Source: Thermoleophilia bacterium | GTDB lineage: Bacteria; Actinomycetota; Thermoleophilia; RBG-16-64-13 | Assembly: GCA_017882525.1 (NCBI GenBank) | Contig: JADGPI010000132.1 | Coordinates: 1-48,498 of the forward strand | Direction of reading: 5' to 3' | Length of the DNA stretch: 48,498 nt | In this document: piece by piece, positions 1 to 48,498 of the stretch | Numbering within the stretch: position 1 is the stretch's first letter | How the letters are laid out: the number at the start of each line of letters is the position of its first letter | Program-made: the position numbers and the translations under genes | Notes under the pieces: generated by a model | The model's database searches: none | The model's input: only the letters and a program-made list of their open reading frames with translations | What the model was told of the DNA's origin: nothing

Positions 1-103
1 CTGATCGCGAAGGGCGGCCGCTGCGCCGGCGCCTCGGCCGGCGACAAGACTCGCTAGACGGTCCCGCTGGATCTCCCGTCAGATCTCCAGCTCCATGGCC
101 CGC

Positions 104-379
104 TCAGATGTCCAAGAAGTCTTCGCCTGGGTCGGGTTGAGCGGAGAGAAGATCGACGACGCTCTGGTCTTCCTCCACGATGCCCACGAAAAGTACGGCG
201 GGCCCAGACCAAAGAGTCACCCGCGACCCCACCGGCAGCACGACCGGCATTCCGTCCTCCCGGGTGATGTGCCTCAGGCGAGATTGCAGCACGTCCCTGT
301 CCACCACCGCGTGGCTGATGGGGAAGGGCTCTTGGCCTCCCACCTGAAGCCGCGGCTCTCGGTCCTTGCCTATCTCCAA
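104..379 (-). CDS. hypothetical small protein downstream of larB; real start uncertain (frame stays open upstream)
   Basis: ORF on the same strand as larB with plausible amino-acid composition; no family recognised. Confidence 0.3.
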   Translation of the reverse strand: MEIGKDREPRLQVGGQEPFPISHAVVDRDVLQSRLRHITREDGMPVVLPVGSRVTLWSGPAVLFVGIVEEDQSVVDLLSAQPDPGEDFLDI

Positions 380-443
380 AGCTTCACCTTCGTCAATCGT
401 GACGGGCCGCTTTCCAGTGACACAGCAGCCGCGGCGAGCCGGC

Positions 444-1256
444 CTAGTCGGTGGTGTGCCTCCGCGCGATGAGGGCCGCGGCGGCGCCCGCTCCCACCCC
501 GTTGTCGATATTCACGGCCACGACCCCTGGAGAGCAACTCTGGAGGATGGAACAAAGCGCTGCAGTGCCGTCTCCGCCCATGCCGTAACCGGTCGACGTA
601 GGAACCCCTATCACCGGGACGTCCACAAGCCCCCCAACCACCGACGGCAGGGCACCCTCCATGCCGGCCGCCACCACGAAGACGTCGGCGCCGGCCTCGA
701 TCATCCGGGAGAGAGGCTCCAGCAGCCGGTGGACACCGGCCACGCCGACGTCGTATCCCCTCTCCACGTGACAGCCCATGTGTTCTGCCACAAGAGCCGC
801 TTCTTCGGCCACCGGGATGTCGGACGTGCCGGCCGTCAAGAGCCCGATATACCCCCTCGGTTCGGGCGGACGGTAGGAGGTGGTGGTGACTGCGAGCACC
901 GCGGCTTCCGGGTCATAGTCGAAACCAAGACCCTCATATCCGCCCTCGGACTCCAGCTTGCTCCGGAGCAGGTCCGCTCTTGCCGCCTCGAGCCGGCTCA
1001 CCAAGGCGAGCCCACGCGCCTCCACGAAGTGACGTACTATCGCCTCCAGCTGGTTGTCGGTCTTGCGAGGGGCATAGACGACCTCGGGCACGCCTTTGCG
1101 CAGGATGCGACCGCTATCCAATCGCGCGAAATCGCCCAACTGCGACACCTGGAACAGGCGGAGTCTCTGGAGCGCTCCCTCCACATCCAGATCCCCAGCG
1201 GCGAGCGCCCCCAGCAGCTCTCTCAGGCTATTGCCGTCTCCCGGCCCGTGACTCAA
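444..1256 (-). CDS. larB: Nickel-pincer cofactor biosynthesis protein LarB (PurE-like C-terminal domain)
   Basis: Motifs DSGRILRKGVPEVVYAPRKTDNQ, GLLTAGTSDIPVAEEA, VVAAGMEGALPSVVGGLVDVPVIGVPTSTGYG are characteristic of LarB. Confidence 0.88.
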   Translation of the reverse strand: MSHGPGDGNSLRELLGALAAGDLDVEGALQRLRLFQVSQLGDFARLDSGRILRKGVPEVVYAPRKTDNQLEAIVRHFVEARGLALVSRLEAARADLLRSKLESEGGYEGLGFDYDPEAAVLAVTTTSYRPPEPRGYIGLLTAGTSDIPVAEEAALVAEHMGCHVERGYDVGVAGVHRLLEPLSRMIEAGADVFVVAAGMEGALPSVVGGLVDVPVIGVPTSTGYGMGGDGTAALCSILQSCSPGVVAVNIDNGVGAGAAAALIARRHTTD

Positions 1257-1257
1257 T

Positions 1258-2193
1258 CTACGTCAAAGCCGTGTGGAGGATCGTCTCCACCAGGTCTTCG
1301 TACGAGAGTCCTGCCGCCGCAGCCTGCGCGGGGAGGTCCGACAACTCGGTCATGCCCGGCAGAGTGTTCACCTCCACGAACCATGGGGTGCCGGCGGCAT
1401 CGACCATAAGGTCGACGCGGCCGTATCCGCGACAGCCTATTGCCCGGAAAGCTGCGATCGCGAGGCGCTGCGACTGTTCGTAAGCGATGGGGTCGAGCCG
1501 GGCCGGCAGGATGAAATCGGTCATGCCGCCCGTGTACTTGGCCTCGTAGTCATAGAACTCTCTTTTGGGAACGAGTTCCAAAACCGGCAGGGCAATCAAC
1601 TGGCCATCGCGGTAGAGCACCCCGACTGTGATCTCGGTCCCGGCTACGAAACGCTCGGCGAAGATCGGGCCGAACTCGGAGCGTAGCCGCTCCACCAGCG
1701 ACGGCAGCTCAGCACGATCCTTGCACTTGACAACGCCGAGGCTTGAGCCTTCGTTGACCGGCTTGAGCATCACCGGGGAGCCAAGGGTGGCTCCGATGCG
1801 CGCGGCGATCTCGCCGGCAGGCTCCTCGGGGTCTATCTCGCAGAAATCCGGAGTGGGGACACCGCTGGATCGGGCGATCTTCTTGGCGGAGATCTTGTTC
1901 ATGCCGAGGGCGGAGGCCAGCACTCCGGAACCCGTGTAAGGGATGCCCATCACTTCAAGCAGCCCCTGGATGGTGCCGTCTTCACCATAGCGGCCGTGGA
2001 GAGCCAGGAACGCGATCTCTACGTTGTTATCGCGCAACCGTTGGGCGACATCATGAAGAGCGTCGATGCGGACCACCCGGTATCCCCGGGACTGCAATGC
2101 GCGGACGCAATTCTCGCCTGAGATGAGAGAGATCTCCCGCTCCCCGGACAATCCGCCCATGAGCACGCCGATGGTCTTGGCCTTCAGATCCAT
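1258..2193 (-). CDS. ddl: D-alanine--D-alanine ligase (start probably at MDLKAK; ORF extends to 2214)
   Basis: GGLSGEREISLISG, ALHGRYGEDGTIQGLLE, FYDYEAKYTGG, WFVEVNTLPGMTE ATP-grasp ligase motifs. Confidence 0.93.
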   Translation of the reverse strand: MDLKAKTIGVLMGGLSGEREISLISGENCVRALQSRGYRVVRIDALHDVAQRLRDNNVEIAFLALHGRYGEDGTIQGLLEVMGIPYTGSGVLASALGMNKISAKKIARSSGVPTPDFCEIDPEEPAGEIAARIGATLGSPVMLKPVNEGSSLGVVKCKDRAELPSLVERLRSEFGPIFAERFVAGTEITVGVLYRDGQLIALPVLELVPKREFYDYEAKYTGGMTDFILPARLDPIAYEQSQRLAIAAFRAIGCRGYGRVDLMVDAAGTPWFVEVNTLPGMTELSDLPAQAAAAGLSYEDLVETILHTALT

Positions 2194-2228
2194 GGCGGAA
2201 CTGTACCACAGCACCCAGCGGCGAAAGT

Positions 2229-3119
2229 CTAGCCGACGGCAGCCTTGGCGCGCTCGGGCATGGGCTCGTGCGGGGAGGCGACGCGGCGGAAAGCAGCCGT
2301 GCTGAACGCGCCGTCCTCAGCCACCTGCAACAGCTCGTCTGCATCGAGGCCGTCGCTTGGGGCCGACGCGCAACCTACCAGACATTCGATCCGCCGGCCA
2401 TCGACGAGATGCTCGCCCACCTTGCGACCGACCATCTCGGCCGCCAAGATCGCCTGGGCGGGGTCGCCCGAGAAGAGGAAGGCGATGCGGCCACCAGGGA
2501 GATGGAAGTGCTGAGCGTCAGGCCCGAGATGACGCATCGCGCGCCGGGTCACCGCGGTCAAGGTGTGTTGGGCCACCAGATCCCCGTAATAGAAGACGGT
2601 CTCCTCGAAGCGCACCAACTGCACCAGAACAAGGCTGAACGTGGATCCGCGAGTGGCGAAGAGCCGCATCCGGGCGCGCAGGGCAGCGTCCAGGTCCTCG
2701 ATCTCGGGCGACACGCCAGCGTCCTCCATCCGTGCGGGATATTCCCCCGACCGGACCTCCTGGACTCGCTCGCGGCGAGAGAGCCCGACACTGACGGCGA
2801 ACCCGCCTACCCACACCCCCGAGATGACAACCCGCAGGGGAACGTGGCTACTCCAGACAAAGAGGGGGAGGAGGATGGCGAAGTCGGTGAGACAGAGCAG
2901 ATACCCAAGGCGGCGGTCGGAATGAAAGACGGCGGTAAGGCGGAGGGTCCAGAGGGAATACAGTAGCAGGAACAGGAGGTAGAACATCCAGAGAATCGGC
3001 GAACGTACACCAGAAAGAGGGGGTCCGATCAAGCCTAGTGCCCCCAGGAGAAGGAGCCGGGCCCGAGCCTTTCGATGCTCGTTGCGAGGAAGGAGCCAGG
3101 CTGTGGTCAGGCTATTCAT
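2229..3119 (-). CDS. Membrane protein with degenerate GGDEF-like domain (ORF extends to 3179; start probably MNSLTTAW)
   Basis: Several hydrophobic helices followed by a region resembling a GGDEF domain in which the signature reads GGRIAF. Confidence 0.6.
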   Translation of the reverse strand: MNSLTTAWLLPRNEHRKARARLLLLGALGLIGPPLSGVRSPILWMFYLLFLLLYSLWTLRLTAVFHSDRRLGYLLCLTDFAILLPLFVWSSHVPLRVVISGVWVGGFAVSVGLSRRERVQEVRSGEYPARMEDAGVSPEIEDLDAALRARMRLFATRGSTFSLVLVQLVRFEETVFYYGDLVAQHTLTAVTRRAMRHLGPDAQHFHLPGGRIAFLFSGDPAQAILAAEMVGRKVGEHLVDGRRIECLVGCASAPSDGLDADELLQVAEDGAFSTAAFRRVASPHEPMPERAKAAVG

Positions 3120-3245
3120 GTAATCTGTCTTGCAGTATAAGAGGTCTGCAGACGTTTTGCAATGCTTATTGCTAAACATAGTAATTGAAACGGAGGGCGG
3201 CCTAAGTGGCCGAGAAAGCCCGCGTTACCGGGGTAAAATAGTGCA

Positions 3246-4718
3246 ATGAAGGAATTCGCACTTTTAGTCCTAGATCTGCTCAGCCGCTCGCGCCCTGACT
3301 ACGCCGATGTCCGCGTCGTGCGACGTCGACAGGAAGGCATCCAGGTCAAGAACGGGCGGCTGGAGGCCTGGTCCGACGAAGAAGATGTGGGCTTCGGCGT
3401 TCGATTGCTTCTGAACGGCTACTGGGGGTTCGCAGGCGCCAGCGAGCTCACGCCGGAACGCGCCGGCAAAGTGGTGGCACAGGCTCTCGAGATCGCGTCC
3501 GCATCCGAAAGCCTCGGGGGGGCCCGCGCGCGCCTGGCTCCTCAAGGAGTCCGCAAAGAGGACATGGTCGGCCGCTGTCTGGAGGATCCATTCTCGATGT
3601 CTCCGGAGGACAAGGTGGAGTTTCTGCTCGGGGCGACGGAAGGTCTGCGTAGCCCGGGCGTCAGCTTAGCCGTGGGCAAGTTCGGGGCGCTGCGCGAGCA
3701 GAAAGTGTTCGCGTCTACCGAGGGAGCGCTGATCAGTCAGACCCGCACCGAGACAGGCGGCGGCATTGAAGCCACCGCGGTGGCGGCCGGCGACGTGCAG
3801 ACTCGGTCTTATCCTTCCGCGGGTCATGGAAGCTGGAACCAGGGAGGGTTCGAGGTCGTGCGCGGCTTCGGATTTGCGGAGAATGCGCCGCGCCTGGCCG
3901 AAGAGGCCGTGGCTCTTCTCACGGCAACGCGGTGCCCCGACCAAGTGACCACCGTCATCTTGGACGCCGATCAGATGGCTCTTCAACTACACGAATCGGT
4001 CGGCCACCCTACGGAGTTCGACCGTGTTCTCGGCAGCGAGATCAGCTACGCCGGCGGCAGTTTCCTCAAACCGGAATACCTTGGCCACTTCCGTCTGGGC
4101 TCGGAGCACGTGACCATCGTGGCCGATGCTACCCTGCCATCCGGGGTGGGCTCGGCCCCCTTCGACGACGAAGGCGTGCCTGCCCAGAGGAACGTGCTGG
4201 TCCACCACGGAGTGCTGAGCGGTTTTCTCACCTCGCGAGAGACCGCCCCCATCCTTGGCCAAACATCCTCCGGCGCGATGCGCGCGTCCAGTTGGAACCG
4301 CCTGCCTCTCATCCGGATGACCAACATCAGCATCCAGCCTGGACAGGGCTCCCTAGAGCAGCTGATCTCCGACGTGAAAGAAGGCGTGCTCCTGTCCACC
4401 AACAAGAGCTGGAGCATCGACGATCTGCGCCTCGACTTCCAGTTCGCCACCGAGATCGGGTGGGAGATCAAGAACGGCCGCCTGGGACGGATGCTGCGCG
4501 ACTGCACATACACGGGCACCACGCCCGCCTTCTGGCGTTCTTGCGATGCAGTGTGCGGACCGAAAGAATGGCGGCTCTTTGGCGTGGCCAACTGCGGCAA
4601 GGGCGAGCCCGGCCAAGTGGCCCATATCGGTCACGGCGCCGCGCCCGCCCGGTTCCGCGACGTGCGCGTAGGGATCCCAGGCCGGAGCGTCGCTGGTCGC
4701 GCTCCGAAGGGTGCGTGA
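3246..4718 (+). CDS. tldD: TldD-family metalloprotease
   Basis: HExxxH motif in LQLHESVGHPTEFDRVLG; GVGSAPFDDEGVPAQRNVLVHHGVLSGFLTSRETA. Confidence 0.9.
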   Translation: MKEFALLVLDLLSRSRPDYADVRVVRRRQEGIQVKNGRLEAWSDEEDVGFGVRLLLNGYWGFAGASELTPERAGKVVAQALEIASASESLGGARARLAPQGVRKEDMVGRCLEDPFSMSPEDKVEFLLGATEGLRSPGVSLAVGKFGALREQKVFASTEGALISQTRTETGGGIEATAVAAGDVQTRSYPSAGHGSWNQGGFEVVRGFGFAENAPRLAEEAVALLTATRCPDQVTTVILDADQMALQLHESVGHPTEFDRVLGSEISYAGGSFLKPEYLGHFRLGSEHVTIVADATLPSGVGSAPFDDEGVPAQRNVLVHHGVLSGFLTSRETAPILGQTSSGAMRASSWNRLPLIRMTNISIQPGQGSLEQLISDVKEGVLLSTNKSWSIDDLRLDFQFATEIGWEIKNGRLGRMLRDCTYTGTTPAFWRSCDAVCGPKEWRLFGVANCGKGEPGQVAHIGHGAAPARFRDVRVGIPGRSVAGRAPKGA

Positions 4719-4721
4719 GAG

Positions 4722-6116
4722 ATGGCACTTTTCGGTAGAGAGCGGTGCCTGGACGCAGCTTCCACCGCCGTCAAGTCCGCACTGGGCGTCGGTGCCACGG
4801 AGGCCGAGGCCGTGCTGATGACCGAGGACTCGGGTCTTACCCGCTACGCGCACAACCGGATACACCAGAACGTGGCGGAGCGAAACACAGAGCTGCGCGT
4901 GCGGGCAGTGGTCGGACGACGAGTCGCCGTCGCCAGTAGCAACCAGGTCGATCAGCGCGCCGTCCGGGAGCTGGCCGACCGAGCGGTCTCCCTCGCCCGG
5001 CAGGGCGCAGACGACGCGGCTTTTGCCGGGCTCCCGGCACCGCCTGCCGCTCCGTACCACGAGCAGAACACCTATTACGAGTCGACCGCGGAGATCGGCC
5101 CAGGCGAGCGAGCGCAAGCGGTAGCCCAGATCGCCGGCCTACTGGAAAGTGTGGGTACCGAGGGCTTCGGTGTTGTCACCTCGGCCACATCCGAGCTCGC
5201 GATATGCAACTCGCACGGCGTCCACGCATACCAGCCGTTCACAGACGGGTGGATGTCTTTGGTGGCCCGCAGGAACGAGTGCAGCGGCTATGCGTCACTG
5301 GCGCACCGCGACTGGAGCGAGCTGGACCACGAGTCGCTCGCGTTCCGGGCGCTCAGCAAGACTCCGGCGGGGCGGCGCCGCACACTCCCTCCCGGACAAT
5401 ACACGGTGGTCCTCGAAGAAGACGCCGTTTGGGAGATGCTCGAGTTCCTCTCCCTGGGAGCCCTGAATGGGCTGGCCTACCTGGAGGGCCGCAGTCTTTA
5501 CAACGGCCGCCTGGGGGAAAAGCGATACCCCGGTCATGTTACTTTGCGAGACGATCCCTTCGACACAAGAGGCGCGAACGTGTCTTTCGATTTCGAAGGA
5601 GTGCCGAAGGCTCCGGTTTCTTTCATAGACGCGGGAGTGGTCCGACAGGTGGCCTACGATACGCAGACTGCCTCACGCGAAGGGCGGGTCAGCACCGGCC
5701 ACGCACTGCCCGCCCCCAATGTCCACGGTCCGATGCCGCTCAATCTGGTGCTTGAGCCGGGCGACCGGACCCGGCACGACCTGATCCGCTCGGTGGACCA
5801 CGGCCTTCTCGTTTCCCGCTTTCACTATGTCAACGAGATCGATCCCGGTACGACGATGCTTACCGGCATGACGAGAGACGGGACGTTCCTCATAGAGAAC
5901 GGAGTGCTAGGGGAGCCGGTCGGTGACGTGAGGTGGATCGACTCAGTCGACGGGCTTCTCCAGCGGACGGTCGCCATCGGTGACACCGTCCGGCTGGTCT
6001 CCGGCGGGCCGGGATACGGCACCCGTTTTCTCACCGGTAGCATGGTGCCTGTTCTACTTGTGGAGGATTTCCGGATCACCGGCGCGGCCGAAGGACCCGG
6101 GGCGGATGCCTCCTAG
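4722..6116 (+). CDS. TldE/PmbA-family protein, partner of TldD
   Basis: Directly downstream of tldD; FDTRGANVSFDFEGVPKAPVSFIDAGVVRQVAYDTQTA typical of the TldE/PmbA C-terminal region. Confidence 0.85.
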   Translation: MALFGRERCLDAASTAVKSALGVGATEAEAVLMTEDSGLTRYAHNRIHQNVAERNTELRVRAVVGRRVAVASSNQVDQRAVRELADRAVSLARQGADDAAFAGLPAPPAAPYHEQNTYYESTAEIGPGERAQAVAQIAGLLESVGTEGFGVVTSATSELAICNSHGVHAYQPFTDGWMSLVARRNECSGYASLAHRDWSELDHESLAFRALSKTPAGRRRTLPPGQYTVVLEEDAVWEMLEFLSLGALNGLAYLEGRSLYNGRLGEKRYPGHVTLRDDPFDTRGANVSFDFEGVPKAPVSFIDAGVVRQVAYDTQTASREGRVSTGHALPAPNVHGPMPLNLVLEPGDRTRHDLIRSVDHGLLVSRFHYVNEIDPGTTMLTGMTRDGTFLIENGVLGEPVGDVRWIDSVDGLLQRTVAIGDTVRLVSGGPGYGTRFLTGSMVPVLLVEDFRITGAAEGPGADAS

Positions 6117-6538
6117 GGCACCAGCAGCAACGGGACCTCGATGTGGCGGGCCACTCGCTCGCTGACGCTGCCCAGGACCAGCTCTTTGACTTCCGCCCAG
6201 TTCCTTCGGCTCATCACCACTAGATCGACGCGACAACTCCCCGCCTCGGCGAGGATCACCTCTGCCGGCGAGCCGACCACCACTTTGACTTCCGCGCCCA
6301 CTCCGCGCTCGCGCAGAAGGTCGAGTGCCGGCCGCAGTCCCTCCTGCGCTATGCGCTCGACATACTCCTCCACCACCCGCTCGTCCAAATGGGCTGCGAT
6401 CGCCACCGACTGCGAGACCGGGACCACGGTGAGCACCACGAACTCCGCGCTGTAATGCTCCACGATCTCGAGCGCGGCTCTGACGCCTCTGAGAGAGGCT
6501 TCCGAGCCGTCCGTCGTGACAAGGATGCGGCGAAACAT
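6113..6538 (-). CDS. Universal stress protein (UspA family); start at MFRRILVTTDGSE
   Basis: RILVTTDGSEASLRGVRAALEIVEHY N-terminus and LVLGSVSERVARHIEVPLLLVP C-terminus; the ATG at 6538 fits better than the upstream ORF start, which runs into the tRNA. Confidence 0.85.
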   Translation of the reverse strand: MFRRILVTTDGSEASLRGVRAALEIVEHYSAEFVVLTVVPVSQSVAIAAHLDERVVEEYVERIAQEGLRPALDLLRERGVGAEVKVVVGSPAEVILAEAGSCRVDLVVMSRRNWAEVKELVLGSVSERVARHIEVPLLLVP

Positions 6539-6570
6539 CACGAGCGGTCCCCTGTCTTCTCGAAGTGAGG

Positions 6571-6643
6571 TGGAGGATATCGGGCTCGAACCGACGACCT
6601 CCGCCGTGCAAAGGCGGCGCTCTCCCAACTGAGCTAATCCCCC
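6571..6643 (-). tRNA. tRNA-Ala (anticodon TGC)
   Basis: GGGGGATTAGCTCAGTTGGGAGAGCGCCGCCTTTGCACGGCGGAGGTCGTCGGTTCGAGCCCGATATCCTCCA: complete cloverleaf, G3:U70 alanine identity pair, CCA not encoded. Confidence 0.97.
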
Positions 6644-6686
6644 ACGACGACAATCTGGAACCTTCGGGCCGGGACCCCGTGATAGG

Positions 6687-6760
<74 letters not shown>

Positions 6761-6770
6761 ATGCGCCGGT

Positions 6771-6798
6771 AGTTTACCGGCATTCCTATTGATGTCAA
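6771..6798 (-). promoter_or_regulatory. Sigma70-type promoter for the tRNA-Ile/tRNA-Ala unit
   Basis: Minus strand TTGACA-N16-TAAACT ending about 10 nt upstream of the tRNA-Ile 5' end. Confidence 0.65.
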
Positions 6799-6891
6799 GG
6801 AAGACTCCGGCCGGCCCATCGGGTGTTGCAAATAGGTGACGACTGCGCTCAGTGAGGGTAACCTAGTGATGTCGACCCGCTCGGGGGAAGC

Positions 6892-7377
6892 ATGGAAGGT
6901 TTCGAAAGAGTCGTTGTTTATGGCGTCAGCTTCGACGTCACCAACAAGCAACCCATCGTTCTGCTCAAGGTCGAAGGCAAGAATCGGTTCCTGCCGATCT
7001 GGATCGGCCACCCCGAGGCGGCGGCCATCCTCATGAAACTGCAGAACGCAGAGCTGCCGCGCCCGATGACCCACGACTTGCTCACTTCGGTCATAGGGAA
7101 CCTATCCGCGAGCGTGGAGCAGGTCCTGGTCACCGAACTGCGAGAAAACACGTTCTATGCCATTCTCCGGTTGAAGTCCGGCGGCGACGAGATCGACGTG
7201 GACTCGCGCCCGTCTGACGCCATCGCGGTCGCCGTGCGCACAGACGCGCCCATCTTCGCCTCCACGGAGCTGCTCGAGTCCAACGGCATCGAGTTCGACC
7301 AGGAGATCGAGGACGCCGAGGAGATCGTGAAAGAGTTCAGGAATTTCCTGGAAGAGGTTTCCCCCGAAGACTTCTAG
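6892..7377 (+). CDS. Bifunctional nuclease (BFN/DUF151) domain protein
   Basis: LPIWIGHPEAAAI, RPMTHDLL, IDVDSRPSDAIAVAVRTDAPIF conserved BFN-domain motifs. Confidence 0.9.
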   Translation: MEGFERVVVYGVSFDVTNKQPIVLLKVEGKNRFLPIWIGHPEAAAILMKLQNAELPRPMTHDLLTSVIGNLSASVEQVLVTELRENTFYAILRLKSGGDEIDVDSRPSDAIAVAVRTDAPIFASTELLESNGIEFDQEIEDAEEIVKEFRNFLEEVSPEDF

Positions 7378-7415
7378 AGAGCCTTGGCCGCCGCCCGGCC
7401 CCGCCGCAACCTGGG

Positions 7416-7715
7416 CTACTCGCTTCCCTTATCCCCCATGAGCAGCGCTTCGCTTTTGGCAACCTCGAGTATGCAGCCGTAGATGGTCCGCAGACCCTCG
7501 TCGGTGAGCGGACCCCGGTTGGCGCGCGAAAGGAAGGTGATGACCCAGTCTTCCTGGGCCGCGTCGTAAAAGCTGAGCCCCTGGGTCTCCTTGTAGTCTT
7601 TGAGGCTTTTCACGAGCTTGATGCGCTTGTTCAGGGCATCGAGGATCTTGAGATCGTTGTCTGAGATCTGTTCCCGGTAGTTCTTGACGACCGGGTCGAT
7701 TGCGGGAGACGCCAC
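7416..7715 (-). CDS. Chorismate mutase type II domain protein
   Basis: YREQISDNDLKILDALNKRIKLVKSLKDYKE ... FYDAAQEDWVI helical pattern of AroQ-type chorismate mutase. Confidence 0.75.
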   Translation of the reverse strand: MASPAIDPVVKNYREQISDNDLKILDALNKRIKLVKSLKDYKETQGLSFYDAAQEDWVITFLSRANRGPLTDEGLRTIYGCILEVAKSEALLMGDKGSE

Positions 7716-7799
7716 GGTTCCTCCTCATGCGGGCTTTTCTTTCTGGTGAGAGGGGAGCAAGCCTACCGCACCCTGGAAGCGGCCGCCACCCACGACGTG

Positions 7800-9146
7800 C
7801 TATCTATTACGGTTAGCGGCGTGATGAGCGCACTTGGCTACGAAGCGCTGCCCCATGCCTGGACGGCTCGCCAGATGCATGAACACTCTCGAGCACAGCA
7901 AGGAAGACGTCCCCGCGCCCTCCAATCGTTCCGGGCCCAAACTGGCCGCACGAACGCTGAGCGGGGGGTCCCATCCCACGGAGGAATTAACGATCTCCGC
8001 GTCTGTAGCCACCCAGCCTTTCACGGTCTCTCCGCGAGCCAGGAGCAGGTTGTCCCGCTCGGCCGTCACGTCCAGGTAGGCAGGCTGGTCGAGCTCCCAC
8101 AAGATCTCGGCTTCCGCCGGGACCACGTCGGCCAGCTCCACCGTGCGCCCCAGCGAGTCCTGGATCCTGCTGAGCAGGAACAACATGCCACCCCCCAGCG
8201 CGATGGTCGGTAGCCCCTCGCTGATCCGGAGATGGATGTCGCGCAAGAGGGATTGGTTCATTGCGAGATCGGGGAGAGAGTCCGCCCAGAGACTACCCGC
8301 CGCCACAAGCCCGGCGGCCTCGGCCGGCACCTGTTGGTCGGTCATGAGATCGAGCCGGCGCACCTGGGCTCCCGCGGACCTCAGGATCTCGATGGAATCT
8401 CGGCTCCAGGGCGTGAAACCTGGACCGCCGGCGACCATGACCAGTGGCCCTTCCGCCCCGCGGTCTAGGAGCCAGTTCTGCGCGGACAGGAAGCCTCGCT
8501 GGCCCGCCAGTGTCTCGAGACCCTGCACGTCGACTTGGCGCGCCACCGCCTCGAGAAGGGTCGCCTCCAGGGGCAAGCCCCACGCTCCCGGCGCCGGCGA
8601 GTCCCAGTCGGGACCGTCGCCGTTGAAGAGGCAGCCCACAACCGGCACGCTCTCCTCTGCAAGCACGCGGCGGAGGAGCTCGCAATGGTCGCGATCTTCC
8701 ACACCCGAGAGCAACGCGCCGGCCAGATTGAGGTCTTTCAACCGCGCCCGGAGCCCGGCCACAAGGGCCCTCAGTCCCGTGCCCCAACCCCTGCAGTCGA
8801 GCACCACCACAACCGGGCAATCCAATAGGCGGGCCACGTCGGCCGGCAGCCAATCCGCTCCCTCTCTAGAGTCGAGCAGGCCCAGACTGGACGACAGCAG
8901 GGAGAGGTGCGCTCCCCTGGTAGCCACGTCGTACAGCCCGAGAAGGGTCTCTTCGTCGTAGAGCGCGGGATCCAGGAACGACGCGCCCTCCCATCTATCC
9001 CACGAGGAGGCGGGGTTGAGCGGGCCGAGGTGGTGGTAGCGGACCTTGCGTCCTTGGGCGGTGGCTATCTCGGCAACGGCTGCCGTCACCGCGTTGGCGA
9101 GAGCCGTGCGGTGGGTGGGTGCCAGCAAGATCCTTGGGACGGACAT
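7800..9146 (-). CDS. CobB/CbiA-like (cobyrinate a,c-diamide synthase fold) protein, catalytically degenerate
   Basis: N-terminal half matches the CobB/CbiA pattern (LDCPVVVVLDCRGWGTGLRALVAGLR, GVEDRDHCELLRRVL, VPVVGCLFN) and C-terminal half a GATase domain, but the P-loop and nucleophile Cys are absent. Confidence 0.7.
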   Translation of the reverse strand: MSVPRILLAPTHRTALANAVTAAVAEIATAQGRKVRYHHLGPLNPASSWDRWEGASFLDPALYDEETLLGLYDVATRGAHLSLLSSSLGLLDSREGADWLPADVARLLDCPVVVVLDCRGWGTGLRALVAGLRARLKDLNLAGALLSGVEDRDHCELLRRVLAEESVPVVGCLFNGDGPDWDSPAPGAWGLPLEATLLEAVARQVDVQGLETLAGQRGFLSAQNWLLDRGAEGPLVMVAGGPGFTPWSRDSIEILRSAGAQVRRLDLMTDQQVPAEAAGLVAAGSLWADSLPDLAMNQSLLRDIHLRISEGLPTIALGGGMLFLLSRIQDSLGRTVELADVVPAEAEILWELDQPAYLDVTAERDNLLLARGETVKGWVATDAEIVNSSVGWDPPLSVRAASLGPERLEGAGTSSLLCSRVFMHLASRPGMGQRFVAKCAHHAANRNR

Positions 9147-9182
9147 GGGCTATCCCCTCGCTTGAGAGACCGCCTGCAGCGA

Positions 9183-9875
9183 CTACCTCGAACGGCTGAT
9201 CAAGATCAACCTTACCAAGTTCAGAATCGCCATGAGCGCCGCGGCCACATACGTGAGAGCAGCCGCATTCAGAACGGCTTTGGCGCCGTCTAGTTCCCCG
9301 GCGACAAGGATGCCATGGTCGGAAAGCTGGCGGATCGCCCGCTGCGAGGCGTTGAACTCCACGGGCAGGGTCACCAGTGTGAAGATCACGGCCACCGAGA
9401 ACAGGGCGATCCCGAGGTTCATGATCATCGCGTTGCGACCGAAGAAGAAGAGCCCGATAAAGAACAGGATGAATCCCAAGTTGCTGCCGAAACGCGCCGC
9501 CGGCACCATGGCGCCGCGGACCACGAGTGGCGCGTAATGGTCGGCATGCTGAAGAGCGTGGCCCGCCTCATGGGCCGCGACCCCGACGGACGCGAGGGAG
9601 TTGCTGTTACCAACATCCGGGCTCAGCCGCAACGTCCGCGACCGAGGGTCGTAATTGTCGGAGAGCCGGCCGCCGCCTATCTCGATGCCCACTCCCTGAA
9701 GGGCGGCGGAGTCCAGCAGCATACGGGCGGCCTGCGCGCCGGTGAGTCCGCGAGCCGAGGGAATCTGAGAGTAACGGTTGAATGTGGAGCTCACCCTGAC
9801 CTGTGCATATATCCCCAGGATAAGTGCGGGGATGAGCAGAATGATGGACCAGTATCCCCCGAGGAACAAAGGCAT
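9183..9875 (-). CDS. Zinc metallopeptidase, membrane-associated YugP-like family
   Basis: GVAAHEAGHALQHADHYAPLVVRGAMVPAARFGSNLG (HExxH), flanked by hydrophobic segments. Confidence 0.88.
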   Translation of the reverse strand: MPLFLGGYWSIILLIPALILGIYAQVRVSSTFNRYSQIPSARGLTGAQAARMLLDSAALQGVGIEIGGGRLSDNYDPRSRTLRLSPDVGNSNSLASVGVAAHEAGHALQHADHYAPLVVRGAMVPAARFGSNLGFILFFIGLFFFGRNAMIMNLGIALFSVAVIFTLVTLPVEFNASQRAIRQLSDHGILVAGELDGAKAVLNAAALTYVAAALMAILNLVRLILISRSR

Positions 9876-10050
9876 GTGCGCTTCTCCTTGCCTTTAGCTA
9901 TCAAACCACGACCGTTTCGAAAGAAAATGATAACAGAACGGGTGGATGGACCGAGTCCAGGCCGGCTTCTGGGCCGGCCGGGTTTGCCCACGTCTCAAGT
10001 GCGGGTATGTGCCCACGGCTAGGGTAGAACGAACGAGGAGGAGGTTCTGG

Positions 10051-10380
10051 ATGCGAAGGAAGACTGCTGTCGTGCTTGCGTTCTCGTTAGTAGCGGCCCT
10101 CCTGATCGTCGCTCTGGCGGTCGCCTCGTGCGGCGGTAGCACTACCACGACAGTCGGGGCGAGCACCACGGTCTCTCCGGCCACAACGGGCGCGATCAAT
10201 GCGGCGGCCCTCTTCGCTCAGGATTGCCAAGGGTGTCACGGCAGCATCCCGAGCGTCAGTCTGGACGTCGTGAAGGCCACGATCCAGAACGGCAGAGGCA
10301 GCATGCCGGGCTTCGCAGACAAGCTGATGGCCGATCAGATCTCAGCTCTGGCCAACTACGTTGCCTCGGGCGGCAAGTGA
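10051..10380 (+). CDS. Mono-heme c-type cytochrome lipoprotein, copy 1
   Basis: ATG at 10051 with GAGGAGG ribosome-binding site; lipobox-like LAVASC; heme motif CQGCH; SMPGF (putative Met axial ligand). Confidence 0.87.
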   Translation: MRRKTAVVLAFSLVAALLIVALAVASCGGSTTTTVGASTTVSPATTGAINAAALFAQDCQGCHGSIPSVSLDVVKATIQNGRGSMPGFADKLMADQISALANYVASGGK

Positions 10381-10443
10381 CAGCCGGATACCGCATAGCG
10401 CCCACCGAAGTGGGGCGGCAAAACGCGAATAGTGGGGGGGAGA

Positions 10444-10893
10444 ATGAGTAGAAGAAGAGTAATTGTCCTCGTGACGTCGCTTGTGATCATTCTGGCGGTC
10501 GCGCTGGTGGTCGCTTCGTGTGGCAACAGCGCGACGACCACGACGCAGACTCCGACCACGCAGACTGCGACTACGGCGCCTGCCACCACGGGTTCGACGG
10601 AAGCCAGCACGACGACCACGGCTGCGTCCACCACCACGACCGCGGCAGCAACGACAACAACAGCGGCGCCCACCACCACCTTGGCGCCCACCACCGCGAC
10701 AGCCGCGGTAAGCGCGGCAGCGCTCTACGCGGCGAACTGCGCCGGGTGCCATAGCAACGTCCCCAAAGCTAGCGCCGCGACCGCCAAGACCGTCATACAG
10801 GGCGGCAGGGAAAGCATGCCCGGCTTCAAGAGCAAGCTGAGCGCGGCCGAGATAACCGCCCTTGCGAACTATGTGGCCTCCGGAGGCAAATAG
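10444..10893 (+). CDS. Mono-heme c-type cytochrome lipoprotein, copy 2, with long Thr/Ala-rich linker
   Basis: ALVVASC lipobox-like; TTTTAASTTTTAAATTTT linker; heme motif CAGCH; C-terminus ALANYVASGGK identical to copy 1. Confidence 0.87.
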   Translation: MSRRRVIVLVTSLVIILAVALVVASCGNSATTTTQTPTTQTATTAPATTGSTEASTTTTAASTTTTAAATTTTAAPTTTLAPTTATAAVSAAALYAANCAGCHSNVPKASAATAKTVIQGGRESMPGFKSKLSAAEITALANYVASGGK

Positions 10894-10931
10894 CCCGACA
10901 GCCGGACCCGCGAAGAACGATGAGTCAAACA

Positions 10932-10961
10932 AAAGGCCCGCCCTTTCCGGGGCGGGCCTTT
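10932..10961. terminator. Bidirectional intrinsic terminator between the cytochrome genes and gyrA
   Basis: Perfect 12-bp stem AAAGGCCCGCCC / GGGCGGGCCTTT with 6-nt loop between convergent genes. Confidence 0.85.
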
Positions 10962-10980
10962 CTTGTCTTGCGACCGGGCG

Positions 10981-13581
10981 CTAGAGGTCGCGCCCGGTGT
11001 CGGTCTCGCCCGGTCCTTCGAGATCGTCGTCCAGTTCCTCGTCAAAGTTCTCGTCCGACTCTTCGGTGGGTTCGAACCCCTCGTCTGCCAGATAGTCCTC
11101 GGACAGACCGTCGACAGCGCCGTCACCATCAATGTGGCCATTCCCGTTGCCATCGGAGCTGGTCACTACCCGAGCCATACTGGACACCTTGTCCGCACCG
11201 CGCAGGTGCATGACCCGAACGCCCATGGTGTTGCGGCCTGTGGTACGAACGCTGATAACGGGAACCCGGATGACCGTGCCATCTTGGCTGATGAGCATCA
11301 GTTCGTGGTTGTTCCGCACCGAGGTCACGCCCACGAGGTCACCCCGGTCGGGGCTATCCTTGATTGTGATCACACCCTGGCCCCCGCGCTTCTGCGTGGG
11401 GTAGCTCGACGCCGGGGTCCGCTTGCCGTAGCCCCCGCTCGTGACGCAGAAGATGTCGGCGTCATCTTCGGCCACGGCCATTCCTATGAGCGAATGCCCC
11501 GCTGGGATGCGCATGCCCATCACGCCGCTGGTGTTCCGGCCCATGGGGCGGGCATCGTATTCGTGGAAGCGGATCGCCTTCCCCTCTGACGAGACGAGGA
11601 TGAGGTCGTCGTGACCGCTCGTGTGCCGCACGGCGACCAACTCGTCGTCGGCGGCCAGGTTGATGGCGATGATGCCGTCTGCCTTGAGAGACGTGGCATA
11701 GTCGAGGAAGCGGGTCTTCTTCACCACCCCCTGTCTGGTGGCGAACACCAGGTACTTGGCATCCGTGTAGTCCTTCGTGGCGATGACGGCCTTGATGTTC
11801 TCACCCTGTGCGAGCGGCAGCAGGTTCGCCACGTGCCGGCCCTTGCTTTGACGGCTGCCCAGCGGGAGTTCGTGAACCTTCACCCGGTAGATCTTTCCGC
11901 GCGAGGTTATGAAAAGCAGGAAATGATGAGTGGTGGTTATGAAGAGGTGCTCGATGTAATCGCCCTCTTTGAGGTCCATCCCCATGACCCCTATGCCCCC
12001 CCGGTGCTGCGTGCGGTAGGTGGAGACCGGCAGGCGCTTGACATACCCGGAGTTGGTGATGGAAATCACCATTTCCTCCACTGCGATCATGTCCTCGATG
12101 TCGATCTCGTCCTCGGAGGGCAGGATCTCCGTGCGGCGGTCGTCCCCGTACATCTGCTGGATCTCGAGCAGCTCCTCCTTGATCACCCCGTTGACACGGG
12201 ATTCGCTTCCTAGGATGTCTTCGAGATAGGCGATGCGCTCGAGAAGGTCGCGGTGCTCTTCTTCGATCTTGTGGCGCTCGAGGGCGGTCAGGTTCCGGAG
12301 ACGAAGGTCGACGATAGCCTGGGACTGTTCGTCGGAGAGCCCAAAGCGGGACATGAGCCCCATCTTGGCCGCCTCTGCGTCCTCGCTGGAGCGGATGATC
12401 CGGATGACCTCGTCCAGGTTGCTGATCGCTATCAGCAGCCCTTCCAAGATATGAGCCCGTTTCTTGGCCTTGTCGAGCTCGAAGCGGGTGCGGCGGACGA
12501 TGACGTCCTTCTGGTGTGCGATGTAATAGCGCAAAACGTCGCGTAGGCTGAGGGTCTTCGGCACTCCGTCGGCCAGAGCAAGCATGTTGACCCCGAAGGT
12601 GGACTGCATGGAGGTATGCTTGAAGAGCTTGTTGAGCACGACCTTGGGGATGGCTTCCCGTTTGAGCTCGATGACCACCCGCATGCCGGAGCGGTCCGAC
12701 TCGTCCCGCAGGTCGGAGATCTCGCTGATCTTCTTCTCTCGCACCAACTCTGCGATCTTTTCGATGAGCTGGGCCTTGTTCACCTGGTATGGGAGCTCGG
12801 TGACGATGATGGCCGTTTTGCCCTGCTTGATGGGCTCGGTGTGAGCCCGCGCCCGCACGACCACGCGGCCCCGCCCCGTCTCGTACGCCTCCCGGATGCC
12901 GGCGTGCCCCATGATCAGTCCAGCCGTCGGGAAATCGGGCCCTTTTATGTAGCGCATGAGATCGAGGCTGGTCAGGCTCGGGTCGTCGATGAGGGCGACA
13001 GTGGCGCCGATCGTCTCCCGCAGGTTGTGCGGCGGGATGTTTGTGGCCATGCCCACCGCGATCCCAGAGCTGCCGTTGACCAGAAGATTGGGGAAACGGG
13101 ATGGGAGGACTTTCGGTTCTTCCCTGCTCTCGTCGTAGTTGGGCGTCCAATCGACCGTATCCGCATCGATGTCGCGGAGCATCTCCACCGCGATGCGCGC
13201 AAGCCGGCACTCCGTGTAGCGCATGGCCGCCGCGGCGTCCCCGTCCACGGAGCCGAAGTTGCCGTGGCCGTCCACCAGCGGATAGCGGATAGAGAAGTTC
13301 TGGGCCATCCGCACCAGCGCGTCGTAGATGGCCTGGTCGCCGTGGGGATGGAAGTTCCCCATGACGTCCCCCACGATCCGCGCACATTTGCGGTACGGCC
13401 GGTTGGGCTGCATGCCGGAATCGTGCATGCCAAACAGCACCCGACGGTGGACCGGCTTGAGGCCGTCGCGTACGTCGGGCAGCGCGCGGCCGACGATCAC
13501 GCTCATGGCGTAATCGAGATAGGACGCGCGCATCTCGTCCGCTATCTCGATCTGCTCTATCTTGCCCTGCAGTGTCTCCAT
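10981..13581 (-). CDS. gyrA: DNA gyrase subunit A
   Basis: [62 protein letters not shown], GyrA-box QKRGGQG. Confidence 0.98.
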
Positions 13582-13630
13582 GCCTCAGTCCTGGCGCCGG
13601 TAAGTTCGGCCGTCCGGTCGACCGCCGCGC

Positions 13631-15862
<2,232 letters not shown>

Positions 15863-16056
15863 TCACAGGGGTGATGGAGGTGCTCCCGAGATACTGGAAA
15901 CAGAACCGATCTCCGCCGCGGAAGGTGCGATTCATGGTCGCGATATGATAGCACATCGAGGGGCTTTCGACTCGGGAATTTACGCTCAGAGCGCACTTTT
16001 CCACCTACGGAGGCCTGGCGGCCGACGCTGCTAGGCCGGGCCAGCGTCTCTCTGAG

Positions 16057-16689
16057 TCACTTGTCGCGACGAGCTGCAAACGCCGCCTTCATCGCTCTCA
16101 GTATCTGCTCCCGCAGGCGCTCGTCTGCGCACATATGCTCGACTTCCGCCAGCGCGGCGGCCTCTTCGGCGCTCGGCCGGAATACTCCGGCCGCCGCTCC
16201 CTGGGGCACTTGCCCCTCGTCCGCTGGAGACACCCGTGGCGGCGCCTCCCAGCCTGCGTGACGGAAGACGATCTCCTTTACTGTGTCCTCTCCTAGCGAC
16301 CGGTTCAGCTGATCTTGGATCTGCTCTCTCATGAACTGGAGGGTCTGGGCCCACACCGGCGAGGAGGTTGCCACCACAAGCCTCCCTTGCCTCAACTGGA
16401 GAGGCCGCGCGTTCGCGGCTATGTCGCCACCTACCAGCCCTTCCCAGACCCTCGCAAGCCCTCTCTCCAGCCCGTTCCTCGCCGGGAGGGACCGAGGGAC
16501 AGCCCGCCTCGTCTCGGTAGCTGAGGCATCGTCCGCCGAAGCAGGCACAAGTACGTCGCCAAGAAGATCCCCAAGCTTGGTGAAGTCACCGCAGTCGTGG
16601 TGGCTTCCGCCGGCCCCGTTCTGACGGGCGCCGGCGCCGCGGGCCTCCCGGCCGGACCCTTCGCCGTCCTGTTTTCCGCGCCCGCTCAT
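16057..16689 (-). CDS. DciA-like DUF721 protein
   Basis: Position between recF and gyrB; LARVWEGLVGGDIAANARPLQLRQGRLVVATSSPVWAQTLQFMREQI pattern of DUF721. Confidence 0.85.
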   Translation of the reverse strand: MSGRGKQDGEGSGREARGAGARQNGAGGSHHDCGDFTKLGDLLGDVLVPASADDASATETRRAVPRSLPARNGLERGLARVWEGLVGGDIAANARPLQLRQGRLVVATSSPVWAQTLQFMREQIQDQLNRSLGEDTVKEIVFRHAGWEAPPRVSPADEGQVPQGAAAGVFRPSAEEAAALAEVEHMCADERLREQILRAMKAAFAARRDK

Positions 16690-17789
16690 GTCCGGACCAG
16701 CGTCTCCGGACGGGAAAGATCGACCACATGAGCCTCGCTCAACTCCTCGGAGGAGAAGTGACTAGGGTCTGTCGTGGTGATCACCGTCTGCCCGCCCTGA
16801 CTCAAAAGCGCGACCAGGGCCCGCCGCCGGCCCGTGTCCAGCTCACTCATCACGTCGTCCAGAAGAAGCAGTGGTTGTGAGGACGATCCGCACAGATACG
16901 CCCATTCCGCGAGAACCAGGGCAAGTACGGCCGCCCGTTGCTCTCCCTGCGATGCGCAGTCGCGCATGTCGAGCTCCCGGCGCACGAGACGCAAGTCGTC
17001 GCGATGAGGGCCCAAGTGGGTGAAGGTCCGTTGCTGGTCGGCCGCTCGGGAGGCCACCAAGCGGCTCTCATACGCCTGTTCGTCCATGTCGCCGACGTTG
17101 GTCCTATAGACCAGTCTCACCGAATCCGCGGGCTCGCCCGTGAGCTCGGCGTAAGTGACTTGGAAGGAACGCACGAACGAAGCGAGTGCCGCGCTGCGAC
17201 GGCTGACCACGGCGAGCCCGGTCTTGGCCAGCATGGCATCCCAGGGGGAGTACTGATCGCCGGCATCCCCATGCCTGGCGGAGCGGAGAAGAGCGTTGCG
17301 TTGCGCCAGGGCCTGGTCGTATTGGCGAAGGACGCTCCTATAGTCGGGTTGGCACCGGGAGCACAGGGTGTCCAGATACTCACGGCGCCGCCGGGGACTA
17401 CCCTTGATAAGACGGAGGTCGTCAGGCAAAAAACTCCGCACCGGCACCCTGCCCTCCCAGCGCGAAAAATCGTCAAGCACTGCCCCGTCGGCGGTGGCTT
17501 TCCGCTCCCCGTCCCGGGACATGGCAACAGCCGCTATGACGATCGCGCCCGCTTCCTCGAGGGTTGCTTCCACGCGTAGGTAGTCCTGGCCGTGTGTCAT
17601 GAGGTCCCGCGGAGTGCCCGGCCGCAACATCGACCCGCACAGCACGATATTGGCCGCCTCCAGAACGGTCGTCTTCCCCGCGCCGTTCAGTCCAACAAGG
17701 ACGTTCAGGCCCGGCTGCAGCGCTACTTCAAGCTCTCTGTGCGCCCGCAGATTGGTGAGACGTAGTGCCCGGACCAGCACAGGTGTCAC
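16686..17789 (-). CDS. recF: DNA replication/repair protein RecF
   Basis: LRAHRELEVALQPGLNVLVGLNGAGKTTVLEAANIV Walker A; LLLLDDVMSELDTGRRRAL Walker B. Confidence 0.97.
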   Translation of the reverse strand: MTPVLVRALRLTNLRAHRELEVALQPGLNVLVGLNGAGKTTVLEAANIVLCGSMLRPGTPRDLMTHGQDYLRVEATLEEAGAIVIAAVAMSRDGERKATADGAVLDDFSRWEGRVPVRSFLPDDLRLIKGSPRRRREYLDTLCSRCQPDYRSVLRQYDQALAQRNALLRSARHGDAGDQYSPWDAMLAKTGLAVVSRRSAALASFVRSFQVTYAELTGEPADSVRLVYRTNVGDMDEQAYESRLVASRAADQQRTFTHLGPHRDDLRLVRRELDMRDCASQGEQRAAVLALVLAEWAYLCGSSSQPLLLLDDVMSELDTGRRRALVALLSQGGQTVITTTDPSHFSSEELSEAHVVDLSRPETLVRT

Positions 17790-18085
17790 GCCCCTCGCGG
17801 GCCGCTCGAGCCTCCAGGCTTGCCGCCAGGCGCCGTATGATCCCTGCGTGGCGACCGGTCTCGGGCCTCCGAGGCCCCGCTTTCTTCCACCCTTACCTCA
17901 GCCCCCGGTACCGCGACGACGTCGCCGACCGCGAGTTTCCGGCCGCGTCGGTCCTCGGTCTGACCGTTGACGCGAACCTGGCCGGAGAGAACCAGGGCCT
18001 TCGCATCGCCGCCGCTGCCCACCACTCCCGCGGCTTTTAAGAATTGCCCCAGGTTGATGGGGAGAATCACCGCGATCCCGGTCAT
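17786..18085 (-). CDS. S4-domain RNA-binding protein (YaaA-like)
   Basis: NLGQFLKAAGVVGSGGDAKALVLSGQVRVNGQTEDRRGRKLAVGDVV S4 motif; between dnaN and recF. Confidence 0.9.
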   Translation of the reverse strand: MTGIAVILPINLGQFLKAAGVVGSGGDAKALVLSGQVRVNGQTEDRRGRKLAVGDVVAVPGAEVRVEESGASEARDRSPRRDHTAPGGKPGGSSGPRGA

Positions 18086-19185
18086 TCGTTCAGGCGGATG
18101 GGCATCACCAGATAGAGAAAGTCGTCGCCCGCACCCTTCAGCAAGCCCGGCCGTAGCGGGCTGATGAGACGGAGATATACCGGAGATTCCTTGACAGCGG
18201 CGACCCCCGCTTCCAGGAATTCCGGGTTGAAGCCGATTTCGAGGTCTTCGCCCTCGTAATGGACGGGCATCGCTTCGCGCGCCCTCCCAACATCCTGCGA
18301 CTCAGCCGAGACAGTGAGATTGTGGTTGGAGAAGTGCAGGCGAAGAGGTGCGTTCTTCTGCGCAAGCAGTCCGATGCGGCGGATGGCCTCCAAGAGCTCC
18401 TCCCGGTCGACGGCAACCTCATAGTCGAAGGTATCGGGGATCAGCTGCTTGTAGTTGGGGAATTGCCCGTCGATCAGCCGCGAAATGATCGACACGCCTC
18501 CTAGCTCGAAGAGCACCTGGTTGTCGGTGGGGACGATCTTGATGTGGTCGTCCGAGACTGCCGCGGCCACTCGTGACAACTCGGTCAAAGTGCGGGCCGG
18601 GATGATCGCCTGGAACTTTTCGCTGACAGACGACTCCACCGGCGTCTCTTTCACACTCAAACGATAGCTATCCGTAGCCACCATCTTGACGGAGTTCTTC
18701 GCGAAGTGGATCTGAACGCCGGTGAGCACAGGCCTCGTTTCGTCGCGAGAGGCTGATGGGGTAACTCTGTCGACGGTCTCGATGAATGCCGCTTTCTCTA
18801 CTGAGAACCCGCCCTCAGGAAAAATCGGGAACTGCGGGAAGTCCGCGGCCGCGAGGGAATGAAGGACAAAGACAGATTCGCCGGCACGGATCTCCACCTG
18901 TGTCTCTCCAGGGCGTTGCTCGATGACAACGTCTCCACTTGGAAGACTGCGCGCTATGTCAGTGAGTATGCGTGCCGGAAGAACCAGCGCGCCGGGTTGC
19001 TCCACTCTACCGGCCAGAGGCGCCTTGATCGAGATTTCCATGTCCGTTGAGCAGACCACGACCCGATCTTCTCCTGCATCCACCAACACGCCGGACAGAA
19101 CTTGGATCGAGCTCCGAGAAGACACGGCCTTGTTGGCGACAGCGAGACATTCAACAAGTGAGGGTTTATTCGTGATCAGCTTCAT
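18082..19185 (-). CDS. dnaN: DNA polymerase III beta sliding clamp
   Basis: Clamp architecture; C-terminal PVYLRLISPLRPGLLKGAGDDFLYLVMPIRL. Confidence 0.97.
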   Translation of the reverse strand: MKLITNKPSLVECLAVANKAVSSRSSIQVLSGVLVDAGEDRVVVCSTDMEISIKAPLAGRVEQPGALVLPARILTDIARSLPSGDVVIEQRPGETQVEIRAGESVFVLHSLAAADFPQFPIFPEGGFSVEKAAFIETVDRVTPSASRDETRPVLTGVQIHFAKNSVKMVATDSYRLSVKETPVESSVSEKFQAIIPARTLTELSRVAAAVSDDHIKIVPTDNQVLFELGGVSIISRLIDGQFPNYKQLIPDTFDYEVAVDREELLEAIRRIGLLAQKNAPLRLHFSNHNLTVSAESQDVGRAREAMPVHYEGEDLEIGFNPEFLEAGVAAVKESPVYLRLISPLRPGLLKGAGDDFLYLVMPIRLNE

Positions 19186-19223
19186 CGGTGCTCCTCGCTG
19201 ACGAGCGGTTGCTGGTGGATCGC

Positions 19224-19235
19224 TTATTACTATTA
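19224..19235 (-). promoter_or_regulatory. DnaA-trio-like array in AT-rich stretch between dnaA and dnaN
   Basis: Minus strand TAA-TAG-TAA-TAA in an otherwise GC-rich genome. Confidence 0.35.
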
Positions 19236-19452
19236 GATTGTTTAGAGAGAAATATAGCGGGTGTGATAAGGACTGTGGAAGGCGTTGATAAACACTACGA
19301 AAGCGGCCGGAGCAGGGACGGAGGGCTTTGCTGCCGGCCGGTTGGTTGTGGAGCCGCGGTGGACAACCGAGAACAAGGTGTCGCCGGACTGAGAGCGCTT
19401 GGAGAATGGTCCTGACTCTGCACTGCCTCTCCCTGTGTTATGCGCAAGCACA

Positions 19453-19461
19453 TGTGGATAA
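19453..19461 (-). promoter_or_regulatory. Perfect DnaA box (TTATCCACA) between dnaA and dnaN
   Basis: Plus strand TGTGGATAA. Confidence 0.8.
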
Positions 19462-19506
19462 GTAATCGTGGCGATTCGGCCCCAGCGTTGCGACGCCGGG
19501 GGGCTC

Positions 19507-20958
19507 TTACCGAGTGCTTTTGACCTTCGTGGTCACCCGCTGGACCAGGTTGTACATCTCTCTGTTCTCCCGCATCAACCTCGTGATCTTGTCGACAGCG
19601 TGGAGGACAGTCGTGTGATCCCTGCCGCCGACTCGCTCGCCGATCTTAGGCAGGCTGGCGTCGGTTAGCTCACGTGCAAGATACATGGCTATATGGCGCG
19701 CTTCGACTACCGGCCGGGAGCGCTTGTCACCGGTCAGTTCCGTTATGGACACTCCTGTAGTCTCGGCCACCGTAGATAGGATCAGCTCTATCGTGATGCG
19801 TGACGAGGCGGTCTCGGGGATGTCCTTCAAAACCTCCCGCGCCGATTCTACGTCGAGCGGCCTGTTGCTGAAGGAGGAGAAAGCAACGACGCGCGTGAGG
19901 CAACCCTCGAGTTCTCGGATGTTACTCGGGACTCGGGAGGCGATGAAGGTGAGAACATCGTCATCCGCGAGCCGGATGCCTTCGATACGGACTTTCTTCC
20001 GAAGGATAGCGATCCTCGTCTCCAGGTCGGGCGGCTGGATGTCGGTTATCAGACCCCATTCGAACCTTGACACCAACCGGTCCTCCAACGTGCGGAGACC
20101 TTTCGGGTGGCGGTCTGAGGTGATGACGATCTGTTTGCCGGAGTCGTACAGGGTGTTGAACGTGTGAAAGAACTCTTCCTGCGTCTGCTCTTTCTTCTCG
20201 AGAAACTGGATGTCGTCGATAAGCAGAACATCATTGGTGCGGTAGCGATTCTTGAACCCTTCGATGCTGTCGTCTCGGAGCGAATTGATGAAGTCATTGG
20301 TGAACATCTCGATGGTCACATAGCGCACCTTGAGATCGGGGGCGTTCCGAAGGACGTATTGGCCTATGGCCTGGAGGAGATGGGTCTTGCCGAGGCCGAC
20401 GCCCCCGTAGATGAAGAGGGGGTTGTAGGCTGTGCCGGGGCTCTCCGCTGCCGCCAACGCCGCGGCATGCGCGAAGCGGTTCGAGGGACCGATGACGAAC
20501 GTATCGAACGTGTATCTGTCGTTGAGTCCCACAGCAGACACAGGTGCGGCCGGCGGCGTGGACGCCGACGCCGAGCCTCGCCCGGACGTGGCGGTCGTTC
20601 GGGTGCCCTGTCGAGCGCCGCTTCGCGGGCCAGTTTGGTCTGTGCTCGGGTGCGGGCTCGCGACCAGAGAGGCCGGCTCTTCTTGGCTGAGTGACTGCGA
20701 GAGCTCATGGGAGACTACGATGCGACAGCGCACCGCGTCACCGACGACTTGGGATACGGCATCGGCGATGAGCGCTTGGAAACGAGCGTCTATCCAATCC
20801 TTCGCGAAGTCCGAGGGAACTCCGACTGTGTACGTGTCGTCGAGCAGGCCCAGGCCGACCGTGGCGTCGAACCAGATGCGGTATGTCCCTTCGTTCACCT
20901 GCTGGGAGATGAGCTTCAGAGCCTCTTCCCAGATAGGATCATTGGTGGCCTTGTCCAA
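19507..20958 (-). CDS. dnaA: Chromosomal replication initiator DnaA (ORF open to 21030; TTG at 20958 preferred as start)
   Basis: NPLFIYGGVGLGKTHLLQAIGQYV Walker A; VLLIDDIQFLEKKEQTQEEFFHTFN; GGRDHTTVLHAVDKI domain IV signature; GGGAGGGG upstream of the TTG. Confidence 0.97.
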   Translation of the reverse strand: MDKATNDPIWEEALKLISQQVNEGTYRIWFDATVGLGLLDDTYTVGVPSDFAKDWIDARFQALIADAVSQVVGDAVRCRIVVSHELSQSLSQEEPASLVASPHPSTDQTGPRSGARQGTRTTATSGRGSASASTPPAAPVSAVGLNDRYTFDTFVIGPSNRFAHAAALAAAESPGTAYNPLFIYGGVGLGKTHLLQAIGQYVLRNAPDLKVRYVTIEMFTNDFINSLRDDSIEGFKNRYRTNDVLLIDDIQFLEKKEQTQEEFFHTFNTLYDSGKQIVITSDRHPKGLRTLEDRLVSRFEWGLITDIQPPDLETRIAILRKKVRIEGIRLADDDVLTFIASRVPSNIRELEGCLTRVVAFSSFSNRPLDVESAREVLKDIPETASSRITIELILSTVAETTGVSITELTGDKRSRPVVEARHIAMYLARELTDASLPKIGERVGGRDHTTVLHAVDKITRLMRENREMYNLVQRVTTKVKSTR

Positions 20959-21072
20959 GAGAGCCCCTCCCGACCATTGAGCAGCATCGAACACGAGCGA
21001 CAGATGAGGCACGCCCGACAGCGTCGTCAATCCCGCGAGTCGCTCTCCCCCAGAGCCGAGCGCCCGCCAGGT

Positions 21073-22119
21073 TCAGAGTACCTCGTCCAGGTAAGCCAGG
21101 CCCGCGTCCGTGACCACCCGATGGCCGCTCGCCCTAGAAGAGACGAATCCCTCATGTTCCAAGGCGACGAGGTCACGGTAGGCGGTCGACGTCGCAACCC
21201 CGAGTTCCTCGGCGATACGGGTCGGACCCACCGGAGCGAGCTCCACCGTCAGGAGCAAGGTCTTAAGCTGGCGCTCGGGGAGATTATAGGTCGGGACCGC
21301 TCGAGACGCGAGAGTCTTCTCCGGCGGAAGAGCGACACGAACGGTAACCACGGTGCCCCGGCCCAGGTTGTCCTCTATCTCAAGAGCGCCGTCCAGACTG
21401 CCCAGGGTCTCGCGGATCACGGAGAATCCCGAGCCCACCCCTCTGATGTATTGCTTTGCCGCGGCATCCGCGGATGTGAATCCCGGCTGAAGCACAGCCT
21501 CTTTGTCGCGGATCCCGGGACCCCGATCCGAGACCCTAACAGTGTTGCCCCGGTCGAGGATCGTGACCACCACACCTTCGAAAGATGCATGGACGAGATT
21601 GTCCACGAGCTCTCGCAGCACCGGGTAGGGCAGTCTGCCCCCTTGTTCCTTCGCCAATTCGTAGACGCGAGTGGTGATGGCATCCAGGAGCTGTGGAAGG
21701 CGCGTCTCCGCGATGGAGACCACTAGGGGTGGATGGTGGGAGTCTTCGTAAAGGGCTATGCGCGGCGGCTCGCGCTCCAAGCCGGGCCAGGCAGGCGGAC
21801 TTTCGTGTAGGCTCTTCCCGTCCGTCCGCTCTTCGCCGGAATAGCTGCCGCCGATCGGAGTCTCGCCCGGGCGCGGCTCACCCTGGATCCCAAGGTCGGA
21901 GCTCCTGGCCACGGGCGTCTCCCATCGGTCCTTGTGTCGAACTTCGCTCTGACTACTCCCCGGCTGCACAGGGGCCTGCGCAGTGGGCTCCGTGGGGGCG
22001 GAGCCGTGCGGGAGGCTTGAAGTGGTGGCCTCATCGGCGAGCATGGCTTGAAGTGGTCCCCCCGAGCGCGGCAGCAGATAGCACGTGCCAAGAATGCCTC
22101 GCCATTGTAGCGAGAGCAC
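21073..22119 (-). CDS. GHKL-type ATP-binding protein with C-terminal winged-helix HTH (start may be MLADEA at 22044)
   Basis: N-box RELVDNLVHA, G1 box DRGPGI, GVGSGFSVIRETLG, then VGPTRIAEELGVATSTAYRDLVALEHEGFV helix-turn-helix. Confidence 0.75.
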   Translation of the reverse strand: MLSLQWRGILGTCYLLPRSGGPLQAMLADEATTSSLPHGSAPTEPTAQAPVQPGSSQSEVRHKDRWETPVARSSDLGIQGEPRPGETPIGGSYSGEERTDGKSLHESPPAWPGLEREPPRIALYEDSHHPPLVVSIAETRLPQLLDAITTRVYELAKEQGGRLPYPVLRELVDNLVHASFEGVVVTILDRGNTVRVSDRGPGIRDKEAVLQPGFTSADAAAKQYIRGVGSGFSVIRETLGSLDGALEIEDNLGRGTVVTVRVALPPEKTLASRAVPTYNLPERQLKTLLLTVELAPVGPTRIAEELGVATSTAYRDLVALEHEGFVSSRASGHRVVTDAGLAYLDEVL

Positions 22120-22125
22120 CGGACA

Positions 22126-22645
22126 TTTTCCACAGGGCGTTCTGGCACCGAAGCGCGGAAATGGGCATCATTCTGTTATAAAAGTCGGCACGTAGCGATA
22201 CTTTGCCAGGCTCCTAGACCGCAGTTTTGCAGGTATAACGTTTGGTTATCAACAACATCCTCCACAGGTGTGGAAAACGTGCAGAATGGCAGAACGTTAA
22301 CCCCGCATACACCACCTTTTCTGGGGATAGTGGGGAAAGATGATTTCGTAAGGAGACGTTGTGGCCAACTCAAAGCGGGGTTTATGTGGAGATGGGAGGC
22401 ATGCTGACCGCCCCGGATCGACTTTGTCGGGGGCTCAGAGCGCTGATGGGGGGTGAGCAGTCTCCTTTTGGCCTGATTCAAGGGCCCCGATGGTGGGTCC
22501 TGGAACTCCGTGAGGTCTGGCCTATCTCGAACAGGTCGCGGGGTGCGCCCTGGGCGTGCGGCTGATCAGTTGAATCCACAACCCACGCCGGTGCCTCTGT
22601 CCGTTCTCGCGGCAATCCGAGAGGCTTATCCACAGAATCCACAGG
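22126..22645. promoter_or_regulatory. Putative oriC: cluster of DnaA boxes between the GHKL gene and rpmH
   Basis: TTTTCCACA (22126-22134), TTATCAACA (22246-22254), TGTGGAAAA (22269-22277, minus), GAATCCACA (22572-22580), TTATCCACA (22626-22634), GAATCCACA (22635-22643); lies where flanking gene orientation diverges. Confidence 0.7.
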
Positions 22646-22752
22646 AAGCCTGTGTACGCCTGGGGCAGCGCGGCCGGACGCGCGGTGGGTCATAGTGGAA
22701 GAGCCGGAGACTAGCCGGCGGAGCGTCGGATGCTCGCACTACCGGCGTGTGA

Positions 22753-22781
22753 TTGACGGCGGGCTGGCCGACTTGTATACT
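22753..22781 (+). promoter_or_regulatory. Sigma70-type promoter for the rpmH operon
   Basis: TTGACG-N17-TATACT upstream of rpmH. Confidence 0.75.
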
Positions 22782-22881
22782 TCGCGACCCTCTTACATGG
22801 CTGTTTGGGATGTTCCGAGGTGTTTTCATAGTGCGCGGCCGCCTTGTGGTGCTCGCGGTGCTGAGCGATAAGTGAGGAAAC

Positions 22882-23016
22882 GTGAAAAGGACGTATCAGC
22901 CGAACAAGCGCAAGCGGAAGAAGACCCACGGGTTTCGCGTGCGTATGAGCACAAAAGCAGGCCGGGCGGTTCTGAAGCGCAGGCGCGACAAGGGCCGCAA
23001 GCGTCTTTCGGCCTAG
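22882..23016 (+). CDS. rpmH: 50S ribosomal protein L34 (absent from the supplied ORF track because of length)
   Basis: GTG start: [44 protein letters not shown]. Confidence 0.98.
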
Positions 23017-23022
23017 TATGGC

Positions 23023-23421
23023 GTGACTCGGTCTCGCGGCCGGCTGTCTCGCTCTGAGGACTTCGCCCGCGTCTACCGGTCGGGCCGGTCTGTTGCCAAT
23101 AGGTATCTCGTTCTATACTATTTCGAGCGCCCTCCGGCCGCGAGCGCGGGCGACGGCGCAGGATGTCCCAGGGTGGGGTTCTCAGTCTCAAAGCGCCTTG
23201 GCTCAGCAGTCGACAGAAATCGCATCAAGCGCGTCCTGCGCGAGGCGTATGGTTTGAATGGTCAGTCCTTCAGGGGGAACATGGACTTCGTATTGATCGC
23301 GCGCGAGCCTCTCGCCGAGCTGCTATCGGCGGAAGGCTTCAAAGCTGTGGAAGCGAAGATGATCGAAGTCTTCCGCAAAGCTTCTCTTTTGGCGCCTCCG
23401 GAGCACCTATCCACGTTGTGA
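23023..23421 (+). CDS. rnpA: Ribonuclease P protein component
   Basis: RLSRSEDFARVYRSGRSVANRYLVLYY ... VGFSVSKRLGSAVDRNRIKRVLREAY. Confidence 0.96.
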   Translation: MTRSRGRLSRSEDFARVYRSGRSVANRYLVLYYFERPPAASAGDGAGCPRVGFSVSKRLGSAVDRNRIKRVLREAYGLNGQSFRGNMDFVLIAREPLAELLSAEGFKAVEAKMIEVFRKASLLAPPEHLSTL

Positions 23422-23837
23422 GCAGCACCTCCAACCCAGTCCGGACCCTTTTGATCTGGGCCGTTCGCGCCTACCAGACGCTGATATCCCCTGCCCTTCC
23501 TCGATCCTGCAAGTATCACCCGTCTTGCTCGCAGTATGCGATCGATGCGTTCAGCCAGTACGGCGTCTTTCGGGGGTTTGTTCTCGCGACATGGAGGCTC
23601 ATGCGGTGCAATCCGCTGAGCTACGGAGGGTACGATCCTGTTGAACGGCAGAGGCTGTTCGAGCCCCGTCCCGTGCCGAGAGCCGACCAGCCGGAGCTGC
23701 GGGTGAATCTCGCCCGCAAAGGCTCATCGCTTCATTCGCGGAAGCATGAGAACGTTACCTGCGACGGGCAGGCTCTCCATGGCGCCGGCCTTCAACCCTT
23801 CCAGGCATTCGCCGGGAGCCGGTCGGTGGAGCAATGA
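23418..23837 (+). CDS. yidD: Membrane protein insertion efficiency factor YidD (GTG start overlapping the rnpA stop)
   Basis: AYQTLISPALPRSCKYHPSCSQYAIDAFSQYGVFRGFVLATWRLMRCNPLSYGGYDPV. Confidence 0.93.
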   Translation: MSSTSNPVRTLLIWAVRAYQTLISPALPRSCKYHPSCSQYAIDAFSQYGVFRGFVLATWRLMRCNPLSYGGYDPVERQRLFEPRPVPRADQPELRVNLARKGSSLHSRKHENVTCDGQALHGAGLQPFQAFAGSRSVEQ

Positions 23838-24757
23838 ACTCGATAGCCAACCTGCTCAGTCCCCTCAGCAAGTTCTTCTTTGCCATTCTCAAGTTCCTTC
23901 ACGGTGGTCATCCGGTGCCTGGCAGCCCGAACCTATGGGTTGGCGGAGTGATGAGTTGGGCTTGGGCAATCGTGCTTCTGACCGTGATCGTGCGGATCGT
24001 GCTCATTCCGCTCACGTGGCGGCAGATCAAGAGCATGCGTGCCATGCAGGCTCTTCAGCCGCGGATCAAGGAATTGCAGGACAAGTACAAAGGCGACCGG
24101 CCGCTTCTCCAGCAGAAGACCATGGAGTTCTATCAGGAGAACAAGGTCAGTCCGTTCGGGTCCTGTTTGCCGCTGATCCTCCAGCTGCCGGTGTTCTTTG
24201 GCCTTTACTACATGCTCAGGGGCCAGTCGGGCGTAAGCCAAGCCGGTGTGCAAGGAGTGCTGATAGGCCAGCCCTGGCTCTGGATACACGACATCACCAA
24301 GTTCGATCTTCTGTTGATGTTCCTGTACATAGCCAGCCAGTTCGTCGCCTCGTGGCAGACGGCTCGCAACGCCGGCGGGCAGCAGAAGATGATCGCGTAT
24401 TTCATGCCGGTGATGGTGGGGATATTCATGTTCGTCGGCAAGTGGCCGGCCGGTCTGTTCATTTACTGGTTCACATCCAACCTATGGACCATCGTTCAGC
24501 AATTCGTCGCTGAAAGAATCATGCCCACGCCGATCCCGATTCAGGCGAGTGCGGTGTCAACACGTGGGGGACCAGCGAAGCCCCCCGCGAAGACTCCCGC
24601 TCGAGTGACGCCTGGGAAACCCGGGGCTCGGCCGGCAGTAAAGAGCGGAGGCAAGCCAAGTGGCCAAAAAGCGGGGACAACAGGGAAGCAAACAGGTGGC
24701 CAGAGCCAACGGCCCAACCGTGGAGCAGGCCGTCCAAAGGGCACTCGCGGAACTTGA
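23834..24757 (+). CDS. yidC: Membrane protein insertase YidC/Oxa1
   Basis: Position after yidD; AIVLLTVIVRIVLIPLTWRQIKSMRAMQALQPRIKELQDKYKGD, FGSCLPLILQLPVFFGLYYML. Confidence 0.95.
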   Translation: MNSIANLLSPLSKFFFAILKFLHGGHPVPGSPNLWVGGVMSWAWAIVLLTVIVRIVLIPLTWRQIKSMRAMQALQPRIKELQDKYKGDRPLLQQKTMEFYQENKVSPFGSCLPLILQLPVFFGLYYMLRGQSGVSQAGVQGVLIGQPWLWIHDITKFDLLLMFLYIASQFVASWQTARNAGGQQKMIAYFMPVMVGIFMFVGKWPAGLFIYWFTSNLWTIVQQFVAERIMPTPIPIQASAVSTRGGPAKPPAKTPARVTPGKPGARPAVKSGGKPSGQKAGTTGKQTGGQSQRPNRGAGRPKGTRGT

Positions 24758-25427
24758 TTTTGCGCCAGGAGAGCTAGCGGAGGACCAGTACGAGGTAATC
24801 ATCCTCGTCCCACCGGAAGAAGGGTTCATGGGTGTGGGCGCGGTCGACGCATTCGTTGAGGTGGCGCTCACGGACGAAGCCTTTGACTTCTTTGGGCCGG
24901 AGGCCGACGAGCAACCTGCGGGCCTTCTGGAAGACGAGTATGAAGATGACGATGAGGATACATTCGATCCCGATGAGACGCCGGAAGCGCACCGACTGAG
25001 AGCGTTTCTCAAACGGGTGCTGGACGAGCTGGATCTGGAGGCGAGAGTCCGCGTCACCGAAAGACCTGACGAGCTCTACGCTGAGGTAACCGGGGAGGAT
25101 CTCGGGATATTCATCGGCCGAAGAGGTCAGACGATCGATGCGGTGGAATACCTGGCGAGCATCGCGGTATTCCCCGAACCGCAAGATCGCAAGCATGTCG
25201 AGGTAGACGCCGAGGGGTATAAGGAGCGGCGGAGGCATCAGATCGAGCGGGTGGCTCTCCGCAAAGCTCAAGAGGTGGCTCGACGCGGCCAGCCTGTTCA
25301 GCTCACTCCGATGACCGCGGCCGAGCGCAAGATCGTTCACGTTGCGCTCAAGAACCGTCCCGATGTTGTGACTGCGAGCCAGGGCCGGGAGCCCAATCGC
25401 TCAGTCGTTATTTCGCCTGCCCCATAG
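24660..25427 (+). CDS. jag: KH-R3H RNA-binding protein KhpB/Jag
   Basis: Jag-N domain, KH-like IFIGRRGQTIDAVEYLASI, R3H-like LTPMTAAERKIVHVALKNRPDVVTASQGREPNR. Confidence 0.93.
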   Translation: MAKKRGQQGSKQVARANGPTVEQAVQRALAELDFAPGELAEDQYEVIILVPPEEGFMGVGAVDAFVEVALTDEAFDFFGPEADEQPAGLLEDEYEDDDEDTFDPDETPEAHRLRAFLKRVLDELDLEARVRVTERPDELYAEVTGEDLGIFIGRRGQTIDAVEYLASIAVFPEPQDRKHVEVDAEGYKERRRHQIERVALRKAQEVARRGQPVQLTPMTAAERKIVHVALKNRPDVVTASQGREPNRSVVISPAP

Positions 25428-25772
25428 GCCGGCGGCGAAGCTTGCACATTGGCGGATTCTCCCGGCGACGGCCGCCGCGTGCACCTTCGGTTCGGCGGGC
25501 ACTTGCGCCGCGGGTGGGCTGACTGAGGCCGGCTCCTGAGCCGAACTGGTGGGCGGACGCAGCCAACCTGGCGTCGGTCGCTCCCTCGCGTGTGGGCGGT
25601 CGGATCCTCCAAAATGGTCGGCCTCCCGGTTTTCTGGCATCATCTCTGCCCCTGGGCACGGGAGGTAGCTGGCGCCAAGGGGACGACGAGGCTTGGCAAG
25701 GGGATCTTGGGCGCGCGTCCGGCCAGAATCTTCAACGACAGACAGACCCACAAGCGGTCGAGAGATCGGCAA

Positions 25773-27206
25773 ATGAGCATTGACCTTCGCAGCGACTCTG
25801 GTGTGGCCAGCGCGGATACCATCGTAGCAATGTCAACGGCGCCCGGCCGGGGGGCGATCGGCATCGTCAGGATGAGCGGGCCGGAGGCTCTCCGCATAGC
25901 AGAGATGGCCTTCAGACCGGCCAGAGGGCCCGGCCTTGATCCGGACGAGACTCATCGTGTTCTGTACGGACACGTGCTGGGCAGAGGGGGCGACTCCGTC
26001 ATAGACGAGGCGCTCCTGGTTGTCATGTTGGCCCCTCGGACATACACCCGCGAAGACGTCGTTGAGATCCACTGCCACGGTGGACCGGCCGCACAGCGAG
26101 AGGTTCTTCGCGAGATTATCGGACTCGGCGCCCGGCTGGCGGATCCAGGCGAGTTCACCCGCCGAGCTTTCGTCAACGGCCGAATCGACCTAACACAGGC
26201 AGAAAGCGTGGCCTCTATCGTTTCGGCCAAGAGCAGCGCCGCGTTGAGGGCCTCTGTGCGACAACTTGGAGGCGGTCTTTCCGACAAGCTGCGGGCCGTC
26301 CGCAAGCGTCTGATAGAGGTCCTCGCTCAACTCGAGGTGACCGTCGACTTCGCCGACGAGGATGTCGACAACGTAGATTGGGCGAACGCCGTTGCGACGC
26401 TTGGCTCGGTCGAAACGGAGTTGCGCTCACTTCTCGACACTGCTTTTCTCGGAAGAGCGCTCGAGCAAGGAGTCAGCACGGCGATAGTCGGCCGACCGAA
26501 TGTCGGCAAGAGCTCGCTGCTCAACGCGCTTCTGATGAAAGAGCGAGCAATCGTGTCGGAGATTCCCGGGACGACCCGGGACACGGTCGAGGAATTGATC
26601 GAGATCGGGGGCATCCCGCTCCATCTGGTCGACACGGCTGGAATCAGAAGCGGCGGGGATCACATCGAGCAAATGGGTGTAGAAAGGTCCCGCCAAGCCA
26701 TGGAAGAGGCAGATCTGGTACTTGCGGTGTTTGATCTGTCGATTCCATGGGAGCCGGCGGATACCGGACTGCTTGAGGGATTGGATCCCGCGCGGTCCAT
26801 TGTAGTTGGCAACAAGGTAGATCTTGTTCAGGAGTCTGACGTCCGGCGACTTACCGAGAAGGTCGCGGTTGCCACGGGGCGTGAGGACTGGTCGATCTGC
26901 GCGGTCTCGGCGGCGGTGGGCAGCGGACTCGGCGAACTCCGCGAAACGATCCAACGGAAGGTCGCCGGGGAACAGGGAATGCATCTCGAGGAACCGATGC
27001 TGGCGACTGAGCGGCAGCGGAACCTAGTCAAAGAAGCGCTAGAGGGAACGGAAGCGGCCCTGGAGGGTTCTAAGAGGGCCGAATACGAGGAACTGGTGTG
27101 CGAGGATATCCGTGTTGCAGTGAAGGCCCTGGGGCTTATCACGGGCCAAGAGATAACGAGCGACCTGCTTGACGAGATCTTTAGTCGTTTCTGTATCGGG
27201 AAGTAA
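25773..27206 (+). CDS. mnmE: tRNA uridine-5-carboxymethylaminomethyl modification GTPase MnmE
   Basis: IVAMSTAPGRGAIGIVRMSG; GRPNVGKSSLLNALL; C-terminal RFCIGK. Confidence 0.97.
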   Translation: MSIDLRSDSGVASADTIVAMSTAPGRGAIGIVRMSGPEALRIAEMAFRPARGPGLDPDETHRVLYGHVLGRGGDSVIDEALLVVMLAPRTYTREDVVEIHCHGGPAAQREVLREIIGLGARLADPGEFTRRAFVNGRIDLTQAESVASIVSAKSSAALRASVRQLGGGLSDKLRAVRKRLIEVLAQLEVTVDFADEDVDNVDWANAVATLGSVETELRSLLDTAFLGRALEQGVSTAIVGRPNVGKSSLLNALLMKERAIVSEIPGTTRDTVEELIEIGGIPLHLVDTAGIRSGGDHIEQMGVERSRQAMEEADLVLAVFDLSIPWEPADTGLLEGLDPARSIVVGNKVDLVQESDVRRLTEKVAVATGREDWSICAVSAAVGSGLGELRETIQRKVAGEQGMHLEEPMLATERQRNLVKEALEGTEAALEGSKRAEYEELVCEDIRVAVKALGLITGQEITSDLLDEIFSRFCIGK

Positions 27207-27253
27207 GGCGGAGACCGTGGTAGGAGTGGCCCACGACCCAACGGAGTGGCCCG

Positions 27254-28762
27254 ATGATCATTAGGGAGCCAAGTGAGCCAAGGGAGCCTTGCCTGGACTC
27301 TCGTCTGGAGTCTCACGCGAGTGGCGCGGTCTTCCCACTCACTGACGGCAGTCGTGGATCTGCCAGCGATGCGCCCCTCGCGGGTACTAGTGCGGGCGAT
27401 CGGCTTGAGGTCTTGATCGTGGGCGGCGGAGTGTCGGGCTGCGCTTGCGCAGCGTCCCTGGCGGTCGCGGGAGCAAGAGTCATACTCGTTAACAGCGCCC
27501 TGGACGTTCTGGGCCTGCCGGGACACGGTCCGGCATTGTTGCCATGTCGTGGCGGCGGGTGGAGCGAGATAGGCGAAGTGTTAGGCGGGCTCCCGAGCCG
27601 TCTTCGGTGGGCGTGGCTGTGTTCGGCGAGTGTCCCCATTGATGGGAGCCCCTGTTTGCTTGTCGACCGACGAGCTGTGAGTTTAGAAGCGAAAAGGGCC
27701 CTTGAAGGCGTCGCCGGGATAGAGTTCCGCCAAGGTCTCGTCGTCGATGTGAGGCCAGCCAAGGGAGGTGCTGCGAACGTGGAGACCAGCGTTACCCCTG
27801 CCCCGGGGAGCGCGCCGGAGGGTGAGAGCTCTGGGAGGAGCAGCGGCGCCGTGCAGCCTGATCGTCGGCGGGTGGAGGTCGTCACCGCGTTCGGGGAGGT
27901 GTTTGCTGGCGACGTAGCCATCATTGCGGTGGGCCTCGGCCTTGGCGGGCGCATCCTGGTCGGCGACGACTCCATGGCCGGCGGCAGATACGGCGAAGTC
28001 GCTGCCGACTTGCTGATGCAGTCCCTCGAAGACCAGGGGGTCAAGTTCCAGTCCGTGGAAGTGGACGAGGGAAGACGGATCTCTGGTAGCAGGTTGGGTA
28101 GCCTCGAGCGTGCCGGGAGGAGGCTGAGTAAGCGCGACGTCGAAGGGACCATTACCGCGCGCTCACTAACAGCCGCCCGGCCAACAGCGGCCTCGTCGGC
28201 CTCTGCGCCACTTGATGATGGAGCCGATCGGTTTCCCGGGGAGCTGCTTGAAGCCCGAGAGGCCCTATTGCGCGTCGCCATGGGCACGGAGGTTGGCGAC
28301 GCCATGGAGCGAGATTCTTGGCGGATGGATTACCCGCTTGCCCCGCACAGGATGGATGAGCTTCGGCGACGCGGGGTGGTGCTGCATCTCAGGACGGCGT
28401 CGCTGGGTGCAAACGGGTCCGAGCCGCTCGTGAGCCCGGATGGCGGCGCTACCGGCGAACTCTATGTTTCCGGGGAGGGTCTTGCAATTCTGGAGGAGGA
28501 CCTCCCGGCGGCTCGGCTGGAGCACGTGATTACCGCCGAGGTGATCGCCGATGCGCAGGGAGGGGGAAGAGTCGCGGAGATCGACGGTGTCTGGGTGGTC
28601 GGCCAGGCGGCCGGAGCAAAGGGGTATCTGGACAGTCTTCAGTCAGGCATAGAAGTGGCTCGCGCGATCATGAGTGACTATCGGACACAAAAGGAACACA
28701 TGATGGCCGGGGGATCGCCGGGGCGTCGCGTCCCCGGACTCGGAAGAAGTAGTTGGTCATGA
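27254..28762 (+). CDS. Divergent MnmG/TrmFO-like FAD-binding protein located between mnmE and mnmG
   Basis: VLIVGGGVSGCACAASLAVAGARVILVNSALDVLGLPG; VAIIAVGLGLGGRILVGDDSMAGGRYGEVAADLLMQSL aligns by eye with MnmG [38 protein letters not shown]; C-terminal GVWVVGQAAGAKGYLDSLQSGIEVARAI. Confidence 0.75.
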   Translation: MIIREPSEPREPCLDSRLESHASGAVFPLTDGSRGSASDAPLAGTSAGDRLEVLIVGGGVSGCACAASLAVAGARVILVNSALDVLGLPGHGPALLPCRGGGWSEIGEVLGGLPSRLRWAWLCSASVPIDGSPCLLVDRRAVSLEAKRALEGVAGIEFRQGLVVDVRPAKGGAANVETSVTPAPGSAPEGESSGRSSGAVQPDRRRVEVVTAFGEVFAGDVAIIAVGLGLGGRILVGDDSMAGGRYGEVAADLLMQSLEDQGVKFQSVEVDEGRRISGSRLGSLERAGRRLSKRDVEGTITARSLTAARPTAASSASAPLDDGADRFPGELLEAREALLRVAMGTEVGDAMERDSWRMDYPLAPHRMDELRRRGVVLHLRTASLGANGSEPLVSPDGGATGELYVSGEGLAILEEDLPAARLEHVITAEVIADAQGGGRVAEIDGVWVVGQAAGAKGYLDSLQSGIEVARAIMSDYRTQKEHMMAGGSPGRRVPGLGRSSWS

Positions 28763-30717
28763 CCCGAAGAGAGTGGACATACGACGTCCTGGTGGTTGGC
28801 GGGGGTCACGCGGGGTGTGAGGCAGCCCTCGCATCGGCCCGCATGGGATGCCGCACGGCCCTGATTACGCTCAGCCTCGACAAGATCGCGCTCATGCCCT
28901 GCAATCCCGCGATCGGCGGAGTCGGAAAGGGTCAACTAACTCGAGAGATCGATGCATTGGGGGGAGAACAAGGACGCAATACCGACAGGGCGTTCATCCA
29001 GATCAAGATGCTCAATACGTCAAAGGGTCCCGCTGTGCGGGCGCTGCGTGCGCAGGCCGACAAGAGACTCTACGAGGACTGGATGAAGGTGGTGTTGTCG
29101 AGAACCCCTGGGCTTGACCTGGTCCAGGGCGAAGTCGCGAAGCTGATTGTTTCACGTGAAACAATCAAGGGCCTGAGGCTTGCCGACGGCCGAGTGCTCT
29201 CAGCGAGGGCCGTCATACTGGCGACCGGGACCTTCCTGCGCGGAAAGATCGTCATCGGAGACAAGAGTTACGCAGCGGGCCGTGTCGGTGAACTCCCCGC
29301 GCAGCTCCTCTCGGAAAGCTTGCGCGCGGAAAACCTTGAGCTGGCCAGGTTTCAATCCGCCACTCCGCCCCGCATCGATGGGAGCACCATCGATCGGGAG
29401 CGAATGCTGCTGCAAGTGGGCGACCCTGGGAGCCTTTCGTTTTCTCATTGGGAGGTACCATCCCCGCGGACACAGGTGCCCTGCTACCTCACTCACACAA
29501 CAAGGCGCACACATGAAGTAGTTGCGAAGCACCTCCACCTCAGTCCATTGAAGAGCGGCTCCGTTAGCGGGAAAGGCCCCAGATACTGCCCGTCGATCGA
29601 CAGGAAGCTCATCAACTTCCCAGATAGAGAGCAGCACCCCGTTTTCGTCGAGCCCGAAGGCATCATGACGAAAGAGATGTACCTGCAAGGCTTGACGACA
29701 AGTCTCCCCGTTTTCGTTCAGGAGATGATCATTCGCGCCACGCCCGGGCTTGAACGTGCGCGGTTGGTGAGGCCAGGGTATGCGGTCGAGTACGACTATC
29801 TCCCGCCTGAGCAGCTTTCGCTGACCCTGGAGACCAGGGCCGTTCACGGTTTGTTCTCGGCCGGTCAGCTTAACGGCACCTCGGGCTATGAGGAAGCGGC
29901 TGCCCAAGGGCTCATAGCTGGGATCAACGCAGCACTTCAGGTGAAGGAGGAGCCGCCTCTGATTCTTCGGCGCGACCAGGGGTATATCGGCGTGCTGGTC
30001 GATGACCTGGTGACGAAAGGCGTGGATGAGCCCTACCGGATGTTCACGTCTCGGGCTGAATATCGCCTGCTGTTGCGTCACGACAACGCTTCGCAAAGAC
30101 TCTCTTCCATAGGCCACTCGCTTGGGCTTATCGGCGAGGCGCAGCTTGCCAAGGTCGACGAGAAGGAACGGCAGATCCGCGAGTACGGAGAGATGCTGGA
30201 AACGTCTTGTGTCAAGTCGAGCCCAGAAACCGACGAGCTACTAGAAACGCTGGGGACTGCACGGCTCGAGGAATCGCAGACCGCAGCAAAGGTCCTCAGG
30301 CGGCCCCAGGTCACCTTCGACCAGCTGTTGAGTATGTTGTCGCAGCATGACCGCGAGCGATTGGAGACCGTTCCGACCGAGGTGCTCGAGCAGCTTCTCG
30401 TCCACGCTCGCTACGAGGGTTACATTCGCCGTCAACTGGCAGAGATCCGCCGTCACCGCGCTACAGAGACCATGGCTATTCCTTCAGACTTCGACTATGC
30501 GCCCCTGGAGGGGTTGACTTTCGAAGCAAAGGACAAGATGGGTCGTCTTCGTCCTGCGACCCTCGGTCAAGCGTCGCGTATACCCGGTGTCTCACCGGCC
30601 GACATTTCGGTTCTCCTGGTGCACGTTCACCGGGCGGGCGCAGGGAGAAGCAGGCCAAGGCGCCATTCGGGCGCGGAAATCACGGTAGTCGAGGGGGAAC
30701 CCCCTGAGACTTGCTGA
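28759..30717 (+). CDS. mnmG: tRNA uridine-5-carboxymethylaminomethyl modification enzyme MnmG (ORF track start 28753 TTG; ATG 28759 preferred)
   Basis: VVGGGHAGCEAALASARMG, MPCNPAIGGVGKGQLTREIDALGG, GLFSAGQLNGTSGYEEAAAQGL, FTSRAEYRLLLRHDNA. Confidence 0.98.
   Translation: MTRREWTYDVLVVGGGHAGCEAALASARMGCRTALITLSLDKIALMPCNPAIGGVGKGQLTREIDALGGEQGRNTDRAFIQIKMLNTSKGPAVRALRAQADKRLYEDWMKVVLSRTPGLDLVQGEVAKLIVSRETIKGLRLADGRVLSARAVILATGTFLRGKIVIGDKSYAAGRVGELPAQLLSESLRAENLELARFQSATPPRIDGSTIDRERMLLQVGDPGSLSFSHWEVPSPRTQVPCYLTHTTRRTHEVVAKHLHLSPLKSGSVSGKGPRYCPSIDRKLINFPDREQHPVFVEPEGIMTKEMYLQGLTTSLPVFVQEMIIRATPGLERARLVRPGYAVEYDYLPPEQLSLTLETRAVHGLFSAGQLNGTSGYEEAAAQGLIAGINAALQVKEEPPLILRRDQGYIGVLVDDLVTKGVDEPYRMFTSRAEYRLLLRHDNASQRLSSIGHSLGLIGEAQLAKVDEKERQIREYGEMLETSCVKSSPETDELLETLGTARLEESQTAAKVLRRPQVTFDQLLSMLSQHDRERLETVPTEVLEQLLVHARYEGYIRRQLAEIRRHRATETMAIPSDFDYAPLEGLTFEAKDKMGRLRPATLGQASRIPGVSPADISVLLVHVHRAGAGRSRPRRHSGAEITVVEGEPPETC
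29148..29163. promoter_or_regulatory. parS: parS centromere-like site
   Basis: Perfect 16-mer TGTTTCACGTGAAACA within 24-bp palindrome TGATTGTTTCACGTGAAACAATCA (29144-29167); parAB genes 2.3 kb downstream. Confidence 0.97.
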
Positions 30718-30772
30718 AGGTGAACGCTATACGGCTAGGGGCCTAGGGGCCTCCGCTCAAACAGGGCTTGCG

Positions 30773-31408
30773 ATGCTGGGAGACCTACTCATGTCCTGGC
30801 CAACAAACGTGACAGCCCTGAGAGAGCCTCACGAGATCGAGCGCATGCACTTTCTCGACTCCCTTTCCCTCCTGGACCTTCCCGCGGTTCGCGCAGCTTC
30901 CAGTATCGTCGACATTGGATCGGGCGCGGGCCTACCGGCTTTGGTGCTCGCATTGGCGCTCCCAGGTGCACAAGTGGTAGCGCTGGAGTCGCAGAGGAAG
31001 AAATGCGCGTTTATCCGTGAGGCGGTTTCGAGAATGGGCCTCGGCAACGTCGTCGTCGAGTGTGCCCGAGCGGAAGACTATGGCCGAAGCCCCCAACGCG
31101 GGTCGTTCGATATCGCAGTTTCGCGAGCCTTGGCTTCTCTGGCCGTATCTGCCGAGCTTTCTTTGCCTCTTCTCCGGCTCGGGGGAGCAATGGTGGCGAT
31201 GAAAGGGGCTATCTCCAACGAAGAGCGTACGCTTGGAGCGAGGGCCCTCGCTATACTTGGGGCCGACTCTTTGGAGCTGGTGCGCCTGGACCCGTTCCCG
31301 GATGCTGAGAACCGTTGGGCTTGTCTGGCAGTGAAGACACGTGATACGGCAGCCAGTTTTCCGCGCAGGCCAGGGATGCCGGCCAAGAAGCCTCTGGGGT
31401 CTGGATAA
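30773..31408 (+). CDS. rsmG: 16S rRNA (guanine-N7)-methyltransferase RsmG (start uncertain)
   Basis: NVTALREPHEIERMHFLDSLSLL; SIVDIGSGAGLPALVLALALPGAQVVALESQRKKCAFI. Confidence 0.95.
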   Translation: MLGDLLMSWPTNVTALREPHEIERMHFLDSLSLLDLPAVRAASSIVDIGSGAGLPALVLALALPGAQVVALESQRKKCAFIREAVSRMGLGNVVVECARAEDYGRSPQRGSFDIAVSRALASLAVSAELSLPLLRLGGAMVAMKGAISNEERTLGARALAILGADSLELVRLDPFPDAENRWACLAVKTRDTAASFPRRPGMPAKKPLGSG

Positions 31409-31480
31409 AGCAAAGGTGCTAGGGGCCCGGTTTGTGCAAGATCCGTATCAGCATGCCGGAAGGATGAAGGGGGCCGAACT

Positions 31481-32245
31481 CTGATTTATGCGATCGCCAA
31501 CCAGAAAGGCGGCGTGGGGAAGACCACCACCGCCATCAATCTGGCCGCGAATCTCGCGCAAGCCGGTGAGCGCGTTCTCCTCATCGATATGGATTCCCAG
31601 GCCAATGCGACGCATGGTCTGGGGGTTAGGACTCTGCGGGGAGAACCTACAGTCCTGGAAGTCCTCTTGGGCGAAAAACCGCTGGCATCGATTCTTCGAT
31701 CTTCCTCCGTTCCGCGGCTGGATGTCGCTCCGTCCTCGCCAGACATGGCAGGGTCGAGCGTCCTGCTCCCGAACCTTGATCGCCGCGAGTATCGATTGAA
31801 GGAGGCTGTTGCGGAGATGGCGGACACTCGCGGGAGGTACGACTACGTGTTCATCGACTGTCCGCCCTCGCTCGGACTGCTTACTGTGAACTCGCTTGTT
31901 GCGGCAGATCAGGTCATCATCCCGGTACAGACTGAGTACTACGCTCTCGAGGGACTGGCTCAACTCATCGCGACTGTATTCGCTGTTCGCGAACGTTTGA
32001 ACCCTTCTCTCAAGGTGGCCGGCCTGGTGCTCACCATGATGGACCCGCGCACGACGCTGGCGAGGCAGGTGGAGCAGGAGATTAGGTCACACTTTCCTAA
32101 CCTCAGCTTCAAAACGGTTATCCCACGAAATGTGCGTTTGGCTGAAGCGCCGAGTCATGGGCTGCCGGTTTCACTGCTCGATCCGCACTGTGCTGGGTCG
32201 GACGCTTACTTCGATCTTGCGATGGAGGTTGTAAGTCATGGCTAA
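31481..32245 (+). CDS. parA: Chromosome partitioning ATPase ParA (Soj); apparent CTG start
   Basis: LIYAIANQKGGVGKTTTAINLAANLAQAGERVLLIDMDSQANAT deviant Walker A; ORF-track start at 31514 would truncate the Walker A. Confidence 0.95.
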   Translation: MIYAIANQKGGVGKTTTAINLAANLAQAGERVLLIDMDSQANATHGLGVRTLRGEPTVLEVLLGEKPLASILRSSSVPRLDVAPSSPDMAGSSVLLPNLDRREYRLKEAVAEMADTRGRYDYVFIDCPPSLGLLTVNSLVAADQVIIPVQTEYYALEGLAQLIATVFAVRERLNPSLKVAGLVLTMMDPRTTLARQVEQEIRSHFPNLSFKTVIPRNVRLAEAPSHGLPVSLLDPHCAGSDAYFDLAMEVVSHG

Positions 32246-33131
32246 GAGGCCGGCTCTCGGCAGGGGCTTGGCGGCGCTTCTCGGAGAGGGAGTAAGTGCT
32301 GGAGAAGTCACTCTCTCAGGCGGGGGTGTTGCTTCCGAGGTTGGGACTATTGTCGATCTTCCTGTGGGTTCCATTAGGCGAAACCCACGGCAGCCTCGTC
32401 GAGCCATGGATTCGGAAGGCCTCGAGGAGCTGGCTCGATCTATAGCGGCGGTTGGCATAGTCCAGCCGATCATCGTGCGTCAGACCGTGGATGGCTACGA
32501 GCTAATAGCAGGGGAACGCCGCTGGCTCGCTGCCCAAAAGGCAGGGTTTACCGTTGTCCCGGCCATCCTTCGAGGCGCCTCGGACGTAGAGAGTCTTGAG
32601 ATCGCGCTGATCGAGAACGTGGTGCGCCAACAGCTGAATCCCGTGGACGAAGCCCATGCGCTGCGTATTCTCTTGGAGGACCTCGGCGTGACCCAAGAGA
32701 ATCTGGCGGCTCGTGTCGGCAAGAGCCGGTCTGCCATCGCCAACAAGGTGCGTCTGCTGGACTTGCCGCCCGGCGTCCAGGAGCTTATGAGCGCCGGTTC
32801 TTTGAGTGAAGGGCATGGGCGCGCGCTGCTGGGGGTGGGCGAGCGAGGCCCGCAGATTCGCCTCGCGCGTCGGGCGGCCGAGAAAGGCTTGTCCGTGCGC
32901 CAGGTTGAGGAAGAGGTTCGCCGGCTGAACGAAGGTGCTCCGGCGAAAACCGTGCCTGCTGCAACAAACCTGCCATCCGAAGTGACCGACAGAGCGCGAA
33001 ACAGCTTCTTCTCCTTGTTGGGCGTCATGCCCCGACTGAAGGTGCAAGGAAGGGGCGGCCGAGTCGAGATCCCCTTTTCCGACGCCGAGGAGTTGTGTCG
33101 TCTGCTAGACAGGCTGGAGTCCCAGCCTTAG
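32238..33131 (+). CDS. parB: Chromosome partitioning protein ParB (Spo0J)
   Basis: RGLAALLGEG; IRRNPRQPRRAMDSEGLEELARSIAAVGIVQPIIVR; ERRWLAAQKAG; HTH VTQENLAARVGKSRSAIANKVRLL. Confidence 0.97.
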   Translation: MAKRPALGRGLAALLGEGVSAGEVTLSGGGVASEVGTIVDLPVGSIRRNPRQPRRAMDSEGLEELARSIAAVGIVQPIIVRQTVDGYELIAGERRWLAAQKAGFTVVPAILRGASDVESLEIALIENVVRQQLNPVDEAHALRILLEDLGVTQENLAARVGKSRSAIANKVRLLDLPPGVQELMSAGSLSEGHGRALLGVGERGPQIRLARRAAEKGLSVRQVEEEVRRLNEGAPAKTVPAATNLPSEVTDRARNSFFSLLGVMPRLKVQGRGGRVEIPFSDAEELCRLLDRLESQP

Positions 33132-33415
33132 GTCTCGCAATCGGCTGCGGCTCTCAGGTCGGAGCGCCCTTTCCTACCGCGGTGATTCTGTCTGCACTTG
33201 GCGCTTTTCCGGTTGAGGGCGAGGACAGGCAGTACCGCGCCGTGCGCATTGCAGTCCCGTGGATACCGAGTGGTGCTTCGCTACCCGTCCAACGCCACAG
33301 GGCGGAGTCGGAACCCTTCGCTCTTATTACGGCGTCGTACGCCAGGGTAAGCTGCCGCGGTGTGGTGGCCTGCAACAGCGTTAAGTGTCCAGCCGATTTT
33401 CGCTAGGGGGATGAC

Positions 33416-34279
33416 ATGAGAAGCAGCCGTGGCGCGACCAAGTCTCAGGACCCAAGAAAGAGTCTCACACCACCTGCGGAGAGCACTGCCTCCCAGCGGT
33501 GCGCAAGGCGGAGGAGGTTCAACGTCGGGCTGAGAGTCACAGCCGGTGTTGTGGGTTTCGGGCTGGTGGCGGTGCTTCTTGTGGCGTGCGGCCACCAAGA
33601 GACTCGAGCCGGCGACATATCAAGCCAGATCACCAAGGCGGGAGCCGACAACACGATCACGGTGTCGGGTAGGGGCACCGTCGACGCGTCGCCCGATGAA
33701 GCGGTCGTGACTATCACGGTGGAGACTCAAGGAGCCGACCCTGCCTCGGCCCTGGATGCGAACTCGAAGACCACAAAGAACGTCTCTGATAGATTGTCGG
33801 CGGAGGGGATCCAGAGCGACGCCATCCAGACCTCCAATGTTTCCGTATATCCCGACCGCACGTATGATCCGAAGACCGGTAAGGAGAGCATCACCGGGTA
33901 CCACGCGACGAACTCGGTGGTTGTGACCCTGAAGGATGCTGCTACGGTCGGCAAGGTCCTAAGTGGCACTGTGGAGGCTGGCGCAACGAACGTGTCCGGC
34001 CCGGTTTGGCGAGTGGCGGCGGATAGCCCGTCGGTTACCGAAGCCCTGAAGAAAGCCGTGGCAAACGCTCGAACAAAGGCACAGGCTCTCGCTGAGGCTG
34101 AAGGCATTAAGCTCGGCGCCGTTCTCACCATGACGGAAGGGTCCGTCGATCAGCCGATCTCTCCGCAATTCGACAGCGCAAGAGCCGCAGGCACCGGTTC
34201 TGTGGCTATACCACCGGTGAGTGCGGGCACCATAGAGATCACCGCGAACATGACCATCACCTACAGCTTGACGCGCTAG
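33416..34279 (+). CDS. SIMPL-domain (DUF541) lipoprotein
   Basis: Lipobox-like VLLVAC; ITVSGRGTVDASPDEAVVTITVETQG; KAQALAEAEGIKLGAVLTMTEGS; IEITANMTITYSL. Confidence 0.87.
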   Translation: MRSSRGATKSQDPRKSLTPPAESTASQRCARRRRFNVGLRVTAGVVGFGLVAVLLVACGHQETRAGDISSQITKAGADNTITVSGRGTVDASPDEAVVTITVETQGADPASALDANSKTTKNVSDRLSAEGIQSDAIQTSNVSVYPDRTYDPKTGKESITGYHATNSVVVTLKDAATVGKVLSGTVEAGATNVSGPVWRVAADSPSVTEALKKAVANARTKAQALAEAEGIKLGAVLTMTEGSVDQPISPQFDSARAAGTGSVAIPPVSAGTIEITANMTITYSLTR

Positions 34280-34412
34280 GAGCTAGATCTGACCTTGAGC
34301 TCGAGGTCTGCCTGGCCTGTTGTGAGACTGTCGGTTGTCGCCGTGGGGAACAGGCGAAGAAGTCTCGTTGGGGGTCGCGCCCGGCACCGTGGCGTGCTGT
34401 TATGATGGACAC

Positions 34413-35072
34413 ATGGGATTCCGCTTCGTCATCGAGAGGACCCGTGACGCCTGGACTCTTGGGCTTAGCGTACGCTTGACTCGCACCGAGTCCGCGCAGG
34501 TGTTCATGTCCGGGGATTCTCTGCTGCAGTGGCCGGTCGAGGGTCTCAAAGCGATCGGGCATCTCCCTCTCGAGAGGACCTCGATGTTCATCTCGGAAGC
34601 CGCCGCACACTCCGAGGGGCTGGAGCTTGAGTATGCAGAGTGCGGGCAGGCAGAGCGGGCCGGGGCCATCCTCCGAAAGCAGCTGGTGGAGGCGGGGATC
34701 GACGAGGAGGCCGAGTCGCACATCGAATACCAAGACCCTTCGGCCGACTTCTTGAAAGATATCCTTGCCGAGTACCTCACCATCAAAGGTATGCGGGCGG
34801 CCATTCTCGTGTCCGACCAAGGATTGATGATCAGCTGCGCGGCGGCCGAAGGAGTGGACACCGCGAGCATCTCGGCGCTGGTGATAGACACCATCGCCTC
34901 CGCGCAGAATCTTGGAGGGCAGGTCAATGCCGGGTCGCTCAACACGATGACCGTGGAGTACGAGAACCTTACCCTGCTACTTGCTCCATTCTCGCAGGAT
35001 GTCATGCTGGTTATCGTCGCGGAGCCGGGCTCCATCGCCGCGTCGCCGTCGAAGCAGGAAGAGACCTCCTGA
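34413..35072 (+). CDS. Protein with novel N-terminal region and C-terminal Roadblock/LC7 domain (start MGFRFVIE suggested)
   Basis: C-terminal FLKDILAEYLTIKGMRAAILVSDQGLMISCAAAEGVDTASISALVIDTIASAQNLGGQ typical Roadblock/LC7 pattern. Confidence 0.65.
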   Translation: MGFRFVIERTRDAWTLGLSVRLTRTESAQVFMSGDSLLQWPVEGLKAIGHLPLERTSMFISEAAAHSEGLELEYAECGQAERAGAILRKQLVEAGIDEEAESHIEYQDPSADFLKDILAEYLTIKGMRAAILVSDQGLMISCAAAEGVDTASISALVIDTIASAQNLGGQVNAGSLNTMTVEYENLTLLLAPFSQDVMLVIVAEPGSIAASPSKQEETS

Positions 35073-35169
35073 CGCCAAAGCTCCGGCGCGGTCCTGCAGA
35101 AGCAGCGGTCGGTCCTGCCACCATGGCCGGCCCGGACCTGCGATCTCACTACCCGAGGACATTCACTGG

Positions 35170-35808
35170 CTAGGTGATCGGGGGCAATGGTTCGGCTTGT
35201 GTGCCGATCTTTTCGCCCGTTACGTAGTCAAGAAAGCCGATGACTTCGGCTGCAACATCAGTCGCTCCACTCGCCGGGGGTCCGACAGAGGTTCCTCTCG
35301 GAGACGCGGCAGTGGTGGTCGCGGACGAGGGGTCCAGGGCAGATTGCACTGTGGTGGGCAAAGGAAGGCCGGAGGTCGTAGTCCCGGCGGAGACGGCAAT
35401 GCTCGAGTGGTCGTCTGCGCTGGCGAGGCTCTGGCCAGTATCGGGCATTCCCCAGACTTCCCACACCAAACGTGGAGTTTCGGGCACGGTCAAGGCGATC
35501 CCATCTCGCGTGTAGTAGATGTATCGTGACCTCCTAGGAAAGTAAAGAAGCTTGACGCGAGTCGGCCGTAAGGACCCGACGGCGAAGACATCTTTCGCCC
35601 TCAGCAGGGCCTTGCCTGAATTGCCAAGCTGAGCCGAACCGGAAACGCGAAGCAGAGTCACAATGAGGCCATACGCTTTGATAGGGTGGGTGGCGTATTG
35701 GCCGTCTTGATTCGGCGAGGTGAACCGCTCTGCGACCATAGTTGGGAGGGCGAGCAGCAGCAAGACTACCAATGGAACGATCCAAAGCAGGTGGCTTCTG
35801 GGTCTCAT
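35170..35808 (-). CDS. Hypothetical single-pass membrane/secreted protein (start MRPRSHLL suggested)
   Basis: One N-terminal hydrophobic helix followed by an extracytoplasmic-looking Ser/Thr/Ala-rich C-terminus. Confidence 0.5.
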   Translation of the reverse strand: MRPRSHLLWIVPLVVLLLLALPTMVAERFTSPNQDGQYATHPIKAYGLIVTLLRVSGSAQLGNSGKALLRAKDVFAVGSLRPTRVKLLYFPRRSRYIYYTRDGIALTVPETPRLVWEVWGMPDTGQSLASADDHSSIAVSAGTTTSGLPLPTTVQSALDPSSATTTAASPRGTSVGPPASGATDVAAEVIGFLDYVTGEKIGTQAEPLPPIT

Positions 35809-35930
35809 GCTGCACCTCCAGGTCTCCCAGTGAGACGGTGGAATTGGGCGGTTCGGTCCCCTGGGCCACACGTCTCAGAGGGAGATTATCCGTCAAGAGG
35901 CTGGAAAACGCCACGCCGAGAGGAGTTCGA

Positions 35931-36452
35931 GTGCTTGGCCGCGGGAGGATCCTCGTAAACACGGGCAGCGGCAAAGGAAAGACCACCGCTGCTTTTGGCA
36001 CGGTCTTCCGCGCCGCCGGCCACGGGCAGGCCGTCGCCGTGGTGCAGTTCATCAAGGGTGAATGGAGCTGCGGAGAAATCCGGGCTGCGGAGCGCTTTCC
36101 GAACATTCAGGTGACGCGCATAGGGGCCGGATACACTTGGTTGGCCGATGACCCGGAAGTGCCGCGATCGCTGGCTCGCGAAGCCTGGGACAAGTGTTGT
36201 GAGTTGGCAGCCAGTAACGAGTTCGACCTCTTGGTGATGGATGAGTTGAACTGCGCCGTGGCTGAGGGCTTCGTGTCTGTGGACGAGGTCTTGCGGCTGT
36301 TTGAGGCCAAGCCGGCACGGCTTTCTGTGATTATCACCGGAAGGGACGCCAAAGCCGAGATAATTGCCGCGGCAGACACCGTGACCGAGATGCACTGTGT
36401 CAAGCACGCTTTCTATTGTGGAGTGCCAGCAAGGCGCGGCATCGAGTACTGA
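35931..36452 (+). CDS. cobO: Cob(I)yrinic acid a,c-diamide adenosyltransferase (CobO/BtuR type); GTG start
   Basis: ILVNTGSGKGKTTAAFGTVFRAAGHGQAVAVVQFIKG; LLVMDELNCAVAEGFV; IITGRDA. Confidence 0.93.
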   Translation: MLGRGRILVNTGSGKGKTTAAFGTVFRAAGHGQAVAVVQFIKGEWSCGEIRAAERFPNIQVTRIGAGYTWLADDPEVPRSLAREAWDKCCELAASNEFDLLVMDELNCAVAEGFVSVDEVLRLFEAKPARLSVIITGRDAKAEIIAAADTVTEMHCVKHAFYCGVPARRGIEY

Positions 36453-36747
36453 CGCAAGGACCAGCTTGGTCTTACCATCCTACCTGGCCTGCTTGCTTGC
36501 TTGCCCGCCAGCCTGCTTGCCAGCGGCCCACCCCAGTGACGCCTGCCCCCCGCCCCCTTACTTTCTGGCCAGCAGCCTGGCCGGCCGCGTGGCTTAAAGG
36601 GGACACGCCGCATTCGGCCCGTCTTCTAGCCCCGGAGGGACTTTCATTCGAAGACCGCGGCCACGGCAGGGCGCAATCCTCGCCCGCCTAGCTCTCTGTC
36701 GATCGGAACGTCAGTCGGCGGCTGGCCCGCAATCGACGGTCGAGGCC

Positions 36748-38148
36748 TCAGTCCGGCGGAGTCTCGATGAACGGGGGGCTTCCGTCAGCGGGCGGAGTCT
36801 CGGCCGGATACGATCGGCGTCTGGCGGCCAGTTGACCGCATGCGGCATCGATCCCGCTCCCCTTACTCTGCCTGACCACCGTCTCGATGTGGTGGTTGAC
36901 AAGGATGCTGCGAAAACCCTCGATGGCCTCACGGGTGGCCGGACGAAAACCGACAGGCGAGTGATTCTGAGTCGGAGTGCGTGACGGCGTATCGGAGGGT
37001 CGGCTTTCAAGGGAGGGTCGGCTTTCAAGGGAGGGCCGGCCCTCCGCGGCGGAGAGGCTCTCGTCCGGGCTACTTGTTACGCGATTCCACGCGAGAAGGT
37101 TGACGGCTACCACGTGACCCTTGAGAAGAGCAGCCAGGCGTCGAGCATCCTCCGGGGAGTCGTTGACGCCTCCAAGAAGCACGTATTCCACGAGCAACTT
37201 GCGGCGGGTCAGGGCGAAGTGATCCCAGGCGGCATTGAGAACCTCTGCCAGAGGGTGACAGTACTTGGCCGGGATGAGCAAAGCCCGAAGACGGTCGTCG
37301 GCGGCGTGGAGGCTGATGGCGAGGTTCACCTGGGGCTCTTCGTCCGCGAGCCTGCGGATCCCGGCGGGTATTCCCACTGTCGACACGGACAATGATCGAT
37401 GGCCCATCCCGATTCCCAAGGGGTCGGTGAGCAAGCGGATGGAGGTGAGCACCGCCTGCAGGTTCAAGAGCGGCTCGCCCATGCCCATGTAGACGACATT
37501 GGAGAGGGTTCTATCTTCGGATCGCAGCACGGCGATGACCGAACGCACTTGGTCGACGATCTCCGCGGCGCTCAGGTTGCGTCGGAAGCCGAGAGCGCCG
37601 GTCGCGCAGAATGCGCAGCCCACGGGGCAGCCCACTTGCGTCGACACACACGCGGTGACTCGCTGGCTGTAGCGCATAATGACCGTCTCTATGCACGCAC
37701 CGTCGGCACCGGTGAGCAGGAGTTTAGTGGTCCCGTCCTGAGATGAACGCCGGGCCGTCTCTCGCAGAACCGACGCGCCGAGCTTTTCGAGTGTGGACCT
37801 CAGCTCGACCGGTAGAGGCGTAGCTTCCGTGAATGCAACGCCAGGGTGGTGAGTGAGATGCTCATACACCTGAAGATAGCGGTACTGTTCGGCGCCCGAG
37901 TCCACGAGAACCTGAGAAAGATCGGGCCGGTAGATGGCCAGAAGCTCCCTCGGATTGAGCGTGGGCTGAGGGACCTTTCGCGGGGGGGTGACGGTCGTCC
38001 TTGCTCGCGCCGCGGGCGCGGGACCGGATGCGCGTTGCGACGATCCTCGAGGGCCGCCACCTGCCGGAGACGGCTTCTGCGAGGATGGCTGTGGCCTGGA
38101 TGACCAACCGTGCCGTTTGTCAGCTGAGGGCTTCCTAGGGTTAGCCAC
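36748..38148 (-). CDS. rlmN: Dual-specificity rRNA/tRNA methyltransferase RlmN (radical SAM)
   Basis: STQVGCPVGCAFCATGALGFRRNL (CxxxCxxC), VVYMGMGEPLLNL, LSVSTVGIPAGIRRLADEEPQVNLAISLHA. Confidence 0.95.
   Translation of the reverse strand: MANPRKPSADKRHGWSSRPQPSSQKPSPAGGGPRGSSQRASGPAPAARARTTVTPPRKVPQPTLNPRELLAIYRPDLSQVLVDSGAEQYRYLQVYEHLTHHPGVAFTEATPLPVELRSTLEKLGASVLRETARRSSQDGTTKLLLTGADGACIETVIMRYSQRVTACVSTQVGCPVGCAFCATGALGFRRNLSAAEIVDQVRSVIAVLRSEDRTLSNVVYMGMGEPLLNLQAVLTSIRLLTDPLGIGMGHRSLSVSTVGIPAGIRRLADEEPQVNLAISLHAADDRLRALLIPAKYCHPLAEVLNAAWDHFALTRRKLLVEYVLLGGVNDSPEDARRLAALLKGHVVAVNLLAWNRVTSSPDESLSAAEGRPSLESRPSLESRPSDTPSRTPTQNHSPVGFRPATREAIEGFRSILVNHHIETVVRQSKGSGIDAACGQLAARRRSYPAETPPADGSPPFIETPPD
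36994..37039. repeat. 18-bp tandem repeat (about 2.5 copies) inside rlmN, coding for RPSLES repeats
   Basis: GGAGGGTCGGCTTTCAAG x2 followed by partial GGAGGGCCGG. Confidence 0.9.
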
Positions 38149-38994
38149 TTAGCGGTCCCCGAGCGAGGTGGGCTCGCACATCTTGATCAACATGCCCCTC
38201 TGGACTCCCAGGAGCTCGGCCGCGCTGGCACCATTGAGCGCCAGGCCCATCTGACCCCATGAATCCTGATACAGCCCTAGCTCTCCCGGCGCGAGATCTC
38301 CATACGTCCTCACGAGTCTAGCGCTCCAAGAAGGGAGGCCTTCGCCTACCACCTCCACTTCGACGTTAGGATGGGACGGCTTGAACCGGTCGAAAGGAAG
38401 AGCCAGGCCGACATTGCCAAAACGGTCCACCTCGACCACCTCCGCACAGACTTCGTCCGGGCCGATCTTTGTCACACGGGGAGCAAGAACGGACAGCGCA
38501 GACGCGTCTGCCTCGGTGGAGATCTTGCCCGCGGGGAGCCCGGAGAAAAGCAGCGCAGCCGCCGGCGCGAACACATCGCGACCGTGAAACGTAAAGGAGA
38601 TCCGTTCCTCGGGAAGACCCGCTTGCGCGCGCACCCTTGCCGGGTCGAGCACCCAGACTGCAAGGGCGCCGCCGAGGGCTTCCAGCGCAGGCATGAGGAG
38701 GCCATTGTCCGGTCCGACCAAGACGTCTCCCCTCCGCGCCTTGAGCGCGATCAGACGGCGCTTCGTGCCGACGCCGGGATCCACAACCGCCAGGTGCACC
38801 GCCACCGGGCAAAGCGGGGCCACTCGAGCAAGAACGTCAGCTCCCTCCTGGACGTCTCCCACGCGTACCTCATGCGAGACATGCATCACTCTGGCGTCAG
38901 GACTGATCGAAGCTAAGGTCGCTTCGCACGCGGCGACGTAGCCGCCTCCCCACCCGAAATCCGTGAGGAACGTGATCAGGGCGAAATCGCTCAC
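38149..38994 (-). CDS. SAM hydrolase / SAM hydroxide adenosyltransferase (DUF62 family)
   Basis: ITFLTDFGWGGGYVAACEATLASISPDARVMHVSHEV; VVDPGVGTKRRLIALKA; VGPDNGLLMPA; FHGRDVFAPAAA. Confidence 0.92.
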   Translation of the reverse strand: MSDFALITFLTDFGWGGGYVAACEATLASISPDARVMHVSHEVRVGDVQEGADVLARVAPLCPVAVHLAVVDPGVGTKRRLIALKARRGDVLVGPDNGLLMPALEALGGALAVWVLDPARVRAQAGLPEERISFTFHGRDVFAPAAALLFSGLPAGKISTEADASALSVLAPRVTKIGPDEVCAEVVEVDRFGNVGLALPFDRFKPSHPNVEVEVVGEGLPSWSARLVRTYGDLAPGELGLYQDSWGQMGLALNGASAAELLGVQRGMLIKMCEPTSLGDR

Positions 38995-41294
38995 GAGCGG
39001 AGTGTCCCTAGAGCCACAGGTGCCCGCGAGGGCAGAAGGTGTTGCACGACGCCGCCCCGGCCGATGCCGACGCGCAGCCGTAGTCCTCCACTAACAAGAG
39101 GCGGGAACCTGAGTGGGATCGCCATTTCCAGTACGTCCCTCCAGGACGAGCGAGATGCGGCTGCAAGCGCCGGGTGCTGCATACAGCTTACCCTGACAAG
39201 GCCCTCATCTTCCAGGCCGGATTGGTTTTCAAGAACCGCGCGCACGATTACGGCCGCGCCGTCGTCATCAGCGCGGGCCGATGGAGCGCTCAGAAGATGG
39301 ACCTCCAATTCTAGTCCTGACGGCAGACGAAGACCGCCGGGCCGAAGCAAAACGTACAGGTTCTCGTCGTCCCAGCCGAAGCGGACCTCTCCCACTTCTG
39401 GGCCTTCGGCTCTCTGCATGGTGGAAAAGGCCGCCGGACGCAGCACGCCTGCGTCCTGCCACTCATCGATCGCGGCGTCCATCTTGCCGTCTATGACGGG
39501 GGAGATCTTGCTTTTGGGAAGAAGGATCTCGGCGGATCCGGCCTCGGGCAGAAGGGGCGCGAAAAGCTCCGACGGGACAGGCTCTCCTAGTAGTCGGTGG
39601 GCTTCTTGGAGGTGGCGGCGAAAGTTAAGGTCCCATAGGTAATCCAGTTGCGTGTGGTGGTGCTCGCCAAACCACCAGTACCAGTCGCTGCCCTCGCACA
39701 CGAGAACGTGATGCCACGCCTCTTCGATGGCCTCAGCCTGGACTCTTCCCGGTGACGCTCGTCTTGCGGCGACAAGGTCACGGGTCTGGTGGAGCAGGGC
39801 CCACGCGAGGTTGTGGACGGGGGCACCGATCCAGGTGGTCAGATCGCCGCCGATCCAAGAACCGGTGTGCAGCCAGCCGAGCGGCCGACGCGCGGGTGAC
39901 GACTGAAGATGCTCGGAAACCGTGACGCAGCGCAGAGCTGAGTCTGAGCTCAGCCCTTGGTAGAGATACTGCAAAAAGTCACGACCGTCGCGGGGAAAGT
40001 ACTCCCAGGCGTTCTCACCGTCCAGAGCGATCGTCACGAGCGGGGTTTCGGAACCGGCGTCCGCTCCACGGCTGCCCAGCTCGACCCGCAGTTCGCGCAG
40101 CCGGCGAAGGAGATCGGCGGCAGCGTCCTTCGAGTCCCAGGACTTGTAGGAGAACCCGATGAGGTCGGAAAGCGTGTGATCCCGAAACACGATCGCCATG
40201 CTTCGCCCCTCGCGTTCCAGGAGGTAAGGCGCATAGAGGGTCTCCGGGGTAAGGGGGCCGCTTGCCGGGCCGCCCGCAGGGCCGCGGCTCGGGTCATGGG
40301 CTGGCACGTCGCCGGAGGCGCGTCCATCGCTTCGCTGGCGGCCGGGGGTCACGGTCCTCCACACATCCTGGGCTGAACCGGCGAGCGAGCGGGCAAGGAC
40401 GGTCTCGTCCGAGATGGTCCATTTCACTCCGGCGTCGAATAGCAAGGGAAGGACGTCCTCGCCCACCGCTTGTTCCGAACACCACATCCCGGCAGGGGGC
40501 TCACCGAAGACGCGTTCATGCTTGAGCATGGCCAAACGAACGTGCTCTGCGGCATCTTCGGGGTGCGCGAAGCGCCTGTAAGGCAGGATGGTGTCGCCGG
40601 CGGAAAGACGGGCGGAATCCGTGTTGAGGAGGAGTGGAAGGATGGGGTGAAAGAAGGGCGAGGTCGACAGCTCCACCTGGCCCCGCCGACTCGCCTCGCG
40701 GTAGGCCGGGATAGTGCGGGCAAGGAGGTCGGCCTGGACATGGGCCAGCGTGGTCTTGTCGTCCTCCAAGAAGTCGCGGCCCCGGCGAAGAAGGTCCGCG
40801 AGCGGCTCGGCCTCGAGCTCTCGTGGATCGAACCAGGCGAGAGTGGACCATATCTGCAGGTCGCGAAGGTCAGCCTCCGTGAAAGCGCGCGCACTCGCTT
40901 CCACGCCGCTGGGCAACAGAGCCTCTTTCTTCAGGGCGAGCTCCAGGTACCGGGGGTGTGCGCGGGCCCTGGGATGGTCGGATCGCTCGCACATCAGGTC
41001 CACCAGAAAGACCCGATCGCCCAATGTGAGGTCGGCGGCCGGCTTGATCGTGTGTTCCCAGTAGAGATCGCGGAAATCGCCGGCAGCGTAGGCCTCCAGC
41101 TGTTCGATCAGGGAGGGGACGAGGTTGAAGGTCTGATGGAGGTCCGGGAAGTCTCCGAGGGTCTGCACCATGTCCAGATAATCCTTGAGACCGTGCAGAC
41201 GGGTCCACGGCATCTCGAAGGGGCCGCTGCGTCCGAAGCGGTAGTAGGGCTGGTGCATGTGCCAGACAAAGGCTATGTGAAGAGGCTCAGTCAC
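38991..41294 (-). CDS. Glycoside hydrolase family 57 protein with C-terminal extension
   Basis: IAFVWHMHQPYYR; GMWCSEQAVGEDVLPLLFDAGVKWTISDE; VTIALDGENAWEYFPRDGRDFLQYLY. Confidence 0.92.
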   Translation of the reverse strand: MTEPLHIAFVWHMHQPYYRFGRSGPFEMPWTRLHGLKDYLDMVQTLGDFPDLHQTFNLVPSLIEQLEAYAAGDFRDLYWEHTIKPAADLTLGDRVFLVDLMCERSDHPRARAHPRYLELALKKEALLPSGVEASARAFTEADLRDLQIWSTLAWFDPRELEAEPLADLLRRGRDFLEDDKTTLAHVQADLLARTIPAYREASRRGQVELSTSPFFHPILPLLLNTDSARLSAGDTILPYRRFAHPEDAAEHVRLAMLKHERVFGEPPAGMWCSEQAVGEDVLPLLFDAGVKWTISDETVLARSLAGSAQDVWRTVTPGRQRSDGRASGDVPAHDPSRGPAGGPASGPLTPETLYAPYLLEREGRSMAIVFRDHTLSDLIGFSYKSWDSKDAAADLLRRLRELRVELGSRGADAGSETPLVTIALDGENAWEYFPRDGRDFLQYLYQGLSSDSALRCVTVSEHLQSSPARRPLGWLHTGSWIGGDLTTWIGAPVHNLAWALLHQTRDLVAARRASPGRVQAEAIEEAWHHVLVCEGSDWYWWFGEHHHTQLDYLWDLNFRRHLQEAHRLLGEPVPSELFAPLLPEAGSAEILLPKSKISPVIDGKMDAAIDEWQDAGVLRPAAFSTMQRAEGPEVGEVRFGWDDENLYVLLRPGGLRLPSGLELEVHLLSAPSARADDDGAAVIVRAVLENQSGLEDEGLVRVSCMQHPALAAASRSSWRDVLEMAIPLRFPPLVSGGLRLRVGIGRGGVVQHLLPSRAPVALGTLRS

Positions 41295-41400
41295 AGGCTT
41301 GGCTCAGTCACAGGCTCGTCTCGCTTACAGGCTTCGGCTCGGTCATCACTCAGGCGGTGGCGGCCACGCCGGGCGTCGCGGCCGACGCGCCGGGCCTCCC

Positions 41401-42609
41401 TCACGCGAAGGCGTCCATCGCCCGGATGAAGTTCGCATATACGCGTTGCTGCTCCGAAAGGATCATATCCGGCCCCAGCCCCCACCATTCGTCGGGCGTG
41501 AAGTAGGCCGACACCTCCGCCTCGGATCCGCTGCTGCCGGCCCACTGGATCAGGTGTAGGTTGTCGGATTGGAGCAGCCACAGGGCAAGGTCCATGAGCG
41601 TCGGGTCACCGGTCAGCCGGGCCTTGTGGAGCACCGAGTGCATGAGCCGGAAGATCGCCTGCTGAGACGCATTGCCGAGAAAGAACTCCATGCCCCCCTG
41701 TCCTGCCCAGGTGGTGCCGAACTCCGGCAGCGGAAGATCGGGGAGGGAGCGGCCGAACTCGGTCAGCGCCTCACTCGGCAGCATCGACCGGATCTCGTGC
41801 CTCTTGAGCTCGCTCGGCAGTTGTCGCATGAACGAGAAGATGCCCGTGTCGACGCTGTGGTGCTCGCCGAACGTCTCGTAATCCCACCCAATGAAGACGA
41901 AGTCGCCCCAGGCCGCGCGCAGGTTCTTGGCGTAGGTGTCCGCGCGTAGCGGGTAGCCCGTCCATTTGCGGTCGCTGAAGCGGTAGCCCACGTCGTCCGA
42001 CAGCTCGTGATGGCGGCAGAAGAGGGCGAGCTTGTGACCGGCGTGGCTGTAGAGATGCGTGGGTTCCCGCCATTCCAGCACCCACGGCCGGCCGTCCAAC
42101 ATGCCGCCGCGGTAACCGAGCTGATCGAGCGCGAAGTAGATCTCGTTGTTCATCACCATCTCGGTGGTGTCCGTGAAGTCGATCTGCTTCTGAAAGAACT
42201 CCTCGGCGTAGGTCTTGCCGCGGAGCATCTCCTCCTGGAAGAGCTTGATGTCCAGAGCAAACGCAAAGCTGTGGTACGGCTCGACGCCGATCAACTCGCA
42301 ATTCGAGTGAGCCACCAACGTGCGGAACCGGTCGGCAAGCGCAGGATCCCACTCACGAAGTTGCCAGAGGAAGCTCATGGAGAAACCGAGCGAGAGTTTG
42401 AAGCCTTGGCCCATCATATCTAGGAACATGTCCGTGGCCGGGTAGTAGCACCAGCGCGCCACTTTCTCGAAGTAGCGGCGGTTCATCGCGTCGTCGAACA
42501 GGTACGGAGCCATCTTGTCCGGCGCTGTACCGGCGGGGATCACTTGAGCGGGAAGCTTGACCCGACGAGGCTGGTGGATCACGCAATAGGTGACGAGGTT
42601 CTCGGCCAT
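41401..42609 (-). CDS. Glycoside hydrolase family 57 (alpha-amylase-like) protein; start at MAENLVTYCVI
   Basis: YCVIHQPRRVKLP, ELIGVEPYHSFAFALD, ETFGEHHSVDTGIFSFMRQLP pattern of GH57 amylases; the upstream ORF extension is out of character. Confidence 0.87.
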   Translation of the reverse strand: MAENLVTYCVIHQPRRVKLPAQVIPAGTAPDKMAPYLFDDAMNRRYFEKVARWCYYPATDMFLDMMGQGFKLSLGFSMSFLWQLREWDPALADRFRTLVAHSNCELIGVEPYHSFAFALDIKLFQEEMLRGKTYAEEFFQKQIDFTDTTEMVMNNEIYFALDQLGYRGGMLDGRPWVLEWREPTHLYSHAGHKLALFCRHHELSDDVGYRFSDRKWTGYPLRADTYAKNLRAAWGDFVFIGWDYETFGEHHSVDTGIFSFMRQLPSELKRHEIRSMLPSEALTEFGRSLPDLPLPEFGTTWAGQGGMEFFLGNASQQAIFRLMHSVLHKARLTGDPTLMDLALWLLQSDNLHLIQWAGSSGSEAEVSAYFTPDEWWGLGPDMILSEQQRVYANFIRAMDAFA

Positions 42610-42619
42610 GCGCCGGCAG

Positions 42620-44533
42620 TCAGCGCCGCGCCGCGGGTCCCGGCGTGCCGGAACTCGGGGTTGGAGAGGCCGCGGGTGCCGGAGTATCAGACTCCCGGGT
42701 CGGCGACGCCACGGTTGCGGGCGTGTCTGAACCCGGGACCGGTTCTGACGCCGATCCAGGCGTCCCGAGCCTCGGGTCTGGCCTCGGCGTGGGCGCAGGC
42801 GCAGGCGACTCTCGTTCTGGAGCAGGGTCATCTGCCGCCGGGATCCGCCACGGGATCAGCTGAGGCTTGATGGACAGTCCATGCCCGGCGGCGCGTCCGC
42901 CATATGCTAGGGATGGCTCGTCGTCGGCGGGCGGGGTGGCTGGACTCACGGCTGGTCGGGCGGCGTCCGGCGGTGCGGTTGGCGGTGCGGGCGGCCCGGC
43001 GGTGTCCCTCGGTGCGGTTAACGGTGCGGCAGCGTCCGGCGGCGGCTCATCTTGGGAGGCGGGGCCGGTCTTGATCGCATCGCGCTGGGTCTTGCCGGGG
43101 CGCGCCGGCTCGGCGGCCGCGGCCCCGAGGGGCGTACCAGCGGGCGACGCCCCCGAAAGCGCGCCGGGCTTGGCCTCACCGGCTGGTATCGCGCCAGGCG
43201 TGGCCGCAGCGGCCGGCATCTCCGCGGCAAGTGGCTCATCGGCTTGTTGGACGAGTTGGCGACGGGACACGTACTCGAGCTTGCCGATCAGGTTGTCTTG
43301 GACCACGTTCTCCCAGCTGAAGCTGCGTGCAGTCTCCTGAGCGTCTTTCCGGATGCGTGCTGCTACCTCCGGGTGCTCGTTCAAGAAATCGAGGGCGATG
43401 GTTATTTCCGCGGGGTCGTCGGTGTCGAGGACCACGGAATTGAGGAAGGGCACGGCGTAGTCCTCGCCCGTGGAGCCCACGAAGACGATGCCGCCGGCCG
43501 CCATTACTTCGAGCCCCACCAGGCCGAATGGCTCGTGGCCCGAGTTGGCCAGGACGGCGTCGGCGGCGGAATAGAATAGGGAGACGAGCTCGTCGCTCAT
43601 GAAGCTCACGACGTTGTACACGTCCGCTTGCGGGAGCCGCCCAAAGAGCGCGATGGCCTCGTCCAGGTCACGGGGGATCTGCACGTCGTGCACCTGCAGG
43701 CCACGTCTGCGCGCGATCGCCAGGACCTCCGCACCGTGCGGCTCGATGCCACCGCGGATCACCATGGCTACGTCCTGGCCCTGGGCCTTGCGGTCGGCGA
43801 CCGCCTGCACGGCCATGTTCCAGCGCTTGTCTGGGCTGAACCGGCCGATCTTGAAGATGAGCTCGCGACCCGGGAAAAGGGCTTTCAACTGTCCCGCAAG
43901 AACTGTGTCCGCCCCTCGGATCCGGTCCGCGGGGATGCCGTTGGGGATCACCAGCGGATTCACCGCGCGATCCCACATCACGTGCTTCATGTACCGGGAG
44001 ACCGTGGTTATCTGGGTGCAGAAGTCAAGTCGGCGCCAGTCGATGCGATCGAAACCCATCACGTTGTTGGCGTTCCAGAGGATGATCGCCTTGTCTCTGA
44101 GGCGCTCGGCAAATAAGCGGTCGGAAAGCTGGCAGGTGCCGTAGGCGGTGTGCCACTCTTCCGCCAGGACCGCGGTCAGCTTGCCCGCGGCGGCAGCAGG
44201 CTTCACCATTCGGGAGGTCACGAAGGACGGCAACTGCTCGTTCCAGTCCACGAGCTTAGCCTCTTCTCCTTGGTATACACCGCCCGGGTAGTGCGCCGAC
44301 AACCACTGCGACCAGCGATAGAGAGTCAGGTTCGGAACGGGCGTTTCCTCGCCCGGCAGGGCCGGGTCTCCCACGAAAACCTGATGCGTGCGGAAGCCCT
44401 GGCGGGCCAGTTCTAGGCCCAGCTCTTTCATGCGTACGCCCAGCCCGCCTGCCATGGAATACTGGTCGGGGCCCTCGAAAGAAAGCAGCACGAACTCGAG
44501 GTTTTCCGGGGTCAAACGGGGAAGGGTCTCCAT
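42620..44533 (-). CDS. Glycosyltransferase, glycogen synthase/GT4-like, with Pro/Ala-rich C-terminal tail
   Basis: FEGPDQYSMAGGLGVRMKELGLELARQGFRTHQVFVGD; LIFKIGRFSPDKRWNMAVQAV; SGHEPFGLVGLEVMAAGGIVFVGSTGEDYA. Confidence 0.88.
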   Translation of the reverse strand: METLPRLTPENLEFVLLSFEGPDQYSMAGGLGVRMKELGLELARQGFRTHQVFVGDPALPGEETPVPNLTLYRWSQWLSAHYPGGVYQGEEAKLVDWNEQLPSFVTSRMVKPAAAAGKLTAVLAEEWHTAYGTCQLSDRLFAERLRDKAIILWNANNVMGFDRIDWRRLDFCTQITTVSRYMKHVMWDRAVNPLVIPNGIPADRIRGADTVLAGQLKALFPGRELIFKIGRFSPDKRWNMAVQAVADRKAQGQDVAMVIRGGIEPHGAEVLAIARRRGLQVHDVQIPRDLDEAIALFGRLPQADVYNVVSFMSDELVSLFYSAADAVLANSGHEPFGLVGLEVMAAGGIVFVGSTGEDYAVPFLNSVVLDTDDPAEITIALDFLNEHPEVAARIRKDAQETARSFSWENVVQDNLIGKLEYVSRRQLVQQADEPLAAEMPAAAATPGAIPAGEAKPGALSGASPAGTPLGAAAAEPARPGKTQRDAIKTGPASQDEPPPDAAAPLTAPRDTAGPPAPPTAPPDAARPAVSPATPPADDEPSLAYGGRAAGHGLSIKPQLIPWRIPAADDPAPERESPAPAPTPRPDPRLGTPGSASEPVPGSDTPATVASPTRESDTPAPAASPTPSSGTPGPAARR

Positions 44534-44680
44534 GTTACCTCACAGCACGGCGTCATCATTTGAGGGCAGGTCCGCGGTGGAATAAGGCTACCCCGCTTCA
44601 TGCCCGCCTATGCATATGTTTTCCTTCTGTGCTACTTTTCTCCCTCGTACGCCCCAAAGAGGATGGAAAGGCAGATAGGC

Positions 44681-46033
44681 ATGGCGATCAAGTTTCTGCT
44701 ACCGGAAGACAGGATTCCCACGGCGTGGTACAACGTCGCGGCTGATCTTCCCACGCCCCCGCCGCCGCCACTCCACCCGGGAACCCTGGAACCCGCCGGT
44801 CCGCAGGATCTGGCTCCACTGTTCCCGATGGGCCTCATCATGCAGGAGATGTCGTCAGACCGTATGATCGACATCCCAGATGAGGTCCGGGAGATTTACC
44901 GGCTGTGGCGCCCCACTCCCCTCATTCGGGCTGCTCGATGGGAAAAGACCCTTGGAACTCCCGCGAAGATCTACTTCAAGTATGAGGGTGTGAGCCCCGC
45001 CGGTTCGCACAAGCCGAACACAGCTGTGGCTCAAGCGTATTACAACAAGAAGGAAGGCATAACCAAGCTGACCACGGAGACCGGCGCAGGCCAGTGGGGT
45101 TGCGCGCTTTCTCTCGCGTGTCAGATGTTCAACATGGAATGCCTCGTCTACATGGTGAAGGTCTCCTACTTCCAGAAGCCGTACCGCCGGAGCATGATCC
45201 GGGTGTGGGGCGCGGAAGTGATACCGAGCCCCTCGGACACCACGGCATCCGGCCGCGCCATCCTGGCGCAGGACCCGGATTCTCCTGGTAGCTTGGGCAT
45301 CGCCATCAGTGAGGCGGTCGAAGTAGCCGCCGGGCGCGACGACACCCACTACGCGCTCGGCTCGGTGCTCAACCACGTGCTGCTGCATCAGACGGTCATC
45401 GGTCAGGAAGCTATCGAGCAGATGGAACTGGCCGGCGCGTATCCCGACGCCGTGATCGGGTGCGTAGGTGGCGGCTCCAACTTCGCCGGCATCGCCTTCC
45501 CGTTCTTGGGACAGAACCTCAAGAAAGGCAAGAAGACGCGCCTCATCGCCGTCGAGCCCGCGGCATGCCCGAGCATGACCAAAGGCTGCTACGCGTACGA
45601 CTACGGTGACACCGCCAAACTCACGCCTCTAGTGAAGATGGACACTCTCGGCCACGACTTCATCCCGGCGGATATCCATGCCGGCGGTCTTCGCTACCAT
45701 GGGATGGCTCCCTTGCTGTCCCATACATACCATCTCGGTCTGGTGGAGGCCCAGTCGGTTCTACAGACCGACGCCTTCGCGGCCGGAGTCAGCTTTGCCC
45801 GGTCTGAAGGCATCATCCCGGCCCCCGAGAGCTCTCACGCCATCGCGGCAGTCAAAAGGCTGGCCGACGAGTGCAAAGAGTCCGGCGACGAGAAGACCAT
45901 CCTTTTCAATATGAGCGGACACGGTCACTTCGACATGGCCGCCTACGATGCTTACCTGGACGGCAAGCTCGAGGATTACGCGTACCCAGAAGAGAGGATC
46001 AAGGCAGCGATGAAGAATCTGCCCAAGCTCTGA
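44681..46033 (+). CDS. TrpB2-type tryptophan synthase beta-like pyridoxal-phosphate enzyme (start [10 protein letters not shown])
   Basis: [84 protein letters not shown]. Confidence 0.95.
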
Positions 46034-46167
46034 GGCAGACTTGACCCGGTCTCCGGCAACCTTCTCCCGCGTTTTGCGCGGGTCGCGGAGGGCGGCTCTC
46101 CGGGCGTAGGAGTCGCCTCAGCAGAGGTCGACCGTGGGTTTCGGGTCAAGAATGATCGCTGTTTCTG

Positions 46168-46198
46168 GGCGGCGCCCCTGGCGGGGCGCCGCCTCTTT
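46168..46198 (+). terminator. Intrinsic terminator downstream of the TrpB2-type gene
   Basis: 11-bp perfect stem GGCGGCGCCCC-TGGC-GGGGCGCCGCC followed by TCTTT. Confidence 0.85.
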
Positions 46199-46239
46199 CT
46201 TTAGCGTCGCCCTCGGCGCGACGGACCGGACGCCTGTCG

Positions 46240-47151
46240 CTACTCGGTGGTGTCTGCCGGCGCGGCGTCCAGCAAAGACATCATCTGCCGGGCGTTCCGC
46301 GGGGCGTAATCGGCGAAGCAGTTGTTGAACATGACGTACGTGGTCTTCGCGTCCTCGCGCAGACGTTGAATCGGCTGCACCCACTCGACCAACTCCGCCT
46401 CCGCGTAGAGGTAATTGAAGCGCTCGGCGGCCGTGGCTACGCGGGCGTGCCACGTCGCTGCGTTCCGTCCGTGGAAGCGGACATAGGCGATTTGCGCAGT
46501 CACCGCGCTGAGGGCGGGCAGCACCGTGGGGCCGGGGAGGTGCGGCTCGTCGACGCTGGTGTAGGCGGCGCCGAGCGAGCCGAGGAGCGACAAGGTCATC
46601 TCTAGCTCGCGGGGATCCAGCCAGGAAGCGTGCCGGAATTCGACCGCCACCCTGTCTGGCGCCAGCAGGCCGACTGCCTCACGGATATACTCCCGGTTGG
46701 CTGCGTTGGCGACGAAATACGGGGGGAATTGCAGCAGGATCACGCCAAGCTTCGACTCGCGCCGTAGTGGCTCGAGCGCCTCAGAGAACACGCGGAACAC
46801 CTCCTGGCGGAGGGTCGGCGACGGGTGGAGGATCCGGCGGTGCTGGTCGAGCTCGAACGTCCTCGCCGCCCGGATGGGGGCCGGCAACTGTTCCGGGCGG
46901 ACTCCGTGCCGGGTAAGCATCGCAAAGGCTTTGATATGAAAGACGAAATCCGGCGGCGTTCTTTCCACCCAGAGTTCGGCCGTGCCCGGGGTGGGTAGTC
47001 CGTAGAACGTAGAGTCCACCTCGACCGTGTCGAAGTTGCTCGCATAGTAGCGAAGCCTGTCGGCGGCCGAGCGGACATCGGGTGGGTACCAGGCCCTCAC
47101 CATGGTAGGGTCGGTCCACGAGCATGTGCCAACGCGAACTTGTCCGAGCAT
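46240..47151 (-). CDS. DUF72 family protein (start MLGQVRVGTCSW)
   Basis: VRVGTCSWTDPTMVRAWYPP; FDTVEVDSTFYGLPTPGTAELWVERTPPDFVFHIKAF; VAVEFRHASWLD; YVRFHGRN; YVMFNNCFADYAPRNA. Confidence 0.93.
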   Translation of the reverse strand: MLGQVRVGTCSWTDPTMVRAWYPPDVRSAADRLRYYASNFDTVEVDSTFYGLPTPGTAELWVERTPPDFVFHIKAFAMLTRHGVRPEQLPAPIRAARTFELDQHRRILHPSPTLRQEVFRVFSEALEPLRRESKLGVILLQFPPYFVANAANREYIREAVGLLAPDRVAVEFRHASWLDPRELEMTLSLLGSLGAAYTSVDEPHLPGPTVLPALSAVTAQIAYVRFHGRNAATWHARVATAAERFNYLYAEAELVEWVQPIQRLREDAKTTYVMFNNCFADYAPRNARQMMSLLDAAPADTTE

Positions 47152-47241
47152 GAGGCAAGGATATACTGGACGGCCCGCGATTGCAGCGTGGGGCTCGACC
47201 GCGCGGGACGAGGCAGACGATACATGCAAGGAGGCTGAGAG

Positions 47242-48285
47242 TTGGCGGATGCCGGCGCAGGACTAGATCGCGTGACAGCGGATGCTCGAGCCGATGAGCC
47301 AACCAAGCCGCGGGTATTTCTCACCCGCCTGATTCCAGAACCTGGGCTGACATCGCTGCGAGAGGCCTTCGAGGTGGTCGGCGGCACTGAGGATCGCCCC
47401 GCGACCCGAGAGGAACTGCTGAGCAATGTCCGGGATGTGGATGCGATGCTCTGCCTGCTGACGGAGTCCATCGACAAAGAGGTCGTCGACGCTACCGGGC
47501 CGCGCCTGCGAGTGATCTCGAACATGGCAGTAGGGTTCGACAACATCGATGTGGCCGCGGCCACTGCGCGACGGATAGTCGTCACCAACACGCCGGGCGT
47601 GCTCACCGATGCCACCGCCGATCTCACCTGGTCGCTCATCTTGGCCTTGTCGCGTCGCGTGGTCGAAGGGGACCGCCTGGTTCGAGAGGGCCGCTTCCCC
47701 ACTTGGGGACCCTTCGTGCTGCTGGGCCGCGAGGTGTTCGGTGCGACGCTGGGGATCGTCGGCATGGGCCGCATCGGCCAGGCGGTGGCGCGCAGGGCCG
47801 CGGGCTTCGAGATGCCCGTTCTCTACGTAAGGCGCGGCGGCCCACTAGCCGACGCTGACATCCCTTGCGGCGCTCGGTGGGAATACCGGGAGGAGCTCGA
47901 CGACCTTCTCCGAGAGTCCGACATCGTGAGCCTGCACGTGCCGCTCGACCAGCGGACGCGGCATCTCATCGGCGAGCGCGAGCTCTCGCTCATGCGGCCG
48001 GGATCGTTCCTCATCAACACGTCTCGTGGCCCCGTGGTGGACGAAGCCGCCTTGGTGGCGGCATTGCGGGAGGGGGAGCTTGGTGGCGCGGGCCTGGATG
48101 TTTACGAACGGGAGCCCGAATTGGCGCCTGGGCTCGTAGGTCTTGACAACGTGGTACTGCTCCCTCACTTGGGAAGTGGCACCCGGGAGACGCGGGGCCG
48201 CATGGCGGAGATGGCTGTGCGAAACGCGATCGCCATCGTGCGCGGAGAGGGCAAAGCGAGCGTAGTCAACCCCGAGGTCCTCTAG
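47242..48285 (+). CDS. D-isomer-specific 2-hydroxyacid dehydrogenase (glyoxylate reductase-like)
   Basis: VISNMAVGFDNIDVAAATARRIVVTNTPGVLTDATADLTWSLILALSRR; LGIVGMGRIGQAVARRAAGF; LINTSRGPVVDEAALVAAL. Confidence 0.92.
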   Translation: MADAGAGLDRVTADARADEPTKPRVFLTRLIPEPGLTSLREAFEVVGGTEDRPATREELLSNVRDVDAMLCLLTESIDKEVVDATGPRLRVISNMAVGFDNIDVAAATARRIVVTNTPGVLTDATADLTWSLILALSRRVVEGDRLVREGRFPTWGPFVLLGREVFGATLGIVGMGRIGQAVARRAAGFEMPVLYVRRGGPLADADIPCGARWEYREELDDLLRESDIVSLHVPLDQRTRHLIGERELSLMRPGSFLINTSRGPVVDEAALVAALREGELGGAGLDVYEREPELAPGLVGLDNVVLLPHLGSGTRETRGRMAEMAVRNAIAIVRGEGKASVVNPEVL

Positions 48286-48498
48286 CCGAGGATGATGACC
48301 GCCGCGCAGGGCAGTATCATTAGAGCCTGCAAGGCGTCGCCTTTGGCTGAGATTGAGACCCGCACTGAGGGTGCGCGCGGCATTTTCGGCGTATGACGCA
48401 GACGGACCACGAAGAGGGAGCATGTTGAGAGCAAGGCGATTCAGGCAGCCGGAAGCGATCCGTGGCGCGGAGCGGCAGGCACATGGGCGCGGACGTGC

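Follow-up and report, generated by a model that had tools for sequence, protein, structure and literature searches.

The locus described here raises the question of why a second MnmG-like protein is encoded between mnmE and mnmG, whose products together modify the wobble uridine of tRNA in many bacteria and mitochondria and whose counterparts in humans, MTO1 and GTPBP3, lead to disease when defective. The DNA analyzed (hereafter the window) is a stretch of 48,498 nucleotides from a Thermoleophilia bacterium (contig JADGPI010000132.1), in which the gene order is rnpA, yidC, jag, mnmE, X, mnmG, rsmG, parA, and parB (Table 1). X is an ORF that the original prediction, made from the sequence of the window, described as a divergent FAD protein inserted between its neighbors, possibly a third component, a heteromeric MnmG partner, or an enzyme with a new substrate. 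Both the ORF and its overlap with mnmG were confirmed on the sequence: a GGAG lies 7 nt 5' of the ATG at 27254, and the TGA (28760-28762) overlaps the mnmG ATG (28759) as ATGA, which supports the proposed translational coupling of the two genes. X begins 47 nt after the mnmE stop (TAA at 27204-27206), while the start of mnmE itself is uncertain, its frame being open from a GTG at 25590. Elsewhere in the window, tRNA-Ala(TGC) and tRNA-Ile(GAT) lie close to each other on the reverse strand (6569-6760), resembling an rRNA operon spacer.

Table 1. Features of the mnmE-X-mnmG region, in window positions. In tandem MnmG pairs, "up" is the copy adjoining mnmE and "down" the copy adjoining rsmG.
Feature	Position	Strand	Evidence	Remark
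rnpA, yidD-like ORF, yidC, jag	23023..25427	+		Upstream context, conserved
mnmE	25770..27206	+	C-terminal FCIGK motif	GTPase partner of MnmG; 5' of X in relatives too
X (ORF, 502 aa)	27254..28762	+	PF01134 6e-15, tree, Foldseek	Reduced MnmG paralog, up copy
X, FAD-binding glycine motif VLIVGGGVSGCACA	27410..27451	+	Pfam GIDA alignment, family alignment
X, site of E. coli MnmG redox Cys47	27524..27526	+	Alignment	His in X
X, VDRRAVSLEAK block	27662..27694	+	Conserved in X of both families (f1, f6)	E. coli D100 region
X, GGRYGE block	27980..27997	+	Alignments	Common to X and MnmG
X, fast-evolving linker	28085..28303	+	AF2 pLDDT about 40-60, alignment	Replaces insertion domain 2 (MnmG motif 1/Cys277)
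X, C-terminal FAD-binding segment GVWVVGQAAGAKGYLDSLQSGIEVAR	28586..28663	+	Alignments	MnmG helical domain beyond it absent
mnmG (down copy)	28759..30717	+	TIGR00136, 788 bits	Full length, both redox cysteines, QADRNT
rsmG	30773..31408	+		Downstream neighbor, conserved
parA, parB	31514..33131	+		Downstream neighbors, conserved

X is a remote MnmG paralog. It matched the Pfam GIDA family (PF01134) with 55.6 bits (6e-15; gathering cutoff, 22.1) over residues 53 to 265, so the N-terminal FAD-motif parallel from which the prediction started is real; the adjacent MnmG of the window scored 505 bits. Against TIGR00136, the MnmG equivalog, X scored 32.3 bits and did not reach the NCBIfam cutoff of 524.85. 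All members of the X family (25/25) matched PF01134, and all 25 also matched TIGR00136 (best, 3.5e-39). A profile of 25 relatives of X found MnmG structures in the PDB at 2e-51 to 4e-39, followed by 2CUL at 2e-19 and TrmFO at 4e-9. With an AlphaFold2 model of X (pLDDT 76, pTM 0.79), the 19 best Foldseek matches were MnmG structures (top, 3CP8 at 1.6e-19), after which came 2CUL and, at about 1e-7, glycine oxidase and TrmFO; the TM of about 0.54 against 3CP8 is accounted for by disordered linkers and absent domains. These sequence profiles and fold matches place X among the relatives of MnmG, outside the equivalog. The predicted kinship is thereby supported, and neither the profiles nor Foldseek assigned X to an unrelated FAD family such as the glycine or D-amino acid oxidases. 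TrmFO, a member of the same wider family that acts on tRNA uridine with FAD, is a far weaker match than MnmG, and an identity of X with TrmFO was ruled out (profile, 4e-9 versus 2e-51; Foldseek, 1e-7 versus 1e-19). MnmC, MnmL, and amino acid oxidases were likewise ruled out, the DAO family matching just a 28-residue nucleotide motif, and no PHROGs match spoke for a phage origin. Like X, the GidA-related protein of Thermus thermophilus (2CUL, "probable oxidoreductase") has an MnmG-like FAD core and no helical domain (Foldseek against the X model, 8e-13; TM 0.82 on the target), but at 232 aa it is shorter than X.

With MnmG (GidA; 3CES, 3CP8, 2ZXI, and 9HIP), X shares the FAD fold, GxGxxG, the GGR block, and the C-terminal FAD segment, but it has neither Cys47 nor Cys277 with motif 1, and it is missing the helical domain and the residues that bind tRNA. 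The GGR block, the second of the parallels originally noticed by eye, could be aligned to the MnmG of the window (37% identity; E 1e-6), and the C-terminal parallel aligned across the family, with G369 and G373 kept and Y377 present in 13/16 (E. coli numbering). At the Cys47 position, Tyr, His, or Phe is found across the X proteins of the window's family (f1; Tyr in 14/16) and Ala or Gly in those of a second family of the same class (f6). Motif 1 could not be aligned in f1 X and is deleted in most f6 X, and the linker in its place was mostly of low confidence in the AF2 model. The tRNA-binding residues of Aquifex aeolicus MnmG (N49, R97, R282, K290, K293, R439, R443, Y545, and R548; PMC4027165), mapped to X and MnmG by conserved spacing, are almost all gone from the X proteins of f1 and f6. 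The helical domain, to which MnmE binds in MnmG, is gone from the X of the window, whose alignment covers just 0.10 of E. coli residues 398-629. In two relatives (L043 and L054), the X genes contain in-frame short tandem repeats (VPPDQA and VGPSA in the protein), marking fast-evolving stretches.

These losses bear on the suggestion that X is a separate FAD enzyme acting at another step or on another substrate (e.g., trimming cmnm5U, as MnmC/MnmL do) or on another RNA. X keeps its FAD site, is under selection of its own, and lies in an operon with tRNA-modification genes, and the linker that evolves fast might serve in substrate contact. However, neither redox cysteine is left in X, nor are the residues that bind tRNA or the helical domain; X is related to DAO-type enzymes by the Rossmann motif alone, and its middle region is too poorly conserved to suggest an active site. 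The new-substrate enzyme of the original prediction has thus become less likely, and we consider such an enzyme unlikely.

A homolog of X was present in 17/17 genomes of the same family, between mnmE and mnmG wherever the contig was long enough, and the slot mnmE-X-mnmG-rsmG-parA is also filled in f6. Within a class-wide sample of 249 genomes, 39 matched the X/MnmG profile at E 1e-8, nearly all of them from f1 or f6, and many of the 397 genomes in a phylum-wide sample had two adjacent MnmG-like ORFs. In all, 62 loci from nine families had both copies on one contig, in identical slot and orientation. The MnmG pair is old and widespread in one branch of Actinomycetota. An intact homolog occupies the slot between mnmE and mnmG in dozens of genomes, a recurrence beyond chance and a conservation that the original prediction had left to a survey; X is not confined to this genome and is under purifying selection. 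An assembly artifact was ruled out by the recurrence of the arrangement in dozens of independent genomes. The sample was rich in MAGs with many short contigs and, outside the phylum, consisted of plasmid-collection records only. A protein-only scan of a contig collection returned nothing for X, and the distribution rests on the genome search. The literature search, which covered open-access publications, turned up no account of paired MnmG genes. Two genomes of families otherwise without MnmG (G131 of f4 and G087 of f3; loci L170 and L171) carry a single canonical-type mnmG (KTGTPPR; IEDK/VEDK), probably through transfer or contamination, and these genes were excluded from the pair counts.

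In a tree of 140 sequences, the up copies formed one clade and the down copies another, and leaving out the diagnostic motifs and the recombined region gave each clade a support of 100/98. Since up and down copies each form one clade, the pair predates the split of the families carrying it. The grouping of up with down copies against the outgroups had a support of 54/87, and the pair may have arisen by duplication within the phylum, or one of the copies may represent an older subfamily that was perhaps acquired by transfer. The loci and the tree show that X belongs to an old tandem pair of MnmGs, in which it is the strongly reduced copy; this corrects its earlier description as an insertion. 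The down copy is full length, and the up copies fall into classes of 590 to 636 aa (full), approximately 450 to 490 aa, and approximately 320 to 380 aa. The shortened forms, including the short ones of f1 and f6, have lost the two cysteines, motif 1, the helical domain, and the residues that bind tRNA but retain the FAD glycines, D100, Q122, G369, and G373 almost throughout, and Tyr is found at position 47 in 8/10 mid-length up copies. The shortest up copy, of 223 aa (f14; L162:5104-5775), extends barely beyond the FAD domain, lacks the GGR block as well, and may be decaying. In f28 and f67, and probably f72, a down-type MnmG is present and the up copy is absent; the down copy can therefore work alone, as f28 and f67 indicate, and strict obligate complementarity of the copies as a general rule is ruled out by these two families. 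Immediately 5' of the single mnmG of f72 are an IS607-type resolvase-like ORF and a TnpB-like ORF (L132:204-2026).

The down copies carry Cys47 in 62/62 and Cys277 in 61/62 cases, together with fixed substitutions at positions that do not vary among eight other MnmGs, namely, K198Q, G200A, E281D, and S313T in 62/62 and D282R and R286N in almost all. The resulting signature, QADRNT (KGEDRS in E. coli), was present in 54/58. Nearly all tRNA-binding residues are retained in the down copies, the exception being R286N; judged by spacing, R286 matches a residue with which A. aeolicus MnmG binds tRNA (PMC4027165). The up copies of f16 and f29 that are full length have retained both cysteines and share P49S/T, K56R, Q80H, E298Q, and an aliphatic residue at 98. 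Among 57 pairs in which both states were readable, the down copy had both redox cysteines in 56. At the exception, L150 (up, 1530-3257; down, 3367-5268), Ser replaces Cys277 in the down copy, which also carries Pro at 275 and 282, and it is the up copy in which both cysteines are found; the two roles may have been swapped in this lineage.

Fusobacterium vincentii (NZ_CP084075.1, listed as a plasmid but looking like a chromosome) resembles the X locus in having two MnmGs (L217:3851-5734 and L218; second MnmG, L183/L217), although its copies are both full length and lie far apart in the record. The MnmG after mnmE has Q198, A200, D281, R282, N286, and T313, the exact down signature, whereas the one adjoining rsmG has the canonical residues. 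FusoB was placed with the down clade at an AU p of 0.44 and with the up clade at 0.55; a sister relationship to the down clade is neither supported nor rejected. The six common changes make common descent of the signature plausible.

X is under purifying selection, weaker than that on the adjacent mnmG. By NG86, dN/dS was 0.14 to 0.32 for X in f1, where synonymous distances are large, compared with 0.06 to 0.18 for down copies, 0.09 to 0.15 for the up copies of f29, and 0.12 to 0.37 for up copies outside f29, all of these values being rough because several distances were near saturation. X evolves 2 to 5 times faster than the adjacent mnmG. The repeated shortening of the up copies, their long branches, and their outright loss in some families would fit a decaying, functionless MnmG duplicate retained by chance; the relaxed selection envisaged in the original prediction is not what was found, however, and with FAD residues kept, a homolog in every same-family relative, and presence in many families, we regard decay as very improbable.

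E. coli MnmG is a dimer that binds MnmE asymmetrically; in the a2b2 complex, MnmE and FAD are bound by one protomer, its partner lacks FAD and has its helical domain disordered, and each dimer seems to take up one tRNA (PMC12397908, PMC4027165). The helical domain, motif 1, and the redox cysteines, which X lacks, are exactly the parts unused by the vacant protomer. Over a long evolutionary time, and beside a full MnmG, X has thus lost what the protomer bound to MnmE requires and has retained the FAD core. A heteromeric partner of MnmG, which was among the original suggestions, is now the best-supported reading of X as judged from sequence comparison, and we see an even chance that X serves, without catalysis of its own, as an FAD-domain subunit paired with the adjacent full-length MnmG, which would make MnmG heteromeric. 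X would take the vacant-protomer position of an MnmG heterodimer and would support the dimer geometry and the handling of FAD or NADH, while the downstream MnmG would carry MnmE, tRNA, and the chemistry. The conserved slot, the separate clades, the graded reduction, the retained FAD residues, selection, the signatures, the redox cysteines of nearly all down copies, the second MnmG pieces in up-bearing genomes, and the Fusobacterium pair support a heteromer. Against its necessity counts the absence of an up copy from f28 and f67 (and probably f72), where the down copy can work alone; the fast evolution of X, unusual for an obligate interface, and the f14 form without the GGR block also count against a heteromer.

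In a looser association, X would not be a stable subunit of MnmG but would deliver FAD to it, serve it as an NADH reductase, or assist its assembly. Such a role would suit a protein that retains mainly the FAD core, and E. coli MnmG binds FAD weakly (KD 74 uM), the binding being tightened by MnmE (PMC12397908). The full-length up copies of f16 and f29 nevertheless keep MnmG motifs beyond a carrier's needs, and we think such a factor improbable. Returning to the heteromer, we also entertain, more doubtfully, a broader form in which two old MnmG subfamilies (KGEDRS and QADRNT) would make an A-B heterodimer where both occur, with A stripped in several actinomycetotal lineages; this would cover Fusobacterium and many Actinomycetota, and the X of the window would be an A subunit cut to its FAD core, exposing how the two MnmG protomers divide their work. 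The pair suggests that MnmG, studied as a homodimer, may work as two unequal halves in these Actinomycetota. The authors of a 2025 cryo-EM study had the idea that one MnmG protomer serves MnmE and one tRNA, and a natural pair with one member intact and the other progressively stripped would make protomer roles directly testable. If the heteromer is real, calling such genes generic FAD oxidoreductases or redundant mnmG hides a distinct component.

Finally, up and down copies share identical DNA at several loci of f29 and f17 (494 nt in L119, with up at 3692-5506 and down at 5564-7603; 413 nt in L126; and 253 + 125 nt in L163), over E. coli positions of about 314 to 477, a region that comprises the second FAD segment and reaches into the first part of the helical domain. 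Many contigs of f29, f17, f59, f68, and f73 break in this region, and in most of the broken genomes the matching C-terminal MnmG piece is on another contig, several pieces beginning at the first bases of theirs. When up-bearing genomes were searched again with whole MnmG, a second, C-terminal MnmG piece was found in nearly all; this search did not find one in G326, G404, and G576, whose contigs end within the up copy. Identical DNA and contig breaks at one region fit gene conversion that disrupts assemblies.
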